Assembly (NCBI RefSeq): GCF_002379095.1 | Contig: NZ_NBZV01000018.1 | Location: 1-64,000 of the forward strand | Reading direction: 5' to 3' | Length of the DNA: 64,000 bases | From: Polaromonas sp. AER18D-145 | Lineage (GTDB): Bacteria > Pseudomonadota > Gammaproteobacteria > Burkholderiales > Burkholderiaceae_C | Shown here: piece by piece, positions 1-64,000 of the stretch | Layout of the letters: each line of letters starts with the position of its first letter | Position numbering within the stretch: position 1 is the first letter of the stretch | Notes under the pieces: generated by a model | Told to the model about the DNA's origin: nothing | What the model saw: only the letters and a program-made list of their open reading frames with translations | Databases searched by the model: none | Made by a program: the position numbers and the translations under genes

Positions 1-216
1 TCGCCCAACGAAGGCCACAGACAGCGTGTAAGGCCTTGCCAGGCTTCGCGCAATCGTGCGATCACGCGCAAAGCACGACTCGGGCCCTCAAAAATTCACC
101 TCGCCCGCAAATCATCGCTTGCGCGCACTCAAGTCCGACAGGCTCCTAGGCCACTCCAGCATCGACTGCACCACATCGTTATGTGGACGTTGACCAAGAT
201 GTGTTGAGCGAGATGT
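1..216. other. non-coding flank, no gene seen
   Basis: I see no convincing reading frame here. A perfect 6-bp-arm palindrome, CCACAT-CGTT-ATGTGG, lies at 171-186, upstream of the vapBC promoter. It could be a hairpin or a regulator site; its role is unknown. Confidence 0.4.
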
Positions 217-259
217 TTGCAAATGCGATTTAGGCGCATTACAATTGGCTCAATGTAAG
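217..259 (+). promoter_or_regulatory. vapBC promoter and operator
   Basis: A sigma-70-like promoter is visible: TTGCAA at 217-222, a 17-bp spacer, and TACAAT at 240-245. An imperfect palindrome (TTACAATTG-GCT-CAATGTAA) overlaps the -10 box at 239-258. This is where a VapB-VapC complex would be expected to bind for autorepression. An AAGGGG ribosome binding site follows just before the vapB start. Confidence 0.55.
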
Positions 260-267
260 GGGTATTT

Positions 268-483
268 ATGACTGAATCAACTATTACAGCCAAGGGCCAG
301 ACCACGGTTCCGGCTGACATCCGGCAGGCCATTGGTGGCGCTCCTGGAACGCGGCTCGTTTGGCATGCCCTCAATGACGGGCGGCTGTTTGTACGCGTCA
401 AGAACAAGTCCATCCTGGATATGAAGGGCATGCTCACGCCCCCAAAGGGCAAGCATGTCGCAATTGAGGACATGAAGCCTTGA
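268..483 (+). CDS. vapB: VapB/MazE-type AbrB-fold antitoxin
   Basis: This 71-residue protein has the swapped-hairpin AbrB/SpoVT pattern at its N-terminus (TITAKGQTTVPADIRQ at about residues 5-20), typical of antitoxins that bind DNA as dimers. The C-terminal half is short, polar and lysine-rich, suited to wrapping the toxin. AAGGGG lies 8 bases before the ATG. Its stop overlaps the start of the PIN-domain toxin gene, so the two are translationally coupled. By family knowledge it neutralises VapC and autoregulates the operon. Confidence 0.85.
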   Translation: MTESTITAKGQTTVPADIRQAIGGAPGTRLVWHALNDGRLFVRVKNKSILDMKGMLTPPKGKHVAIEDMKP

Positions 484-890
484 GCATTGCTGGTTCACTT
501 GATACCAATGTCCTGGTTCGCCTGATCGTCCGTGATGACGAAGCGCAGGCGGAAGTTGCCGCAAGGATGTTGGACCGGCACGTCCGACGATCCGAGAACC
601 TTTGGATTCCGATCACCGTGGTTCTTGAGCTTGAATGGGTTTTGCGTTCCAGGTACAAGTTCGCCAAAGCAGAAGTGATCAGGGCTGTTGCCTCGCTGTT
701 GATGACGATGGAGCTGGTGTTTGAGTCGGAGGGTGCACTGGAACAGGCTCTAGCCAGCTACGAAGAGGGCGGAGCCGACTTTGGTGAGTATTTGCACCTG
801 GCGCTTGCCCAATACGGTCACGCACTGCCGTTCTGGACCTTCGATGCCAAAGCATCAAAGGCCGCAGGTGCGAAATTGTTAAAAACCTGA
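480..890 (+). CDS. vapC: VapC-type PIN-domain ribonuclease toxin
   Basis: This 136-residue PIN-domain protein carries the expected acidic active-site residues: Asp in SLDTNVLVRL (about residue 8), Glu in LELEWVL (about 50), Asp in GGADFGEYLH (about 98) and Asp in FWTFDAKA (about 119). The family cleaves specific RNAs, often initiator tRNA or rRNA, and stalls growth when the antitoxin is lost. It overlaps the antitoxin by 4 bases at its start (ATGA-type) and the next gene at its stop (TGATG). The start is TTG within the vapB stop region and was chosen for the overlap and the PIN alignment. Confidence 0.85.
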   Translation: MSIAGSLDTNVLVRLIVRDDEAQAEVAARMLDRHVRRSENLWIPITVVLELEWVLRSRYKFAKAEVIRAVASLLMTMELVFESEGALEQALASYEEGGADFGEYLHLALAQYGHALPFWTFDAKASKAAGAKLLKT

Positions 891-1132
891 TGAGTACCCA
901 GCAAGAGTTTTTGCGCTCGGCCATGGCTGAGCTGAACATGACCCGCGATTTCTTCTGCGCGCGCCTCGGGTGTGCCCGTCGCACACTCGACAAGTGGTTG
1001 CTGCCTGGAGAGTCCAAGGATTTCCGCAACATGGATGAAACGATCTGGAATCTGGTGCGTGAGATCCTTGCGCACGAGAAGTTGAAACTTGTTCATGAGC
1101 GTGTGAAAAAGAAAGCTGAAAAGGCCACTTGA
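890..1132 (+). CDS. small HTH protein, third gene of the vapBC operon
   Basis: This 80-residue basic protein has a helix-turn-helix pattern at about residues 16-40 (MTRDFFCARLGCARRTLDKWL), followed by an amphipathic lysine-rich tail (about 60-80). It starts inside the vapC stop codon (TGATG), so it is co-translated with the toxin-antitoxin pair. It may be an extra regulator of the operon, or of the palindromic promoter that begins at its own stop codon. That regulatory role is inference; I do not recognise a named family. Confidence 0.7.
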   Translation: MSTQQEFLRSAMAELNMTRDFFCARLGCARRTLDKWLLPGESKDFRNMDETIWNLVREILAHEKLKLVHERVKKKAEKAT

Positions 1133-1157
1133 GATATCCCCAATGGGGATATATACT
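1129..1157 (+). promoter_or_regulatory. promoter with perfect palindromic operator in its spacer
   Basis: TTGAGA (1129-1134), a 17-bp spacer and TATACT (1152-1157) make a good sigma-70 promoter. The spacer is almost wholly filled by a perfect inverted repeat, ATATCCCC-AAT-GGGGATAT (1134-1152). A repressor bound there would block RNA polymerase. It drives the short-gene operon beginning at 1195, which is now broken up by insertions. Confidence 0.6.
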
Positions 1158-1194
1158 AAAGACAAGTAAACAATCGATTTAGAGGAAAACAACT

Positions 1195-1254
1195 ATGGAA
1201 CACACAGAAAACAAAGTGATGGCGGGCACATATTCCGAGCAATTAAAGTCGTAA
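1195..1254 (+). pseudogene. 5' end of a small plasmid gene split by the 1231-5752 element
   Basis: An ATG at 1195, preceded by AGAGGAAAAC, opens a frame whose first 12 codons (MEHTENKVMAGT) precede the left end of the inserted element at 1231. The frame then runs into the element and stops at 1254. The other half resumes in the same frame at 5753 (PAISNEWQVRG...). The intact protein would be about 97 residues. Its family is not recognised. Confidence 0.6.
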
Positions 1255-1325
1255 ACACGGCTCTAGCATCCATGCGGGTTTGCGGGGCGTTGGATTTTTG
1301 AGACGGATTTCCAAAGTCGTAAACA
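1231..1325 (+). repeat. left end of the element: terminal repeat plus inner site
   Basis: The outer site is at 1231-1257 and the inner site, CCAAAGTCGTAAACA, is at 1311-1325. The DNA between the sites also matches the other end (CTAGCAT, CATGCG and TTTGCGG blocks). This is the arrangement expected of paired recombinase-binding sites. Confidence 0.7.
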
Positions 1326-1634
1326 TATGCTCAAGCAGGGGAATGATCGGCGGCATTGCCAAGGAGCGGTCGGAATCAGATCAATTCCAAGCGGCGAGTA
1401 TGAGCCCACTGGCAGCATTCGAAATAGCAAGGACCAGACGTTCGCGATTGCCTCATAAAGGGACGGAGCAGCCTAGCCGAGGAAATTCCGAGATCGGTTG
1501 TGGCGTACTCCGGCAGAAAAAACCCACGCAACTTCGCGCGACGCGAAAGTATTGTCCCTGGGATAGGCGAGGTTGATGCTCTGATACATTGAATGCTCTG
1601 ACAAGTCTGATGACGGGTGTGTTACCCTTCATAA
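1326..1634. other. leader region inside the element, no gene seen
   Basis: No plausible coding frame is present. Close to the next gene, CTGACA and TACCCT boxes lie 19 bp apart, just before the ATG at 1635. A 19-bp spacer is typical of promoters controlled by MerR-type regulators, and the gene that follows is MerR-like. The short repeat ATGCTCTGA occurs twice just upstream. These promoter boxes are tentative. Confidence 0.3.
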
Positions 1635-2087
1635 ATGCAATTACTGCAAGCATCCGACGCGGCACGACTGGCTGGGCTTACCATGCACCAGCTGAGGGAG
1701 TGGTGTGCTCGTCGTACTTTGCTGGCGCCAGACGTCCCCGGTGCGGGGCGTGGTCGACACGCGTTGTATTCGTGGCAATCCGTGCTTGCGCTCAGGCTGC
1801 TGCTGGAATTGCAAGACCGCTTCGGTGTCGAAGTGGGCGCCTGGAAAGATGCCATTAAGGAAGTTCGGCAACATCTCCAGGGGAGGTCCTTCCCCGCCTT
1901 GTGGAGTACGGCCGTGGTCTTCCCGGATTGCGCCCATGCGCGCTTGATTGACGAGCGATCTGTCCCTATCGAAGGTCTTCTAGTCCTTCCACTCGCACCA
2001 CACCTTCAAGCGCTGGCCAACTCTTTCACTTTCCCTGTGGAGCCACCACAACGGCAACTCTTTCCGGCGGTAGGAATTCGGCAATGA
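1635..2087 (+). CDS. MerR-like winged-HTH protein of the methyltransferase module
   Basis: This 150-residue protein opens with a MerR-type winged helix-turn-helix (ASDAARLAGLTMHQLREWCA at about residues 6-25, then RGRHALYSWQSVLALRLL). A C-terminal domain with no recognised ligand-binding motif follows. The ATG lies very close to the possible promoter, so the message may be nearly leaderless. Its stop overlaps the methyltransferase start by 4 bases (ATGA), tying it to that gene. It probably regulates the module; a structural role in DNA recognition is also possible. Confidence 0.7.
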   Translation: MQLLQASDAARLAGLTMHQLREWCARRTLLAPDVPGAGRGRHALYSWQSVLALRLLLELQDRFGVEVGAWKDAIKEVRQHLQGRSFPALWSTAVVFPDCAHARLIDERSVPIEGLLVLPLAPHLQALANSFTFPVEPPQRQLFPAVGIRQ

Positions 2088-4549
2088 ATGCAAAGGACAG
2101 CGCCAGCGAGTGGGCACAGCGATTCGGACTTGCGATTTCGCCGCTCTTCGAGCACGATGAGGCTTCAATCCCCGGCTCACATTCGGTTCTGCTAGACGGG
2201 GCAGAGGGTACCTTCGCCATGTCAGTGTCGGAAGACGAACTGTGGCGCACAGCCGAGCCGGCCAACTGGGTTTGGTCAAGTGACATCCCGCATCACGTCA
2301 CGATCACACCCAAGAAGGTTGCGGTGCTGCGATGGGACCGGCCTTCGGACCCTCGCGTATTTGCGCGGGAGAGCATCGAGCGCAGTCTCGACCGCTTCTA
2401 TAAATTTCTGATCGAAGACCGACTGCGCTCGAACCGCACAGTCGTCGACCACCTCCTCGGTTTCTTCCGCCGCCTGCGCTCTCTGGGCAACCTGGCTCGT
2501 TTGCCAGACGCGCGCTCAACCGATCTATTTACTGCTTCACTTGCGCGGCTAATGGCGCCCGCAGACCAGCGCATCTCTCCTGGGACCTATGGGCTAGCCG
2601 AAGATTCGGAAGAACTATTGGGGAGGCTCGATCGTAACGCGCTTGAGGCCATCTTGGAGGAGGTCGGCCGCGGCTCGGCAGTACTTTCGTTGCTAGACTT
2701 GCATCCATCGCTAGCAGTGCGACATGCTGGCGGACAACTGTTCCAGGAGGCTCATTTCGAATTGCTTCGGGGGGCGACGGATTTCGATCTCTTTGGTTTA
2801 GTCGGCAACTCCGAGATTGCAGTTACGAGCCGCGGAGGTACCCACTACACACCGCCGACACTGGCGCGAAGTTTGGTCGAACAAGCGCTGGCAACGCTTC
2901 CCGGAGCACTGAATCGCCGCGAAAGCTTGACAATTTGCGACCCAGCCTGCGGCTCGGGCGCATTTCTCCAAGAAGCCCTGCGCGCGCTTCGACGCCACGG
3001 TTTTAAGGGACGGTTGCGGCTGGTCGGCTACGACATCTCGTCAGCCGCTATCTCTATGGCCCGCTTCGTAGTCGCTGCGTCGCTGAGGGACTGGGCGCCC
3101 GCGGGCGGGGTCGACCTCAATCTCACCGTCGGAGACTCACTCGGCGAACTCGGCATGCCTGCCGCGGACGTTATCGTCATGAACCCTCCATTCGTCGGGT
3201 TCACCGCGCAGACGCCCCTACAGCGCGATCAGTTGACGGCGGCACTTGGAGGGCCAAGCGCCGGGCGAGGCGACTACAGCATGGCCTTCGTGTTGCGCGC
3301 GCTCGATGCGCTCAATCCGGGCGGTGCATTGGGAACGCTGTTTCCCGCAAGCCTGTTGTCGTTAAAAGCAGCCTCGGGCTGGCGCGAGCGCTTGCTGGAA
3401 GTGTCCGACCTCTGTTTCCTGGCTTCTATCGGCGATTTCGGCCTGTTTTCTCATGCTCTGGTACAGGTTGCAGCGGCTGTGTTTAACAAGGGGCAGGCTC
3501 CCGACCGCGAGCTCATCGCACTGATAACAGAGAATGATCCAGCGGCCACGAGCGTGGCCTTACGCCAGCTCCGAAAGGCCGGCCACAGCGCGCCGGTCGC
3601 TCCTGTCGCCGAGGATGCTTGGAGTATTTTCCCAGTGCCGGTATCCGTACTACGCGACCGACCGACCTGGCGCCTACCCAAGCCGAGCGCTGAGCGCCTG
3701 ATAAGGAGGCTTTCTCAGTCCGGCCTACCGGCCCTCGGCGATCTGTTCGAGATATCTCAGGGTATACAGACTGGACTGAATAACGCGCTGCTGCTCACGG
3801 CGGAAGAACTACGGGGCTTACCTGCGAGGGAGCGCCGCTACTTCCGTCAAGCCACAATGACCGACTCTATTCGCAATGGTCACATCGTGAAGCCTTACTG
3901 GCTGTTTTTCCCGCACGAAGCAAGCGGGCCAATGTTCCCGGATGAGGCGGCCGTTCAAAAAGCAGTGCCTCAGTACTTCGAGCTGTTCCTGACGCCAAAT
4001 CGCACTCGGCTTGAAGGCAGAGCCGCCATCGTGCGATCCCGTCGCGCTGACTGGTGGGGCTTGATGCATCCACGTGAGTGGAGCTTGCTTGCCAAGCCCC
4101 GCATCATCACGAAGTTCTTTGGAGCCGAAGGCGCGTTTGTTGGCGACTACGAGGCCGCATTCTTTGCGGTCATGGGTCATGTGTGGACGCTGAAACCGAG
4201 GGGCGTGACCGACTCGTCAGACACTGGAGAGCAAGGCGTCGAGCAGATGCCAGAGCAGGATCTCTTGGCCGCGTTCGTCGCTCTCTGCAACTCGGAAGTC
4301 TTCGTCAAACTCCTGGGCCTATATGCCCCGAACGTCGCCGGAGGTCAGTTCGACCTGAGCGCCCGCCACTTGACGCCGATACCAGTCCCAGACCTTCAAC
4401 AGCTTTCTCTCGGGCCGGAGACAGGTCGCGCGGTGCGCGAACTGGCAGTCCTCGGACGAGAGGTAGATGTGGGCAGCCCTCTGTGGAGCAAGCAGGCGAT
4501 CGCACTGGCCGAACTGCTGTACGGTGGTATCGACCTTGACGCCCTCTGA
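2084..4549 (+). CDS. N6-adenine DNA methyltransferase, Eco57I/TaqI-like
   Basis: This 821-residue protein has a SAM-binding motif I, CDPACGSGAF (about residues 284-293), and a catalytic NPPF motif (about 366-369) for exocyclic-amine methylation of adenine. An N-terminal domain of about 250 residues has no clear nuclease signature. The C-terminal part (about 500-800; ISQGIQTGLNNALLL, PNVAGGQFDLSARH) looks like the target recognition region of TaqI/Eco57I-type enzymes. It is shorter than BREX PglX (about 1,200 residues). It is flanked by coupled HTH and unknown genes inside a mobile element, so it may be the modification half of a restriction or defence system. Confidence 0.82.
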   Translation: MNAKDSASEWAQRFGLAISPLFEHDEASIPGSHSVLLDGAEGTFAMSVSEDELWRTAEPANWVWSSDIPHHVTITPKKVAVLRWDRPSDPRVFARESIERSLDRFYKFLIEDRLRSNRTVVDHLLGFFRRLRSLGNLARLPDARSTDLFTASLARLMAPADQRISPGTYGLAEDSEELLGRLDRNALEAILEEVGRGSAVLSLLDLHPSLAVRHAGGQLFQEAHFELLRGATDFDLFGLVGNSEIAVTSRGGTHYTPPTLARSLVEQALATLPGALNRRESLTICDPACGSGAFLQEALRALRRHGFKGRLRLVGYDISSAAISMARFVVAASLRDWAPAGGVDLNLTVGDSLGELGMPAADVIVMNPPFVGFTAQTPLQRDQLTAALGGPSAGRGDYSMAFVLRALDALNPGGALGTLFPASLLSLKAASGWRERLLEVSDLCFLASIGDFGLFSHALVQVAAAVFNKGQAPDRELIALITENDPAATSVALRQLRKAGHSAPVAPVAEDAWSIFPVPVSVLRDRPTWRLPKPSAERLIRRLSQSGLPALGDLFEISQGIQTGLNNALLLTAEELRGLPARERRYFRQATMTDSIRNGHIVKPYWLFFPHEASGPMFPDEAAVQKAVPQYFELFLTPNRTRLEGRAAIVRSRRADWWGLMHPREWSLLAKPRIITKFFGAEGAFVGDYEAAFFAVMGHVWTLKPRGVTDSSDTGEQGVEQMPEQDLLAAFVALCNSEVFVKLLGLYAPNVAGGQFDLSARHLTPIPVPDLQQLSLGPETGRAVRELAVLGREVDVGSPLWSKQAIALAELLYGGIDLDAL

Positions 4550-5291
4550 GCTTAAAAGGCGTCGCCTACAGGCGACGAAGGCGCAGTTGGACCAGCGATG
4601 GGGCAGAATCGAGGCTCTTCTCAATACCTGCTTGGAGCGTCCCAAGCGGGCGATCCGCGTGGAAGCCGACTACCAGGTCAATGGCGTGTGGACGGGACTT
4701 TCGGGCGAGGCCATCGAGAGGGTCGAGCGTAATCGCGGAACCGCAAGCGTTGCCCAGCTCCTGCCGCTACCCGGCGATCTGTTCGCATGGCTGGGATACC
4801 AGGAGATCTGGGATCTCGACAGTGGCCGGAACTTTGCCTTCCGACAGGCTGGCCTCACGGTGCATGTGGGCGAGTTGAGTGACCCCGTCAAACCTCAGCT
4901 ATTCAGACTTGAATGGCCGGGATTGAGAGACTGGGACCGCTCCGGCATTGGATTTCAGAGTCGTGGCGCGGGTCATCCACATTGGCAGATTGATGTGCTT
5001 GAGAGCCTTCATGCGCGGCGCGACAGTACGCCGTTCGACCCTGAGCCCAAGGAGGACGTCGAAGACTTCGATGCCGAAATCACTACCCGGCCTCTGTTGG
5101 ACCGCATCCGGGCACTGACCATCGAAAAAATGCACTTTGCAAGCGTTGCGCCATGGTGGCTAAGTAACACCGCTGAATTCGGGCAGCATCACTTCAATGC
5201 ACCGCACAGCCAAGAAGACCTCATGCGCTGGCTCACGTCCGCGGTTGTCTACATCAAGCAGGAACTCTCCCGCTGCACCATGCGTCGCTAG
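4523..5291 (+). CDS. unknown protein, third gene of the methyltransferase module
   Basis: This protein of about 256 residues is not recognised. It overlaps the methyltransferase stop; a GTG at 4523 is the likeliest start, giving an N-terminus of VSTLTPSELKRRRLQATKAQ. The N-terminal 50 residues are helical and basic. The middle has a histidine-rich segment, GAGHPHWQIDVLESL. The C-terminus has PWWLSNTAEFGQHHF followed by a helix. No PD-(D/E)XK, HNH or PLD motif is clear. Its position suggests it is the effector or partner of the methyltransferase, but that is inference. Confidence 0.6.
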
Positions 5292-5500
5292 CGTTCTTCA
5301 GTTCTTCGGCCTACTCTTGATGTCCGCTCCGTGGCGACGACTCAATTGTCTGCTTCTGGTCAGTCTGCCAAAGGGCTGGGTCCACCAGTTCTGGCGCGGC
5401 CCGTTTTGAAAGCGCGTTCCGCGGGATAGAGTAACTGGGGACCGGTATAGTAAAGGTCGACGCTACCTTAAATAGACTAAGGTCCATTGTGGGTCTGTCT

Positions 5501-5608
5501 AACAGCACCCGCGTGATCGATCAACAGCCCCGCCGCGAACGGCCCGATGAAGCCGGATATGGCCGTTCCAATTGACAGCCAGCCGAATACCTGTTTGAGT
5601 CCACCGCT
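5501..5608 (-). pseudogene. fragment of an MFS transporter
   Basis: About 36 codons on the minus strand (LKQVFGWLSIGTAISGFIGP, then FAAGLLIDHAGAV) read like two transmembrane segments and a loop of a major facilitator transporter. Both ends are cut off, and the fragment lies between the last cargo gene and the element's right end. It suggests an earlier cargo was lost. The rest of 5292-5657 holds no gene. Confidence 0.5.
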
Positions 5609-5657
5609 CCACTGATCGCGCGGCCCGCATGCCTTTGGATGACGCAGCGCGCCAATG

Positions 5658-5752
5658 TGTTTACGACTTTGGCTTTGAGTGTTGTTGATTTGGTACACCG
5701 CAAAGGCGCATGAATGCTAGTCGGCTGTTTACGACTTTAATTGCTCAGAATA
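5658..5752 (-). repeat. right end of the element: inner site plus terminal repeat
   Basis: The inner site (5658-5672) and outer site (5726-5752) are inverted copies of those at the left end, with the same 80-bp offset. The outermost base, 5752, directly abuts the resumed reading frame of the split gene. Confidence 0.7.
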
Positions 5753-6007
5753 CCAGCCATCAGCAATGAATGGCAAGTGCGCGGTATCAGCGACGTGATT
5801 CCGGCCCTTGGTGCAGTGGACTGGACTTCCGGTCAGGTCAAGGTGTCGGCAGAGGTGGCCAGAGAGATTGCGGCCGATTGCGAGTTCTATATCGACCCCA
5901 AGGCCGTCGATGCGACAGCAGGCGAGCGTGCCGCGTATCGTGGCCTTTTGCGCCAGGTGCGTGAAGCAAACTCAAACCAAGAGGAAAACAATTCATGCAC
6001 AACATAG
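5753..6007 (+). pseudogene. 3' part of the small plasmid gene split by the element
   Basis: This continues the frame begun at 1195: PAISNEWQVRGISDVIPALG and onward, to a stop at 6005-6007, 85 codons. Removing exactly 1231-5752 would rejoin both halves in frame with no extra bases. The domain is unknown; it is a small soluble protein rich in Ala, Val and Asp. Its last codons overlap the start of the next gene at 5995. Confidence 0.55.
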
Positions 6008-6065
6008 CGGCCGTCAATAAGAATCACACCCATTGGACGAACAAACTGGAGGCTGAACTCTCGAT

Positions 6066-7387
6066 GAGGGTGTCCCGAATTTTGTGTAAACGGGGCGAGC
6101 GTTAAGTTTTGGGCATTCTCTCCTCGAACTGGATGGTAAACCGGGTCAATGCAGCCTTCCAGTCTCTGAGCGGCATCGTCCATTTCTTGCTGATGTTGGC
6201 CAGGGCCAGATAGAACAATTTCAGCAACGCATCGTCACTGGGGAATGACCCTCGGTTCTTGGTGATCTTGCGCAAACTCATGTTCACCGACTCAATCGCG
6301 TTGGTCGTGTAAATGATGCGTCGTATCTCCGGCGGGTAGTCGAAGAACGGTGTGATGCGTGCCCAGTTGCTGCGCCAGGATTTGACGATGGTCGGGTAGT
6401 CAGCGCCCCACTTATCCTCGAACTCATTGAGCCGGATGGCTGCTTCGTCCACGGTGGCGGCAGCATAAACAGTCTTCAGGTCAGCAGCCACCGCCTTGCG
6501 CAGCTTCCAGCTCACGTAGTTCAGACTGTGGCGCACCATGTGCACCAGGCAAAGCTGTACCGCTGTCTTGGGGTACACGGCTTCAATGGCATCTGGGAAG
6601 CCCTTCAAGCCATCCACGCAGCAATGAAGATGTCCTGTACACCCCGGTTCTTGAGTTCAGTCACTACTTGCAGCCAGAACTTGGCACCCTCGGTCTGGGC
6701 GATCCACAGGCCCAGGATTTCCTTCTCACCGGCCATGCTGACACCCAGTGCCAGGTACACGGCTTTGGCACGTACCGCACCGGCATCACGGGTTTTGACG
6801 TGGATGCAGTCCAGGTAGACGATGGGGTACAGCGCGTCCAGCGGACGGGCCTGCCAGGCTTTGGCTTCTTCCATGACGGCATCTGTCACCGATGAGATCA
6901 GGGTGGGCGACACCTCTGCGCCGTACATTTCTTCCAGGTGACTCTGGATTTCTCGCACCGTCATGCCACGGGCATACAGCGACAGGATTTTCTCGTCAAA
7001 GCCTGCCCAGCGGGTTTGGTGCTTGGTGACGATCTGCGGCTCGAAGCTGCCGTGGCGGTCTCGGGGGATTTCTATGGGCAGTTCGCCAAAGTCGCCTTTG
7101 AGGGTTTTACGGCTCTTGCCGTTTCGGGTGTTGCCCGCAGCGTTGGCCACGCTCTCATGCTTGGCATGGCCCAGGTGTTCGGCCATTTCGGCCTCAAGGG
7201 CTCGCTCTACCAATTTCTTGGTGAGTTGCTTGAGCAAGCCGTTCTCACCGATGAGGTCTTCAGGTTTCTTGTAGTCAGCCAGCAGGCTGTCGATCAGTTC
7301 GTTCGTGACGGTCATTTGTTTGCAGTTCCATTGAAGTGCAGCAGTTTCCTGCCAATTGACCGTTTACACAAAAGTTCTTACACCCCC
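6066..7387 (-). mobile_element. IS256-family insertion sequence
   Basis: The ends are imperfect inverted repeats sharing GGGTGT and TTTTGTGTAAACGG. The element is flanked by the 8-bp direct repeat CTCTCGAT at 6058-6065 and 7388-7395. The 1,322-bp length and 8-bp duplication fit the IS256 family. Its only gene is a frameshifted transposase on the minus strand. Confidence 0.88.
6102..7315 (-). pseudogene. IS256-family (mutator-type) transposase, frameshifted
   Basis: The N-terminal part (7315-6605, [20 protein letters not shown]) and C-terminal part (6617-6102, [20 protein letters not shown]) together give a full mutator-type transposase of about 400 residues. They meet at a single-base loss near 6615, where DIFIACVDGLKG is expected and DIFIAAWMA-stop is read. 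The catalytic block around DGLKGFPDA falls exactly at the frameshift, so the enzyme is probably dead unless this is a sequencing error. Confidence 0.85.
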
Positions 7388-7605
7388 CTCTCGATTACTG
7401 TAGAGCTGCTTTGGTTGAAATGGACGGCGCTTTTTATTTCCGCCGTGCTCGGGATGGTCCTATGCAACATAGTTCAGCTCGCAACTGAATGGTTGGTTTA
7501 CGGCGCCTTGGCAATGTTCATTGCTCATTTTGTGTTTGGTCGTATCGTCGTTGAGGTTTGGCTATTACGCTTCGATAAGCGCTTCAAGAAAATAGTCGGC
7601 TAAAC

Positions 7606-7866
7606 ATGGACCCATCAATTCTGACCTTGCTGCTCTTTGGCGCCTCACTGGCCATAGGCGTGATTGGATACCGCCGCACAGCGCGCCTTGGGAACACTGC
7701 CTCAGTGGCCATGCGTGAGTCGTTGCGCGTGCTGCTTACTCGTGGCGATGATGTGCCTCTGGACTATTGCCCTTCCTACAATTGATACGAAAGCGATGCC
7801 TTTCGGGATGGGGCAGTTGCTGCCTTGGTGCACTGGCAAGCTGCAAAGGCCGGTCTCATCGTATAG
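7606..7866 (+). pseudogene. small membrane protein gene with an in-frame stop
   Basis: An ATG at 7606 encodes a hydrophobic N-terminus (ILTLLLFGASLAIGVIGYRR) and runs 59 codons to TGA at 7783-7785. The same frame continues with protein-like sequence (YESDAFRDGAVAALVHWQAA) to TAG at 7866. A TGG-to-TGA change (YNW to YN-stop) explains this simply. The gene is third in the decayed operon. A genuine 59-residue product remains possible. Confidence 0.5.
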
Positions 7867-7926
7867 AGAGAATGCAGATTGTCGGGCTCGAAGTCTTCGG
7901 CCCCTGAAACGTTAAAGGCGGAAACC

Positions 7927-8055
7927 ATGGAAACTGTGTTTTTCTTTTTGCAACTGGCAGCACTGGCCGCAGCGATAGGTGCAGGCGCTGCCATCCTCTG
8001 GGGTTGCCTGTTGATGATCACGGCCGGGCTTCGCGTGTTAGGCGTCCTGAAATAA
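7927..8055 (+). CDS. 42-residue hydrophobic protein, last gene of the decayed operon
   Basis: ATG at 7927, after AAGGCGGAAACC, opens a 42-residue frame (METVFFFLQLAALAAAIGAG and on) that is almost wholly one or two transmembrane segments with a short basic end. It ends just before the terminator at 8072. Its family is unknown. It is the only apparently intact gene of this operon. Confidence 0.5.
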   Translation: METVFFFLQLAALAAAIGAGAAILWGCLLMITAGLRVLGVLK

Positions 8056-8071
8056 TCGGCCTAAGCGGGGC

Positions 8072-8103
8072 AAAAAAAAAGCCACTTTTCAGTGGCTTTT
8101 TTC
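8072..8103. terminator. bidirectional rho-independent terminator
   Basis: The stem AAAAGCCACT / AGTGGCTTTT with loop TTTC has A and T runs on both sides. It sits between the convergent plus-strand operon and the PRTRC operon, and can end transcription from both. Confidence 0.85.
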
Positions 8104-8113
8104 ATACTTTCCC

Positions 8114-8980
8114 TCAGGCAGATGCTGCGTTCGCAATCGCCGCTTTCGCATCCGTCCTCGCCTTGATGCTTGGACGTATCACCTTGTGACGCCGGCCGTC
8201 TCTGACCACGCCGAAGCGCGCCCAAACCGCAGGGTCCACACGAAGTGGTGTTACCACCATTCGCTCAAGGTTCACAAATACCCCGTGCGTGTCAACTTCC
8301 CCCTTTGTGAAGAGATTCCACAACAGGTTGCCGGCAAAGTCAGCCAGCGTTGGATTGATAAACAGGCTCTGCTTCTCCAGCGCTTCCGCCAATGAGCAGG
8401 ATGGCGTATCGTCAGAATCCTCAAATGCAGGATCGATGAGTTCCGGATAGAGCTCGCCTACATGAGGTAGCCTCAACTTGTCCTCACCCACCTTTCGGCG
8501 GCTGCTGACTTGTCCGAGGACTACCTGGCCGTCTGCTCGCCTGTTACCCATGTCCATCCAGTAGCGGAGCCCGCTCATGGTGTTCTCCAATCCCCGAAGG
8601 ATTCCGAGCCGGGCTGCCCGGTTATCGACTGCGCCGATCACGATGTCGTAGGCAGACAGATTACTCTGCGTGTCCAGCTTTGCAACGCAACTTTCCCAGA
8701 CCGCATCTTCCAGCGCCATGTTTGCCCTTGTCACGAGGATGTCGGCCTTGTATGCGCCTACGTCGCCCGGATAGAATGCCTGTCGGCCAATGTTGGCCGG
8801 CGAGACGGTATCAGGATCCACCACCACAACGTCGAAGCCGTGTGGGTGCCCTTTCGCCTTGAGCGCCTTGTGCAGGCACACCAGCTTCTCCAGCATCCTG
8901 CTTCCCGTTCCGCCCGCGCCGACCAAAAGGATCTTCACGGGCTTCGTCAGCAAGTCAGATTGCAAACTGTGTTTCATCAT
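8114..8980 (-). CDS. PRTRC system ThiF (E1-like adenylating) protein
   Basis: This 288-residue protein has the nucleotide-binding loop LLVGAGGTGSRM (about residues 19-30), the DPDTVSPANIGRQ segment that matches the ThiF/E1 adenylation domain, and a conserved cysteine in DTPSCSLAEAL that would form the thioester. By family it activates the C-terminus of a ubiquitin-like protein with ATP. The start at 8980 overlaps the stop of the A gene (ATGA), so it is the last gene of the F-B-A-ThiF block. Its substrate would be PRTRC protein C; that pairing is inference. Confidence 0.88.
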   Translation of the reverse strand: MMKHSLQSDLLTKPVKILLVGAGGTGSRMLEKLVCLHKALKAKGHPHGFDVVVVDPDTVSPANIGRQAFYPGDVGAYKADILVTRANMALEDAVWESCVAKLDTQSNLSAYDIVIGAVDNRAARLGILRGLENTMSGLRYWMDMGNRRADGQVVLGQVSSRRKVGEDKLRLPHVGELYPELIDPAFEDSDDTPSCSLAEALEKQSLFINPTLADFAGNLLWNLFTKGEVDTHGVFVNLERMVVTPLRVDPAVWARFGVVRDGRRHKVIRPSIKARTDAKAAIANAASA

Positions 8981-9597
8981 TCCAAAACCTCCAGTGTTCC
9001 GTCGGCGGCCATCGTGGCCGCCCATGTTTTCCCAAGCAGATTCAAACGCATCACTGTCGTCGGCGTTCCTTTGTTCAGGTCGCCGATCACACCACTGAAT
9101 TTCATTGAACCTGCGTCATCCGCATCATCTTTTCTTGAAAAATGTGCGTCAAATTGCCCATGGCTATGGAGATCGAGAACAAGGAATTCCCCTTCTTCCA
9201 ACTTGACTTCCTTGTAATTTACGAACGCGTGCCCCGCCGAGAGGCTTTCGCGAACTGCATAACGCCAGCCACCGGTGGCCTGGTTCCATATCATTGCCGC
9301 CGCCATCTCGTCGGGACCGGCAGCGTAAGCGTCACGCACAAACTTCTGGCGCAGATCCCTTGGTATCGGGCCGCAAAGCAACTCGAGCTCGGCATGCAGC
9401 GTCCCATAGGGCAGCGGCATATCGCACGCAGCAATCAGATGAATGCTACGAATCCAGGGAAGCGTGACCTCACGCCACAGTCCATCTTTGGCCAAAATGT
9501 GCCGCGCTCCCGGCTTTACCGACGCTTCAAGGCTTGAGAAGCGAGGCGCGGAGACAACCGGAAAGGCGGCCTGAACGACCTGGTCCATCGTCTCCAT
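8977..9597 (-). CDS. PRTRC system protein A, JAMM-like metalloprotease
   Basis: This 206-residue protein contains HSHG followed by FSRKD, fitting the JAMM zinc-protease signature HxH-x7-S-x2-D (about residues 150-165). In this family the domain removes ubiquitin-like proteins or trims their tails. Its start overlaps the B stop (TGATG) and its stop overlaps the ThiF start. An upstream in-frame extension exists but lacks a ribosome site and would overlap B. Confidence 0.8.
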   Translation of the reverse strand: METMDQVVQAAFPVVSAPRFSSLEASVKPGARHILAKDGLWREVTLPWIRSIHLIAACDMPLPYGTLHAELELLCGPIPRDLRQKFVRDAYAAGPDEMAAAMIWNQATGGWRYAVRESLSAGHAFVNYKEVKLEEGEFLVLDLHSHGQFDAHFSRKDDADDAGSMKFSGVIGDLNKGTPTTVMRLNLLGKTWAATMAADGTLEVLE

Positions 9598-10376
9598 CAA
9601 AATTCCCCTTGCGCCGTCATCTTGGATGCCCGAGCGGTGAAATCCGGCGCCAGCAGATCGCCTACCTTGAAACCGATCTTCACCAGCTTCTTTTTCGGAA
9701 ACGTCTTCAGAGGCTTGGTGACCATCATTTTCCAAAACACAGCCGGATCCTCTCCGAGGATCAACCGGTCCTTTTCAGTGAAGTTCGGATGGGTAAACCG
9801 GGAGCCGAACAGGAATTTCTCCCACTCCCTGGTTTCTCCCTTCTTCCCGTCGACAGGGGCCACAGCATTGCCATGACAGACCTGCCCACTCGCCCAAACA
9901 TTGAAGAGCGGCGCCTGAAACAATGGGGTCTCCTGCGTTGGCATTCCATCCCCTTCAAACGCGTAGACGTACAGGCTGGTGCCTGTCGCCTGCCACACCA
10001 TTCCTGGCACCGGGCACATCGCCTGGCCCCTGAAGGACCTGGCGTTGTGCTTTGATGCCGCAAAGAACATGGCTCGCGTCATTGGTGGCGTCCACCAGAT
10101 CATGCGTCCGAGGCCCCTGGCCAGCACACTGTGATCCTGCCACTCAACTTGGGGCCGACTTTTCGGAGCGAGCTGAGCAACGAGTGCTGCAAAGTCTTCC
10201 TCCGTCATTGGGCGTCCTGCTTCGATTTGTGGCCGTTTCTGATCCGCGCTGACTGCGTGAATCGTTGCAAAGGCGTTCGATTGGCGTCCGTACATCGAAT
10301 CAAGATTCTGTCGGTAGAGCAGAATCGCCCCGGTGATTTCAAACTGACTTCCAGTTACTAAAACACTTGTTTTCAT
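9597..10376 (-). CDS. PRTRC system protein B, E2-like fold
   Basis: This 259-residue protein starts at ATG 10376. It contains APLFNVWASGQVCHGNA (about residues 165-181), a pattern close to the active-site strand-cysteine region of E2 ubiquitin-conjugating enzymes (P..N...G.xC). The cysteine would take the ubiquitin-like protein from the ThiF partner. It begins 1 base after the F stop and is coupled to A. The enzymatic role comes from published comparative work on PRTRC-like systems as I recall it; activity is not shown here. Confidence 0.78.
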   Translation of the reverse strand: MKTSVLVTGSQFEITGAILLYRQNLDSMYGRQSNAFATIHAVSADQKRPQIEAGRPMTEEDFAALVAQLAPKSRPQVEWQDHSVLARGLGRMIWWTPPMTRAMFFAASKHNARSFRGQAMCPVPGMVWQATGTSLYVYAFEGDGMPTQETPLFQAPLFNVWASGQVCHGNAVAPVDGKKGETREWEKFLFGSRFTHPNFTEKDRLILGEDPAVFWKMMVTKPLKTFPKKKLVKIGFKVGDLLAPDFTARASKMTAQGEF

Positions 10377-10377
10377 T

Positions 10378-11493
10378 TCATTGTTCCTCTGCGAACGGGA
10401 AACACGAGACCAGCATGGCCATCGCATTCCATCGTCCTAGGTAATCCCGCAGGTCGCGGGCCAGATTTTTGATTTCTTTGCTTGAGGCATCGAGCGGAAC
10501 CCAGGCCCTACCCTGGTACTCGTAGGCTGTCCCATTTTCATAGGCCCCCCTCTCCGAGTGCTCAATCATCTCAAGCAGTATGTCGGTCTCTTCCCAGGCC
10601 ACGATGCAGACCGCTCCGACCTGTTCGGGATAGTCGGCAAAGTCTTCTCCGTCTTCAGGGTCGACATCTTCGCCAGACCAGCTGAACGCGTGGGCCTTGT
10701 CCTTCTTGAACAACTTGTCCAGCGCGATTGCAGCCTGAACGCATTTGGCCAATTCGGGTTCAAAAGCGATGCCAGCAAACGCCGCTTCTGCTCGCTTGCT
10801 TACGAAAGCCCTGCGATTACCTGGGCCGCTGCTATCTGCCCAGCCAAGCAGGTGCTTGTGCCCATCAACTTGGCGAAGCACGTCAGACGGGAGGTACGCA
10901 TAGTCATCCCGGTAGGCCTCAATGAGCTTTGGGATATCTGCGTCCTCTGGATGGTTGCCATGCTCTTCAGCGTAAAGGTTCTTGGCAAACTCTTCGTCGC
11001 TTTCAGCTTCGAAGAGATAGGCCTGCGACTGATACCCAAGGAGGCGGCAGTCATAGACGTTCATGGCGTGCCCTGCGGCCCGTCCAAGTACATCTAGCAC
11101 ATACCAGCCGAGGCCGGCCATTTTCGATTCCAAAGCGGTAATGACCGGCTTTGCCTGAACCATGACGAGGTTGGGACTCGACGCAATTCGCGCCTCCAGT
11201 CGCTTGTTCGTGACAACGATTTCGAGGTTGCCCGCGAGGAAATCGTTCGATTCTGGCCCCATCGTCGCTTTGTAGTAGTTCCCCCATTGCTGGTTCACTA
11301 CCTCTTCGATCGAGACGAAATTGCCACCTGGCAGTGGTATGCCAATCGCTTCGGCAGCCAGCGCGAACTTGGCCAGTACCTGGTGCTTGACGGATTCTTT
11401 TCCCAGACGCACCGGAATATCCGAGGCGATCTGGGGGAGCACGAATCTGCCAGGGCTTCTCAGCCGTGGGCGCTCCAAAAGACTGTTTTTCAT
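10378..11493 (-). CDS. PRTRC system protein F
   Basis: This 371-residue protein begins at ATG 11493 with AAGGAACTCC just upstream; a longer in-frame extension runs through a terminator and a hairpin and is unlikely. The N-terminal LPQIASDIPVRL matches PRTRC F. The C-terminal half is acidic (SGEDVDPEDGEDFADYPEQV). Its biochemical role is unknown. It heads the F-B-A-ThiF block and has its own leader hairpin (11511-11538). Confidence 0.8.
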   Translation of the reverse strand: MKNSLLERPRLRSPGRFVLPQIASDIPVRLGKESVKHQVLAKFALAAEAIGIPLPGGNFVSIEEVVNQQWGNYYKATMGPESNDFLAGNLEIVVTNKRLEARIASSPNLVMVQAKPVITALESKMAGLGWYVLDVLGRAAGHAMNVYDCRLLGYQSQAYLFEAESDEEFAKNLYAEEHGNHPEDADIPKLIEAYRDDYAYLPSDVLRQVDGHKHLLGWADSSGPGNRRAFVSKRAEAAFAGIAFEPELAKCVQAAIALDKLFKKDKAHAFSWSGEDVDPEDGEDFADYPEQVGAVCIVAWEETDILLEMIEHSERGAYENGTAYEYQGRAWVPLDASSKEIKNLARDLRDYLGRWNAMAMLVSCFPFAEEQ

Positions 11494-11510
11494 GGAGTTC
11501 CTTATGAACA

Positions 11511-11538
11511 GGAACCCATGCCCAACGGGATGAGTTCC
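11511..11538 (-). promoter_or_regulatory. leader hairpin before PRTRC F
   Basis: On the minus strand GGAAC / GTTCC form the outer arm, with CATCCC-GTT-GGGcATG inside. It ends 18 bases before the start codon. It belongs to the hairpin family described in the findings. Confidence 0.6.
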
Positions 11539-11584
11539 CGAGGGTGAATGAGATGCGCACTCTGCAGTGAGCAGGCGCGCGAAA

Positions 11585-11596
11585 GGCATGAAGCCA
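11585..11596 (-). repeat. 12-mer TGGCTTCATGCC, copy 1
   Basis: On the minus strand TGGCTTCATGCC lies about 92 bp upstream of the F start. The same 12-mer lies about 100 bp upstream of the gene starting at 12966 and about 75 bp upstream of the phosphoesterase gene. It may be a shared promoter or activator element. Confidence 0.45.
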
Positions 11597-11646
11597 AACA
11601 CCCCAAATCTAGCTGGTTTCGGGGCGAAGTGCAAAAGTTGACGGCC

Positions 11647-11679
11647 AAAAAAAATCCGCCTCCCAGGGGAAGGCGGATT
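11647..11679 (-). terminator. rho-independent terminator between the 11728 gene and F
   Basis: The stem ATCCGCCT / AGGCGGAT is followed on the minus strand by a run of eight T. F therefore needs its own promoter between about 11500 and 11646. Confidence 0.8.
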
Positions 11680-11727
11680 AGCGTGTTTGGTCTGTAAATT
11701 CAGCTTCTGATCAGTCACATGGACGTT

Positions 11728-11970
11728 TCAGACTTGGTAGTGCTTTCGAACCAGCAGCCGGCGAACGGCATACGGTTGCCCGAGGGTGACCTCAACGGGC
11801 GCAGCGACAACCAAGTTTCGAAGCGCAGCAGAGCGAACCCGTGCGCTGTAGCCCTTGTCAAGGATGATTCGGACAAGGTGATGAATCGGCAACACACCAG
11901 TGGCGCGAAGATGGCCAAAGAATGCCTGGCGTGTTCTGCTGAGCAGGTGATAGTTTGAGCAAGATGACAA
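11728..11970 (-). CDS. small hypothetical protein in the PRTRC region
   Basis: This 80-residue basic protein probably starts at TTG 11970, with GGAG 7 bases upstream. The C-terminal half (ALRNLVVAAPVEVTLGQPYA) has strand-like alternation; no family is recognised. Support comes from the leader hairpin at 11991-12011, placed as for its neighbours, and from the terminator after its stop. The opposite strand also has an open frame, but that one lacks a leader. Confidence 0.5.
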   Translation of the reverse strand: MSSCSNYHLLSRTRQAFFGHLRATGVLPIHHLVRIILDKGYSARVRSAALRNLVVAAPVEVTLGQPYAVRRLLVRKHYQV

Positions 11971-11990
11971 GGCGACTCCAAAAGGATGGC

Positions 11991-12011
11991 CCTGCGCCCT
12001 AAAGGAGCAGG
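11991..12011 (-). promoter_or_regulatory. leader hairpin before the 11970 start
   Basis: On the minus strand CCTGC-TCC-TTTA-GGGC-GCAGG forms a compact hairpin 21 bases before the TTG start. It is a smaller member of the shared leader-hairpin family. Confidence 0.5.
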
Positions 12012-12111
12012 ACTCGTGAAGGGAATTTGTGGGAAAGCTCTCAGTTGTCGCGTCAGGCAGTGGCCCTACCCCTTTTCAGGGCAAGAGCCACGACCTTTGC
12101 GAATCAACCGG

Positions 12112-12966
12112 TCAGGCTTCGGCTGGCTGGGCCAGCTTCCGCTTTTTCGGCGCCGGCTTGATCATCGCGACCGCGGCGAGCATCCAGCGGCCGTCATCAA
12201 TGCCGTCAATGAGCACCTCGCCGAGCTGGTTGAAGTACACATTTTCGAGCACCAGGGGACCGGAGCCGCTGTCGGGGGTGAGCCTGACAGAGTAGACGTC
12301 CATTGCCCGGTCATACGAAATTTCGACCTGGCCCTTGTGCTTTTCAGTGCTCACAGACATCCGGATTGCCGGAGGACTTGACGCGCTTTCACTTTCCACC
12401 GGATCGTTGAAGGTCAGACCCGTGGCGTTGGCGTCAATCAGCACGTTCACAACTGCGCGCAGCCCATTGCTCACCGGCATCCGTTCAAGTTGCGTAATCA
12501 AGTCACGCAGGTAGGGATTGCGAATCTCGGTGTAGGCGTCTGCAAAGCGCTCATTGATTCCCAGGTACCGGCCCTCCCATTTGACGGGAAACAGGCTTGT
12601 CGCGCCGGTGAGCATGACGGTTCGGACCCCGCGATGCGAGGGATCGTCCGAACCGTCGGCCTTGGTTCCGTCGAAGCGCTTGGGCTTGTAGAAGGTCAGG
12701 CCAATCTTGTCGCCTTCAGCGACCGGCTGACCCAGCAATGCGTTCGAAACGACGCAGAAGCAGCTTGCGGCGGTCTTGACGAGGGTGAACTCTCCACCGA
12801 CTTCCGCCACTTTTCCCTCACATGGTGGAAGGAACGCGATTCCGCCGAGGGAGTTGTGGCTGACGTCGCCCAAATACGAACTCCACTTGTAGCGCCGGAT
12901 GTTGCTGCCAAGATGTTTCGAAACGACGGCACGCAGCCAGATTTCAGCTTGTTGTTTGAGACTCAT
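12112..12966 (-). CDS. hypothetical protein of the PRTRC region (284 aa)
   Basis: This 284-residue protein is of unknown family. It has a mixed alpha/beta composition, no signal peptide or membrane segment, and a lysine-rich C-terminus (KPAPKKRKLAQPAEA) that may bind nucleic acid. AGGAATCCC precedes the ATG. The message carries a long leader hairpin (12992-13027) and a TGGCTTCATGCC box upstream. It sits between PRTRC genes on the same strand, so a linked function is likely but unproven. Confidence 0.7.
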   Translation of the reverse strand: MSLKQQAEIWLRAVVSKHLGSNIRRYKWSSYLGDVSHNSLGGIAFLPPCEGKVAEVGGEFTLVKTAASCFCVVSNALLGQPVAEGDKIGLTFYKPKRFDGTKADGSDDPSHRGVRTVMLTGATSLFPVKWEGRYLGINERFADAYTEIRNPYLRDLITQLERMPVSNGLRAVVNVLIDANATGLTFNDPVESESASSPPAIRMSVSTEKHKGQVEISYDRAMDVYSVRLTPDSGSGPLVLENVYFNQLGEVLIDGIDDGRWMLAAVAMIKPAPKKRKLAQPAEA

Positions 12967-12991
12967 TTTCGGGATTCCTAAAGTAAGAAAA

Positions 12992-13027
12992 CCGAGAGCC
13001 TCAGCCCGACCGGGATGAGGATCCCGG
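12992..13027 (-). promoter_or_regulatory. leader hairpin before the 12966 start
   Basis: CCGGGA / TCTCGG form the outer stem, CTCA / TGAG the middle stem and CCC / GGG the inner stem around GGTC. It ends 25 bases before the ATG and is the clearest three-tier example of the family. Confidence 0.6.
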
Positions 13028-13433
13028 TGGATTGATGTTGAGGGCCGAAACTAGTCCGGCGAAACTGGCATGAAGCCAATGACGATCGAATTGTGCCCCG
13101 GAGTGAACGAGTTCGCAAATGATGGTGGTCTATGCGTCATCCGGTCACAACTAAGCGGGCGCGCGCCCAGGGTCACCTGGAGAAGGGTCGACGGGCTGGC
13201 AGGGGGAAATCCCGGGAGGCGCCAACGACTCCCCCCGGGAGGATGCTCAGGAACAGTACTTCAAGAGAAACAGACACAGCAGTGCTACAAGCCAAAATCT
13301 GAAATCGTTCATTTCTTTCCTTTTTTGCCGGCAACCGGCCGGCGCACACCTGAAAAGCGATTCGGGCAGGATCTGTAGCAACCTTTTCTTATATGCATGA
13401 ATGCTCGACCGTGATCCGGGGTCTCGAGGCAGG
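13028..13433. other. non-coding stretch with a 12-mer box
   Basis: No gene is convincing here. It holds the second TGGCTTCATGCC 12-mer (13067-13078, minus strand) and a GC-rich palindrome GCCGGC-AACC-GGCCGGC near 13329 that lacks a terminator T-run on either useful side. Its lower half is the 3' exon side of the intron at 13434. Confidence 0.4.
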
Positions 13434-13854
13434 ATCGAGTAGGGTGAGGGGTTGCCCCCTCAGCCCTCTCACACCACCGTACGTGCGGGTCCCGCATACG
13501 GCGGTTCAAACAGGACGCTGGAGGTGCTGGTGGGTTCCCGTCACCTCTCGATGCCGGTAGCCCTTTCGGGCACCGTGGCCAGATCTCCCCGGGTATCACG
13601 TACCCACCTTCACGCTTATGCCTGTCGGATCTACGATGCAGCATTCCGTGCAAGTTTCGGGCTTTGATGAATTCGGCCACCTCACCCTGCTGCATCGCCT
13701 CATATCCGCTTCCTGTTCGTCAGGCCAGCGCTTTGCCTCCGGCTTCCTTCAGACTCGCAGTCGCCCGCGAAACCCTTGCCTTTGGCTAACTCTTCCCCTT
13801 GCCGGGCGAGTAGAGGACTTTCACCTCCAAGTAGGTACGCCCTGCCGGGCGCAC
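13434..13854 (-). ncRNA. ORF-less group II intron
   Basis: On the minus strand the sequence begins GTGCG (13854-13850), the group II 5' consensus, and continues CCCGGCAGGGCGTACC. Domain V is recognisable at about 13504-13474 (CCGCCGTATGCGG, loop, CCGCACGTACGG). Domain VI follows at about 13470-13434, ending near CCCTACTCGAT with a candidate branch-point A. The whole is about 421 nt, the size of a complete small ribozyme, with no reverse transcriptase gene. It lies one base after the terminator stem of the upstream gene, the classic target of group IIC introns. Confidence 0.7.
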
Positions 13855-13855
13855 C

Positions 13856-13891
13856 AAAAAAACACCCAGGGCGATCGCCTGGGTGTTTTTG
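13856..13891 (-). terminator. terminator of the 540-residue protein gene
   Basis: AACACCCAGG / CCTGGGTGTT with a GC-rich loop is followed on the minus strand by seven T. It ends the gene whose stop is at 13910 and serves as the apparent insertion site of the adjacent intron. Confidence 0.85.
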
Positions 13892-13909
13892 GTGCTGCTA
13901 CAGCAGCAG

Positions 13910-15532
13910 TTAGATGGTCTCGACCTGGCACTCAAGTACCAATTTCGCATAGTCGAGAGTCCCGTCATTGACACGCAAACGGTAGCTTTGCGAAGTCGCC
14001 GGATTGGCGAGGTGATGGTGTGTTACCGCCCCAACCTTCCGGACCCCCAACCGTACGAATCCCCGGCTGACAACCAGCTCGACGAACTCAGCGCCCGTCA
14101 TTATCTGGCCCTCAAACTTGTATTTCGTTGAAGAGGCCTTCCATTTCGCGTGTTCATCCGCGTTTTTTTTGCGCTTTGCCTCCGCAATGACCTCCCGCGC
14201 CGCCTGACTTGCCTCCTGGCGGACCTTCAATTCGGCCTCGGCATCAGCAATCTGCTGCTCGGTGACGTGCCCGGCAAGCGCGAATATCGCCTTGCGCCGC
14301 TCGGCGGCCTTCACATTGCGCAACTTCGTTTGAAAGTAGGCTTCGATAGCCTTCTTGCTTACGTCGTTCCCATTGCCGTCGAGTGTGGCCAGCAGGAAAC
14401 CGATGTCCCCTGCCTCAATCGCCTTGGCCAGCCGATTGGCGTGGCAGTAAGTTGTCGATCGCTCGGTGGAATCTGCCAGTATCCGAGCAAAAGCAGCCTC
14501 CCGAAATGTCATCTGCCCGTCATCCAGGCCCTTCTGCACGCGGAGGTGTCCAGCCTTTCGGTGCTCCGCCGCAAGTAGGTCCCGGACGGTGCCTGCAAAC
14601 TCGTTGTGAGCCGTGCCAATGTCGCTCGCGCTCAGCGAATCGTTCAAGGTGCGTACCTTAAGGATCCCGGCAAGGTAGAGCTCGTTGTCGACCTCAATGG
14701 GTCCTGCAGATGCCGGAAGTCTTGCGATCTGCTCAATTGCATGACTGGCCACTTCCTCGGTAAGGTTTGCAAGTCCATCGCCGCGCCAGTCCAACAATGT
14801 GACCAACTGCGCAAGTCGATCACGGCTTACCCTTCCGCGCAGGAAAGGCTTCGCCAACAGTGCCTCGAACCACGGATCCCGATACTGAACCTCTTCTCCC
14901 TGGTCCAGGTACTCGTCGATCACTGCCTGCGGAACTGGTTTGCCGGCCGCCAATGCGTACCCAACGTGTACCTCGTGGCGCGAGTTGGTATTTTCGCCGT
15001 CGTAGGTCGGGCCGTTGTGCCCGTAGCCCATCCGCCGCCTGAAAAGGTCGAGTCCGTAGTCAAGTGGTCCACACCGCTCTGCTCCAGCTGTCACGCAGGT
15101 CTGAGCCCTCTGGGTGGGTGATAGCCACGGAATGACCCCATAGAGGACACTCCCGAACGAGGTCAACGCGGCCCACTCGCCCTGCGTCATTTCCCACGGA
15201 TGCTTGATGCGGCCATTCGTGTCCTTCCCGTATGGCTCAACTTCATCGAGGTACGCGTCAATCAAGGCCTGGCAATTCCCGTCCTCGGATGGCAAACGAA
15301 TCCCAAGGTGATTGTGGGCCTGGACAATTTCACAGCTTTCACCCGTTTTCAGGGTTGCTTTCGTGCTGCCAGTGAGACCCAGGATTCTTGCCTCGGGATC
15401 CCGACGCGTGCGGTTGAGTCCTACCATCATGTCGCCCAAGGTCGGATACGCCTCTGTGGCTCCACTTGCGAGACGGAGGGTGTAGTTCCCCTGCGGTTCG
15501 AAAGCCAGGTTAAAGCTAAACTGATCAGTCAT
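13910..15532 (-). CDS. hypothetical 540-residue protein of the PRTRC region
   Basis: This protein of unknown family starts at ATG 15532 (MTDQFSFNLAFEPQGNY); a 12-codon upstream extension enters the leader hairpin. It is soluble. A predicted coiled coil runs at about 425-475 (AERRKAIFALAGHVTEQQIA, then Ala/Glu/Lys-rich repeats). A compact C-terminal domain follows, with KVGAVTHHHLANPATS. It has its own leader hairpin and terminator, so it is probably transcribed alone. Its position among PRTRC genes is the only functional hint. Confidence 0.7.
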   Translation of the reverse strand: MTDQFSFNLAFEPQGNYTLRLASGATEAYPTLGDMMVGLNRTRRDPEARILGLTGSTKATLKTGESCEIVQAHNHLGIRLPSEDGNCQALIDAYLDEVEPYGKDTNGRIKHPWEMTQGEWAALTSFGSVLYGVIPWLSPTQRAQTCVTAGAERCGPLDYGLDLFRRRMGYGHNGPTYDGENTNSRHEVHVGYALAAGKPVPQAVIDEYLDQGEEVQYRDPWFEALLAKPFLRGRVSRDRLAQLVTLLDWRGDGLANLTEEVASHAIEQIARLPASAGPIEVDNELYLAGILKVRTLNDSLSASDIGTAHNEFAGTVRDLLAAEHRKAGHLRVQKGLDDGQMTFREAAFARILADSTERSTTYCHANRLAKAIEAGDIGFLLATLDGNGNDVSKKAIEAYFQTKLRNVKAAERRKAIFALAGHVTEQQIADAEAELKVRQEASQAAREVIAEAKRKKNADEHAKWKASSTKYKFEGQIMTGAEFVELVVSRGFVRLGVRKVGAVTHHHLANPATSQSYRLRVNDGTLDYAKLVLECQVETI

Positions 15533-15553
15533 TTTTGATTTCCATAGTGAAAA

Positions 15554-15583
15554 GGGGCCGGCACACAATGTGTGTCCGGCCCC
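15554..15583 (-). promoter_or_regulatory. leader hairpin before the 15532 start
   Basis: GGGGCCGG / CCGGCCCC and CACAC / GTGTG give a nearly perfect 30-nt hairpin, 21 bases before the start. It sits in the same position as the other leader hairpins, although the inner CCC/GGG tier is missing. Its T-run could also let it act as an attenuator. Confidence 0.6.
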
Positions 15584-15623
15584 TCAATTGGTTGTGTTGC
15601 GGGTGAAGATTCGACGTGTCAGG

Positions 15624-16100
15624 TCAAGTCAAAGCAGCCGCTTTCGCTTTTGTCTTCTTCGCTGGCTTGTGCGCACCGAGCACTTCCTCAAGTGCGGCCG
15701 TGAACAGGTCCGTCAGGGTCCAAATCTCCAGCACGCCATAACCAGCACGCAGGCGACGGCCAGTGTCCTCGAAGAATCCGCGGGCCAGAAGAACGTCACG
15801 AAGGTGGACGTTCTCGTCGCTGGTTTTGACGACGATCTCACCGTCCTGGCAACCGCTGGGCTCCGCGCTTTTCGTGAGCGTCACATACGGCGACCAGAAG
15901 CAAGGTTCCTCGCGGTCGTTCGACCAGAGCTGCAGATGCAACGGAGCGCCGCATTTGTAGCTACTTGCCTCGAAGACCAAAGTCACATCCTGGCCATTCA
16001 GGCCCGGCGCAGTGAATTTCAGGAATGTGCGTTTTTCGAACGGCACAGACGAGCGCGCCAGCTGAGCGCGAGTAGCAAGATCTTGGGTTGATGATTTCAT
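15624..16100 (-). CDS. hypothetical protein of the PRTRC region (158 aa)
   Basis: This 158-residue protein starts at ATG 16100 (MKSSTQDLATRAQLARSSVP). It ends in a Lys/Ala-rich tail (KPAKKTKAKAAALT), a common feature of plasmid nucleic-acid-associated proteins. No family is recognised. It follows the terminator of the C gene and has its own leader hairpin, so it is an independent unit. A palindrome ACTTTA-C-TAAAGT lies upstream near 16226 and may be part of its control. Confidence 0.65.
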   Translation of the reverse strand: MKSSTQDLATRAQLARSSVPFEKRTFLKFTAPGLNGQDVTLVFEASSYKCGAPLHLQLWSNDREEPCFWSPYVTLTKSAEPSGCQDGEIVVKTSDENVHLRDVLLARGFFEDTGRRLRAGYGVLEIWTLTDLFTAALEEVLGAHKPAKKTKAKAAALT

Positions 16101-16119
16101 GGGTTTTCCAATTGAAAGC

Positions 16120-16153
16120 GGAAACCCACGGACCCGCTGGGTGTATGGATTCC
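16120..16153 (-). promoter_or_regulatory. leader hairpin before the 16100 start
   Basis: GGAA / TTCC, CC / GG and ACCC-AGC-GGGT tiers form one hairpin on the minus strand ending 19 bases before the ATG. It has the same architecture as those before F and the ParB-like gene. Confidence 0.6.
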
Positions 16154-16282
16154 CAGTGGGTAAAAGTAATGCGAAACAGGCTAGAGGCCTGCTCGCGGAC
16201 TCGCAATGATGCGAAGACGAAAAGACTTTACTAAAGTTTGACCGGCCTGGCAAACGATCGAAGCCATTGAAAATTAGCAGGC

Positions 16283-16324
16283 AAAAAAAAACCACCTGGC
16301 CCCATAAATGGGGCCAGGTGGTTT
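16283..16324 (-). terminator. strong terminator after PRTRC C
   Basis: AAACCACCTGGCCCC / GGGGCCAGGTGGTTT is a perfect 15-bp stem around ATAAAT, followed by T on the minus strand. It ends the ParB-E-C transcription unit. Confidence 0.9.
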
Positions 16325-16364
16325 CTTACTTAACGATTCACTGCCGGGGTTCAGTTCCCGACGA

Positions 16365-16766
16365 TCAGCCCCAGATTCCGAATGCCTGTGACGGCATCTT
16401 GATCGGGCGGCCGACTTGCTTCGAAGTGACAACGCTAATGCATGCGGCGTAAATCACCCCGCACGAGCCAGTCAACACTGGCTCAATCGCTTTCACGGTC
16501 GTGCCGCCCTTGCCGGCGGCGAGATCGCGAACCTTGCCACGCAGGGTTGCACCCTGGTTGTTGGCACCCTTGTCGCCAACAGCGCGGAGGAACTTGTAGG
16601 TCGCTTCCTGCCCTTTGGTAACCGGGCCTTCGATGACCGAATTGTTGAGCTCCGGGTACTGGGTGGCGTAGAACTCGCGCACAGCATCAATGCTCAACGC
16701 AGGATTCGGGTCCACCAAGGCAATCCCGTTGTAGTTGAACTTGCGAACAATATTCAGTACTTGCAT
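16365..16766 (-). CDS. PRTRC system protein C, ubiquitin-like, with C-terminal extension
   Basis: Residues 1 to about 68 (KFNYNGIALVDPNPALSIDA ... YPELNNSVIEGP ... FLRAVGDKG) match PRTRC protein C, a small beta-grasp protein that usually ends near this Gly-Lys-Gly. Here the frame continues for about 65 residues (NNQGATLRGKVRDLAAGKGG and on), giving 133 in all. If C is a conjugated modifier, the tail would have to be cut off first or would stop conjugation. It lies 7 bp after E in the same operon. Confidence 0.82.
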   Translation of the reverse strand: MQVLNIVRKFNYNGIALVDPNPALSIDAVREFYATQYPELNNSVIEGPVTKGQEATYKFLRAVGDKGANNQGATLRGKVRDLAAGKGGTTVKAIEPVLTGSCGVIYAACISVVTSKQVGRPIKMPSQAFGIWG

Positions 16767-16773
16767 GTTCGCC

Positions 16774-17301
16774 TCACAACAGAAAGAGGTTCGGATTCTC
16801 GCCGGTCTCGCTGACCGGAAGCTCAGTCGCTACGACGCTGCTGGTCTCCACAGCTGCAGGGGCCTTTACTTCTGCCCCGTTTTCTGGCGACTCGTCCTCA
16901 TCCATATCCAGGAAGCCGGCAGCCGCGCGGTCGACTTTGGCTTCGCTTGTGCTGCCAGTTGGCTTGGCGCCGGCTGAACTCGCAGGCTTGACCCTGGATG
17001 CTGCAGCTTTCACCACCTCTTTGGCAGCATCCTGCGCCTTGCCCATAACGGCATTTGCAACAGCGATCTGCTCATTGAGGTCTGCCGCTGATTGTGCGTA
17101 GGCTGCAAGGAAGCCCGGCACACCAGCGTCAAGTTCTTCAGCGGTCCCGATCAAGGCCTGCGCCGGCACGGAAATGCCGGTTTTGCCTGCCTCGACCTCG
17201 GGGATGATGTCCAGCTGCAGCTTGTCGCCATGCATGCGAACTGTCATCCGCATCACGATCCCGCTCGAAACCAGAGGGGCCAATTGTTGAAAAAGATTCA
17301 T
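16774..17301 (-). CDS. PRTRC system protein E
   Basis: This 175-residue protein has an N-terminal domain (about 1-70; LQLDIIPEVEAGKTGISVPA and GTAEELDAGVPGFL) matching PRTRC E. A long Ala/Pro/Ser/Lys linker then leads to an acidic end (DMDEDESPENG). It is soluble and its function is unknown. It lies between the ParB-like gene and C on one transcript and has a leader hairpin of its own (17324-17357). Confidence 0.78.
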   Translation of the reverse strand: MNLFQQLAPLVSSGIVMRMTVRMHGDKLQLDIIPEVEAGKTGISVPAQALIGTAEELDAGVPGFLAAYAQSAADLNEQIAVANAVMGKAQDAAKEVVKAAASRVKPASSAGAKPTGSTSEAKVDRAAAGFLDMDEDESPENGAEVKAPAAVETSSVVATELPVSETGENPNLFLL

Positions 17302-17323
17302 TGCATATCCTAAGAGAAGAAAT

Positions 17324-17357
17324 GCGGATGAACTACCCGTTCGGGCAGAACACCCGC
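17324..17357 (-). promoter_or_regulatory. leader hairpin before PRTRC E
   Basis: GCGGGTG / CATCCGC outer and CCCG-AA-CGGG inner tiers, with a CT/AG tier between, end 22 bases before the start codon. It is a member of the shared family. Confidence 0.6.
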
Positions 17358-17392
17358 GTAGGTTTGTGTGATTGGTCTGAAGCGAGGGGCAG

Positions 17393-19183
17393 CTACCAGC
17401 GCATGAACGCTGGAATTTTCCCTACATACTCGAAACCTTCAATTGCCATGATGGCCTTGATGAAATCGGCCTTGCCGCCGTTCTTCAGCTTTGCGTATTC
17501 CTTGCCGACTGCCTTGTCCATCCCGAGTTCGATGCACACGGCGTCGATTTCGGTCTTGGTCAGTAGATCAAAAAACGCTGCGTTGATCTTCCAGTGGCTC
17601 TCGATCTGAATCCCCAAGGCCTTCAGAAATCCGACAACCGCCGTGATCTCCAGGCTGGTTGTGACCGCCGCTGGAATCTGAAACAACGCACTGCCAAGGG
17701 CCTTAACGTCCATGGCCAGGATCTCGCTGGTAAGTTGGAAAGCATCAAGTTTCCCAACGCTTCCCATTCCCGTTTCGCGTTCAATCGCCTCCACTGCTGC
17801 GTGCGAGTCGAGGGTAGACGGACGGTAGAGACACAGCGCGAGCAACAAGGCCCGGCTTTTCTCCACCGACAACTTGAGCGCGCCCCGATGGAACACCCCG
17901 CGCCAGATCTTCTCGCGAAATTCCTTCACTGCGTTCCGCGGCTCAGAAGAAGCAGCGACCTTCACGGTGGACGTTTTGGTCTTCTGCGATTGCTTCCGAT
18001 CCTCGTTGGAACCCTGGCCTTCACCAGCGCTTCCCGGCGCGCGATCCGTCTTGGCGCTTGCGTCAATTGCAGCGCTTGCGGCGCTCTCGATCGAAGCAGC
18101 TGCAGCTTCCCGCGCGGCCTCCTCTGCCGCGGCACGGATGCCGACCTTGGTGTCAAGGCACGTCTTGTTGAAGCAGACATCCTTGAAGCTCATACCCAGC
18201 TTGTCCGGTACCCCTGAAATGCAGGCACCAAAGTCAGCACAGGTGCGACACGCGAGCGCCTGTTCAGCACCCACGCCAAGCTTGCCTTCGGCGCGCAAGG
18301 GATTGACCGTCAAGTTATCCCCTGGGCGGACAATCCGCACGACCTGGTAGGTCTCGGTCAACGCCATGCGGCGCGTTTCGAGTTCCTTCTCGGTCTTCTC
18401 ACCGTAGCAAGCACCGTTTGTGCAGCGGGTACCTGAAAACGATGTGTCGAACAGGGCCTGCTGGTTGCCAGTATTGAACTTGCAGCCATTGCAGTCGGCC
18501 TTGTCGAAAATCGCGGCCTCGAGCCCGAGCAGGACCTGTTCGGCCATGGCCTTCAGTTGTTCCACGGTGGGCATCACTGGCGCAGCCAGCAACTTCACGA
18601 GAACCTTTTCCTGCGCCTCGCGGGGCATGGCAGCAAGAATCTCGACATGGCCAAGGTGCAACTTCTCTTCGACGAAGGCGTCACGCACACTGTCAGTCGC
18701 ATTCATGATCGCCAGCCGGCGATCGAGCAGCGGCCGTTTCCAGCCGAGCCGGCGAGCGGTCTCGTCCTTGTCGCCATTCATTTCACCGAGGAGGCGGGTC
18801 GCCGCTTCGGCGTCTTCGATGGCGGTGGGGTCTTCGCGGTTGTAGTTCTCGCTCACCATCACCGCGATGGCTTCGGCGTTGGAGTACGTCTTGGCCTTGC
18901 CAAAAACCCGGTACTCCGGACCAAACACGCGGCTGATCGACATTGCGCGGCGGTGGCCGGCAAGGATCTGAAGGCCCCCGGTCTCAAGCTTCCTGAAGAT
19001 CAGGCCCTGGAGTTGTCCGTTGCGTTTGATGTCCTCATCGAACGAGGCTTCCTTCGCTGCGTTGAGGCGGCGACGGTAGTTGAACCCGGAGACGAGTTCG
19101 CCAACAGCGATGTTTACGTCCTCGCCCTGATCGTGAACGACGGGCGATTCCTGGCCGATTGGCCGTTCCAGTACTTCTGTCAT
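17393..19183 (-). CDS. PRTRC system ParB-family protein
   Basis: This 596-residue protein starts at ATG 19183 (MTEVLERPIGQE). The ParB/Srx domain is at about 25-130 (GHRRAMSISRVFG) and the HTH follows at about 130-200 (ATRRLGWKRPLLDRRLAIMN-like). A cysteine-rich segment (CNGCKFNTGNQQALFD ... CRTCADFGACISG, about 240-350) probably binds metal. An Ala/Glu coiled region and a unique C-terminal domain follow. It is much longer than a plain ParB and distinct from the parB at 30967. By its family name it belongs to the cassette; its DNA target is unknown. Confidence 0.85.
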   Translation of the reverse strand: MTEVLERPIGQESPVVHDQGEDVNIAVGELVSGFNYRRRLNAAKEASFDEDIKRNGQLQGLIFRKLETGGLQILAGHRRAMSISRVFGPEYRVFGKAKTYSNAEAIAVMVSENYNREDPTAIEDAEAATRLLGEMNGDKDETARRLGWKRPLLDRRLAIMNATDSVRDAFVEEKLHLGHVEILAAMPREAQEKVLVKLLAAPVMPTVEQLKAMAEQVLLGLEAAIFDKADCNGCKFNTGNQQALFDTSFSGTRCTNGACYGEKTEKELETRRMALTETYQVVRIVRPGDNLTVNPLRAEGKLGVGAEQALACRTCADFGACISGVPDKLGMSFKDVCFNKTCLDTKVGIRAAAEEAAREAAAASIESAASAAIDASAKTDRAPGSAGEGQGSNEDRKQSQKTKTSTVKVAASSEPRNAVKEFREKIWRGVFHRGALKLSVEKSRALLLALCLYRPSTLDSHAAVEAIERETGMGSVGKLDAFQLTSEILAMDVKALGSALFQIPAAVTTSLEITAVVGFLKALGIQIESHWKINAAFFDLLTKTEIDAVCIELGMDKAVGKEYAKLKNGGKADFIKAIMAIEGFEYVGKIPAFMRW

Positions 19184-19208
19184 GGGTTTGTCTTTCTGAA
19201 AAGAAAAA

Positions 19209-19245
19209 CGGGGACCCACGAATCCCAAGGGGATGTGAATCCCCG
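19209..19245 (-). promoter_or_regulatory. leader hairpin before the PRTRC ParB-like gene
   Basis: CGGGGA / TCCCCG, CAC / GTG and CCC-CTT-GGG tiers form a 37-nt hairpin 25 bases before the ATG. Confidence 0.6.
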
Positions 19246-19422
19246 TATGGGTTGAAATGCGGCGTGCATTGCGCACGCGAGTCCTCAAAGTGAGGAGGCA
19301 GAGGCATATTAGCAGCCGATCTGCCGCGCTGCAACAGATCTCGACCAGTCAGAAGGTGGCTCGCTAGTGATCGCTCCCCTGCAGGGGGCCTCCCGTCCGG
19401 GAAGTCCTACAAGGCAGAGAGT

Positions 19423-19608
19423 TCAGAGATCCCGTCCTGTTTCTTCACCTGCCTCAACGAGCTGCAGGTCCGCAGCTTTGCATTGCGGGCAGATGGGATC
19501 ATTGGCGAGGTGGTTTGCCGTGTTGCTGGGCCCTGACCATTCACAAGACTCGCAAATAGCCGTGATGGAGGGGTCGTTCTGCTCTGCAAAATTCTGAAAC
19601 GGGATCAT
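19423..19608 (-). CDS. small zinc-ribbon protein
   Basis: This 61-residue protein has two CxxC pairs (AICESCEWSG at about 18-27 and PICPQCKAADL at about 39-49), a classic zinc ribbon. AAGGAAAACAA precedes the ATG. A longer frame start would run into the leader hairpin. It may be a small regulator or assembly factor; its target is unknown. Confidence 0.65.
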   Translation of the reverse strand: MIPFQNFAEQNDPSITAICESCEWSGPSNTANHLANDPICPQCKAADLQLVEAGEETGRDL

Positions 19609-19631
19609 TTGTTTTCCTTGTTGGTGGGCGG

Positions 19632-19658
19632 CAGCGGATCCGTTGCGCGCTTCCGCTG
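19632..19658 (-). promoter_or_regulatory. leader hairpin before the zinc-ribbon gene
   Basis: CAGCGG / CCGCTG arms enclose a GC-rich loop; it ends 23 bases before the ATG. It is a looser member of the leader-hairpin family. Confidence 0.4.
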
Positions 19659-19764
19659 GCCGTTGATAGTAGCTGCAGGTTGAATCCACTCCGAAGCAAA
19701 TTCCCTATGAACATGGCGCCACAGGGCTCTACGGTGCCCCAGGGCAGCGTTCGGGACGCTTCCC

Positions 19765-20862
19765 TCAGTCCTCGCAGGGGTCTGAAATGAATTCCGCCAA
19801 GCTTCGGCCAGACTTCACAGTCGAAGAAAGCGCGGCCAAAGCTTCCATGGCACGGAACACGTCGTCCAAAACGTAAGCCTGGAGCTCCGGGTCAAAACGC
19901 CCCACTTCCGGCGGAAGGTCATTTTCCCACCCGACCCAAGGATGGCCTGGAACCGGGATGACCACGTATCGTTTATCCGCGCGCATGTAGCGCACCCACA
20001 ATTTTTCCCCAGGGAGCTTGTAGAAGGTCAGCGTGCACCCCGGCGAACGGCCGGGCAGCGCATTCCCTGCCCCAGCCCCGCCCCCCTCGGGAGGCGTGCC
20101 AGACGCTGGACGTGGCCGCAGGAAAGCTTCTCCAGCACGGTTGCGCTTGGCTATGCCCGCCCACCGGCTACCTGCCTCCACCGCCCTTTGATGTGCCAAC
20201 TTGTTGATTCTGTCGGCCTCAAGGCGTTCCTGGGCGTCAAGTTGCTCAATTGCGTGCCTCACCGGTGCTGCGCCCGCCGGCACACGGATCCATTGCCATG
20301 CGGCCGTAGCTCGAATTTGAGCCATCGCCGCTTCAAACGTCCGAAGGTGCTGGGGAGCTGGAATCGGAAACCGGCAAGCGATCATTCCAGTGTCGCCCAC
20401 CGCGACCGGCAACGCGGAAATTGACGATTCGGTAGCCTCTACGGAAAGCTCTGCCACTTCCCCGTCCACCAGGCGAATGCGTGCAACGGTGGCCCCCTTC
20501 GGTGCATCCATCGAAAAGTCCACCCATCGCTCGAATTCAGGCTGCCAGACCAGCTTCGCATCAGAATGCCCCAGCCCACTCCGGCGACGAATCGTGACGT
20601 GGCATTCGGGCAGGTTCAAAACAGCGTTGCCAAGGATGTCCTCAATGGCCAGCCTGCGGATCAAATTCAGCGCTCCCACATAGCATTCGGGGTTCTCCTG
20701 TCTGGCAACGTGCGCAAAGTGCCACGACAGAACATCCCCCTGCTTTGCGACCAGCGGACTGCCGCAGGCTCGACAAAAGCACCCACAGGCAGCACCTTGC
20801 GCCACCTCGCCGATTAGTCGCGTCTCGCCGCTGGCCGTGACGCCTGCAAAGATCTCACTCAC
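19765..20862 (-). CDS. CoiA-like protein
   Basis: This 365-residue protein has an N-terminal CxxCGxPLVAKQGDVLSWHFAH segment (about residues 30-52), typical of competence protein CoiA and related plasmid/ICE proteins with a zinc-ribbon-plus-nuclease layout. The rest is alpha/beta with a glycine-rich linker (GTPPEGGGAGAG). The likely start is GTG 20862. In CoiA the protein promotes recombination of incoming single strands; here a role in DNA uptake or establishment is inference. Confidence 0.6.
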   Translation of the reverse strand: MSEIFAGVTASGETRLIGEVAQGAACGCFCRACGSPLVAKQGDVLSWHFAHVARQENPECYVGALNLIRRLAIEDILGNAVLNLPECHVTIRRRSGLGHSDAKLVWQPEFERWVDFSMDAPKGATVARIRLVDGEVAELSVEATESSISALPVAVGDTGMIACRFPIPAPQHLRTFEAAMAQIRATAAWQWIRVPAGAAPVRHAIEQLDAQERLEADRINKLAHQRAVEAGSRWAGIAKRNRAGEAFLRPRPASGTPPEGGGAGAGNALPGRSPGCTLTFYKLPGEKLWVRYMRADKRYVVIPVPGHPWVGWENDLPPEVGRFDPELQAYVLDDVFRAMEALAALSSTVKSGRSLAEFISDPCED

Positions 20863-20909
20863 AGTATTTCGGGATCATGGATTGAACTCGCCTTTCGACA
20901 GCCACCGCT

Positions 20910-22184
20910 CTACCGCCTCTCTGGCTCCCCCTTGACGACTTTCGGCCTATTGTCCGCCTTGATGAGTCGCTTCCCGAACAGGATCGCCATGCCTTCGCTG
21001 TGCCGGGACTGGATGACCGCCGTTTCTGCGCTCCTTGAAGCCCAGGTGTTGGCCAGCACTATCACCATCTGGTGATCGTCAAGCGCCTCATTGAGGAGGC
21101 TCAGAATCGGCATGAACTCCTCAAAGCAAAATATCACTCGCGCCTTGATGCCGCTGCGAAAGGGCAGGATGTTGCTGCTCCGCCAGTTCGTGAGGAAGCT
21201 GCCCGTCGCATTCCAAGGTTTCCACAGCGCTATGGGGACCGGTTGGCGCGTCAAGGCGGTCACGCTACTCCCATCGGGGTAGAAGGCAAGTGCTGCAGTC
21301 TGGAAATTGCCATCAGCGGTCGGCAAATCCGCCCCAATAACCACCGTCTGGCCGGCCTTTGCCGCATCGTCGAGGATGATTTCCTTGAGAATGGGATAGA
21401 GCGTTGGGTGATAGGTCTGCACGATGCTTTCAGGGAATACGACCACTGACGCGACATTCTCTTCTGACAGCGCCCGCGTCGTTTTCCCCATTCGTTCTAC
21501 CCTATCGAGCATTTCGAAGGGATCTGAGGCGGCGCCCCACCGGGTGCTCACCGCCACCATGTCATTGACATACCGGTTTTCGATCTCCTCGTGGAAATGC
21601 GACACAACCGCTAGGGCACCGGCCAAGCCAACGACCGCGCCTCGTACATAGGCCATTGACCACCTCTTCGCAGTGACAACCGCCATGACGGCCGCGGGTA
21701 CAAGGACACTCAGCGCCACGCCGATCCACCCCCATCCGGGAGTGATGTACCCCCACGCGACAACAGCGTGCCCAGGCGATGACGCTGCCACAGGCGGCAG
21801 CAGAGTCACAACCCACGCTACTGCGACGGCAAGTGCCTTTCGCCAAGGCACCTCTGAAGCGGTCCAGGCAAGTGACCATGCGGCGCCCGCGATCAAGCCC
21901 ACCAAAAGCCAAAGCATCGACCCGATGATCAAACTGTTGTCAAACCATGCCGCGGCGAACGCCGGCAGACCTCGCATTGTTCCAAGCACATATCCCATCG
22001 AGAGCGCGAGCGCCCTGGTCCTTGAACCGGAAATACCAACCGCCACTGGAAGGAGGGCAGCGAGAATTGGCGTTCTCCCCTCCCCCCAGGAGAGGAAACC
22101 AAGCGCGGCCCCGGCAACGGCAGCGGCAGCGAGCACTGGGCCTTGGAACCGCCGCACCAGCTCAGCAAGATGGGTGTTTTTCAT
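20910..22184 (-). CDS. traB: TraB-like conjugal transfer protein, nitrilase fold
   Basis: This 424-residue membrane protein has about six N-terminal transmembrane segments (1-215) followed by a carbon-nitrogen hydrolase domain. The Glu-Lys-Cys triad is visible as VVFPESIV (about 245), LWKPW (about 320) and VIFCFEEF (about 350). This layout is shared by apolipoprotein N-acyltransferase and the TraB proteins of Ti/IncP-type plasmids. It ends a five-gene overlapping operon. With no mating-pair genes in the window, its role in transfer is by family only. Confidence 0.75.
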   Translation of the reverse strand: MKNTHLAELVRRFQGPVLAAAAVAGAALGFLSWGEGRTPILAALLPVAVGISGSRTRALALSMGYVLGTMRGLPAFAAAWFDNSLIIGSMLWLLVGLIAGAAWSLAWTASEVPWRKALAVAVAWVVTLLPPVAASSPGHAVVAWGYITPGWGWIGVALSVLVPAAVMAVVTAKRWSMAYVRGAVVGLAGALAVVSHFHEEIENRYVNDMVAVSTRWGAASDPFEMLDRVERMGKTTRALSEENVASVVVFPESIVQTYHPTLYPILKEIILDDAAKAGQTVVIGADLPTADGNFQTAALAFYPDGSSVTALTRQPVPIALWKPWNATGSFLTNWRSSNILPFRSGIKARVIFCFEEFMPILSLLNEALDDHQMVIVLANTWASRSAETAVIQSRHSEGMAILFGKRLIKADNRPKVVKGEPERR

Positions 22185-23032
22185 TTGGTGGGGGTGTGGT
22201 TCATCATTTCAGCGACCCGATGAATCAGCTGCAGCTGCAGGCTGTCGGACAGCGACGGAGCATTGAGCTGAAGTGCCTGGAGCACGATGGCGTTCCATGC
22301 GTATGCGTCCGAGCAATCGACAGGCAGCGCAATCGAGCGGGAGCCCTGTGAGACTTTCACGAAAAGCTTGCTGCCTTGTTGCTCGATCCGAAGCGATTTA
22401 TTTCGCTCTGGCCCATGATTTTCAATTGCAAGCGGCCGGTCGAGTAGTCCAAGGAGCGCACATGCAACGATCGGCAGCTCACGGCGCATGAGCTGAAACG
22501 GAATCTTCCGCTCCCAGTCATACCCGCTACCGGAGGTGGTCACCGCCGCTTCAATAAGAACTGTACGCACCACATCCTCCTCACCGGGCTGTTGTCTCAA
22601 TGTGTCGAGCTCGATGGTCAACGCGGCTTTGGATGCGTATATGTGGTGCTTTACACGCCTCACCGGTACAACGGTGCCGCCAGGCACTTCGGCCAGACGT
22701 CGTTTCTCTTGAAACTGGGCGCGGTCCAGCCTTGGCTCAGTCGCCTGGGGCGGAACGGGCGCGGCACTCACCACGAAAGGCGGATGCTCATGATCAGGCG
22801 AAACCTTACGAGCCTTCTGCGCCGGCGCTTTGAGGATCCCTCTTACCCATTCGATGTCACCTGCCTCCTCCGTCCCTCGCTCGATCAGAGTTACTGCGTT
22901 TAGAAGCCGTGCGCGGATTTCCTCACTGCACTGCGCAACCGCAACCTCCAATACTTTTATGTCCGGTACTGGGATTCCGCGTTGCTTCAGTACCTGGGCA
23001 ATCCACCGATGGCTGACAACAACTTCGCTCAT
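22181..23032 (-). CDS. hypothetical protein between traB and bactofilin
   Basis: This protein of about 283 residues is soluble and of unknown family. The N-terminal 70 residues are helical; a proline-rich linker (SAAPVPPQATEPRLDRA) precedes a C-terminal alpha/beta domain (about 130-283). The start is ATG 23032 or an upstream TTG at 23041 that overlaps the bactofilin stop. Its stop overlaps traB (ATGA). It is probably a partner of its membrane-associated neighbours. Confidence 0.6.
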   Translation of the reverse strand: MSEVVVSHRWIAQVLKQRGIPVPDIKVLEVAVAQCSEEIRARLLNAVTLIERGTEEAGDIEWVRGILKAPAQKARKVSPDHEHPPFVVSAAPVPPQATEPRLDRAQFQEKRRLAEVPGGTVVPVRRVKHHIYASKAALTIELDTLRQQPGEEDVVRTVLIEAAVTTSGSGYDWERKIPFQLMRRELPIVACALLGLLDRPLAIENHGPERNKSLRIEQQGSKLFVKVSQGSRSIALPVDCSDAYAWNAIVLQALQLNAPSLSDSLQLQLIHRVAEMMNHTPTK

Positions 23033-23037
23033 GCGCG

Positions 23038-23454
23038 TCAACCAGCGTCCGCGGACTTTGTTTTGGCGCGCCGTACCGTGCGAATGCGGCCATCGACCTG
23101 AGCGCCGTCATAGGTTTTGATTGCGCCGGCGGTAATGTTTGCGCGGGCTTCCAAGGTTTGCGCCATGAAAACAGCGCCACCCGCGATCAGTTCGCTGTGG
23201 TCCTTGCCCTCGGCCGGATGGATTTTGCCGAACAGGTAGGCATCGTCTTCGCACGTCACATCACCTGTGATGCTTCCATGCTCCATGAGAACGAGCGGCC
23301 CGCCACTTACCAGCACATTGCCGACAATAGTTCCCTCGATGAGAAGTCCGCCTTCGCTTTCCAGTTGCCCGATGAACTTGCTCCCGGGTGCAAGTCGGTT
23401 GATGATATTCATCCCAACGGGATCGATAATTATGGTTTCGTCGGTCATGTTCAT
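23038..23454 (-). CDS. bactofilin-family cytoskeletal protein
   Basis: This 138-residue protein is dominated by short repeats of the bactofilin beta-helix (GSKFIGQLESEGGLLIEGTI, GNVLVSGGPLVLMEHGSITG, DVTCEDDAYLFG). Bactofilins polymerise without nucleotides and often sit at the membrane as scaffolds. Start and stop overlap the flanking genes, so it is made with the PilP-like and TraB-like proteins. Its presence in a plasmid operon is unusual. Confidence 0.82.
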   Translation of the reverse strand: MNMTDETIIIDPVGMNIINRLAPGSKFIGQLESEGGLLIEGTIVGNVLVSGGPLVLMEHGSITGDVTCEDDAYLFGKIHPAEGKDHSELIAGGAVFMAQTLEARANITAGAIKTYDGAQVDGRIRTVRRAKTKSADAG

Positions 23455-24434
23455 TCCAGCCTGTATTCTTTTGCGTCCGTTTGGACCTTGCCATTGACTC
23501 TGTCGATTGCCTTCAGAACTTCGCCCGTGGGGAGCCTGTCGCCCACGGCAAACTTCTCAGGCAGCCGGGTCTTCACATTCGTAAAAAGAGCGAACTTGCC
23601 GTCCTGAGTCAAGGCGACAAGGCCGCTGCTTACGCTGCTAGATCCGCTTGTGGAAGCCTGCGGCTTTGGTAGCTGCCCTAAGGCCGGTGGTGGAGCAGTG
23701 GCCTTTTGCTGCGAGACCGCCTCGGGCAGCTTTGCCTTCGCGAATGGAACATCCGCGTCCAAGATCACTGCAGGACGGGCCTTTTCGTCCTTGGCATCCT
23801 CCTTTGGCACTACGGCAGGCGCCTGCTTGTGGGATGGGACGACTGGTGCCGCTTGCTGGGTCGGTCGCACGGCGGGCAATGCGGGGGCCTTGGCTGAAGT
23901 CACAGTGGGCAGCGGGGCAGACGGTACCTGCACCGGTCCCTTTGCGCCGGGCACTGGTGGCGCAAGCTCACGCGCGCTACTTTCTTCCTCCAACTGGCTA
24001 TTACCCGGAAGCGGTGCCGATGGCGAGGCGCCTGGCAAGGGGTAAGGCGCATCCACGGACCTGACCGCCACGGGTGTCTCTGCAGGCGCGATGGAAGTCG
24101 CTACCGGTATGTCTTCCGCGCTATCGCGCTGCTGGAGGACGAAGCCCAGCGCCGTCCCCAAGAAGATGACTACCGCCGCAACTGGCAGCGCGTATGCGCG
24201 CAAGTGCCGGAAGGTACTCGCTCGCCTGGTCGCCGATATTTCGAGAACATCCACAGGCAGGAAGGTGAACTGGCGCGCCTTTTTTATAATGCTTGCGGAA
24301 TTCTGCCAATGGCCGTCCTTCCAGCGTAGGGTTTTAGACAGGTCGGTTTGCGTGACCGCCTGGCCGACTGGGACACCCATAGCGAGTGTCATTGTCGGGC
24401 CCACTACTAGGCGCGTGATGTTTGGGTCGCTCAT
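23451..24434 (-). CDS. single-pass membrane protein with PilP-like C-terminus
   Basis: This 327-residue protein has a cytoplasmic N-terminus of about 80 residues and one transmembrane helix (AYALPVAAVVIFLGTALGFV, about 81-100). A long Pro/Ala/Lys-rich periplasmic spacer leads to a C-terminal domain, FALFTNVKTRLPEKFAVGDR with LPTGEVLKAIDRVNGKVQ, like PilP/GspC-type modules that touch a secretin. The architecture resembles TonB or PilP. With the bactofilin next to it, it may form an envelope-spanning structure. Confidence 0.6.
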   Translation of the reverse strand: MSDPNITRLVVGPTMTLAMGVPVGQAVTQTDLSKTLRWKDGHWQNSASIIKKARQFTFLPVDVLEISATRRASTFRHLRAYALPVAAVVIFLGTALGFVLQQRDSAEDIPVATSIAPAETPVAVRSVDAPYPLPGASPSAPLPGNSQLEEESSARELAPPVPGAKGPVQVPSAPLPTVTSAKAPALPAVRPTQQAAPVVPSHKQAPAVVPKEDAKDEKARPAVILDADVPFAKAKLPEAVSQQKATAPPPALGQLPKPQASTSGSSSVSSGLVALTQDGKFALFTNVKTRLPEKFAVGDRLPTGEVLKAIDRVNGKVQTDAKEYRLE

Positions 24435-24437
24435 AGT

Positions 24438-25466
24438 CTATTGAGTAGGTGTTGATTGTTCCGCTGCCGGTGCGAGTCCAGCCTGCGCAAGGGAGGACGA
24501 GATCAAATCGGCGGCTAAGTGGGGCGCAGAACTGCGCGCGTGCCTCTTAGTCAGCGGCGAGGAGACCGACTGGCTCCCCTTCCGCCGCTCCGCCTTGGGG
24601 ATGGCAACGGGGGCGTAAAAATCTGAAATTTCATTGAAGTCGTCGAATGCCAGCGAGAGCTTGCTGTCGGCATCGCCGTTTTGGAGCTTCTCGTAAATAG
24701 CGTCTTGATCGGAAACGAGGCCGCATTCTTTTTCTTCGTCACGTTCTTTCTTCGCCTGTCGCATCACTTCGACTTCCGAGTTCCCATCCAAGGAGAGTTT
24801 GAAGACATCGAACGGCTCGAACGAGCTTGCCTCGTTGCTGGCCTGCCAGAGCGAGAGCTTGAGGGGCACATGCCGGAGGCCTCCAAAACGGCTTTCGATG
24901 AGCTCCAGCTGGGCACGGAGCGTCTTGTAGGCATTGAACGACGAGGTTCGAACCTCGAAGACGCTGAGCGCGTTCGCCTGCCCTTTGATCTGGACCGGCA
25001 TCTTGACTTGGCGTCTGCAAGAAACAACCCCGGACTGAGCAAACTCGCAATCCTCCGAGCCGGCGCATGGCGCGTCCACAGTTACAGGCTGATTACCCTC
25101 GATAAGTGAGGTGCGCCTTGCATTGCAGCCATCACCGACACAGACCGGCCGACCTTCCCCGTCGAACGCCTGATACTTCACAGTCAATGCGTTGGCTGTT
25201 TTGTTGAAAAACATCCGAATCGGCACCTCAACCAACTTCCCTGCGGCCTTGTTCGCAGCCTCGCGTTCAAGCAACATCTTGCCTGCGGGGTGACTGGCCA
25301 GGCGCATGCGCTCGCCGTCGATTTCACTAGGAAGGCGAGTATGGTGGCGCGCCAGTATTTCGATCTCGCCCGTGAACTTCGTTTCGGTGGAGGCGGGATC
25401 GCTGGTCGTAGCCACGCGAATGAACCCCTCGTTGAACGGGCCAATGCTTAGTGATTTCATGTCCAT
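24438..25466 (-). CDS. cysteine-containing plasmid protein, possibly RDF (gp3)-like
   Basis: This 342-residue protein has paired cysteines (CVGDGC, then CAGSEDC and VSC at about 115-150) that could bind metal. A conserved-looking core, VFEVRTSSFNAYKTLRAQLE, follows. The order of segments recalls phage recombination directionality factors of the phiC31 gp3 type and plasmid proteins annotated as metal-binding hydrolases. I cannot decide between these. It is the first gene of the operon ending with traB. Confidence 0.45.
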   Translation of the reverse strand: MDMKSLSIGPFNEGFIRVATTSDPASTETKFTGEIEILARHHTRLPSEIDGERMRLASHPAGKMLLEREAANKAAGKLVEVPIRMFFNKTANALTVKYQAFDGEGRPVCVGDGCNARRTSLIEGNQPVTVDAPCAGSEDCEFAQSGVVSCRRQVKMPVQIKGQANALSVFEVRTSSFNAYKTLRAQLELIESRFGGLRHVPLKLSLWQASNEASSFEPFDVFKLSLDGNSEVEVMRQAKKERDEEKECGLVSDQDAIYEKLQNGDADSKLSLAFDDFNEISDFYAPVAIPKAERRKGSQSVSSPLTKRHARSSAPHLAADLISSSLAQAGLAPAAEQSTPTQ

Positions 25467-25543
25467 TTGACTCTCCAGGAAAAGTGCGCCAAGAGCGCGC
25501 GTTGCGAATAGTTGGGACTATCTCAACATGAAAGGGGTCGTTG

Positions 25544-26557
25544 TCAAGCAACCGCTGAGGGTGTTTGCATGGCGAGGTACTGGTCTTTGCTCATGTCAGC
25601 TGGCGTTTCCATGTTTGGAGCAATTCCTGCCAGGCCAATGGTGATGTCGTTCAACCCCTGCATGCCAATCTGGTGCATCCGAACCGTGAACTGGGTAAGC
25701 CGAACAGCGGAGTCAGCCAAGTGGAGGGTGAACTTCACCACGTCCGACGCGGCGATGGATTGCGAGACGGTCCATCCGAGAACCGGGAACATTGCGTGGA
25801 GTTTCATCAGCCAAAGGACGATGCCATCCGTAATAGCGAACTGGACCCGTTCAGGGGCCAGGACTAACGGCTCGCCCTCAAAGTCTCGCGAGCCACCGTG
25901 CGGAGCGTAGGGAGCCATTGCCTCGGCCGGCGAGGCTGCTAAGTACAAAGATGAACGGACAACGTCCTTGAGACGCTTGTCCATCAATGAATTCAGTTCC
26001 GGTATCTCCGGCCACTCCCCTTGCTTTTGGCAGGCGATAAGGACGAACCCGAGGCGAGGGGCCCGTTCTGGCAGCTCAATGGTCGTTGCGGGGAACTCAG
26101 TCGCCTGCCTCGATGACTCCGGAACCAGCCTCTGGAGGTGTTGCCGAATCACGCGAGGGCGCCAGGTGGTTATCCAGTCCATCGGCAGGACTCCCTCGAA
26201 GATGACGATCCGGGTCTTTTTCCCGAACCAGTTGTTCAGGGCCGACTTGATAGTGTCCCGCGCCGATTTCCAGACGAGAGGTTCGTTGATGAGTTCGCAC
26301 TCCGAGGGAACGATAACGGGCATCATGAACAATTCGCAATACACATCGATGTTCCTGTGCCTGTAGTGCAGCCGGCTGATGCTGTTGACCAATTCCTCAT
26401 GCGCTTCCGCGTTGAGTTGCTGGGCATTCATGATTTTCCAGATCGCAGCCTCATCGGTGCACTTGATGGCAGTCTGGAGCGCAGCCCTCCACGTCTCAGG
26501 CAAAAGCTCAGGATTGAAGTCGATTTCAGCGGAGTTAGTCAATTTTTCTGGGGTCAT
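25544..26557 (-). CDS. hypothetical protein (337 aa)
   Basis: This 337-residue protein starts at ATG 26557 (MTPEKLTNSAEIDFNPELLP); a 25-codon upstream extension lacks a ribosome site. It is alpha/beta and soluble, and no family is recognised. Divergent from the exonuclease VIII-like gene, with about 190 bp between them that must hold both promoters. Confidence 0.65.
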   Translation of the reverse strand: MTPEKLTNSAEIDFNPELLPETWRAALQTAIKCTDEAAIWKIMNAQQLNAEAHEELVNSISRLHYRHRNIDVYCELFMMPVIVPSECELINEPLVWKSARDTIKSALNNWFGKKTRIVIFEGVLPMDWITTWRPRVIRQHLQRLVPESSRQATEFPATTIELPERAPRLGFVLIACQKQGEWPEIPELNSLMDKRLKDVVRSSLYLAASPAEAMAPYAPHGGSRDFEGEPLVLAPERVQFAITDGIVLWLMKLHAMFPVLGWTVSQSIAASDVVKFTLHLADSAVRLTQFTVRMHQIGMQGLNDITIGLAGIAPNMETPADMSKDQYLAMQTPSAVA

Positions 26558-26748
26558 TTTCTTGATTCTTAAAGTAGCGGCTGTCCTTACGTTAAAGCTA
26601 TCACGCGAAGCGGCACCGTCAACCCCGCTCAACGCACGAATTTTCCGCTTTGTTCCGATATTTGAGGCCTTTCACACCCATCGAGCGTCTTGACAGATGG
26701 TGCGTCCGTGGTTTCATAGATCAAGCCCATCAATGGAGCAACCAAGAC

Positions 26749-27693
26749 ATGAACAAAGTATTCGACCTCACTTCATCCGCGGCACTGTTTGGCACGACAG
26801 ACGAGCTGAGTCTCAACGTGACGGCAGGAGCTACCCCCTTCAGCCGCATGTACGCCGACATGACCTCTCATGCGTACCATGCGGACCGCGAGGTTCTGAG
26901 CTGCAGCATGCTCAAGCCACTTCTGATTTCGCCGGCGCATTTCCAGGCCAGCCTTCTGAATTTGCATTCATCAAGCAAAGCGAAAGATTTCGGAAGCCTC
27001 GTTCATGCGCTCGTGCTGGAGCCTCAACAGGTGGGCAACGAGATTGCTGTCTTTCCTGGACTGGCGGATGCTCGCAACAAGGATTACAAGGCCTTTGAGG
27101 CTGCGAATCCGGCACGTCTGGTAATTGACGAACCCACATTTCGCAAGGGCCTTCTCCTTGCTGAAAAAATCAAGTATCGCCGTGTTCGGGGTCGCTTCTT
27201 TGGTGATTTTCTCGCCGAGGGGCAGGCGGAGGTGAGCATCTATTTCCAGGAGCCGACGACCGGACTGATGCTCAAGGTTCGGTTCGATCTGTACCACCCG
27301 GAGATCAGCTTCGATTTGAAGACCACCCGGCACGCCACCAGCTCAGCGTTCTTGCGCGATGCGAACGACATGGGCTACGACTTCCAGGCGTTCATGTATA
27401 CCTTCGGGCGCTCCCTTTATGAGGGTTCAGCTAGCGCAAAGCCGTTCGAATTCATTGCTGCTGAAAGTGATGAGCCGCATTCGATCCATGTCATCACCGC
27501 CGGCGAGAGCTTCATGAACAATGGCGCCAAGAAGTTCCAGGAGATTCTGTCGGTCTATTCGAGTTGCATGGCAGCCGAGTACTGGCCTGACTCTGGAGGC
27601 GATCTGGTCGCGGAGATTGATCACTGGCAGGCGTTCTCACCAAAGAATGACTGGAAGGCTGCATTGGCCACGAATGCCGCTGTACCGACGTAA
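26749..27693 (+). CDS. exonuclease VIII (RecE)-like PD-(D/E)XK nuclease
   Basis: This 314-residue protein starts at ATG 26749 with GGAG 11 bases upstream. The nuclease core shows GSLVHALVLEP (His, about residue 83) and RFDLYHPEISFDLKTTRHA (Asp and Asp-Leu-Lys, about 180-200), as in the RecE/PDDEXK exonucleases that chew 5' ends for single-strand annealing. No RecT-like annealing partner is next to it. It is the only plus-strand gene between 8.1 and 37.6 kb, so it is separately regulated. Confidence 0.78.
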   Translation: MNKVFDLTSSAALFGTTDELSLNVTAGATPFSRMYADMTSHAYHADREVLSCSMLKPLLISPAHFQASLLNLHSSSKAKDFGSLVHALVLEPQQVGNEIAVFPGLADARNKDYKAFEAANPARLVIDEPTFRKGLLLAEKIKYRRVRGRFFGDFLAEGQAEVSIYFQEPTTGLMLKVRFDLYHPEISFDLKTTRHATSSAFLRDANDMGYDFQAFMYTFGRSLYEGSASAKPFEFIAAESDEPHSIHVITAGESFMNNGAKKFQEILSVYSSCMAAEYWPDSGGDLVAEIDHWQAFSPKNDWKAALATNAAVPT

Positions 27694-27710
27694 AGCAAGG
27701 TCAACCGGGT

Positions 27711-28472
27711 TCAAGGCGCGACATCCTTGAACACATCCAGATACTTTTGCCGGAAGTCCCGCTGCGCGTCCAGTTCGCCCGGGACTATCACCTTGGAGAT
27801 TCCGCTTGCGTCGATGGCTGTGATGCCTCGCAAGCCGACGCCAAAACTCTTGAAGCCCTGCCGGTCCCACCGATCGGAGCTGTCCAGGTTATCGTGATGG
27901 TGCCCGTGAACGGCCACTTTGACGCCCATGCTCTGCGCCAGGCTGTCCAGGAGCTCAAAGCCGTTGTTGTGATATCCAGGCGCTTCATGGGTGATGAGGA
28001 TGTCTGCCGGCATTCCTGACAAACGATCCAGCTCGTCCGGATAAATGGTGGACCAGTGCTTGCACGGCACGCTCCCCTGCCATGGCGTTGCCCGAACATG
28101 CTCTTTGCGGTTGCGGAAATTTGGCGGTGTCGGCAGGCTGGGATACCAGACGCTTTCGCGGAAGACCCCTCCCAACCCGGCGATCCGGATACCGTTGGGC
28201 AAGGTTACAACCCGCCCATCGACGTTCCTATCTGCCAGCTTGCCGCCCCAGAGGTTGTTCCAGTTAAGTTCGCTGTCCGTATCGTGATTGCCGTGGATGA
28301 ACCACAGCTTGTCATCAATCGACGCCATCGCTTCGTGCAGCGGCTGCCCGGACTCCATATCGCCAAGCAATATGACAGCTGACGCTCTCAAATCGCCGGC
28401 GGCCTGCAGGATGTGGTCGAACTTCCCGTGCGGGTCGCCGCAGAACAGCATGATGTCGGCTGATGTTGGCAT
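27711..28472 (-). CDS. calcineurin-like metallophosphoesterase
   Basis: This protein of about 253 residues carries the full metallophosphoesterase signature: CGDPHG, LLGDME, GNHD, THEAPG and HGHHHDN, which ligate two metals. Substrates in the family range from nucleotides to phosphoproteins. The start is uncertain (ATG 28472, ATG 28451 or TTG 28496). A TGGCTTCATGCC box lies about 75 bp upstream of the first of these. It is convergent with the nuclease gene. Confidence 0.8.
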   Translation of the reverse strand: MPTSADIMLFCGDPHGKFDHILQAAGDLRASAVILLGDMESGQPLHEAMASIDDKLWFIHGNHDTDSELNWNNLWGGKLADRNVDGRVVTLPNGIRIAGLGGVFRESVWYPSLPTPPNFRNRKEHVRATPWQGSVPCKHWSTIYPDELDRLSGMPADILITHEAPGYHNNGFELLDSLAQSMGVKVAVHGHHHDNLDSSDRWDRQGFKSFGVGLRGITAIDASGISKVIVPGELDAQRDFRQKYLDVFKDVAP

Positions 28473-28544
28473 AGTTGGGGTGGAACTCGCGATCAATTCT
28501 GAGTGAGGCTGGCCAGGTGGCGGCGTAACTCAGGGGCATCGGAA

Positions 28545-28556
28545 GGCATGAAGCCA
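28545..28556 (-). repeat. 12-mer TGGCTTCATGCC, copy 3
   Basis: This is the third copy of the 12-mer, between the rep stop and the phosphoesterase start, in the same orientation relative to the downstream gene as the other two copies. Confidence 0.45.
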
Positions 28557-28593
28557 TCATCGCAGTCCAGCCGTGGAAGGCGGGGGAAACCTT

Positions 28594-29889
28594 CTAAATC
28601 TTGCTTAGAAGGGTCTGCGCATACTCAAGCAGGTCTTCCGCATTTGGCTCGCCCCACAAATCCTTCATTAGCCATTGAAAAAATGCGGCCTCAGAGGGCT
28701 TTGTTGCTTTGGTTTTTAGGCGGAGTGCCGGAGTAATTTGTTGCTCGTTGTACTTGGCGATGAGGTCCTGTTGATCATCCGCGTCGAGCACCTTGAAGTA
28801 GGCTTCGGCCTTCGCAATTTGGTTGGTGCGATAGAGAGCACTCAAGTTCGGCTTTCCTGAGGACGGTGGTGGTTCCGCGCCCTTCGGCTCTACATCCTCC
28901 ACAGCTTCGCCGTTTATCGCCCATTTCCGCTGCAGCGCCATTCTGAAATACGCGGGGGGGTTTTCAAGCTTTTCCGACTTTTTACTGGTCTTCCGCTCGT
29001 TGGTATATGCGAGCGTTGCCTGGATCACTTTGGGCGAATAGTCCTTCAATAGTCGCTTTGCCTCTGAGGACAGGACGCCAAGTTTCACCATCTGTGCGAC
29101 CAGGGATGTCTCATTCTCATCGAGACCCGCAGCGTCTGCGTACTGGCGTCCCTTTGCTACCTTGAAGAAGACACCTTCGACAGACTTTCCTGCCTTTGTC
29201 TCCCTGAGGACGATATTGATAGCTCCCTCGGCGTTGATCTCGGCTATTGAGGGATTCAGGATCTTTGCCTTGAACACCTTGTATTGCTCGTAGGTTTTGC
29301 GAGTAGCCGATTCGCCCAAGACGATGTCGCGAAACTTCTGCCACGGCACCGTCGTAGTTGTTCCAACTTTTTCAAATCGGACGCAGTGTTCATAGATACC
29401 GATAGACGCCAGGCGCCTGTACTTTCGAACCACCGTTTCGTCAATCAACGCATAGACATCTGGATTACGAACGTACGGCTTCAGTGGTTCACTCAAGCGA
29501 AAGCGGATGGTATCAGCGGTGATCTCCACGTCGGGGTACAGCACTGAGGAGATCCACTTTGCCCTTTTCGCTTCTGGAGCTACTACGTCCCAGGCAAAAA
29601 CAATTCGCTGCAGGGCTCGCGCAGCGTCCTTGAGGTATTTACGATTCTTTGAATTGAAGCCGATGTCATCGCTCATCTCATCGATGCGAATGGACCAGTA
29701 TCCATCGGCATCGGGTTCAGTCGAGTTTGCCTTTTTGAGCCAGTTGTTCGACATCTTTCGCTGCACAGCGGTAAGGTCGCCGAGCGGCATACTGTGAACG
29801 ATCTGAACCGCTTTCCGAAAAGGATCCGGGGATTCCTTTTTCATGAACAGACTGATCTGGTGCTCTGGAGGTGGTGGAGATGTTCCCAT
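28594..29889 (-). CDS. repA: plasmid replication initiator, Rep_3 superfamily
   Basis: This 431-residue protein has the tandem winged-helix layout of Rep_3 initiators: WH1 at about 20-150 (KAVQIVHSMPLGDLTAVQRK) and WH2 at about 160-260 (YALIDETVVRKYRRLASIGI). A C-terminal extension of about 170 residues follows. Such proteins bind iterons as monomers and repress their own gene as dimers. The gene reads away from the iteron array, and an inverted pair of half-iterons lies 30 bp upstream. ATG 29889 is chosen; ATG at 29844 is possible. Confidence 0.85.
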   Translation of the reverse strand: MGTSPPPPEHQISLFMKKESPDPFRKAVQIVHSMPLGDLTAVQRKMSNNWLKKANSTEPDADGYWSIRIDEMSDDIGFNSKNRKYLKDAARALQRIVFAWDVVAPEAKRAKWISSVLYPDVEITADTIRFRLSEPLKPYVRNPDVYALIDETVVRKYRRLASIGIYEHCVRFEKVGTTTTVPWQKFRDIVLGESATRKTYEQYKVFKAKILNPSIAEINAEGAINIVLRETKAGKSVEGVFFKVAKGRQYADAAGLDENETSLVAQMVKLGVLSSEAKRLLKDYSPKVIQATLAYTNERKTSKKSEKLENPPAYFRMALQRKWAINGEAVEDVEPKGAEPPPSSGKPNLSALYRTNQIAKAEAYFKVLDADDQQDLIAKYNEQQITPALRLKTKATKPSEAAFFQWLMKDLWGEPNAEDLLEYAQTLLSKI

Positions 29890-29920
29890 GCCGGGGCCTG
29901 GCGGAATGTAGATTTCTGAT

Positions 29921-29934
29921 GGTACCTATGTACC
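29921..29934. promoter_or_regulatory. inverted half-iterons, rep operator
   Basis: GGTAC-CTAT-GTACC is an inverted pair of the GGTACC half of the iteron, placed in the rep leader/promoter. It is the arrangement through which Rep_3 dimers repress their own gene. Confidence 0.6.
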
Positions 29935-30000
29935 GCGATTGAGGCAATTCTTTTCTTGGATTGTTTCTTTGGACGACCTTGTTTGGATGTCACCACCCGT

Positions 30001-30043
30001 TGTGTATTTATTTAACTAACACTTTAAGAATTTAATACATTTA
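30001..30043. other. AT-rich candidate DNA-unwinding element
   Basis: A run of about 43 bp of mostly A/T (TATTTATTTAAC ... TTTAATACATTTA) lies between rep and the first iteron. It is the only such AT-rich block nearby, and is where strand opening at oriV would be expected. Confidence 0.5.
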
Positions 30044-30085
30044 GGGATCTGAAACCCAGCAGCCATGCGGGTTCCAGCGGGGTAT

Positions 30086-30836
30086 GGTATCTCTCTATGG
30101 GGCGGAAGGTCCCCTTTTGTGGGGGAATAAGTAGCCATTTATGGGTGACTGGAACCCTTCTATGGGTCTTCAGGTATGTGGATATGGGGTCAAAGGTACC
30201 CATCAATGGGGAATTTCAAAGGTACCGGTTTATGGGGCGTTTTGAAGGTACCTGAATATGGGGCGCTTCATAGGTACTCGTTTATGAGGCTTGCCCAGGC
30301 CTCGATCTAATCCCGTGTCCCAAGGTTGAGTTGAAGAGGCAGGCTTCGTTCTGTGCAGGTCCATCTTAGGTATCCGTTTATGGGGAGCGCAAAAGGTACC
30401 CGTTTGTGGGGCACGGCCTGGGTACCCATCTATGGGGCGGCGGACCGACCCCTGACGGCTCGGCGGCGGACCTCATTATGTCGGCGTCAGACTCAGGGAC
30501 GTACTTTTAGGTACCTGTTTATGGGTCAGCATGAAGGTACCCGTTTGTGGGGAATTACCTTCTGCATGGGTCCCTATCCGCGGTGCCCGTCTGAACCTGC
30601 TCCCCAAGTATCTGGCGACAGTTAGGCTTGGATTTCCTAAGGTACCCTTCCATGGGGGATTGCTTAAAGTACCGGTTTATGGGGAAACATCAGGTACCCG
30701 TCTATGGGGTGAAAGATACCAAAAGGTGGGCTCGCGGCCCGAAAACCAGCTTTAAGGGCGTCTAAGGTACCCGTTTATGGGGCGAATTCGGATCATTCTC
30801 AGGTTTTAGGTCACCGAAGCCCCATATCCGGGTACC
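30086..30836 (+). repeat. oriV: oriV iteron array
   Basis: Nineteen or so 17-bp repeats match GGTACCCGTTTATGGGG: starts at 30086, 30108, 30151, 30173, 30195, 30221, 30247, 30273, 30369, 30395, 30421, 30510, 30536, 30641, 30668, 30693 and 30766, a weaker one at 30131, and one inverted at 30820-30836. The first group is spaced about 22 bp, later ones about 26 bp. These are the expected binding sites of the adjacent Rep_3 protein. Confidence 0.88.
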
Positions 30837-30966
30837 TTTAGCACATGCGAGGCATTTTTCTAACTGTCTAACGAGCCAAATGGGGGCATGATGCTTCGCT
30901 TTTTGGGCCTTTGTTGGTGAGTGGACGCCCACACCGATAGTTGGTTTCCCGGGTACCTTTGCGCGC

Positions 30967-31977
30967 TTAGATGCTCAGTTGGCCAGCGAGCATCTGCTCG
31001 ATAAGTGCCTTGAGCTCTTCCACTTTGGGCTCTGGTAGCCCTTTGAACACCAGCTCCACTTGGCCGCGCGATGGGACAACCTTCAAGGACCCCTTGCTCT
31101 CCCCATACTTGACGGGATGGGCTTCACCTCGAAGTCGTGATTTCGGACCGCTGAGCTTCGAAGCGATAAGGGTGCTCACCTGGTGCCGGCTCAAGTCAAG
31201 CTTTGCCGTCTCTTCAATGACGTCCTCGGCCATGTACTCAGCCTTCTCGGGCGCTTCTTTGAATTGGTCGGCCGCGAAGACATTGCTGATCTCATACGCG
31301 ATTGTGAGAGCGCGAGTTTGGGGATGGTCACTCATCATCCGAAGCAACCTCTCGGGGATGCGATTCAGCCCCATCGTCTTCGAAACCGTGGCCTTAGATA
31401 TACCGAGGCTCTGGGCAAGCGCGTCCTGATCCGCATAGACGCCTTTGGCCAGCAAGTCCTTCCACCGAACGGCATCGTCCAGCGCAGTTTGCGCGCTGCG
31501 CTCAAGGTTGATACGCCGCGACATTTCATACTCAGCGGCGTCATCAACGGGCGTGGGAACGATTTCAACTTCCAGGGTGCCCAGACCCCCGATGGTGGCT
31601 CCCTGGAAGCGTTTCACGCCATCGATCAAGAACACTCGGCCAGACCTCACGTATCCAAGCCCGGCCAGGTGCTGTCCGTTTGTTCGCAGCGACTTAGACA
31701 TGTCGTCAAGCTCTTCTGTGCTGTAGAAGATCCGAGCTTGATTTGGGCTTCGCGCAAGGAGAAACAACGGAACCGGGTATTTGCTGCCAACCGCGTACAA
31801 AGTCGAAATGTCGGTGTCCGCGGTTGGCAAACTGTGAGCTGCGGGCGCCACTGGCGGCGCAGGAATCGGGGTGGGAGGCCGCACGTCGCTCAGCGCCAAG
31901 CTCATTGCCGCTTGGTCCGTGTTGCGGTGGATATGGCCGAGAACTGGCTTGCGTTTTGACTTGGAGTTAGGCGCCAT
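30967..31977 (-). CDS. parB: plasmid partition protein ParB
   Basis: This 336-residue protein starts at ATG 31977 (MAPNSKSKRKPVLGHIHRNT), overlapping parA. The ParB/Srx domain is at about 70-180 (VFLIDGVKRFQGATIGG in place of the usual GERRxR box) and an HTH at about 200-225 (DQDALAQSLGISKATVSKTM). A dimerisation tail follows. It would bind the 33.1-33.9 kb palindromes and work with ParA to segregate the plasmid. The altered nucleotide-binding box deserves attention. Confidence 0.85.
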   Translation of the reverse strand: MAPNSKSKRKPVLGHIHRNTDQAAMSLALSDVRPPTPIPAPPVAPAAHSLPTADTDISTLYAVGSKYPVPLFLLARSPNQARIFYSTEELDDMSKSLRTNGQHLAGLGYVRSGRVFLIDGVKRFQGATIGGLGTLEVEIVPTPVDDAAEYEMSRRINLERSAQTALDDAVRWKDLLAKGVYADQDALAQSLGISKATVSKTMGLNRIPERLLRMMSDHPQTRALTIAYEISNVFAADQFKEAPEKAEYMAEDVIEETAKLDLSRHQVSTLIASKLSGPKSRLRGEAHPVKYGESKGSLKVVPSRGQVELVFKGLPEPKVEELKALIEQMLAGQLSI

Positions 31978-32659
31978 TTTTCTTGCTCCCCTTGTTGAAC
32001 TTGTTGAATGCTTTAAAAGCTTCATCGACCATCTGGGTGAATTCCGCTTCTGCCTTCTCGCGCTCGCGTGGTGGCATTTCAAAGATGGTTCGCCCCATGC
32101 GGTGCGCGTCACGCCAGATCTTCCGGTCGCGGACTAAGGCCTCGAGAATAGGCACGCCTGGGAGGGCCTCCTTAAGCGCTTCGTAGGCATCCGCGCCTTC
32201 AGTGGTATTCCAGGCACCGGGAACTGCGTTGATCGAGACAACCAGTGGGATCTTCCCGTTCTTGTGCTTCGAGTCCGCCTTGGCAAAGGCATCAGCCAAT
32301 TCAAGGGTGGACTCAAGATCGCCCTGCCCCACCCGAGTCGGAGCAATCCACAAGTCGACAATTCGGGTGAGTTCGCTCAGCCGGGCGTAGTCGCGGGCGC
32401 CGACGTCAACGACAACGACATCGTACTTCTCGGAGAGCATGCGGATGTGCTCGGTTGGGTCAACAGCTTTGTCGACGATGGTGAAGTTGTGCTGCAACTT
32501 GAAATGCGAACGCAACTCCCCCCATTTGCTGGAAGTCTTCTGGGTGTCTGTATCGACCAGGATGACACTGTATCCTTGCTGCGCAAGATAGGCGGAGAGA
32601 TTCACCGCATAGGTGCTCTTTCCGACCCCTCCTTTTTCGGCTCCAATTTGAACGATCAC
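31967..32659 (-). CDS. parA: plasmid partition ATPase ParA
   Basis: This 230-residue ParA/MinD-type ATPase has a deviant Walker A, EKGGVGKSTYAVNL (about residues 8-21), the A' motif ILVDTDTQKTSS and a Walker B, VVVVDVGARD. It lacks an N-terminal HTH, so it is a short type Ib-like ParA. It overlaps parB by 11 bases. ParA polymerises or forms gradients on DNA to move ParB-bound plasmids. Confidence 0.9.
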   Translation of the reverse strand: MIVQIGAEKGGVGKSTYAVNLSAYLAQQGYSVILVDTDTQKTSSKWGELRSHFKLQHNFTIVDKAVDPTEHIRMLSEKYDVVVVDVGARDYARLSELTRIVDLWIAPTRVGQGDLESTLELADAFAKADSKHKNGKIPLVVSINAVPGAWNTTEGADAYEALKEALPGVPILEALVRDRKIWRDAHRMGRTIFEMPPREREKAEAEFTQMVDEAFKAFNKFNKGSKKNGA

Positions 32660-32712
32660 GGGACTCTCCTATAGGGTTTTAAGGTTGGCGAAATCGCCAG
32701 TTTTGGCAAGCA

Positions 32713-32965
32713 TCAGTCGAAGACGTAGCCGACTTCCTCACACTTGGCTTTGCCGATGGTTTCCAGGCACACCGCCTTGTTCTTTGCATCGTGTTCCTTC
32801 TTTCGATCTTTGAGGCGTTGTTGAGTGACGCTCTAGTCCTCTGCTGCTGCTTTGGCCGGCGGCGGTTTTTGGCGCGGATTATTCGGAGCATCCGGCAAGT
32901 GCTCCTAAAACGATAGCTGCACCGAGGACGTGCCCCAGCAGCGAACTTTGAAAGTTTTTATTCAG
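32713..32965 (-). pseudogene. decayed small lipoprotein gene upstream of parA
   Basis: One frame gives a signal peptide with a lipobox (VLGAAIVLGALAGC) that stops two codons later. A +1 frame continues with a Pro/Ala/Lys-rich spacer (PRQKPPPAKAAAED), an in-frame TAG, then KNKAVCLETIGKAKCEEVGY to a stop at 32713. The start codon position reads CTG. Frameshift plus nonsense changes point to a dead lipoprotein gene of about 80 residues. Confidence 0.4.
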
Positions 32966-33093
32966 ATAACAGCCCACAATCGGCTTCTCATTTGGTCTGA
33001 AGCTAATTTAACAGCAAAGATAACTCTGTCAAGGGGTAATACTGGCCAAAAGCGAGTTGATGGTGTGAAATTGTTCGCGCGTGTAGCGAGAAC

Positions 33094-33868
33094 CAGTTTC
33101 CCCGGTGAAACTGAACTACTGTTGCACGGCGTGCCATGCCGATTTTCCGGTTGTCCAATGCGCGTCTATCGGAATTCGCCTGTCTTTTGCTGCAAGGGGC
33201 ATACGTGTTATCGCTTATCGAGCTCCGTGTTGACCAATGGTGTTGTCTTGCCTCTTGCCCTCGCCATTAGCTATTGTCGATTGATATTAACCATCGTCGC
33301 TTAACTAGCCTATGCGGGGATGCTGCGTCACTTCCAGACCATTTGAATGTGTCGAGTGAATTGCACGCCAGGGGCGGGGCGGGCGAGCGTAGCAACCTAT
33401 CAGCCTTAGAAAGCTCTAGTGAAACGGCGCCGCAGCTATTCCCCTGATCGGGAGGACGATCTCTGGCTTGCGCAGACAGTTTCCCCGGGGAAACTGCAGA
33501 GACGCTCAGTGATATTCAGTTGGATTCCGCCAGGGCAGCGCCAATTAAATGTTGAGGTAATTTCGTTCGACGGGTTTTTAGGAGGATGTGTGGCCACGAG
33601 GCCGCTCAGTTTTCCCGAGGAAACTGAGCGGCCTTCACCCCTCGTGCTGCGAATCGCTTGGCGCTAAGGAGTCCGCAGCAATAGCTTTCACGGCTGGGAT
33701 GCTGGACAAAGCGTCGCGGTCGAGTTCCAGTTTCCCCGGGGAAACTGTGCCGCTGTACCCTATCGCCGGTGATGGATTGGTGCCGGAAAGAAGATTCGCA
33801 TTCGCTCTTTTGTAGTCGGTACTGAAAAAACGTCGCGAAAATGGCCTCCAGTTTCCCCGGGGAAACTG
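33094..33868. repeat. parS: candidate parS centromere: five 20-bp palindromes
   Basis: CAGTTTCCCCGGGGAAACTG or a near copy occurs at 33094-33113, 33477-33496, 33607-33626, 33727-33746 and 33849-33868. The last four are spaced 120-130 bp apart. Three are perfect palindromes. They lie upstream of parAB and contain no gene. Regular palindromes beside parAB are the expected ParB-binding sites. The rest of 32966-33907 shows no coding sequence. Confidence 0.75.
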
Positions 33869-33907
33869 CGTTGGCACTACCATGGTTCTGAGTCCAGCTT
33901 TCGAGTC

Positions 33908-36121
33908 CTAGTCTCCTAGGGGATTGACTTTACGAGCTGCCTTCACCTGTGCCGAAATATCTTGCTCCACATACTCCGCGGTCGTGGTAATCGATGCATG
34001 ACCGAGCAGCTGCTGGGCAAGTTTGAGGCCTTCATCGCCGTTGTTCTCGCGCAGGACCTCGTGTGCGTAGGTATGACGAAGCCAATGTGTGCTGAACCTC
34101 AGGATGCGAGCCTGCATTTCTGGGCCCCGCTCTTTTCTGGCCATCTGCCGGAAAAACGTCTTCAGGGTTCGATAGAGTCCATTCGTGCTCAGCGCGCCGT
34201 TGTCATGGGCCATCGCCGTGTCATCGGTGATGGCGCGCCCACCCGAGCGAACCGGCGCCTCCAGGGCGGCGATGAGGGGAGGGGAGAGATCGAAGGCTGC
34301 AATGCGTGCCGCATCTTCTGGCATCAAGGCCCGCCAGTCCGCATGGTGCTCCTCAATCATGTTCATAAGCTTCACGCTAATTGGAACTGCGCGCTTCTTC
34401 TTACCCTTTCCTACGACCGTAATAACCCAATCATCGGCGGCCCTGCCATCGACACGCGGGTGGGCAAGGCTGTTCATGTTCGCCGAGGAGATCTCGGCCA
34501 AACGCATGCCGGTGGTCAAGGCAAGGTGCAGGATCAGCCGGGTCCGGCGGGCGAGGGCGGCTTTGCGCAGCGTTGCGGACGTGAGGCCGGGGAGGGTGGC
34601 CAGCGCTTCGCGCACAAGGTAGAGGTCGTCGGCGTGCAGGCTGCGCGTCACATCCATGGCGTGGCGCTTCATCCCGCCGGCATCGTACTGGATGCTCTCG
34701 AAGGGATTGCCCGTCACGTAGGCGTTTTTGTGGAGCGCATTGTACATCTGGTACAACACGCCGAGCGCGTAGTTCTGGCTGCTCGCCTCGAGCTGGCCGC
34801 GCCAGGGCCGCCAGCGCGGATCGTGACGCGGGACCCGTGCAGTGGTGGTGTAGCGCCCAGGGATCGCCCTGAGAAACGCCTGGTACTGCTGGGCCAGACT
34901 CAAGGTGATCGACGACAGCGGGCACTGTGCTTCGAGCATAGCCCAGATGTAAAACCGTTCGACTTCGCGGCGGTAGGCGTCAAAGGTCCGCTGTTTGCCC
35001 GCGGTTAGGTAGCCATTGAGCCAGGCGCCGATGGCCTCGATGTCGGTTGTCGCGCCCAGGTGATTCGGCGTCTGCGTCCTGAAGATGCCGGCCTGGCCGT
35101 CCAGGGCAGGCGGCACCAGCAGCAGCTCCAGCGGCGCGATGCCGGAGCGCAGCGCCAGCGCGTTCGGGGCGGGGGACGCGATGCCCGATTCCTGACTGTA
35201 GGTGAGCAGGGCGGCGGCGGGCGCGCGCTGCAGCGGCACGATGACTTGGGCCAGGGGAGGGGCCACTTCCCAGTGCGCACCCCAGCGCAACAACGGTCCC
35301 AGCGTGTCGGCGTGGTCTTCGAGCCAGCCCTCGATACGTGCCGCGCGGCCCGGGCCCAGTCCCTTGATGTCGCGGTGCCAGTGCCGGCCGGCGACGGAGA
35401 TCGACTGCACGACACCGGCCATGGTCGTGACACCGCGGCGCGCAAACGCCTTGACGAGCGAAGCGGCCAGCCACAGTTTCGTGCTGTGCTCGGGCTGGGG
35501 CAGGGTGGCCAGTTGGGTCTGCAGGGCGTTGATCGCCTTGACCTTGGCGGTGACGCTCAAGGACTGGTCCGCGACTTCGAAGTGGCCGCCGCTGCCGGGC
35601 TGAACACCCTGGTCGGCGAGGTAGTCCTTGTAGCGCTCGACTATCTCGTTTTCGTTATACATGTCCTCGGGTTGCGATTCGGTCCACTGCGTATAGGCCA
35701 GGTGCGCCTGCGCGACGGCGGCCGGCGCGGCCACGGGTTCGGGGGTAGGGCGTTCCAGGGCCAGCGCCGCCGACTTGGCTTCGGGCTTGTTGGAGGCGCG
35801 CGCGGCGGCGAGGATCGCCAGCTGCAGGCGGTCGGCGTGGCTGTTGATCTCCGTGCCGTGCGGAATGATCGGGTTGCCGTCGGCGTCGAAGTGGCGGTTC
35901 GCGTAAAACTGCTTGTAGGCCACGGCGGGTTTCATGCCGCTCATGACGCCGCGCACAAACGAAAAGTCCTCCAGCGTGAGCTGGTCCAGGTTCGCCAGCG
36001 TGGGCATGCGCCATCCGACGGGTCGGCCGCGCTTGGGCTTGAGGGGAAGGGCGGTTTCGCCGGGGGCCGGCGGCGGCGCCTCCAGCACCACGAAACCCGA
36101 GACGGTGGTGCGCGCCGTCAT
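33908..36121 (-). CDS. large tyrosine recombinase (integrase)
   Basis: This 737-residue protein has an N-terminal module (FVRGVMSGMKPAVAYKQFYA, about 45-65) like DUF3701 integrases. SAM-like and helix-hairpin-helix-type segments (IKGLGPGRAARIEGWLEDHA) follow, then a C-terminal phage-integrase domain. Catalytic residues are visible: Arg in TTGMRLAEISS, the HWLRHTYA box, the GHASI histidine and the tyrosine in TAEYVEQD. The start at 36121 overlaps the preceding gene's stop. The GC content is clearly above that of the plasmid backbone, suggesting separate origin. It may act in multimer resolution or integration. Confidence 0.85.
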   Translation of the reverse strand: MTARTTVSGFVVLEAPPPAPGETALPLKPKRGRPVGWRMPTLANLDQLTLEDFSFVRGVMSGMKPAVAYKQFYANRHFDADGNPIIPHGTEINSHADRLQLAILAAARASNKPEAKSAALALERPTPEPVAAPAAVAQAHLAYTQWTESQPEDMYNENEIVERYKDYLADQGVQPGSGGHFEVADQSLSVTAKVKAINALQTQLATLPQPEHSTKLWLAASLVKAFARRGVTTMAGVVQSISVAGRHWHRDIKGLGPGRAARIEGWLEDHADTLGPLLRWGAHWEVAPPLAQVIVPLQRAPAAALLTYSQESGIASPAPNALALRSGIAPLELLLVPPALDGQAGIFRTQTPNHLGATTDIEAIGAWLNGYLTAGKQRTFDAYRREVERFYIWAMLEAQCPLSSITLSLAQQYQAFLRAIPGRYTTTARVPRHDPRWRPWRGQLEASSQNYALGVLYQMYNALHKNAYVTGNPFESIQYDAGGMKRHAMDVTRSLHADDLYLVREALATLPGLTSATLRKAALARRTRLILHLALTTGMRLAEISSANMNSLAHPRVDGRAADDWVITVVGKGKKKRAVPISVKLMNMIEEHHADWRALMPEDAARIAAFDLSPPLIAALEAPVRSGGRAITDDTAMAHDNGALSTNGLYRTLKTFFRQMARKERGPEMQARILRFSTHWLRHTYAHEVLRENNGDEGLKLAQQLLGHASITTTAEYVEQDISAQVKAARKVNPLGD

Positions 36122-36429
36122 GCGGCGGACCTGGCCGCCGGGCGGTGCATGCTGTCCACCACCGTGTAGGCCCACTTCGAGCCGTAGTCCGCTGAGCCGC
36201 GCGCGTAGCGCTCCGCGCTCTTGATTTCGTCCATGCTCAGCATGCGCAGCCCATGGCGCTCGGCCGCCAGCTGCGCTGCCGCGAACACCGCCTGCAGCTC
36301 GGCCGCGATCCACACGTCGAGCGCGCGCTCCTTGCGTTTGCCGGCCTCCCGCTGGAACGCGTCATGGATGGACCGGGCCGGTTCCTGGTGGGGACGGAAG
36401 GGGTAGTTGTCAACGGGCATGGTTGTCAT
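36118..36429 (-). CDS. hypothetical protein coupled to the recombinase (103 aa)
   Basis: This 103-residue, mostly helical, charged protein (NYPFRPHQEPARSIHDAFQR at about 8-27) is of unknown family. Start (ATG 36429) and stop both overlap neighbours by 4 bases, so the three genes are translated as one unit. It may be an accessory factor of the recombinase; that is inference from linkage. Confidence 0.6.
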   Translation of the reverse strand: MTTMPVDNYPFRPHQEPARSIHDAFQREAGKRKERALDVWIAAELQAVFAAAQLAAERHGLRMLSMDEIKSAERYARGSADYGSKWAYTVVDSMHRPAARSAA

Positions 36430-37151
36430 TCTCTGGGGGGGCGTGTGGGGGCGGCAGGCGCGGGAAACCACTGGCGCAGGTCGGCCGCGCCGAGGTCCTC
36501 GCCAGCGATCAGCACCGACACCGCCAGCAGCGCCCGGGTGTCGAGGTAGGGCACCGGGACTTGGTGCCCGGAGGGCAGCAGCTGGCAGAGCAGGGCGTCT
36601 TCGTCCATGTTGAGATGGCTGCGGCAGACGGCCGGGCGCTGCGCGTAGATGCTGCAGCGCCCATCCGACAGGAACGGGCAGGGCGAGGCGTAGCCGGCGA
36701 TGGCGGCAGGTTCGTGATCGGCCAGCGGCACCGGGGCGCGGCCGATGGCCCGGCCCAGGGCGCGCGCCTCGACGGCGCTGACCTTGACCGGGATGTGGCA
36801 GCAGTGGCTGCAGCCAGCGCGGCAGGCCGCGTGCGGCGCAAAGGCGCTGGCCAGCGCGTCGGCGGCGCGCCGGTGCCAGGCCACGCGCTGGCCTGCCGTC
36901 GGCGCTTTCACGGCGACATCGAGCAGCCCCAGCACGCGGCGGCTGGCCGCCGGCGGCACCTTGGCGCACTGCCGCGCGGCCGTCTGGGCGGCGCTGGCCA
37001 GGCGTGCGTTCACAGCGTCGGGAAACTGCGTGGACGGCGCGATGCGCACGCCGTTGCGTAGCCGGTCGAGCGCGCCTTCGAGCGTCAGCGCCGGCGGCGC
37101 GTCGGGCGGTGTTGACAGGTCGCTGGCCGAGGGATTCAATGATTGGGTCAT
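36426..37151 (-). CDS. YkgJ-family cysteine-cluster protein
   Basis: This 241-residue protein contains the YkgJ/CxxxCxxCC metal-chelating cluster: CRAGCSHCCHIPV (about 108-120), CPFLSDGRCSIYAQRP (about 158-173) and AVCRSH. The family binds zinc or an Fe-S cluster; its role is obscure. It is first in the recombinase operon, with two tandem 17-bp repeats just upstream. Confidence 0.75.
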   Translation of the reverse strand: MTQSLNPSASDLSTPPDAPPALTLEGALDRLRNGVRIAPSTQFPDAVNARLASAAQTAARQCAKVPPAASRRVLGLLDVAVKAPTAGQRVAWHRRAADALASAFAPHAACRAGCSHCCHIPVKVSAVEARALGRAIGRAPVPLADHEPAAIAGYASPCPFLSDGRCSIYAQRPAVCRSHLNMDEDALLCQLLPSGHQVPVPYLDTRALLAVSVLIAGEDLGAADLRQWFPAPAAPTRPPRE

Positions 37152-37178
37152 TTCACCGGGTCCTGGCCCCGCCGGGGC

Positions 37179-37212
37179 ATGGTGTAGTTTTCCATATGGT
37201 GTAGTTTTCTAT
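37179..37212. repeat. two tandem 17-bp repeats at a promoter
   Basis: ATGGTGTAGTTTTCCAT (37179-37195) is followed directly by ATGGTGTAGTTTTCTAT (37196-37212). Each unit has ATGG/CCAT-type inverted ends. They lie 27 bp before the YkgJ start and look like operator sites. Confidence 0.55.
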
Positions 37213-37600
37213 ATGACCCACGCGTCTGTCATGTGCTCGGCCGACGAGCGCCCTGCTGGCGCCCGCGTCGACGGCACGCCGCTGATCCGCACCTGGTGCT
37301 GGGCGCCCTGCCGTCCGCGCTCGTTGCCGGGCCGCCCGGCGGCCGGGGTACAGCCCGCCGGCATGCCGGCGCGTGCGCCCACCGGGCGGCTGCGGCGCGG
37401 CCAACCAGGGCGAGTTTGGGTCGTGATTTTGGACAGGTCAAAGTCGGTGGCGCAAAAAATTGGTTTCAAATCAAGGACTTAGCCGCAATTCAAATTTGCA
37501 AGTGACTTCATTATGGGTTAATTTGCCATCATGTCAATGTTACTTAGCCTGATGAGGGAATTAATTCACTTTACTTTCTTGTAAATGTTTATCCGCGCTA
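37213..37600. other. GC-rich intergenic stretch, no gene seen
   Basis: Short GC-rich open frames occur on both strands but none has a ribosome site or a recognisable protein. The last 110 bp turn sharply AT-rich towards the promoter at 37601. Confidence 0.4.
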
Positions 37601-37630
37601 TTGACTATAGCCACGCCCCTCCCATATGCT
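37601..37630 (+). promoter_or_regulatory. sigma-70 promoter for the 37666 gene
   Basis: TTGACT (37601-37606), an 18-bp spacer and TATGCT (37625-37630), with an AT-rich upstream region. The AAAAGGAG ribosome site follows before ATG 37666. Confidence 0.6.
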
Positions 37631-37665
37631 GTGTTCATCAGGAACCGCGTAAAAGGAGCCGCACC

Positions 37666-38514
37666 ATGGCCACAGATCTTCACTTCAAGGCACCGGGCAA
37701 GCCCAGTGCCAAGCCGAGCGCCAGCACGGGCGCCTGGGCCCGAACCGGCGCGCCGCTGGGTGCGTCGCGGACGTCCAAGGGCATCGTGGCTGCCGCCGTG
37801 GCGGACGACGATGAAGGAATATTTCTTATGCTGGACAGCGGGCGCAACCTTGCCGCTGCCGGCGTCGACATGAACCGGGTCCGCGCGGTCGACCTCGGAA
37901 AGATCGTCAATGCCGGCGAAGACGCGGGGCAGATCCTGGGGAGAATCCGCCTGGCCCACATCGAGTTAATGGGGTTTCCCACGGCCGAGGCGATGCGCGA
38001 CGACAGCGAGTGGTCTAACTTCGCCCTCAGCGCCCTGACCGCGTTACGCGGCCTGGCGCCGGAACAGCTCCACGATGCGGTCAAACTGCTGGAGACGCCG
38101 AGCGCCGATGCCGCGGCCGACGAGCTCTATCAGGTGCTGACCGCCAAGGAGATGGCCGATCGCATGAAGCTCACGCCGCCTGTGGTCTACCAACGTGAAA
38201 CGGCCGGCGAGCTCTTCTCGGTGCTGGAGCCCTACCGCAAGAGCGGGCGGCACTTCCCCGCGTTTCAGCTCCATCCCAAGCTGAACCAGCGCCTGCTCGT
38301 GAAGATCATCAAGGCCTTCGTCGATGCCGATGTCAACACCACGCTGCTCTGGAGCTTCCTGCGCACGCCGCAACGAATCTTTGACAAGCTGACGCCGATC
38401 GAGATGCTGGTGGGCGGTCTGCCGGCCGCCTTCGAGGGCCTCAAGCTCGAGGAGCGCGCCGAGGCCATCCTCGACGTGGTGGCCGAACATCTCTCGCGCG
38501 TGCGGCTCCAATGA
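37666..38514 (+). CDS. putative DNA-binding protein beside 19-bp repeats
   Basis: This 282-residue protein starts at ATG 37666 after AAAAGGAG. The N-terminal 40 residues are low-complexity and basic. An HTH-like segment (LTAKEMADRMKLTPPVVYQR, about 163-182) is followed by a C-terminal helical region containing FDKLTPIEMLVGG, reminiscent of antitoxin/ParS-type C-terminal domains. The stop is 21 bp before the first 19-bp repeat, suggesting these are its targets. No certain family. Confidence 0.55.
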   Translation: MATDLHFKAPGKPSAKPSASTGAWARTGAPLGASRTSKGIVAAAVADDDEGIFLMLDSGRNLAAAGVDMNRVRAVDLGKIVNAGEDAGQILGRIRLAHIELMGFPTAEAMRDDSEWSNFALSALTALRGLAPEQLHDAVKLLETPSADAAADELYQVLTAKEMADRMKLTPPVVYQRETAGELFSVLEPYRKSGRHFPAFQLHPKLNQRLLVKIIKAFVDADVNTTLLWSFLRTPQRIFDKLTPIEMLVGGLPAAFEGLKLEERAEAILDVVAEHLSRVRLQ

Positions 38515-38535
38515 GCATCCCCAACTTCATCCGGC

Positions 38536-38915
38536 GAAATGAAAGTGACAACACTTTGGAAATGAAAGTGTCAACACTCGATCACCTTTCCTTATCCCAT
38601 GCGGGTTCCGAGCCACCATCACAATCCGTCAATTTCAGAAATTCCGCGTTTCCACAGTTTCTTTGGAGCTTTTCTGTGAAATGAAAGTGCCAACAGGTAT
38701 CGCCAAGGTTTCGTTTTTTTGATTTCCTGTACGGCGAATCGTAAGCCATCCGGCGAAATGAAGTTGACAACACTTTGGAAATGAAAGTGTCAACACGCAG
38801 AGTCAGAGCCAGCATCCATGCGCCCTGCTGCTCGGAAAGAAAATCCGCATAAAACTCACATTGGCCGTTGAGCCGTCATTTTTAGACCAAAATTGTGAAA
38901 TGAAGTTGTCAACAC
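38536..38915 (+). repeat. six 19-bp repeats in two 219-bp modules
   Basis: GAAATGAAAGTGTCAACAC-type repeats lie at 38536, 38559 and 38678, and again at 38755, 38778 and 38897: the same pair-plus-single pattern shifted by exactly 219 bp. The sequence between repeats is diverged. The reverse complement, TGTTGACACTTTCATTTC, resembles multi-site ends of IS21-family elements, but iterons or operators for the upstream protein fit too. Confidence 0.65.
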
Positions 38916-39077
38916 TGCAGTGACCGCTGCATTAGCTCAAAGCCCAGACTTCGGAGCGTAACTGTGACCTGCCCCCTACCGGCGTACCAGTTGAATTGAG
39001 GAAGTCCTGATTGCAAGGTTTGAATCGCCCCGTATTTGAACTGACCCCCAGAAGTTGGACAAACTTCAAAGGGTTTC

Positions 39078-39595
39078 ATGGAAAAGTACAAAACAGAGTT
39101 CAAGCTCAAAGTCGTAAAGAGCTTTTTGGCCGGTGACGGCGGGGCGAAGTTGCTGGCGCGTCGTTGGATAGTGCCCGAGGAAAAAATCCGTACCTGGGTG
39201 AACCACTACCGCCTGCACGGCATAGACGGTTTGCTACCTAAACGCAGCGCGTACAGTGCGCAATTCAAACTGCAGGTTCTGTCCCATCAGGACCGTGAAC
39301 AGCTTTCGAGCCGTCAAGTGGCGGCGGTCTATGACATCCGTAATCCCAACCAGGTGGTGGTCTGGCGACGCAATTTCGATGAAGGCGGCGTGGAGGCTTT
39401 CTCGAAGGGGGGCAAAGGCGCACCAATATGAAGTCAGAACGACGCAGCTCGGCGCAGCCAAGCACCGTTATCACCGATTCGGCGCAGGCACTGCGTGAAG
39501 AGAACGAGCAACTGCGCGCGGAGGTGGCGTACCTAAAAAAATTGCAAGCCTTAATCCGGGCGAAGAGATCGGCTGCGCCGACAAAGCGCGTCTGA
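39078..39595 (+). pseudogene. IS3-family OrfA, broken by a frameshift
   Basis: The HTH part (39078-39431, MEKYKTEFKLKVVKSFLAGD) ends at TGA inside CCAATATGAAG. The leucine-zipper part continues from ATG 39428 (QALREENEQLRAEVAYLKKL) to 39595. Removing two bases (AT) would restore one frame, so OrfA appears split. An A7 slippery run at 39535-39541 then offers the usual -1 frameshift into OrfB. Confidence 0.65.
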
Positions 39596-40434
39596 TCGCC
39601 GGGTTAAGGCGTCACCATAAACTGGCGGACCTGCTGCAGGTAGCGGGCCTTGCCCGCAGCACGTTCTACTACCAATGCCAGGCGATACTGCGTAACGAAG
39701 AAAAGAGCGACATGGAGGTCAAGATCCGCGCCATCTATGACGAGCACAAGGGCCGCTACGGCTACAGACGAATCGCGGCAACGCTGTGCCGTTCAATGGC
39801 AGAGCCCGTCAACCACAAGTGCGTGCAGCGCTTGATGCAAAAGATGGGACTGCGCGCGCTGATTCGGGCGAAGAAGCGCTTCCTGAATGTCCTGGGTTTG
39901 AGCGATGTGCACGTGCCCAATGTCCTGCAACGCGACTTCTTCGCGAAGGCTCCGAATCAGAAGTGGGTGACCGATGTCACCGAGTTCAACGTGCACGGGC
40001 AGAAGCTCTATCTGTCGGCCTGCATGGACCTCTACAACGGTGAGATCATCGCGTACCGCATGGCCAAGCGGCCCGTGTTTGACCTGGTGTCTGACACGCT
40101 TCGAGAAGCCATTGCCCGGTCAGAATGTACCTGTGACCTGATTGTGCATTCGGATCAAGGATGGCATTACAAGATGCAGCCGTACCGAGCGATGCTTGCG
40201 CATCATGGCGTCAGGCAAAGCATGAGTCGCAGAGGGAACTGCTTTGACAACGCGGTGATAGAGAGCTTCTTCGGCACCCTCAAGGCCGAGTACTATCATC
40301 TTGCTACGCTTGATGGAATCGCGGCACTCGAAGCGGGCGTGCACGATTACATCCGCTACTACAACCACGAGCGCATTAAGCTCGGATTGCAAGGGTTCAG
40401 CCCGGTGGAATACCGGCTGAGAAACACCGCCTGA
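39542..40434 (+). CDS. IS3-family transposase OrfB (DDE integrase core)
   Basis: Read by -1 frameshift from OrfA, or from an internal ATG at 39712. The retroviral-integrase core shows WVTDVTEF (first Asp), HSDQGWHY (second Asp) and NAVIESFFGTLKAE (Glu), plus HERIKLGLQGFSPVEYR at the end. It is apparently intact; activity depends on whether the split OrfA can be supplied. Confidence 0.85.
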
Positions 40435-40488
40435 TTGGCGGAATCGCAACCGTCCAACTTCTGGGGGTCAGTTCAAAACCGGGGCGAT

Positions 40489-40853
40489 TCAGTATGGCGG
40501 TTGTCCTGCGGACGGAGCTGGCAGGCCTGCGAGCTTGCTCTGATGCTCGCGATAGCCAGGAATAGTCTGGTAGGCCACCGTCGCCATGTTGAACAGCAAT
40601 TCGCGCAAGTGGGTGCAGCCCTTGATTCCACCGAGGTTTTCCTCGATGGTGTGACGCCAGCCCGGCCCCATTGTGCAGCCAACCATTTGCTGCATCGGGT
40701 CCTAGGCCTGCAGGCAGGCGTTTTCAGGACATAGGTTTTAACGTCGACTATCTCGGCCTCGATGTCTCAGAGCCCGTCCTCACGCTGATAGCCGCGAAAC
40801 GTAACCCTGCGCGTGTGCAGATGCTTCCTGGTTTGGGGTGGTGGTAGTGATAT
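40489..40853 (-). pseudogene. DUF2889-family gene, truncated and decayed
   Basis: The N-terminal end (HLHTRRVTFRGYQREDGL-stop-DIEAEIVDVKTYVLKT) and C-terminal end (IEENLGGIKGCTHLRELLFN) of a DUF2889 protein are both recognisable on the minus strand, in different frames. The start codon position is ATA, a Trp codon has become TGA, and the middle is deleted. The last codons run into the IS3 end. Confidence 0.65.
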
Positions 40854-40903
40854 TGAATTCTCTGCTGAATAAATAACATCTGGCCGTGCCGGTCTCGCTC
40901 CGC

Positions 40904-41755
40904 TCAAGCGACTTCCAGATTGTCGATAAGCCGTGTCGAACCAATTCTTGCGGCACCCAGCGCCACCAGCGCATCTCCGGCTTGCGGCGGCTGCAGGTCA
41001 GGTTGTCGACGCACCGTCAGGTAGTCAGGCACCCAGCCGCGTTTGGTGAGCTTGGACATGGCCCGTGCTTCAAGCTCAGGCAACCGCGCCGCAAGCTCTG
41101 CATTCGCGTCGTGGGCATCCCGCACCAGCTGCTTGAGCGCCAGTGACAGCTGCACAGCTTCGACGCGCTCGGACTCAGACAGGTAGCCGTTGCGCGAACT
41201 TAGTGCCAAGCCGTCAGGCGCGCGCTGGGTCTCTCCTGCCACGATGTCGATAGGCAGCGCGAACTGGCGCACCATGTGGCGAATTATCATCAACTGCTGG
41301 TAGTCCTTTTTTCCAAACACAGCCACCCCACCGGGTGTGCTACCAAAAACGCAGCTGAAGAGCTTGATCACCACAGTCGACACGCCAATGAAAAAGCCAG
41401 GGCGAAAGTGCCCTTCCAGGATGTCAGCGAGTGCTGCCGGAGGGTGTACCTTGTAGGTTTGTGGTTCAGGGTACAAGACCTTCTCGTCAGGTGCAAACAG
41501 CACGTTGCAGCCCGCAGCCTCGAGTTGGGCGCAATCGGCGTCCCAGGTGCGTGGGTAGGTATCAAAGTCTTCGTGCGGCAAAAACTGCAAGCGATTGATG
41601 AAGATGCTGGCCACCGTGACGTCACCCAGGGTTTTGGCCTGCTTGACCAGCGCAATATGGCCGTCATGCAGGTTACCCATGGTGGGTACGAAGGCGGGGC
41701 GGGTAAAGCGCGCCAGGTGGTTGCGCAGATCCGCGATGGTGTGGGCGATGTACAT
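40904..41755 (-). CDS. panC: pantoate-beta-alanine ligase
   Basis: This 283-residue PanC joins pantoate and beta-alanine with ATP to make pantothenate. It shows [12 protein letters not shown] (about 24-35, the ATP-binding HIGH-like motif), [10 protein letters not shown] and SSRNGYLS. Full length. It is the last gene of the pan-bio cluster and lies 77 bp after the broken panB. By function it is useless without PanB unless another copy exists. Confidence 0.92.
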
Positions 41756-41832
41756 TTATCGTTGGGTCAGGATGGACGGAGGTGAGGCTCAATAGGGGGC
41801 TGGCCGTGGCCTAACGCTGGGTTCGCAACCGC

Positions 41833-42143
41833 TCAGCAAGTATGGATGTTCTCAACGGGAAAGCGGCTGGCTTTCACGTCCTCGACGTAGCACTGCACTG
41901 CACGGCACGGCACATTGCACCGAGGCGCTGTCATCCATGAAGTTGTGCACAAAGCGGGGGCGTTTGCCGTGACTTACGGCCAGCATGTCGTGTAGCACCA
42001 GCACCTGACCGCTGCCGGCCACGCATCGCACCGATGCCGATGACGGGTATCGTGAGCGTTTGTGTCACTTTTTGCGCCAGGGTGGGCATTTCACGCAGGC
42101 GGTGCAGGGTCAGGGGTTTGCGTGGGGTGGTTTGCTCGCTCAT
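41833..42143 (-). pseudogene. panB: 3-methyl-2-oxobutanoate hydroxymethyltransferase, internally deleted
   Basis: The frame begins as PanB (KPLTLHRLREM) but jumps at once to the C-terminal region ([14 protein letters not shown]), skipping about 500 bp. A further frameshift follows; the true C-terminus is still readable in another frame ([18 protein letters not shown]). The gene cannot make ketopantoate. Confidence 0.82.
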
Positions 42144-42150
42144 AGTGTTC

Positions 42151-43167
42151 TCACGCAGTCGCAGGCGTAGTGGCTTGACGCAGGCCCAGGCGCTGCAGCA
42201 GGTCAAGATCGGCGTGCGTATCGGGGTTGCCGGTCGTCAGCAACTTGTCGCCGTAGAAAATGGAATTGGCACCGGCCAAAAAGCATAGGGCCTGCACCGC
42301 GTCGCCCATCTGCTGGCGACCTGCCGACAAGCGTACGCGCGCCAAGGGCATGGTAAGGCGCGCCACAGCGATGGTGCGCACAAACTCGAAAGGGTCGAGC
42401 GGTGGCTGGTCGGCCAGCGGCGTGCCGGGAACGGGCACCAGGTTGTTAATTGGCACCGATTCAGGATAGGGGTCAAGGTTGGCCAACTGAGCGATCAGGC
42501 CAGCACGTTGCAGACGTGTCTCGCCCATCCCTACGATGCCGCCGCAGCAGACTTTGACGCCGGCACCACGCACACGCTCCAAGGTGTCCAGCCGGTCCTG
42601 ATAGTCACGGGTGGTGATGATGTCGCCATAGAAATCGGGTGCGCTGTCAAGGTTGTGGTTGTAGTAGTCCAGCCCGGCATCGCGCAGGGTTTCGGCGTGG
42701 CCGTCATTCAGCATTCCCAGCGTAGCGCAGGTTTCCATCCCCAGGGCCTTGACGGTGCTGACCAGTTCGGCCATTTTTTCAATATCGCGGTCTTTCGGTG
42801 CGCGCCAGGCCGCACCCATACAAAAACGCGTGGCACCGGCTGCCTTGGCGAGTTGCGCAGCTTGCAGCACGGCTTGGGGCTCCATCAGCTTGCTGGCCTC
42901 GACGCCAGTGTCGAACTTGGCGGATTGAGGGCAGTAGCCACAGTCTTCTGGACAGCCCCCGGTTTTGACTGAAAGCAGCGTAGCAAATTCGATCTGAGTG
43001 GGATCGAAATGTTCCCGGTGTACCGTCTGCGCACGGTGCATCAACTCAGGAAAGGGAAGTGCAAATAGGGCTTGCACGGCTTCGACCGTCCATCGCGCCG
43101 ATTGGGGCGCGGCGATGGCATCAGCGCGGCGATGCAGGGTAACGGTTTGCTCGACAACAGAGGACAT
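42151..43167 (-). CDS. bioB: biotin synthase
   Basis: This 338-residue radical-SAM enzyme inserts sulphur into dethiobiotin. The CxxxCxxC cluster motif reads [15 protein letters not shown] (about 63-77). The start at ATG 43167 ([16 protein letters not shown]) is preferred over an upstream frame. Full length, 14 bp downstream of bioD. Confidence 0.93.
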
Positions 43168-43180
43168 GAAAAACTCTCTT

Positions 43181-43906
43181 TCAATAAGACGGAACAATGA
43201 CCGATGGAATTGCCTCCAACCCATCTGCAAAATTAAAGCGAGGACTCTGCCTTTGCCAGGGAATCTGCCCCCAGCAGGGCGCGCCCAGCCGCTGGGCCAG
43301 CGCGTTGACATTCTCGACCGGAGCCGACATCCCGGGGTCGATGTGATTGGCCACCCAGCCGGCCAGCGGCAAACCGGCCTGCCGGATCGCCTGCGCCGTC
43401 AGCAAGGCGTGGTTCAGGCAGCCCAGGCGTATGCCGACCACCAGCACGACCGGCACAGCCAAAACTTGGGCAAGATCGGCCAAGGTGTCGGTGGCATTGA
43501 TCGGCACAGAAAAACCACCTGCACCTTCGACCACCACGCTGTCGGATACCGACTGAAGTTGCGCAAAACAATCGCGCATATGCTCAAGACTCAGGTGGAC
43601 GCCCGCATGGTCGGCGGCGATATGCGGTGCCATGGCGTCCCGCAGCAGGTAGGGGCATACCCATGGCGCCGGGGCTTGTACATTGCTGGCCGCGCTCAGT
43701 GCTTCCACATCGTCGTTGCACCAGCGGTCATCCACCTGTGTCGCGCCTGCGGCCACCGGCTTCATGCCCACGGTCCGCCGACCGGCTCGCCCCAGGTGGC
43801 GCAGCAAAGCGGCGGCCACCAGACTTTTGCCGACGCCTGTGTCCGTGCCTGTGACAAAAAAATCAGCACGGGGCAGGCTGCGTGGTAGGGGTGGTGGCAG
43901 TGTCAT
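43181..43906 (-). CDS. bioD: dethiobiotin synthetase
   Basis: This 241-residue ATP-dependent carboxylase has the P-loop [19 protein letters not shown] (about 16-34) and the [11 protein letters not shown] motif. It starts at ATG 43906, overlapping the bioF stop (ATGA). It closes the ureido ring of dethiobiotin, the step before BioB. Confidence 0.9.
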
Positions 43907-45085
43907 TGCAGTGCTTTCAGGGTGTCTGCCAGCCTGTCCACATCGTTGATGCTGTGCGCAGCAGACAGCGCAATGCGCAGGCGGGCTGTGCCCGGTGGCA
44001 CTGTCGGTGGGCGGATGGCGGGAACCCACAGCCCCTGCGCTTCGAGCTGGGCAGACACGGCCAGCGCGGTCTCATTGCTGCCCAGAATCAGTGGCTGTAT
44101 GGGCGTGTCGGATGGCAACAAGCGCCACGAGCTGCTGGCCATGCGTTCGCGCAGGTGGGCAATCAGCGCTTGCAGGTGCTGGCGGCGGGAATGCCCCTGT
44201 AGCCCGGCAATCACGTCCAGACTGGTACACAGGGCGTGCGCCAATGCCGGCGGCGCTGCGGTGCTGAAGATGTAGGTGCGAGCCTTTTGCACCAGCCAGT
44301 CAATCACTTGCGGGCAGGCCGCGACAAAAGCCCCGCCTACCCCGGCGGCCTTGCCCAAGGTGCCCATGTAGACGATGTGCGGAGACTTCAGGCCAAAATG
44401 CTCCAGCACGCCACGTCCACCGGCACCCAGCACGCCAAAGCCGTGGGCATCGTCCACGATCAGCCAAGCACCATAGCGCTCGGCCAGGGCCAGCAACTGC
44501 GGCAGCGGTGCGATGTCGCCATCCATCGAGAACACGCTGTCGGTCACGATCAGCTTGTTCGTCGCTGTCTCTTGCGCTAGCCTCGTCTCCAGGGTTTGCA
44601 AATCGCCGTGCGGATACACATGCACGCGCGCGCCTCGGGCCAGGCGCACCGCGTCGATCAGCGAGGCGTGGTTGAGCATTTCCGAAAAAATCGCCGTGGG
44701 CTCGCCCGTGGCTGCCAGCGCAGGCGTCACCGCCAGGTTGGCCATGTAGCCGGTGCAAAAAAACAGCGTGCGGCAGGTCTCGAACTGGGGGCTGACAAAC
44801 TCCGCCAGCCGGTGCTCCAGCGCCTCGTGCGCCTGGCTGTGTCCGCTGATGAGGTTGGGATGCACCACTGCCCGCGCCGTGCAGCCCGGCCCCTTCCTGC
44901 AAGGCCGTCACCACCGCAGGGTGGTTGGCAAGCCCCAGGTAGTCGTTCGAGCAAAACGCCAGGCGATCACGGTTGTTCAGCTTGACATGGGGCTCACAGG
45001 GCGATTGCGTAGGGCGCGTGCGGCGGCGCAGGTGTTGGGCGTCGAGTTGCACCATGCGCGCCTCCAGGGTGTCGATCAAATGCAT
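43903..45085 (-). pseudogene. bioF: 8-amino-7-oxononanoate synthase, frameshifted
   Basis: The N-terminal about 70 codons (MHLIDTLEARMVQLDAQHLR; FCSNDYLGLANHPAVV) and the rest ([19 protein letters not shown] to DTLKALQ, including the PLP lysine region [11 protein letters not shown]) are in different frames. They meet near 44875-44885, where one extra C in GCATCCCAACC would account for it. All other family features are intact, so this is a recent mutation or a sequencing error. Confidence 0.85.
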
Positions 45086-45092
45086 GGTGGTT

Positions 45093-46445
45093 TCAGGTTC
45101 GCAGCGCTTCGGCCAACGCGCTTTGCACGCCCTCGGCAAGCAATGTCTGTTCGTGGTCGTTCAGGATATAGGGCGGCATCAGGTAGACGGTTTTACCGAT
45201 GGGGCGCAACATCAACCCGCTTTCCAAGGCCAGGGCATGAAAGCGCCGCGAGAAGGTGGCCGCATGCGCGGGATCTTCAACCGTAACATCAAAGGCCCAA
45301 ATCATGCCCTGCTGCCGGAAATGCCGCACCTGCGGGTGCGCGGCTACAGGGCCTAGCAGGATGCTGAGCCGCGTGGCACGCACGCGGTTGGCGTTCAGCA
45401 CATCGTCTTCTTCAAAAATGTCCAGGCAAGCCAGGGCTGCGCGGCAGGCCAGCGGGTTGCCGGTGTAGGAATGAGAATGCAAAAAGGCACGGTTGATGCC
45501 ATCGTCGTAAAAAGCCTGGTAGACATTTGGCGTCGTCATCACCAGTGACAGCGGCAGGTAGCCGCCACTGATGCCTTTGGACAAGCAGAGGAAGTCGGGC
45601 CACATCCTTTCCCCCTCACCTCCCCCATTCCCGGCCTGCTCACAAGCGAAGAAGGTGCCGGTGCGGCCACAACCCACGGCGATTTCATCAGCGATCAAAT
45701 GCACGTGGTACTGGTCGCACAGGCGGCGGATGTCCTGCAGGTACTGCGCATCGTGCATGGCCATGCCAGCGGCACACTGCACCAGCGGTTCCACGATCAG
45801 CGCGGCGATGGTGTCGGCCTTGGCCTCGAACAACTGCCGCAGTGTTTCCGCCGCGCGCGCTGCCACGTCCCGCGCGCTTTCACCCGGACGGGCTGCACGC
45901 GCATCCGGGCTGGCGACGATGTGGGCCGGTCGCAGCAGGCCATCGTAAGCCTGACGAAATAGCGGCACATCGGTAACGCCCAGGGCTCCCAGGGTTTCGC
46001 CGTGGTAGCTCTGCGCGAGGCAGGCAAAGTCACGCTTGAGGGGTTGGCCGCTGTTGCGCCAGTAGTGGGCGCTCATCTTGAGTGCGATTTCTACGGCGGA
46101 GGAACCGTCAGAGGCGTAAAAGCAATGCCCGAGTGCATGCCCTGTCAGCGCCGCCAGCCGCTCGGAAAGCTCGACCACAGGCGCATGGGTACACCCGGCC
46201 AGCATCACATGCTCCAGCGTGTCGAGCTGGGCTTTCACGGCGGCGTTGATGCGCGGGTTCGCGTGGCCGAACAGGTTGACCCACCAGGAACTCAAGCCGT
46301 CCAGGTAGCCTTTGCCCGCTTCGTCATAGAGCCAGGCACCGCTGCCGCGCACCAGCGCCAGCGGCGGCTGGGTCTCGTGGCGTTTCATCTGGGTGCAGGG
46401 ATGCCACACGCTGGCCGTGCTGCGGCTGGAGAGGCTTGCCGACAT
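45093..46445 (-). CDS. bioA: adenosylmethionine-8-amino-7-oxononanoate aminotransferase
   Basis: This 450-residue class III aminotransferase makes 7,8-diaminopelargonate using SAM as amino donor. SSWWVNLFGHANPRIN (about 51-66), DEIAVGCGRTG and the PLP lysine in LCLSKGISGGYLPL are diagnostic. The start at 46445 overlaps the panD stop (TGATG). Full length. Confidence 0.93.
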   Translation of the reverse strand: MSASLSSRSTASVWHPCTQMKRHETQPPLALVRGSGAWLYDEAGKGYLDGLSSWWVNLFGHANPRINAAVKAQLDTLEHVMLAGCTHAPVVELSERLAALTGHALGHCFYASDGSSAVEIALKMSAHYWRNSGQPLKRDFACLAQSYHGETLGALGVTDVPLFRQAYDGLLRPAHIVASPDARAARPGESARDVAARAAETLRQLFEAKADTIAALIVEPLVQCAAGMAMHDAQYLQDIRRLCDQYHVHLIADEIAVGCGRTGTFFACEQAGNGGGEGERMWPDFLCLSKGISGGYLPLSLVMTTPNVYQAFYDDGINRAFLHSHSYTGNPLACRAALACLDIFEEDDVLNANRVRATRLSILLGPVAAHPQVRHFRQQGMIWAFDVTVEDPAHAATFSRRFHALALESGLMLRPIGKTVYLMPPYILNDHEQTLLAEGVQSALAEALRT

Positions 46446-46825
46446 CACAGTGCCTGCGTTGGCACGTGGTGGCGCAAGGCTGTTTGGCGGTTGTGCTCGT
46501 CCACAAACACCAGTTGGGGATGATGCCCAGCGACCCGCTCTTCATGCACTTGGGCAAAGGCCGCGATGATGATGAGGTCGCCCACTGCAGCACGGCGTGC
46601 CGCTGAACCGTTGACCGAGATCATGCCCGAGCCTCGCTCGCCCTTGATGGCGTAGGTGACAAAGCGCTCACCGTTGTTGATGTTCCAGATGTGAATTTGC
46701 TCGTTCTCGCGCAGATCGGCAGCATCCATCAGATCCTCGTCGATCGCGCAGGAGCCCTCGTAATGCAGTTCGCATGCCGTCACTGTGGCGCGGTGGATCT
46801 TGGACTTGAGGAGGGTACGGGACAT
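46445..46825 (-). CDS. panD: aspartate 1-decarboxylase
   Basis: This 126-residue pyruvoyl enzyme makes beta-alanine for pantothenate. The self-cleavage site is seen as YEGSCAID (Gly-Ser, about 23-26), with [20 protein letters not shown] around the active site. It is the first gene of the pan-bio operon, translationally coupled to bioA. Confidence 0.93.
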
Positions 46826-46845
46826 GGTTTCACCTTCAAGAAAGT

Positions 46846-46960
46846 TCAGCGGGCAAGCAGCCCCGGGGTATCAAACAGGCGTAGGTCGCTGGCCCAGTAA
46901 AGGTTACCGGTTGTGAGCAGCTTGTCACCCTGAAAATCGAATTTGGCCAGCCGCAGCGCA
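46846..46960 (-). pseudogene. bioB: stray 3' end of a second bioB
   Basis: Just upstream of panD, the minus strand encodes NSIF and, one frame over, GDKLLTTGN followed by [13 protein letters not shown]. This is the conserved C-terminal end of biotin synthase (compare [14 protein letters not shown] in the intact bioB). One or two bases are lost between the two blocks. It is a remnant of another bioB copy. Confidence 0.65.
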
Positions 46961-47749
46961 TCAGGCGCCTTGTGGCCTGATGTGCCGGGTGGCCTCGTCT
47001 TCGACACGCTGCCAGATCTCGACCGCTATCGGGTTCTTGCTTTCTTCCAGGATGTGCCCCACCAGCCCGATGGCGCGCGCCAAGACGCCGATGCCCCGCA
47101 CGATCTTCCAGGGCAACCCGAGTTCGCAGCAGATGGCGCCGATGGCGCCGGTGGCGTTGACCGGCAGCATCTTGCCGGCCACCCGCTCGGCCTCGGCGCA
47201 GATCAGTTGTTCGAGCCGGATGTAGTCGCCGGAAAAACCGTTGTCCCTGGCGATCTGAAACAGGCGCGGGGCGCGCGGATCGACCGGCTTGTGCAGCGGA
47301 TGACCGAGTCCGGGAATGATCTGGCCGCGCGCACGAAAGGCTGCCACGGTGTCGCAAGCGATGCGCTCTAGGTCAGCTCCTTTCGTTCCGGGTGGCAGGG
47401 CCTCGTACAGCATTTTGGCGGTGCCTTCGGTGCTGCCGACGAACACGCTGCCTAGACCGCACAATCCGGCCGCCACCGCGGCCTGCAGCGATTCGGGCGC
47501 ACCGGCGTAGGTCAGTCGCGCGACCAGCGCACTGGGCGTGATGCCGTGCTCGACCAGCGTCACCGCAATGGCGTTGAACACGTTCGATTCCTGCGGTGTC
47601 GGCATGCGCCCGACGATCTGCAAGTAGGCCATGTCGCCCAGGTTGAGATGGCCGAGAATCTCGTCAGGCAGACTCTTGCCGTGCACTTCGATGCGGTCGG
47701 GGGTACTCCAGGCAATGTCGGAGCGTATGGGTTTGGTTTTGCGGGTCAA
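46961..47749 (-). CDS. citryl-CoA lyase / citrate synthase-like protein
   Basis: This 262-residue protein is a short citrate-synthase fold: IPGLGHPLHKPVDPRAPRLF (catalytic His region, about 150-170) and a final helix with IGHI-type spacing. It is much shorter than citrate synthase (about 430) and fits the citryl-CoA lyase-like group. With the adjacent CitE-like protein it may cleave a CoA thioester by a retro-Claisen/aldol reaction. Last gene of the CoA-linked operon. Confidence 0.7.
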   Translation of the reverse strand: MTRKTKPIRSDIAWSTPDRIEVHGKSLPDEILGHLNLGDMAYLQIVGRMPTPQESNVFNAIAVTLVEHGITPSALVARLTYAGAPESLQAAVAAGLCGLGSVFVGSTEGTAKMLYEALPPGTKGADLERIACDTVAAFRARGQIIPGLGHPLHKPVDPRAPRLFQIARDNGFSGDYIRLEQLICAEAERVAGKMLPVNATGAIGAICCELGLPWKIVRGIGVLARAIGLVGHILEESKNPIAVEIWQRVEDEATRHIRPQGA

Positions 47750-47786
47750 AAGGAATTCCAGTCGGTTGGGGGTGGGTTCAAAAAAA

Positions 47787-48623
47787 TCAGGCGCTCAGGC
47801 CCGCGTCACGCAGCACGGCGCGCGCACGCTGGACCACCGGCAGGTCCACCATCTGGCCATCCACGGCCACGGCGGCACCGCCGGCCGATGCAAATGCCTT
47901 GCAGATGCGGCGCGCCCAGTCAATCCGCTCGGGGGTCGGCGTGAACACCGCCTGGACGATGGCCAGCTGCTTCGGGTGGATGCACAGCTTGGCGCCGAAG
48001 CCGAGCCGGCGTGCGCGCTCGGCGTCCGCCTGCAAGCGTTGCAGGTCGTCGATCGCGGTGCTGACGCCGTCGACCGGCGCAGCCAGCCCGGCCAGCCGCG
48101 AGGCCAGCACCACTTGGGAGCGGAAAGCCAGCAGCTCAGTCTCCGCGCCATCGGGCGCACAGTCAATGCCCAGATCGAGCGCCAGATCGACGCTGCCAAA
48201 AGCCAGGCGGACCACGCCCGGCACGCGTGCGATGTTGTCCATCTCATGCAGGCCGCGCGCCGACTCGATGATGGGCAACACGTCCTTGAAGGTGGTCTCG
48301 ACCACGGTGCAGACGGCATCGATGCCCTCGGCCTTGGGCAGCATCACCGCGGCCACACCAGGATGGCGACACAACTTTAGATCGTCTTCAAACCAGGGCG
48401 AGCCGGCAGCATTGATGCGCACTACCAGCGGCCCCGACTCATCAAGCGCGAGCGCCAGCGCGTCGCGTGCGCGCGCCTTTGCCTCCGGGGCAACCGCGTC
48501 TTCCAGGTCAACGATCACCGCGTCAGCGCCGCTGGCGCGCGCCTTGACAAAACGCTCAGGCCGGTCGGCGGGCACAAAAAGATAGGTGCGCGACAGACTA
48601 CGGGGGCTGGTTGCCATGTTCAT
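47787..48623 (-). CDS. CitE-like HpcH/HpaI-family CoA lyase
   Basis: This 278-residue TIM-barrel protein has the CitE pattern: LFVPADRPERFVKA (about 15-28), DAVIVDLEDAVAP (about 34-46), LPIIESARG with the metal-binding Glu, and FGAKLCIHPKQ. Members cleave citryl-, malyl- or citramalyl-CoA. Its start overlaps the MmgE/PrpD stop, so the two are coupled. Confidence 0.82.
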   Translation of the reverse strand: MNMATSPRSLSRTYLFVPADRPERFVKARASGADAVIVDLEDAVAPEAKARARDALALALDESGPLVVRINAAGSPWFEDDLKLCRHPGVAAVMLPKAEGIDAVCTVVETTFKDVLPIIESARGLHEMDNIARVPGVVRLAFGSVDLALDLGIDCAPDGAETELLAFRSQVVLASRLAGLAAPVDGVSTAIDDLQRLQADAERARRLGFGAKLCIHPKQLAIVQAVFTPTPERIDWARRICKAFASAGGAAVAVDGQMVDLPVVQRARAVLRDAGLSA

Positions 48624-49984
48624 GCCCCCAGCCAGCGGTCCATGCGCGGTGACTGTGCGACCGCCCAGATGCGTGCGATCAGCGCCTGCACCTCGGCCGG
48701 CGTGGCGGATTTGCCGTAAGCCGCCAGGCGCTGCGCCTTGTCTTCGAGCTCGGCGCGGGTCAGGGTGTTGCCGGGGTCGCCCTTGGGCTCATCGACGCGC
48801 GCGCTCAAGATGCGGCCAGCGTGCGTGGTGACCGTCACCTTGCCGATCCAGCGCTGCGGGTAGGCCTGGTCAACCTCGGCGTCGAGCTGCATCGTCACGC
48901 GGTCGCGCAAGGCGGCCACGCGCGGCGCGAGGTAATGCGCTTCAAATTCATTCAGCCCGGCAAAGCCGTATTCGGCGGCCAGCGCCAGCACCGTGCCCAT
49001 GGAGAACTTGGCCTGGTGCACTGTGGCGGGCACAGTGACGCGGCCCAGCACGTCGATGGCGCCCTGGTGCACATGGGTGGTCACCGCGGCAATATCGTCG
49101 GCCTTGAGCCCATGCGTCTGCATAAGCGCCAGCAGCGCGTCGGCGCTGGGGTGGGTGTGGCGGCACGAGGCGTGGTATTTGAACGAGGTTTCCGCCGTGG
49201 CCCAGCGCTGGCCCAGGCGGTCGGTCAGGCGCGCCGGATCGGCGTCGCTCGACATGCCCGCAGCCATGCCTTGCGCACCTTCCAGAATCTGGCGCGCGCC
49301 GGTAAAGCCCGCGCGCGCCAGGTAGGCGGATGCCAGACCGCTGGACGCCGCATGCGCGGTGTGCAGTTGCTTGGAGTCGGCGGCGTCGCGCAAAAACTCC
49401 CACAGCCCGGCGGCTTGTGTGCCCGCGCTGCCGAAGGCATGCAGCATGGTGGTCGCGTCGAGCTTGAGCAGCCGTCCGGCCGCCGCAGCGGCGGCCAGCG
49501 TACCGGCGGTGGCCGTGGTGTGAAAGATGCGGTAGTGCGAGCGGCCCAGGAACTCGCCCACCCGAATGCCGACTTCATAGCCCGCCACCACGGCGGCCAG
49601 GAACTCGCGGCCGCTGGCACCGATGTCCTGCGCGATGGCCAGCGCCGCCGGGAACACGACGGCCGCGGGATGAAACACCGAGCCGTTGTGGACGTCATCC
49701 TGCTCGGCGAAGTGCGAGGCCGCGGCGTTGACCATGGCGGCGAAATGGGGCGAGGTGGTGCGGCGCGAGATCAGCACCTCGGCGCGGCCCGAGGCCGGGC
49801 CCATGGTGCGGGCATAGGCTTCGATGGCCTCGACCGGCCGGGCGCCCTTGCCCGCCAGCGCGGAGGCGTACCAGTCGAGGAACAGGTCTTCGGTGCGGCG
49901 CAGCACCGGCGCCGGAATGCTGTCGAATGACAGATCGGCGGCAAAGGCAGCCAGCGTCGCGCTCGGGTTTGTATCCAGGGTCAT
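48620..49984 (-). CDS. MmgE/PrpD-family protein
   Basis: This 454-residue protein has the MmgE/PrpD all-helical domain, including HFAEQDDVHNGSVFHPAAVV (about 92-112) and SFKYHASCRHTHPSADALLA (about 268-288). Relatives are 2-methylcitrate dehydratase and cis-aconitate decarboxylase. Start ATG 49984. Between a CoA transferase and CitE, it may hydrate or dehydrate a branched tricarboxylic or dicarboxylic acid. Confidence 0.82.
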   Translation of the reverse strand: MTLDTNPSATLAAFAADLSFDSIPAPVLRRTEDLFLDWYASALAGKGARPVEAIEAYARTMGPASGRAEVLISRRTTSPHFAAMVNAAASHFAEQDDVHNGSVFHPAAVVFPAALAIAQDIGASGREFLAAVVAGYEVGIRVGEFLGRSHYRIFHTTATAGTLAAAAAAGRLLKLDATTMLHAFGSAGTQAAGLWEFLRDAADSKQLHTAHAASSGLASAYLARAGFTGARQILEGAQGMAAGMSSDADPARLTDRLGQRWATAETSFKYHASCRHTHPSADALLALMQTHGLKADDIAAVTTHVHQGAIDVLGRVTVPATVHQAKFSMGTVLALAAEYGFAGLNEFEAHYLAPRVAALRDRVTMQLDAEVDQAYPQRWIGKVTVTTHAGRILSARVDEPKGDPGNTLTRAELEDKAQRLAAYGKSATPAEVQALIARIWAVAQSPRMDRWLGA

Positions 49985-50000
49985 GGCATCGATCTCGCAG

Positions 50001-51176
50001 TCAGATGGCTTGGTCCGCACGCAGCCGGACGATGTCAGTCTCGCCGTAGCCGAGCTCGGTCAGGATGGCTTCGGTGTGCTGGCCCAGCGCAGGCACCGGC
50101 CCCATGGGCGGCGGCTCGCTGCCCTGGACGTGGTGCGGCGGGTACAGCGCCGGCAGCGGGCCGCCGGGCGAACCGATCTCAGTCCAGCGCCCGCGCGCCG
50201 CGAGTTGCGGGTGCTTCCACAGGTCGGCCATCTCGTTGAGTTGGCCGTTGGCGATTTGCGCCGCGTCTAGCCGCGCCACCAGTTGCGCCGCGGTCAGGGT
50301 GGCGCAGACGCCTTCGATGATGCCGCGCAGTTTCTCGCGCTGGGCCAGCCGGTTGGCGTTGCCCAGGTACTGTGCGGTCAGCTCGGACAACTGCAACACC
50401 TGGTTGCAGAAGGTGGCCCATTCCCGGTCGTGCTGCACCGCCAGCACCACCTGCTTGCCGTCGCCGCAGGTAAAGGGGCCGTAGGGGTAAATGGCGGCGT
50501 GCGAGGCGCCGGCACGCGGCGGCGGCGGCTGGCCGTCCAGCGTGTAGTAGAGCGGGAAGCCCATCCATTCGGACATGGCTTCGAGCATGGAGATTTCGAG
50601 CCGCTGGCCGCGCCCCGTTCGCCCGCGCTCCAGCAAGGCTGCCAGCACGCTGCTGTAGGCGTACATGCCGGCGGCGATGTCGGCAATCGACAGCCCCGCC
50701 TTGGATGGCTGCTCCGGCGTGCCGGTCACCGACACAAAACCGGCTTCGCTCTGGATCAGCAGGTCATAGGCTTTTTTCTCGGTGTAGGGGCCGCCGTCGC
50801 CGTAACCGGAGATGTCGCACACCACGATGCGCGGGTTGACCGGCGCCAGGCTGGCGTGGTCCAGTCCCATGCGCGCGGCTGCACCGGGCGCCAGATTCTG
50901 CACCAGCACGTCGGCGCGCTCCACCAGCTTTTGCAGCACGGTGCGGGCATCCGGGTGCTTGAGGTCGAGCGTCAGGCTTTCCTTGGAGCGGTTGCACCAG
51001 ACGAAGTGCGAGGCCGAGCCGTGGGCCCGGGTGTCGTAGGCGCGGGCGAAGTCGCCCTCGCCCGGGCGCTCGACCTTGATGACGCGCGCGCCGAGGTCGG
51101 CCAGTTGGCGGGTGCAGAACGGCGCAGCAATGGCGTGCTCCAGCGTGACGATCAGCATTCCTTCCAATGGACGCAT
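50001..51176 (-). CDS. CaiB/BaiF family III CoA transferase
   Basis: This 391-residue protein starts at ATG 51176 (MRPLEGMLIVTLEHAIAAPF). LGARVIKVERPGEGDFAR, NRSKESLTLDLKHP and the catalytic-Asp region DLLIQSEAGFVSVTG are typical. It transfers CoA between carboxylic acids. Second of two in the operon, so it probably acts on a different acid from the one at 53209. Confidence 0.88.
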   Translation of the reverse strand: MRPLEGMLIVTLEHAIAAPFCTRQLADLGARVIKVERPGEGDFARAYDTRAHGSASHFVWCNRSKESLTLDLKHPDARTVLQKLVERADVLVQNLAPGAAARMGLDHASLAPVNPRIVVCDISGYGDGGPYTEKKAYDLLIQSEAGFVSVTGTPEQPSKAGLSIADIAAGMYAYSSVLAALLERGRTGRGQRLEISMLEAMSEWMGFPLYYTLDGQPPPPRAGASHAAIYPYGPFTCGDGKQVVLAVQHDREWATFCNQVLQLSELTAQYLGNANRLAQREKLRGIIEGVCATLTAAQLVARLDAAQIANGQLNEMADLWKHPQLAARGRWTEIGSPGGPLPALYPPHHVQGSEPPPMGPVPALGQHTEAILTELGYGETDIVRLRADQAI

Positions 51177-51187
51177 GGCAATTTCTT

Positions 51188-52345
51188 TCAGAATGAGCGC
51201 GGCAACCCGAGCACATGCTCGGCCACGTAGCTCAGAATCAGGTTGGTGGAGATCGGCGCCACCTGGTACAGCCGGGTTTCGCGAAACTTGCGCTCGATGT
51301 CGTATTCGCAGGCAAAGCCGAAGCCGCCATGGGTCTGAATGGCGGTGTTGGCCGCCTCCCAGGAGGCTTTGGCGGCCAGGTACTTGGCCATATTGGCCTC
51401 TGCACCACACTGTTGGTGGGCATCAAACAGCTCGCAGGCACGCCAGCGCATCAGGTCGGCGGCCTCGGTCTCGATGTGGGCTTCGGCCAGCGGAAACTGC
51501 ACGCCCTGGTTCTGCCCGATCGGGCGGTCAAACACGCGGCGCTCGCGGGCATAGCGGGCGCTGCGCTCGACGAACCAGCGGGCGTCGCCAATGCACTCGG
51601 CGGCAATCAGGGTGCGCTCGGCGTTCAGGCCGTCCAGGATGTACTTGAAACCTTTGCCCTCCTCGCCGATCAGGTTCTCGGCCGGGATTTCGAGGTTGTC
51701 GAAAAACAGCTCATTGGTCTCGTGGTTGACCATGTTGCGGATCGGGTTCACCGTCATGCCCTGACCAATGGCCTGGTGCAGGTCAACGATGAAGATCGAC
51801 ATGCCCTCTGACTTGCGCTTCACATCCTTGAGCGGGGTGGTACGTGCCAGCAAAATCATCAGGTCGGAGTGCTGAATCCGCGAGATCCAGACCTTCTGGC
51901 CATTGACCACATAGCGGTCGCCCTGCTTGACCGCGGTGGTCTTGATCTTGGTGGTGTCGGTGCCTGTGGTCGGCTCGGTCACGCCCATGGACTGCAGGCG
52001 CAGCTCGCCGCAGGCGATCTTGGGCAGGTAGCGGCGCTTTTGCTCATCCGAGCCATGGCGCAGCAAGGTGCCCATGTTGTACATCTGACCGTGGCAAGCG
52101 CCGGCGTTGCCGCCGCAGCGGTTGACCTCTTCCATCACCACCGAGGCTTCAGCCAGACCCAGGCCGGCACCGCCGTACTCCTGCGGAATCATCACCGCCA
52201 GCCAGCCGGCCCGGGTCAGCGCGTCAACACACGCCTCGGGGTAAGCACGGGCGTCGTCAATCTTGCGAAAATACTCGTCGGGAAAGCGTTTGAAAAGATC
52301 GCGCAGCGCGGCACGCAACTCGGGGTAACGTTCTTGGTTCATCAT
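51188..52345 (-). CDS. acyl-CoA dehydrogenase
   Basis: This 385-residue flavoprotein has the FAD-binding motif MGVTEPTTGTDTTKIKTTA (about 117-135) and the C-terminal QTHGGFGFACEYDIER signature. The catalytic Glu region lies near the end. It introduces the alpha,beta double bond into an acyl-CoA. Only 11 bp separate it from the next gene. Confidence 0.9.
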   Translation of the reverse strand: MMNQERYPELRAALRDLFKRFPDEYFRKIDDARAYPEACVDALTRAGWLAVMIPQEYGGAGLGLAEASVVMEEVNRCGGNAGACHGQMYNMGTLLRHGSDEQKRRYLPKIACGELRLQSMGVTEPTTGTDTTKIKTTAVKQGDRYVVNGQKVWISRIQHSDLMILLARTTPLKDVKRKSEGMSIFIVDLHQAIGQGMTVNPIRNMVNHETNELFFDNLEIPAENLIGEEGKGFKYILDGLNAERTLIAAECIGDARWFVERSARYARERRVFDRPIGQNQGVQFPLAEAHIETEAADLMRWRACELFDAHQQCGAEANMAKYLAAKASWEAANTAIQTHGGFGFACEYDIERKFRETRLYQVAPISTNLILSYVAEHVLGLPRSF

Positions 52346-52396
52346 TTTCAGTCTCTAAAAGTTCCCCGCCGAGCCGCGCAGGACAAAGGTTACCGG

Positions 52397-53179
52397 TTAG
52401 CGGAATTTGCTGAAGTCGGGCTTGCGTTTTTCAAGAAAGGCGCTGGCCCCTTCCTGCTGCTCGCCGGTGTTGAAATAGTTGGGTGCCACTTCCTGGATCA
52501 GGTCGTTCATGTCCTTGCCCATGATCGGCGCCATGTGGTGGTAGAACGAGCGCTTGACAATCTTCAGACAGGTCGGCGACAGCGACAGCAATTCGTCGCA
52601 ATACTTCTGCACCTCCGCGTCGAGCTGGGCCATCGGCACCACCGAATTGGCCAGACCCCAGTCGAACGCCTGCTTCGCGCTGTAGCGGCGGCACAGCATC
52701 CACAGCTCGCGCGCCCGCTTGTGGCCAAGCACATTGGCCGCGTGCGAGACGATGTAGCCGCCCGCCGGTGAGCCGACGCGTGGCCCGTTCTGACCGAAGA
52801 TCGCGTGATCGGCGGCAATCGTGAAGTCACAAAAGTAGGCAATGTGGTGACCGGCGCCAATGGCATAACCGTTGACACGCGCGATCACCGGCTTGGGGCA
52901 TTCGGCGATCTGCCGGTTGAAGTTGAACTCCAGGTCCTGCAGGCCGCTCTTGCCGCCTTCGCCCTTTTCCCAGTTGACATCACCGCCGACGCAAAAGGCG
53001 CGCTCACCAGTGCCGGTCAGCACGATGACACCGACCTTCGGATCGTTGCCGGCCTGGGCCAGCAGTCGCTCCATGTCCTTGATCGTGTCACCGGTGAAGG
53101 CATTGAGCGTCTTGGGCCGGTTGATGGTGATGGTGGCGACGAAATTCTTGACTTCGTAAATGACTTCCTGGTCCGACAT
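52397..53179 (-). CDS. BadI/MenB-like enoyl-CoA hydratase-family ring hydrolase
   Basis: This 260-residue crotonase-fold protein resembles 2-ketocyclohexanecarboxyl-CoA hydrolase (BadI) and MenB more than plain hydratases: GERAFCVGGDVNWEKGEGGK, ECPKPVIARVNGYAIGAGHH, LCRRYSAKQAFDWGLANSVV and EKRKPDFSKFR at the end. BadI opens alicyclic rings by retro-Claisen hydrolysis. If right, the operon handles a cyclic acid. Confidence 0.75.
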   Translation of the reverse strand: MSDQEVIYEVKNFVATITINRPKTLNAFTGDTIKDMERLLAQAGNDPKVGVIVLTGTGERAFCVGGDVNWEKGEGGKSGLQDLEFNFNRQIAECPKPVIARVNGYAIGAGHHIAYFCDFTIAADHAIFGQNGPRVGSPAGGYIVSHAANVLGHKRARELWMLCRRYSAKQAFDWGLANSVVPMAQLDAEVQKYCDELLSLSPTCLKIVKRSFYHHMAPIMGKDMNDLIQEVAPNYFNTGEQQEGASAFLEKRKPDFSKFR

Positions 53180-53208
53180 GCCTGACTCTCCTATTAAAGT
53201 TTGGGGAT

Positions 53209-54414
53209 CTACTGATGACGATGGTTCAATTCGTGTGCTATCACGCAGTCTTTCACGAGTTGATCCACCTCGGCCGGGCTGTAACCCAGCTCGCCGAGAA
53301 TGTTCCGACTGTGCTCGCCCAGCTTGGGCGGTGGCGGCATGGCGTCGGGCCGGCGCATGCCCGCGGCAAGTTGCGCTGGAAAGGGGATCAGCGGCAGGCC
53401 GGGCATCGCCGGATGTTCAACAAAGCGACCGGCCAGCACCGGGTCGGTCATGGCCTCGGACACCGTGTTCACCGGACCACAGGGAATGTCGGCAGCCTCG
53501 AAGGCCGCCACCCAGGCAGCCGCCGCACGGGTGATGAAAATCGCCTCCAGTTCAGCCAGCAGCGCCGGCCGGTTGGCAATGCGCACGGCGTTGCGCTGGT
53601 AACGCGGATCGGTGAGCCACTCGGGCCGCTCAACCACGACGCAAAAGCGCTTGAACGCCCCTTCATTCACCACCGACACGCTGAACCAGGCACCGTCGGA
53701 GCCGCGAAAGTGACGGCTCGGCACCGCAATCGGCAGGTTCACCGAGCGAATCGGCTCGCGCTGTTCAATCGCATATTCACCCACCTTGCTGGCAAGAAAA
53801 TTGAACATGGTGTCCGCCAGCGACAGCTCCACGCGCTGCCCCTGGCCGGTCTGCTGCCGGTGCATCACGGCGGCCAGCACGCCCAAGGCGCCGCACATGC
53901 CGGAAGCCACGTCAATGATTGGCAAGCCGATGCGAATCGGTGCGTCGCCCTCTTCACCACTGGCGTAGAAGGCGCCCGTCATGCCCTGCACCACGCTGTC
54001 GACCGCGGGTCTGAGCCGGTAGTCGCTCTGCTCACCAAAGGCGCTGACCATGTAGTACACCATCGTCGGGTTGAGGCGCCGCACCGCGTCGTAGGTCAGC
54101 GCATGGGCCTCGGCAAAGTCGGGGCGAAAATTGTGCACCAGCACCTGGGCTTTTGAAATCAGCCGCTCCAGCACCGCGCGCCCGGCCGGGGTGCGTATGT
54201 CCAGCGCGATCGACTCCTTGCCCCGGTTGCAGGTCATGAAAGCGACGCTGGAGTCGCCATAAAACGGCGGGCCAAAATGCCGCCCCTCCTCGCCGGTCAT
54301 GGCCTCGACCTTGATGACGCGCGCGCCCAAGTCGGCCAGCACCATGGCCGCGTAAGGCCCCGCAATCAAGCGGGACAGATCGATGACGGTGATGCCATTC
54401 AGAATGCCTTGCAC
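53209..54414 (-). CDS. CaiB/BaiF family III CoA transferase
   Basis: This 401-residue protein has VIDLSRLIAGPYAAMVLADL (about 9-28), ARVIKVEAMTGEEGRHFGPP, NRGKESIALDIRTPAGR and the catalytic-Asp segment DSVVQGMTGAF. By position (second gene of the operon) it probably activates the incoming acid with CoA. Confidence 0.88.
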   Translation of the reverse strand: MQGILNGITVIDLSRLIAGPYAAMVLADLGARVIKVEAMTGEEGRHFGPPFYGDSSVAFMTCNRGKESIALDIRTPAGRAVLERLISKAQVLVHNFRPDFAEAHALTYDAVRRLNPTMVYYMVSAFGEQSDYRLRPAVDSVVQGMTGAFYASGEEGDAPIRIGLPIIDVASGMCGALGVLAAVMHRQQTGQGQRVELSLADTMFNFLASKVGEYAIEQREPIRSVNLPIAVPSRHFRGSDGAWFSVSVVNEGAFKRFCVVVERPEWLTDPRYQRNAVRIANRPALLAELEAIFITRAAAAWVAAFEAADIPCGPVNTVSEAMTDPVLAGRFVEHPAMPGLPLIPFPAQLAAGMRRPDAMPPPPKLGEHSRNILGELGYSPAEVDQLVKDCVIAHELNHRHQ

Positions 54415-54428
54415 GGCGCCGCCCTTTT

Positions 54429-55217
54429 TTACTTGCTTGCGCGCGAGCGGGTGCGGAAGGCCGCAATGCCGGCGCGATGCTCGGGCGTGTCTTCGAGCAC
54501 CGCCATGTGCGAGGACACCATGTCCAGGTGCGTGGCGAGCGCCATGGTCTGGCTTTGGTAGACGGCGCGACGAAAGAAGCGCACTGCCTGCTGCGGCTTG
54601 GAGGCAATGGTGCGCGCCATCTCGTAGGTGGCGCTCATCAGTTCGGCATCGGGCACCACGCGATTGACCATGCCAATGCGCTCGGCCTCTTCCGCCCCCA
54701 CCACGCGACCGGTCCAGAACAGCTCAAGCGCGCGCGCAGTGCCTATCAGTCGCGGCAAGTACCAGGCACCGGCATCACCGGCCATCAGCCCGATGTTGAT
54801 ATAACTCTCGGCCAGCGTGGCCGAGCTGGCCATCAACCGGATATCGCACATCAAAGCCATGTCACAGCCCGCGCCGCGCGCCGCGCCGTTGACAGCGGCA
54901 ATGACCGGTTTTTCCATGCGCTCCAGCGTGAGCGCGATGCGGTGCACATGCCGGTACAGAAAGTCCTTGCGCCCCATGCTGTCCATTTCGCTGAACTTGG
55001 CCATCTCCTCGAAATCGCCACCGGCGCAAAACGCGCGACCGGCGCCGGTGACGACGATGACCTTGACGCGCTCATCGGCCTCGGCCTGCTCAAGCGCTGC
55101 GCGCCAGGCTTCAACCATTTCGAGATCGAAAGCGTTGAGCTGATCCGGCCGGTTCAGCGTCAGGGTGCCGATGCCGTCGGCATCAACCGCAAACAGGATA
55201 GGGGGTTCGACGGACAT
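54429..55217 (-). CDS. enoyl-CoA hydratase/isomerase
   Basis: This 262-residue crotonase-fold protein has GAGRAFCAGGDFEEMAKF (oxyanion hole region, about 57-74), MEKPVIAAVNGAARGAGCDM and YINIGLMAGDAGAWYLPRLI. It hydrates a 2-enoyl-CoA. It is the first gene of the operon, 66 bp from the promoter at 55283. Confidence 0.9.
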   Translation of the reverse strand: MSVEPPILFAVDADGIGTLTLNRPDQLNAFDLEMVEAWRAALEQAEADERVKVIVVTGAGRAFCAGGDFEEMAKFSEMDSMGRKDFLYRHVHRIALTLERMEKPVIAAVNGAARGAGCDMALMCDIRLMASSATLAESYINIGLMAGDAGAWYLPRLIGTARALELFWTGRVVGAEEAERIGMVNRVVPDAELMSATYEMARTIASKPQQAVRFFRRAVYQSQTMALATHLDMVSSHMAVLEDTPEHRAGIAAFRTRSRASK

Positions 55218-55282
55218 GGGAGCTTTCCTCGCGATTGGGTAGCGTCAGGCTGCGACACGCCCCTGACTCGGGTGATATGGGA

Positions 55283-55312
55283 ATGTTAACAGAACAGGTG
55301 TTAGTTAGACAA
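55283..55312 (-). promoter_or_regulatory. promoter with FadR/GntR-type operator match
   Basis: On the minus strand TTGTCT (55312-55307), an 18-bp spacer and TAACAT (55288-55283) form a promoter for the CoA operon. TTGTCTAACTA (55312-55302) matches the FadR-subfamily GntR consensus TNGTNNNACNA and covers the -35 box. No GntR gene is in the window. Confidence 0.45.
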
Positions 55313-55436
55313 CTCTGATCCGGGGCTACCGGCGACCCGCGCGCCACCGCCACGCCCCCTCACCGATCACCAGCTTGCCGCTGCGTATCGCCTGCCTGTT
55401 GCTGCACCCGGTCAATATGGGTTGGCGGAACGCTTA

Positions 55437-57348
55437 GTGCGCCAGCAAAGCTGGCAAGAGATAGTCAATGAAAGTTTGATACTGGTAAGAAATGGCGAAT
55501 CAATCAGGCCCCGAGTCATGCGTTACACATCGCGAGGTGTGGAGCGAAGCGTTGACAGGGGAAACCGGCGAGCCAGCCATGGAGCCGCGAAATCAGGAAA
55601 CCGGGATGCCGATGCTGTTAAGCGAAGCAGAAGGCAATACGGGGCATGGCGTTACACGCCAGTCATGCCCTGATCCCGCGCGGTCGAAGACCCTGAGCAC
55701 GCCGGGAAGTCTCTTGCACGGAAGCTGGGAGATCTCATCTGTGCCCGATGCACAAGCTTCGGGCGGGACAGGCAAGGCTAAAAGCCGTAACCCTGTCGTT
55801 CACGCAGATGAGAAGTCGGATACGCCCGTAGTACCAAGGAAGCCGCCGAACAAAGGGGATGACCCGGCGGAGGTGGTGGAGGGAAGGGGCGTAGCCAAAG
55901 GAAACGTCAACAAGAACCCCGCGTCCCGGACCCAGAGCCGGAACAGTTGCGCGTCGACGGGTCTTGACGGCGTACGCGAAGTTGCCCGTTTGAACAAGAC
56001 GGTGCGTTTCACGGCATTGCTGCACCACATCACGCCGCAGCTACTGGTGGAGAGCTTCTATGCGCTTCGCCACGACGCGGCGGCGGGAGTGGACGGCGTG
56101 ACGTGGCGAGACTATGAGGAAGGACTCTACGAGCGGGTACACGGGCTGCACCGGGAAATTCATACCGGTGCGTACCGAGCCAAACCATCGCGGCGGGTAC
56201 TCATACCCAAAGCCGATGGCAGACAGCGCCCGCTTGGCATCGCCTCCCTGGAGGATAAAGTCGTACAGCAAGCGGTGGTGACCGTGCTGAATACGATTTA
56301 CGAAGAGGACTTTCTTGGATTCTCGTACGGGTTCCGGCAGGGGCGCAGCCAGCACGATGCACTGGATGCGCTGACGGTCGGGATCAAGAGCCAAAACGTG
56401 AACTGGATACTGGATGCAGACATTGCGTCATTCTTCGATGAAATCGACCATGACTGGATGCTGAAGTTTCTGGAACACCGCATTGCGGATCGGCGAATGC
56501 TGGGTCTGATTCGTAAATGGCTCAAAGCGGGGGTGGTTGAGGACGGGTGCAGGGTAGCGGCGCTCAAGGGCACGCCCCAAGGCGCGGTGATCTCGCCGTT
56601 GCTGGCGAACATCTACCTGCATTACGCCCTTGATCTATGGACGCGGCAATGGCGTCGCAAATATGCACGGGGAAAGGTGATTGTCGTGCGCTACGCTGAT
56701 GACAGTGTGTTCGGATTCAAGAGCGAAGAGACGGCCAGGCGGTTCCTGACAGCAATGCAGGAGCGGCTGGCCAAATTTGGGCTGACCCTGAATGCGAAGA
56801 AGACGCGACTGATCGAGTTTGGTCGATTCGCCGCAACCAATCGCAAACGTCGGGGACAAAGCAAGCCTGAAACATTCGACTTCCTTGGGTTTACGCACTG
56901 TTGTGGTACCGACAGGCAAGGCCGATTCAAGGTCCTGCGCCTGACGGTGAAGAAGAGAATGCGCGCGACTCTCGACGCTATCCGTGTAGAACTGATGCGA
57001 CGACGGCATGAATCCGTCTCCATTGTGGGCAAGTGGTTGAATCGCGTGGTTCAGGGGTACTTCAACTACCACGCTGTACCGGGAAATCTGTATCGCCTGG
57101 CAGGAATGCGCAGTGAGATATGTCGCGCTTGGCGACATGCACTGATGCGTCGAAGTCAGCGACATCGACTACCGTGGGACAGGTTCAGCCGTATTGCCAA
57201 TCGTTTCATTCCGCCCGCCCGCAACATGCACCCACACCCTGAGGAGCGGTTCTTCGCGTCACATACCTGAGGCAGGAGCCGTATGCGGTAATTCTGCACG
57301 TACGGATCTGTGCGGGGGGCGGGGGGTAACCCCCGTCCCTACCGCAAC
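55437..57348 (+). mobile_element. group II intron encoding a reverse transcriptase
   Basis: The 5' end is GTGCGCCAGC at 55437. Domain V is at about 57277-57312 (GAGCCGTATGCGG ... GCACGTACGG). Domain VI follows as a GC-rich hairpin with CCCTACCGC and the intron ends about 57348. The reverse transcriptase gene fills domain IV. The insertion point lies inside an inverted repeat, GGAACG-CTTA-CGTTCC, formed by the two exons. Confidence 0.85.
55492..57270 (+). CDS. ltrA: group II intron reverse transcriptase/maturase
   Basis: The reverse transcriptase runs from about residue 165. It shows AAAGVDGVTWRDYEEGL, RRVLIPKADGRQRPLGI, GFRQGRSQHDALDA, the TPQGAVISPLLANIYL block and the catalytic VVRYADDSVFGF. 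A maturase-X region follows (RRRHESVSIVGKWLNRVVQG). No C-terminal HNH endonuclease is present, as in several bacterial intron classes. The first about 160 residues overlap ribozyme sequence, so the true start may be later (for example ATG 55579). Confidence 0.88.
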   Translation: MANQSGPESCVTHREVWSEALTGETGEPAMEPRNQETGMPMLLSEAEGNTGHGVTRQSCPDPARSKTLSTPGSLLHGSWEISSVPDAQASGGTGKAKSRNPVVHADEKSDTPVVPRKPPNKGDDPAEVVEGRGVAKGNVNKNPASRTQSRNSCASTGLDGVREVARLNKTVRFTALLHHITPQLLVESFYALRHDAAAGVDGVTWRDYEEGLYERVHGLHREIHTGAYRAKPSRRVLIPKADGRQRPLGIASLEDKVVQQAVVTVLNTIYEEDFLGFSYGFRQGRSQHDALDALTVGIKSQNVNWILDADIASFFDEIDHDWMLKFLEHRIADRRMLGLIRKWLKAGVVEDGCRVAALKGTPQGAVISPLLANIYLHYALDLWTRQWRRKYARGKVIVVRYADDSVFGFKSEETARRFLTAMQERLAKFGLTLNAKKTRLIEFGRFAATNRKRRGQSKPETFDFLGFTHCCGTDRQGRFKVLRLTVKKRMRATLDAIRVELMRRRHESVSIVGKWLNRVVQGYFNYHAVPGNLYRLAGMRSEICRAWRHALMRRSQRHRLPWDRFSRIANRFIPPARNMHPHPEERFFASHT

Positions 57349-57557
57349 CGTTCCACCCGCAATGCGGGCAGTGTCGAGGTGCGCTTGCGAGTGCGAGACT
57401 CAACCGCAGACGCAGCGTCGTGATCGATGCGCCAACGCATCTTGGTGGTCAGATAGTCCCGAGGTGCAGGACGCACTCGTAACACGGTGAAACGCCCGCT
57501 GAGTTCTTGCACCACCAGTTACGATCACCGCCTTGCCTTGCGGGTTCACGCTTTCGC
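57349..57557. other. intron 3' flank with an SDR gene fragment
   Basis: The minus strand at about 57549-57511 reads NPQGKAVIVTGGA, the N-terminal Rossmann motif of a short-chain dehydrogenase, then loses coding character. It is a short remnant. Nothing else is recognisable. Confidence 0.35.
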
Positions 57558-58379
57558 TCAATGGCTGGCAACGGCCTGGAACGGCAACGCGCTGACGGGA
57601 GATTCGTGCAGGCACACCACCTCGTTGGCTGGGTCGCCGAAGTGTGGGTAACGAGCAAGAACCAGCGGGTCATGCCCGGGCACCAGGTGGTCGGGACTGT
57701 CGCATAGCGCGAGCAGTCTTTGATAGCCGACCAGCATGTCGGCCATGTTGACGACGATGGGAAACGGCGACTCGCGGTGGATATTTTCGTAAAAATGACT
57801 CGCGTCCGAAGCAAGCACAACCCAGCCGCGCTTTGTATGCACCCGAACCGACTGCAAGCCCTCGGTATGGCCGCCGACATGGATCAGTTGCAAACCCGGT
57901 GCCAATTCGTCGTCACCGAGGTAGAAATCGACGCGCTTTTCGTACACGCCGCGAACGAGATTCACGACATCCTCGACCGCATAGGCATGGCGTAAGACGT
58001 CATGGCACATGTGCCGGCCGGTGGCATATTGAAGTTCGCGTTCCTGCAAATGGAATCGGGCGTTGGGCAACAGGTCAATATTGCCCGCATGGTCGTAGTG
58101 CAGGTGCGTGATGATCACGTCTGCCACTTGCTCAACCGAGATGCCAAGAATCGCCAGCGCAGCCACCGGACTACGAAGCAGCACACGCCCTCTGCCTCGC
58201 GCTGCCGCCTCGTTGAACCCGGTATCAACCAGCCAAATGCGACCATTGCCCCGAACGACCCAGACAAAGTAGTCCATCGGCATGGAGGCATCGTGCATAT
58301 CGGTGACGATAAAGTTTTCCCTGCGTTGACGCGCCACTGTCGCATAGCGCATCGCATAAACCTCGTACATTGGCAACAT
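57558..58379 (-). CDS. metallo-beta-lactamase-fold hydrolase, lactonase-like
   Basis: This 273-residue protein starts at ATG 58379 (MLPMYEVYAMRYATVARQ). The metal-binding HLHYDHAG (about 93-100), VGGHTEG, ASDASHFYEN and PGHDP motifs resemble the AHL-lactonase-like branch. In this catabolic setting it may open a lactone intermediate rather than quench quorum signals. It is followed upstream by an alpha/beta hydrolase on the same strand. Confidence 0.8.
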   Translation of the reverse strand: MLPMYEVYAMRYATVARQRRENFIVTDMHDASMPMDYFVWVVRGNGRIWLVDTGFNEAAARGRGRVLLRSPVAALAILGISVEQVADVIITHLHYDHAGNIDLLPNARFHLQERELQYATGRHMCHDVLRHAYAVEDVVNLVRGVYEKRVDFYLGDDELAPGLQLIHVGGHTEGLQSVRVHTKRGWVVLASDASHFYENIHRESPFPIVVNMADMLVGYQRLLALCDSPDHLVPGHDPLVLARYPHFGDPANEVVCLHESPVSALPFQAVASH

Positions 58380-58389
58380 CGTTTGTCCT

Positions 58390-59619
58390 TCAGTTAAGGC
58401 GAGCGCGCACCGATTCAAGCACCGGCGCCAGATATCGTAAAAAGACAGTTGGATTCTCGATCATCGGAAAATGACCAAGATCCGCCATCTCGGCAAACAC
58501 CGCGCCCGGGATCAGATCAGCAACATGCCTCGAATCGGCCGGAGTGGCCGAGTAGTCATATGAGCCAGTTAGCAAGTGAATCGGCCGGTCGCTTCCATCC
58601 AGGCCCTGCACGTCGACGGCAGCATCGAATTCATCACTATAGAACGCGAGGTCACCTGGGTAAATCTGGAAGCCGCCCTGAGAATATATCCAGGCAGCAT
58701 TGCGGCGGTGCCGCAATGGGCTGGAAGGACTCATGAGCCCACGCACATAACTCGGGTTGTGAGCGGCTTGATTCACCTGGACATGAGTCAAATGAACGGT
58801 GCGTCGCCCGCTTGAGCGAAACGGCGCTTCAAGCGCAATCGCCCCGAGCACGCGCTCCGGCAACTCACGCGCTGCGTACAACGCCATCGCCGCACCCATT
58901 GAGCACCCGAGCATCACTGCAGGCTGCGACAACACCTGTTGCAAGACGCCCTCGCACACGGAAAGATAAGCGGCCTTGCTCAAGCGGTAGTCCTGCCACA
59001 ACCACCGGGAGGATCCAGGCGAGCGCCCGTGCCCAGGCATGTCGAACGAATGCATGTGCCATTGCTGTTGCAACTGCGCATCGGCCATCAGCGCGTGATA
59101 TTGTCGAGAGTCGGCACCGGCGGTGTGCAACATGAGCAGACAAGGCATGCCGACTGTACCGCTGAACTCGTGATAAACCGTCAAACGCTCACTGTTGCCG
59201 AGCCTGAGCGTGGCATAGCGGCCGGTCAGTCCACTCAGGTCAAGCGGTTCGTCAGCTACAGCTTCTTCGCTGACCTGACCGCGAAGTATCTCGAACAGGC
59301 GTTCCAGCGCATGCAAGCCTTGCGCGACCTGAATTGCATCGGCACGCACAGAAAACAACTCTGTCTGACGTGTTGCGGCTGTGAAGGAGTGCCACCCCAC
59401 CGGGGGCAGTGGCAGCATGATCTGCTGCCACACCTGCGGCGATGCCGAGAGGTATATCGCCGACGCCGATTCGCCACCAACAGCGATAACCTGCTCCCTC
59501 CCTTCGGACGACTGGACTTCGAGCAATATTCGGCACGGCAAACCGGCCGCGGCGCTGATGAACTCTTTGTCCTGCCTGGCGGTATTTGCACATGCCTGTA
59601 GCGCATCGAGCAGCCTCAT
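58390..59619 (-). CDS. alpha/beta hydrolase with N-terminal extension
   Basis: This 409-residue protein starts at ATG 59619. The C-terminal about 260 residues are an alpha/beta hydrolase: LLMLHTAGADSRQYH (oxyanion region), SFDMPGHGRSPG, the nucleophile elbow MLGCSMGAAMAL and a final His in DLGHFPMIEN. The N-terminal about 140 residues are an unrecognised domain. Esterase or C-C bond hydrolase are both possible. Confidence 0.78.
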   Translation of the reverse strand: MRLLDALQACANTARQDKEFISAAAGLPCRILLEVQSSEGREQVIAVGGESASAIYLSASPQVWQQIMLPLPPVGWHSFTAATRQTELFSVRADAIQVAQGLHALERLFEILRGQVSEEAVADEPLDLSGLTGRYATLRLGNSERLTVYHEFSGTVGMPCLLMLHTAGADSRQYHALMADAQLQQQWHMHSFDMPGHGRSPGSSRWLWQDYRLSKAAYLSVCEGVLQQVLSQPAVMLGCSMGAAMALYAARELPERVLGAIALEAPFRSSGRRTVHLTHVQVNQAAHNPSYVRGLMSPSSPLRHRRNAAWIYSQGGFQIYPGDLAFYSDEFDAAVDVQGLDGSDRPIHLLTGSYDYSATPADSRHVADLIPGAVFAEMADLGHFPMIENPTVFLRYLAPVLESVRARLN

Positions 59620-59620
59620 G

Positions 59621-60520
59621 TCACTTCTCGATCTGCTGCAGATACCTATACATCTCTGTGTGGTCGGCAGACTTGTCCAACGTGGACGCCGCGCCTGCCC
59701 ACAGATTGAGCACTTCCTTGCCCAGCAGCATCTGCCAGCCCATGGATTCACCGAGGTTCATGGCGATCCCAAGATCTTTAGCCATCAGTTGCAGCGAGAA
59801 GCCCGAATTGAACTTGCCCGACAACATGAAGGGTTTCACCTTGTGCTCGGTTGTATTGTTTTTACCGGTTGAGCTGTTAAATACATCGGTCATGATGCCC
59901 GGATCCAGGCCGAACTTTTGTCCCACCAACAATGCCTCGGCAGCAGCCACCAGCCCGGCAGCCGACACATAGTTGTTCAGGGCCTTCACCGCATGACCCG
60001 CTCCTGCCTGGCCGACATGGGTGATGACTTTACCCATGTGGAGAAACAGCGCTTGGTGCGCGTCGAACTGCGCCTTCTCGCCGCCCACCATGATCGCCAA
60101 CGAGCCATCCACAGCACGCTTGACGCCACCGGACACTGGCGCATCGAGAAACGACAGCCTCATCTTTTTCAGCTGTTCCGCGAGCACTTTCGAGCGCAAG
60201 GGTTGCGACGAACTCATGTCGATCACGGTAACACCCGGCCGAAGGATGTTGATCAGGCCGCGCTGACCCGATTGCCCCAACACGGTAGCATCCACGATGT
60301 CAGAGTTGGGCAGCATCGTGATGACCACATCCACCCCAGCAAAAGCATCAAGACCTGCGGCGGCGCTTGCACCAGCGTGCTCGCTGACAAAGCGCTCCAG
60401 CGTCGCTGGCACCGCGTCCAGTACCGTGAGCGCGTGCCCGGCTTTGTGCAACAGGCTCGCCATGGGAAAGCCCATCATCCCCAGGCCGATAAAGCCGATC
60501 TTCTTTGCGACTGCGTCCAT
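59621..60520 (-). CDS. 3-hydroxyisobutyrate dehydrogenase-family oxidoreductase
   Basis: This 299-residue protein has the NAD(P) motif IGFIGLGMMGFPMASLL (about 8-24), the substrate-binding LDAPVSGGVKRA and the catalytic lysine in GHAVKALNNY. The family oxidises beta-hydroxyacids or reduces tartronate semialdehyde. Its stop is 1 bp before the alpha/beta hydrolase start, and its start touches the stop of the next gene. Confidence 0.85.
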   Translation of the reverse strand: MDAVAKKIGFIGLGMMGFPMASLLHKAGHALTVLDAVPATLERFVSEHAGASAAAGLDAFAGVDVVITMLPNSDIVDATVLGQSGQRGLINILRPGVTVIDMSSSQPLRSKVLAEQLKKMRLSFLDAPVSGGVKRAVDGSLAIMVGGEKAQFDAHQALFLHMGKVITHVGQAGAGHAVKALNNYVSAAGLVAAAEALLVGQKFGLDPGIMTDVFNSSTGKNNTTEHKVKPFMLSGKFNSGFSLQLMAKDLGIAMNLGESMGWQMLLGKEVLNLWAGAASTLDKSADHTEMYRYLQQIEK

Positions 60521-60897
60521 CAGATGCCCATTTCCTTGAACACTTCCTTGGCGACGCGGAAGCTGTCGATCGCCGCTGGAACGCCGCAGTAGATGGCGGC
60601 CTGAAGGAACACTTCCTTGATTTCTTCCTTGGTCAGCCCGTTGTTGATGGCGCCTCGGACATGCAGCTTCAATTCATGCGGACGATTCAGCGCGGTGATC
60701 ATGGCCAGGTTCAGGAAACTGCGGGTGCGCCGTTCAAGGCCCGGACGGTTCCACACATCGCCCCAGCAGTATTGGGTGACGTGTTCCTGCATGTCCATAT
60801 TGAAGTCATCGGCATTTTTCAGCGATGCATCCACGTACTCGGCTCCCAGCACTTCACGGCGAGTTTTGAGGCCCTTGTCGAATAGTTCCTGATTCAT
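60520..60897 (-). CDS. carboxymuconolactone decarboxylase-family protein
   Basis: This 125-residue all-helical protein has the CMD pattern AINNGLTKEEIKEVFLQAAI with YCGVPAAIDSFR, close to PcaC-like enzymes. It could decarboxylate a lactone intermediate; peroxidase-like AhpD members lack this exact end. Translationally coupled to the dehydrogenase. Confidence 0.83.
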   Translation of the reverse strand: MNQELFDKGLKTRREVLGAEYVDASLKNADDFNMDMQEHVTQYCWGDVWNRPGLERRTRSFLNLAMITALNRPHELKLHVRGAINNGLTKEEIKEVFLQAAIYCGVPAAIDSFRVAKEVFKEMGI

Positions 60898-61045
60898 GGT
60901 TAATCTCCTTTAGAGGGTTACAAGAAAGAAAAGGGCAAGCGAATCAATGCATGCCAGGAATTCATATCCATTCCTGCAGGCAGGCAAAAAACGTTCTGAC
61001 ATCAGCCCATGCCATTATTGAGTTGAGTGAATGTCCCGGCTCGCT

Positions 61046-62584
61046 TCAGGAATGGAAACGTGCACCGCTCGCGACCTTGCGCTGTATCAGCGGCGACACC
61101 CGATAGCGGTCTTCGCCATATGTGCCGGCCAGGTTGTGCAACACCGTCAACACATCATCCAGTCCGATCGCATCGGCCCAGGCAAGCGGCCCGCGCGGGT
61201 AGTTGACGCCTTTTTGCATCGCCACATCTGCGCTCTGTGCAGTGCATACGCCCTGGTTCACCGCGTCGGCCGCTTCATTGGCCAGCATCACCACCGTCCG
61301 CATGACCGCCATGCCCGGCACATCGTTCAAACGCGATACGGCAAAACCTGCGGCCTGGAATAACCCGGCCACCGCTCGATAAGCCTCCTCATCGCACTGG
61401 TCCGCCGCCGCCAGCGCAATCCGGGACGCGCTGGCGTAATCGAGCGCAAGATCCAGCAAGACGGTATTGGCTACCCCGGTATCACTGGCACGTTGCGTCG
61501 CACTGCGGCCATCGGTGAGATGGACAACCGCGCCACCGCACTCCAGCAAACCGCTGTTGGCCTGCGGCGCATCGACCCGCACGAACGCCATCCCGGCCGC
61601 TGCAATACGCGACGCAATCGCGTCGGCTACCGCTCCGCTGCCCATAATCGTTAGCTGTTGCGGCGCGGCCTGCGGCGCCTCGGTTTGCGGCTGCGGAGGT
61701 GCCGTGTCTTGTCCGTACGGATAAAAGCCGCGCCCGGATTTTCGTCCGAGGAATCCGGCATTCACCAGTTCCTGCTGCAGCAGCGACGGCGTAAAGCGCG
61801 GATCATTGAAATACGCCTGAAAAACCGATTGGGTCACCGCGAAATTGACATCGTGTCCGATCAAATCCATCAGCTCAAACGGCCCCATGCGGAATCCGCC
61901 GGCTTCGCGCATGATCGCGTCGATCGTTGCCGGCTCGCCCGCCTGCTCGGTCAGTATCCGCAAGCCTTCGGCATAGTACGGGCGGGCCACCCGATTGACG
62001 ATGAATCCCGGCGTCGATTTGGCATAGACCGGATTCTTGCCCCAAGCCGTCGCCGTTGCGTACACAACCTGCGCCAGCCGGCTATCGGTCGCCAGTCCGC
62101 TGATCACTTCGACCAGCGCCATCAAAGGCACCGGATTGAAGAAGTGCATGCCGACCAGACGAGATGGATGCCGCAGTTTCGCCCCCAGCGCGGTGATCGA
62201 AATGGACGACGTATTCGTCGCCAGAATGCAGTCTTCACTGACCACGTCTTCCAGATCGGCGAACAACCCGCGTTTGACTTCCTGATTTTCGACGATCGCC
62301 TCGACCACCAGCCGCGCATCCGCAAGTTCAGCAAGATGGGTGGCCGCCTGCAGGCGCGCACTGGCGGCCACCGCCGCATCCTCCGTCATGCGCCCTTTGT
62401 CGGCCAGCATCCGGAAGGTTTTCCGGATATTGCCGATGGCTTTTTCAATCGCCTCCGGCCGCGTGTCATGCAGGATGACAGGATGCCCGACGGCAGCGGC
62501 CACTTGCGCGATCCCGGCGCCCATCGCGCCACTGCCGATAATCGCCACGATACTGGATGGATCTAGTGCATTTGTCATGACCAT
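61046..62584 (-). CDS. paaH: 3-hydroxyacyl-CoA dehydrogenase, PaaH-type
   Basis: This 512-residue protein has the NAD site VAIIGSGAMGAGIAQVAAAV (about 11-30), VEAIVENQEVKRGLF, the HxxNP motif MHFFNPVPLM, and two 3HCDH C-terminal domains (about 190-290 and 420-512), the layout of PaaH. It oxidises 3-hydroxyadipyl-CoA-like compounds. ATG 62584 is chosen, with AAGAAAG just upstream. Confidence 0.83.
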   Translation of the reverse strand: MVMTNALDPSSIVAIIGSGAMGAGIAQVAAAVGHPVILHDTRPEAIEKAIGNIRKTFRMLADKGRMTEDAAVAASARLQAATHLAELADARLVVEAIVENQEVKRGLFADLEDVVSEDCILATNTSSISITALGAKLRHPSRLVGMHFFNPVPLMALVEVISGLATDSRLAQVVYATATAWGKNPVYAKSTPGFIVNRVARPYYAEGLRILTEQAGEPATIDAIMREAGGFRMGPFELMDLIGHDVNFAVTQSVFQAYFNDPRFTPSLLQQELVNAGFLGRKSGRGFYPYGQDTAPPQPQTEAPQAAPQQLTIMGSGAVADAIASRIAAAGMAFVRVDAPQANSGLLECGGAVVHLTDGRSATQRASDTGVANTVLLDLALDYASASRIALAAADQCDEEAYRAVAGLFQAAGFAVSRLNDVPGMAVMRTVVMLANEAADAVNQGVCTAQSADVAMQKGVNYPRGPLAWADAIGLDDVLTVLHNLAGTYGEDRYRVSPLIQRKVASGARFHS

Positions 62585-62636
62585 GCTTTCTTGACCAGGG
62601 ATGGAAATAGGCCCGTATTGAAGCGCGGCGCTGCCA

Positions 62637-63638
62637 TCAGTCTTGCGCATGGCGGGTCGTCAGAACCACCTTGCCCTGCACCTTGCCTGCCTTGACCAGC
62701 GCCAGGGCAGTGGCGAAGTCTTCCATGGCAAAGGTTTGCATCACGTTCGGCCTGATCTTGCCCGCGCTGTACAGCGCAAACAGCTCGTCTTGCACGCGAC
62801 GTACCCATTCCGGGTCACGTTCGCGGTAGTCGCTCCACTGCAAGCCGGATACCTGGATGTTCTTGACCAACAGGTAATTCGCCTTGATCTCCGGAATTCG
62901 TCCGGCCGCAAAACCGATCACCACCATCCGGCCGCGCCACGCCATTGCGCGCAAGCTGGCATCAAACACGTCGCTGCCCAATGTATCGAGGACCACATCG
63001 ACGCCACGTCCGTTGGTCACCGCGTATACCTGCTGGCGCAGCGCATCGCGCAAGTTGTCGGCGTCAAACCGGATCACATGGTCGGCACCGTTGGCCTGCG
63101 CCAGTTTTGCGTGCTCCTCATTGTTGACGCCCGCCAGCACCGTGGCGCCCAGGCCCTTTGCAATCTGCACCGCCGCCAGCCCGACTCCGCCGGCCGCGCC
63201 GTTGACCAGCACAGTTTCGCCGGCCTGATAGCCGCCACGCTCTACCAGGGCGAAATGCGCGGTCTGATACACCAGCCCCATCGCCGCTGCATCGGTAAAC
63301 GGCATGCTGTCCGGAATCAAGAAGCAGTTTTCCTTTCGCGCTGCGACCTGTTCCGCGTAGGCGCCGGATTCGAGTTGCGCCACCACGCGGTCACCTTGCC
63401 TGAAGGACTTCACATTGCGGCCGACCGTCGCGACGACGCCGGCGGCGTCTTTCCCCGGACTGAACGGACGCGGCGGCAGGATTTGATATTGCCCGGCGAT
63501 GACCAGCAGATCGGGATAGTTGACCCCTATCGCATGCACATCGATCAGTACGCCGTCGTCACTCACGGCCGGCGTGGGAACGTCTTCAATCTTCAACGTT
63601 TCGGGAATACCGTGTTCCCGGATCAGTATTGCACGCAT
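62637..63638 (-). CDS. zinc-free NADPH:quinone oxidoreductase-like (MDR) protein
   Basis: This 333-residue medium-chain dehydrogenase/reductase has the NADP motif ETVLVNGAAGGVGLAAVQIA (about 139-158) and PFSPGKDAAGVVATVG, with no zinc-binding cysteines. It resembles quinone oxidoreductases and enoyl reductases used in acyl-CoA pathways. Confidence 0.82.
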   Translation of the reverse strand: MRAILIREHGIPETLKIEDVPTPAVSDDGVLIDVHAIGVNYPDLLVIAGQYQILPPRPFSPGKDAAGVVATVGRNVKSFRQGDRVVAQLESGAYAEQVAARKENCFLIPDSMPFTDAAAMGLVYQTAHFALVERGGYQAGETVLVNGAAGGVGLAAVQIAKGLGATVLAGVNNEEHAKLAQANGADHVIRFDADNLRDALRQQVYAVTNGRGVDVVLDTLGSDVFDASLRAMAWRGRMVVIGFAAGRIPEIKANYLLVKNIQVSGLQWSDYRERDPEWVRRVQDELFALYSAGKIRPNVMQTFAMEDFATALALVKAGKVQGKVVLTTRHAQD

Positions 63639-63736
63639 GAGCTACCTGTTGTTCCGATAATTTAAGAATCCGGCCGCCGCGTACGTGCTGCGCACCCATG
63701 CGGCTGATTGATGATGTGTGTGGCGCACACCCGGCC

Positions 63737-64000
63737 TTATTTGCCGAGTCCGAATTCGGCGTTGGCTTCGCCCAGCGCCGGGTAGCCATCGCGAAAATTT
63801 TGACCACGAAACTGCGGCGCCACGGGCACCGGCAGTGCGGTGATGTGCGCATCGCCACTGACAAGCTCCCTGGAAAAAATGCCTCGGGCATGGAAGTGCG
63901 GATCATCCACCGCCTCTTTCATGGAGGCGACCACCGCGCAACAAACGTCCTTGCCCTTGAAACAGGCGACCCAATGTTCGGCGGTCTGCGCGGCCAGGAT
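63737..64000 (-). CDS. CaiB/BaiF CoA transferase, C-terminal part (runs off the window)
   Basis: Only the last about 87 codons are inside the window. DPHFHARGIFSRELVSGDAH and PQFRGQNFRDGYPALGEANA are typical CaiB C-terminal segments. The gene continues beyond 64000. It is a third CoA transferase, next to paaH and the oxidoreductase. Confidence 0.8.
   Translation of the reverse strand: MLAAQTAEHWVACFKGKDVCCAVVASMKEAVDDPHFHARGIFSRELVSGDAHITALPVPVAPQFRGQNFRDGYPALGEANAEFGLGK

Follow-up and report, generated by a model that had tools for sequence, protein, structure and literature searches.

Positions 1231 to 5752 of the window (the whole 64,000-nucleotide stretch of Polaromonas sp. AER18D-145 DNA analysed here) form what is, with a probability of about 0.82, a non-autonomous element whose ends are those of a Tn7-like transposon family of the Burkholderiales. 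The element is 4,522 bp long, lies in plasmid-like DNA, carries a three-gene methyltransferase module and would probably need relatives in other genomes in order to move. The sequence-only reading had described a mobile-element-like unit without a recombinase of its own, and this was borne out; no recombinase or transposase was found inside the element by Pfam searches of the three proteins or by tblastn of the 4,522 bp with five Tns proteins.

Doubled ends of the 4.5-kb element

The termini of the element are positions 1231 and 5752, and the features that define its ends are as follows.

1226 to 1230, no strand: left flanking 5 bp, GCACA, differing from the right flank
1231 to 1325, plus strand: R-type (glmS-side type) transposon end, terminus TATTCCGAGC, with TnsB-like cores at 1245-1257 and 1313-1325
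5505 to 5657, minus strand: gene fragment, which we take to be MFS-transporter-like, joined to the L end and common to three other Polaromonas elements
5658 to 5752, minus strand: L-type transposon end, terminus TATTCTGAGC, with cores at 5658-5670 and 5726-5738
5753 to 5757, no strand: right flanking 5 bp, CCAGC, differing from the left flank

Of the 27 positions in the outer repeats (1231-1257 and 5726-5752), 26 are identical between the two ends, and inner copies of CCAAAGTCGTAAACA are present at 1311 and 5672, starting 80 bp inward of each terminus, as the sequence-only reading had claimed. When the first 98 bp of both ends were compared without gaps, 70 of 98 positions matched, and the block CTAGCATyCATGCG..TTTGCGG stood in register at both. 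Each end contains two 13-bp cores (AAAGTCGTAAACA) with a core-to-core spacing of 68 bp. Across the 135 contigs of the genome assembly (4.82 Mb), the exact 13-mer occurs six times, always in 68-bp-spaced pairs that represent both ends of this element and one end on contig C51, and the pattern read backwards occurs nowhere in the same assembly. A chance origin of the doubled cores was ruled out, since the exact 13-mer is seen in the genome only as such pairs. A lone 13-bp inverted match has little meaning because 100 of 200 mononucleotide shuffles of the element region gave one; the evidential weight lies in the near-perfect outer repeat (26/27), the presence of a second copy and the equality of the spacing. 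For the C51 element, no second end was found in positions 1-50000 of that contig or by pattern in the genome.

The symmetry of the two ends is not fundamental to the family, in which R ends usually have three cores (at 0, 20 and 80/88) and L ends have two (at 0 and 68). The left end lacks the outer 20-bp core repeat usual in R ends, and it is 94-95% identical over 84-85 bp to the R ends of loci L033, L043 and L077. In having distinguishable R (left, minus one 20-bp repeat) and L (right) ends, the element resembles Tn7-like transposons. Furthermore, the element shares with Tn7 and glmS-targeting Tn7-like transposons (PMC8649781, PMC11406308) arrays of sites of about 20 bp at the ends, with the core AAAGTCnTAAAC and a 14-bp terminal offset. 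In Tn7 of plasmid R721, the R end matches the core at 11 of 13 positions with the same 14-bp terminal offset (TGTGGGCGGACAAT-AAAGTCTTAAACT); within one mismatch, the core motif was found at the R end of this Tn7 but not at its L end. The element differs from Tn7 in that it contains no tns gene, has TAT rather than TGT termini and two cores per end, and lies away from glmS without a target-site duplication (GCACA on the left, CCAGC on the right).

The left flank contains a toxin-antitoxin pair and a small ORF, and the right flank an unrelated gene. A single homologue of this right-flank gene (5753-6007) was found on a plasmid, that of Rhodoferax ferrireducens T118 (61% amino acid identity), and 398 other family genomes contained none; the left flank showed no convincing homology in R. 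ferrireducens T118. A search for the empty site of the element via these flank homologues found none.

The same ends around transposition genes

Doubled cores were found in 110 stretches (genome_contigs), by record title mostly Comamonadaceae. Loci L040, L060 and L104, which lack the terminus, were treated as chance or unrelated repeats; the genome of L040 was kept in the count of 86 genomes, which excludes the genomes of L060 and L104 as well as L122, a locus on a viral contig. An end was adjoined by glmS at 36 loci, one representative of which was tested by Pfam, and the terminus follows the glmS stop by 21-25 bp at 31 of these loci and by 5, 27, 122, 139 and 223 bp at the others. A close TnsB was encoded in 15 of the 86 genomes (near full length in 13 of the 15) and was lacking in 71. 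Paired ends were sought in 79 of the 86 genomes (G006, G015, G016, G027, G453, G461 and G480 left out) and in the AER18D-145 genome itself. An exact 5-bp target-site duplication was present in five of nine paired elements of the family. The TnsA model gave matches in 14 of 39 related genomes; 18 short stretches surrounding these matches (L123-L140) contained no core pair and at most lone cores carrying 2-3 mismatches, a result compatible with tns genes located deep within the elements, though no proof of it.

The sequence-only reading had named, as support, the occurrence of the same ends around other cargo or around a recombinase, and the ends were found both around other cargo and around transposition genes. 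In Acidovorax sp. 210-6, the ends enclose a 74.6-kb element whose R end adjoins glmS at 521.9 kb and whose L end lies at 596.5 kb, with CCGGC as its duplicated 5-bp target. This element encodes TnsA, TnsB (E 1e-42 against Tn7 TnsB, 7pik), TnsC, TniQ and TnsD (PF15978, E 9e-58). The R end of the Polaromonas MAG locus L033, 94% identical to the left end of the 1231-5752 element, lies on a contig that encodes TnsA/B/C, TniQ and TnsD, 29-48% identical to their 210-6 counterparts; the L end of this element was not found. With an R end beside glmS, 5-bp duplications and TnsABC with TnsD among them, relatives of the element are like Tn7 (PMC8649781, PMC11406308). The proposal of paired sites for one enzyme encoded elsewhere stood with regard to the pairing and the location of the enzyme outside the element, but the enzyme class is a Tn7-like DDE transposase (TnsB) instead of a tyrosine recombinase.

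No autonomous partner was found in the assembled AER18D-145 genome. A close TnsB was absent from it, the sole hit having 26% identity (E 2e-6), and searches of the same genome for Mu-transpos_C and TnsA gave no match, as was also the case for the control genomes.

Proposed movement of elements without tns genes

On a sister contig of Polaromonas AET17H-212, another tns-less element occupies the same neighbourhood with a PIN protein as cargo. Its L end is 99% identical over 253 bp to that of the 1231-5752 element, and it too has no 5-bp duplication (CCTGG / GCTTC). In Polaromonas sp. 39-63-25, the PIN genes of AET17H-212 recur in a larger defence island next to an R end that is identical, and a different contig bears the same L end. 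Over 249-253 bp, the L end plus MFS-like fragment has 98.0-99.2% identity to L042, L107 and L108, with divergence inward of about 5505.

An autonomous Tn7-like element stripped of its tns genes, whether through internal deletion or through recombination, would leave a dead, immobile remnant, for which mobilisation in trans would be irrelevant, and we consider such a history quite possible, at somewhat less than even odds. It would account for the missing duplications at the element and its AET17H-212 sister; the 71 end-bearing genomes lacking a close TnsB are as expected of old relics, and the 2-kb AET17H-212 element looks like an internal deletion of the 39-63-25 island. However, the ends and termini of the 1231-5752 element are intact, and exact 5-bp duplications are kept at four other tns-less elements (4.4-35.9 kb), the smallest of which carries a P450 gene; these four could themselves be autonomous elements that lost their tns genes after insertion. 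It is unlikely that two ends from different insertions bracket a resident methyltransferase operon by chance, the 4.5 kb never having been one transposon: the lack of a duplication, the GC content (0.604 in the trio vs 0.515 and 0.547 in the end regions) and the different closest relatives of the R and L ends would suit this, but the ends form a correct convergent R and L pair at a transposon-like distance, and on the sister contig an R and L pair of identical orientation, enclosing other cargo, lies between the conserved backbone blocks that also occur here. Tyrosine recombinase sites of a RIT-like or GInt-like element, although likewise inverted, paired and evenly spaced, were rejected as highly improbable, because ends of this kind enclose a tnsABC/tnsD element, occupy the Tn7 attachment site and produce 5-bp duplications, and no tyrosine recombinase was found inside the element (seven Phage_integrase matches in the genome all lie outside it). 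RIT elements share inverted terminal repeats and an occurrence in beta-proteobacteria and plasmids, but are defined by three tyrosine recombinases (PMC3414803, PMC10214605); the trio of such enzymes once suggested as partner gave way to tnsABC/TnsD.

For a non-autonomous Tn7-ended element, the 13-bp cores would be bound by TnsB. An autonomous relative present in that cell could supply TnsA and TnsB to bring the two ends together and cut them, and these proteins, with TnsC and a target selector (TniQ/TnsD), could move the three-gene cargo in trans. Neither the element nor its AET17H-212 sister has a 5-bp duplication, which is a point against this reading, and movement of this copy as a unit is an inference rather than an observation. 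The present copy is probably a recombinant (hybrid), because its L end and MFS-like fragment are 98-99% common to elements with other cargo and no target duplication is present. A broader proposal, which we offer tentatively and with the odds against it, is a natural satellite guild of tns-less Tn7-ended units. On plasmids and chromosomes of Comamonadaceae, such units would carry exchangeable modules of defence type, rely on Tn7-like transposons resident at glmS for movement in trans, and swap cargo by recombination at shared ends. Engineered mini-Tn7 vectors likewise carry cargo between two Tn7 ends with transposition genes supplied in trans (PMC1475584, PMC4321384); in contrast, this element and its cargo are natural, and the supply in trans is a proposal.

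The survey of Tn7 cargo by Benler et al. 2021 required tnsB (PMC8649781), and units having ends alone therefore fall outside it. With 71 of 86 end-bearing genomes lacking a close TnsB, some DNA that Tn7 mobilises, or once mobilised, may have gone uncounted. If mobilisation in trans is true, plasmid defence modules could enter and leave chromosomes without a transposase of their own.

A conserved three-gene methyltransferase module

The cargo consists of three genes.

1635 to 2087, plus strand: MerR-like HTH protein, 150 aa (Pfam MerR_1, E 8e-6)
2084 to 4549, plus strand: N6-adenine DNA methyltransferase, 821 aa (Pfam N6_Mtase, E 5e-15)
4524 to 5291, plus strand: conserved third protein, 255 aa, with an inferred GTG start (longest ORF from 4467)

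The tight packing noted earlier was confirmed: the HTH stop overlaps the methyltransferase start (ATGA, 2084-2087), and the likely GTG start of the third gene (4524) gives a 26-bp overlap with the methyltransferase. The third protein had no Pfam, NCBIfam or PADLOC match, and its AlphaFold model was uninformative (mean pLDDT 36); no recognised nuclease was found in the trio, the third protein being without a family match or usable model. The cargo is probably a restriction- or defence-like module of an HTH regulator, an adenine methyltransferase and a third-protein partner, a function suggested by gene type and neighbourhood, and defence-type cargo is also a feature of glmS-targeting Tn7-like transposons (PMC8649781, PMC11406308). 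Residues 250-743 of the protein, covering the methyltransferase part and the region after it, align with the type II adenine methyltransferase M.BseCI (PDB 7qw5, E 6e-11); unlike M.BseCI, the protein has about 245 aa of extra N-terminal sequence and a fixed HTH and third-protein partner, with no recognised nuclease.

The trio is rare. Among 299 family genomes, no full-length methyltransferase match was found except in the AER18D-145 genome itself, the next best covering 235 of 821 residues at 30%; viral contigs contained no relatives of the third protein, and in phages the methyltransferase had two matches, both weak and partial. The ends give a route to cargo discovery, with this rare conserved trio as a candidate. 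The trio recurs on Sphingomonas and Sinorhizobium plasmids, where HTH homologues (47% and 43% identical) lie beside the methyltransferase (full-length homologues, 62% and 49%) and third-protein homologues (45% and 34%) occupy the same gene position.

Ends of the window element and their family

The sequence-only reading had described paired, equally spaced end sites at both termini of the element at 1231-5752, and this layout was borne out. Both termini open with TATTC[C/T]GAGCAATT followed by a 13-bp core, AAAGTCGTAAACA, and at both ends a second core lies 68 bp inward of the first, which puts the start of the inner CCAAAGTCGTAAACA 80 bp in from either terminus. An ungapped comparison of the two 98-bp ends gives 70 identical positions of 98. 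Across the assembled host genome there are six exact copies of the core, in three pairs spaced 68 bp (the two window ends and one on contig C51). A block between the cores, CTAGCATyCATGCG..TTTGCGG (1263-1285 and 5698-5720), was found again in R and L ends family-wide; it is distinct from the TnsB core and may represent a host-factor site or a degenerate one. At one CAST left end, IHF is described as binding between the two outer TnsB sites (PMC10201428).

A collection of one genome per species (genome_contigs, 84,980 species) was scanned for two cores 45-70 bp apart, yielding 110 stretches with record titles mostly from Burkholderiales, Comamonadaceae above all. When the open reading frames of these stretches were clustered by blastp, one protein adjoined an end in 36 loci, and its representative is GlmS (Pfam SIS and GATase domains). 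In 31 of the 36 loci the terminus follows the glmS stop codon by 21-25 bp, which is the attTn7 position; the distances in the remaining five are 5, 27, 122, 139 and 223 bp. Typical R ends of the family (the glmS-side type) have cores at 0, 20 and 80-88, and L ends (the far type) at 0 and 67-68. The R end of Tn7 in plasmid R721 carries TGTGGGCGGACAAT and then AAAGTCTTAAACT, with a 14-bp offset equal to that of the family and 11 of 13 core positions, and a second such site 41 bp inward; the core motif was not found at the L end of the same Tn7 with up to one mismatch allowed. TnsD of Tn7 is described as recognising the 3' end of glmS (PMC11406308). It is near certain that the ends of the window element are of Tn7 type.

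Transposition genes and autonomous relatives

No tns gene is present in 1231-5752, and the best TnsB match in the host genome reaches only 26% identity. Among 86 genomes searched, many of them drafts or MAGs and most with a single end by pattern, TnsB was found at 42% identity or more in 15 (two partial) and was absent at that level from 71, with weaker matches (24-29%) in six of the 71; because of this composition, the set probably includes relic ends and assembly gaps. The Burkholderiales MAG bin34 has a close TnsB, but on a different contig from its element. That the window element is non-autonomous is well supported, and it could plausibly be mobilised in trans. No description of non-autonomous or tns-less Tn7-like elements was found in the literature searched, and a report elsewhere may have been missed; Benler et al. 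give tnsB as a minimal requirement of their survey pipeline (PMC8649781).

A TnsA match was found in 14 of 39 genomes having such ends. The DNA of Acidovorax sp. 210-6 between an R end adjoining glmS (521.9 kb) and an L end (596.5 kb) carries tnsA, tnsB and tnsC together with genes for a TniQ and a TnsD protein. The 210-6 TnsB had no Pfam match and matched the solved Tn7 TnsB 7pik at E 1.2e-42. The second TniQ beside TnsD suggests a second targeting route, which we infer could reach plasmids. The Polaromonas MAG L033 encodes the 210-6 gene set at 29-48% identity on the same contig as an R end that is 94% identical to the left end of the window element over 84 bp; an L end was looked for in this element and not found.

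Target-site duplications and probable cargo exchange

Convergent end pairs lying on a single contig numbered nine, eight from a pattern search of 80 genomes plus L013, in which the R end is degenerate. An exact 5-bp duplication flanks five of the nine and is missing from four.

Elements with paired ends and their flanking duplications
Rhodoferax sp. U2-2l, 14.8 kb: AACAC
Acidovorax MAG L013, 4.4 kb: GCACA
Burkholderiales MAG Ga0074133, 8.0 kb: CGCGC
Burkholderiales MAG bin34, 35.9 kb: ATACC
Acidovorax sp. 210-6: CCGGC, outside the element
Window element: none
Polaromonas sp. AET17H-212, 2.0 kb: none
Acidovorax SRB_14, 15.5 kb: none; a longer, shifted flank repeat instead
Polaromonas P2-4, 65 kb: none; R terminus damaged

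The full Tns set was present in 210-6. Seven of the nine elements were examined whole and lack any match to the five 210-6 Tns proteins; four of these seven bear a duplication. No TnsB match was found genome-wide in P2-4.

The window contig has a sister in a 66-kb contig of Polaromonas sp. AET17H-212, sharing blocks of 5-18 kb at 91-97%, and we infer that both are plasmids. The tns-less element of the sister occupies the same neighbourhood in the same orientation, with blocks matching window 886-1173 on one side and 8019-13433 on the other. The L end of this element and the MFS-like fragment adjoining it match window 5505-5756 at 99.2% over 253 bp, and among its cargo, which differs from that of the window element, are a protein with a PIN domain and one of 248 aa that has no assigned family. 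Two other Polaromonas elements, L108 and L042/L194, share this L end and fragment at 98-99%; E1-E2 and JAB genes come next (established by family matches for L108, and L194 has the same ORFs), and a type I methyltransferase lies beyond them in L194. One L end thus accompanies three or more kinds of cargo. Taken with the missing duplications, this agrees better with recombination between resident elements than with fresh transposition for the window copy.

Two further arrangements were observed among the loci from other genomes. In L020, L073, L077 and L076, outward-facing ends have a spacing of 45-46 bp between their core starts; these are tandem Tn7-type insertions in which neighbouring elements are separated by 4-5 bp. 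In L025, L026, L059, L064, L082 and L115 (from Pseudorhodoferax, Diaphorobacter, two Variovorax, a Ralstonia MAG and Bordetella ansorpii), the same two-core end and 20 bp of outside flank are identical and sit within common gene content, probably as one widely spread larger mobile element.

Cargo trio and neighbouring features

The window element encodes a MerR-like HTH protein, an N6-adenine methyltransferase (N6_Mtase; closest solved protein M.BseCI) and a third protein that matched no recognised family and has the conserved motifs GHPHWQxD and E-MH-AS-A-WW. Among 299 genomes of the host's family (own included), a full-length methyltransferase match was found in the host genome only. The trio occurs together on plasmids of Sphingomonas sp. 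NY01 (HTH 47%, methyltransferase 62%, third protein 45% identity) and Sinorhizobium mexicanum (43%, 49% and 34%), and no core was seen at up to two mismatches in the stretches around either. The Sinorhizobium trio adjoins a protein matching PDC-S28 of PADLOC. A defence role for the trio is plausible.

A further L-type end of the family lies on host contig C51 (10000-30730; loci L009 and L007), and no second end was found within C51:1-50000. It adjoins a run of defence-type genes encoding a DRT1a reverse transcriptase-nitrilase, an LmuB-like ATPase, a DrmMI-like 1696-aa methyltransferase and a DruE-like 1774-aa helicase. Other features observed in the window were:

268-887, PrlF/MazE-like antitoxin and PIN toxin pair, immediately left of the element
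6058-7315, IS256-family-like element adjoining its right flank; over 6058-6300 it shares 81% identity with DNA annotated ISPa1328
33962-34567, two separate Phage_integrase matches in an open frame of 817 aa, unusually long for a tyrosine recombinase
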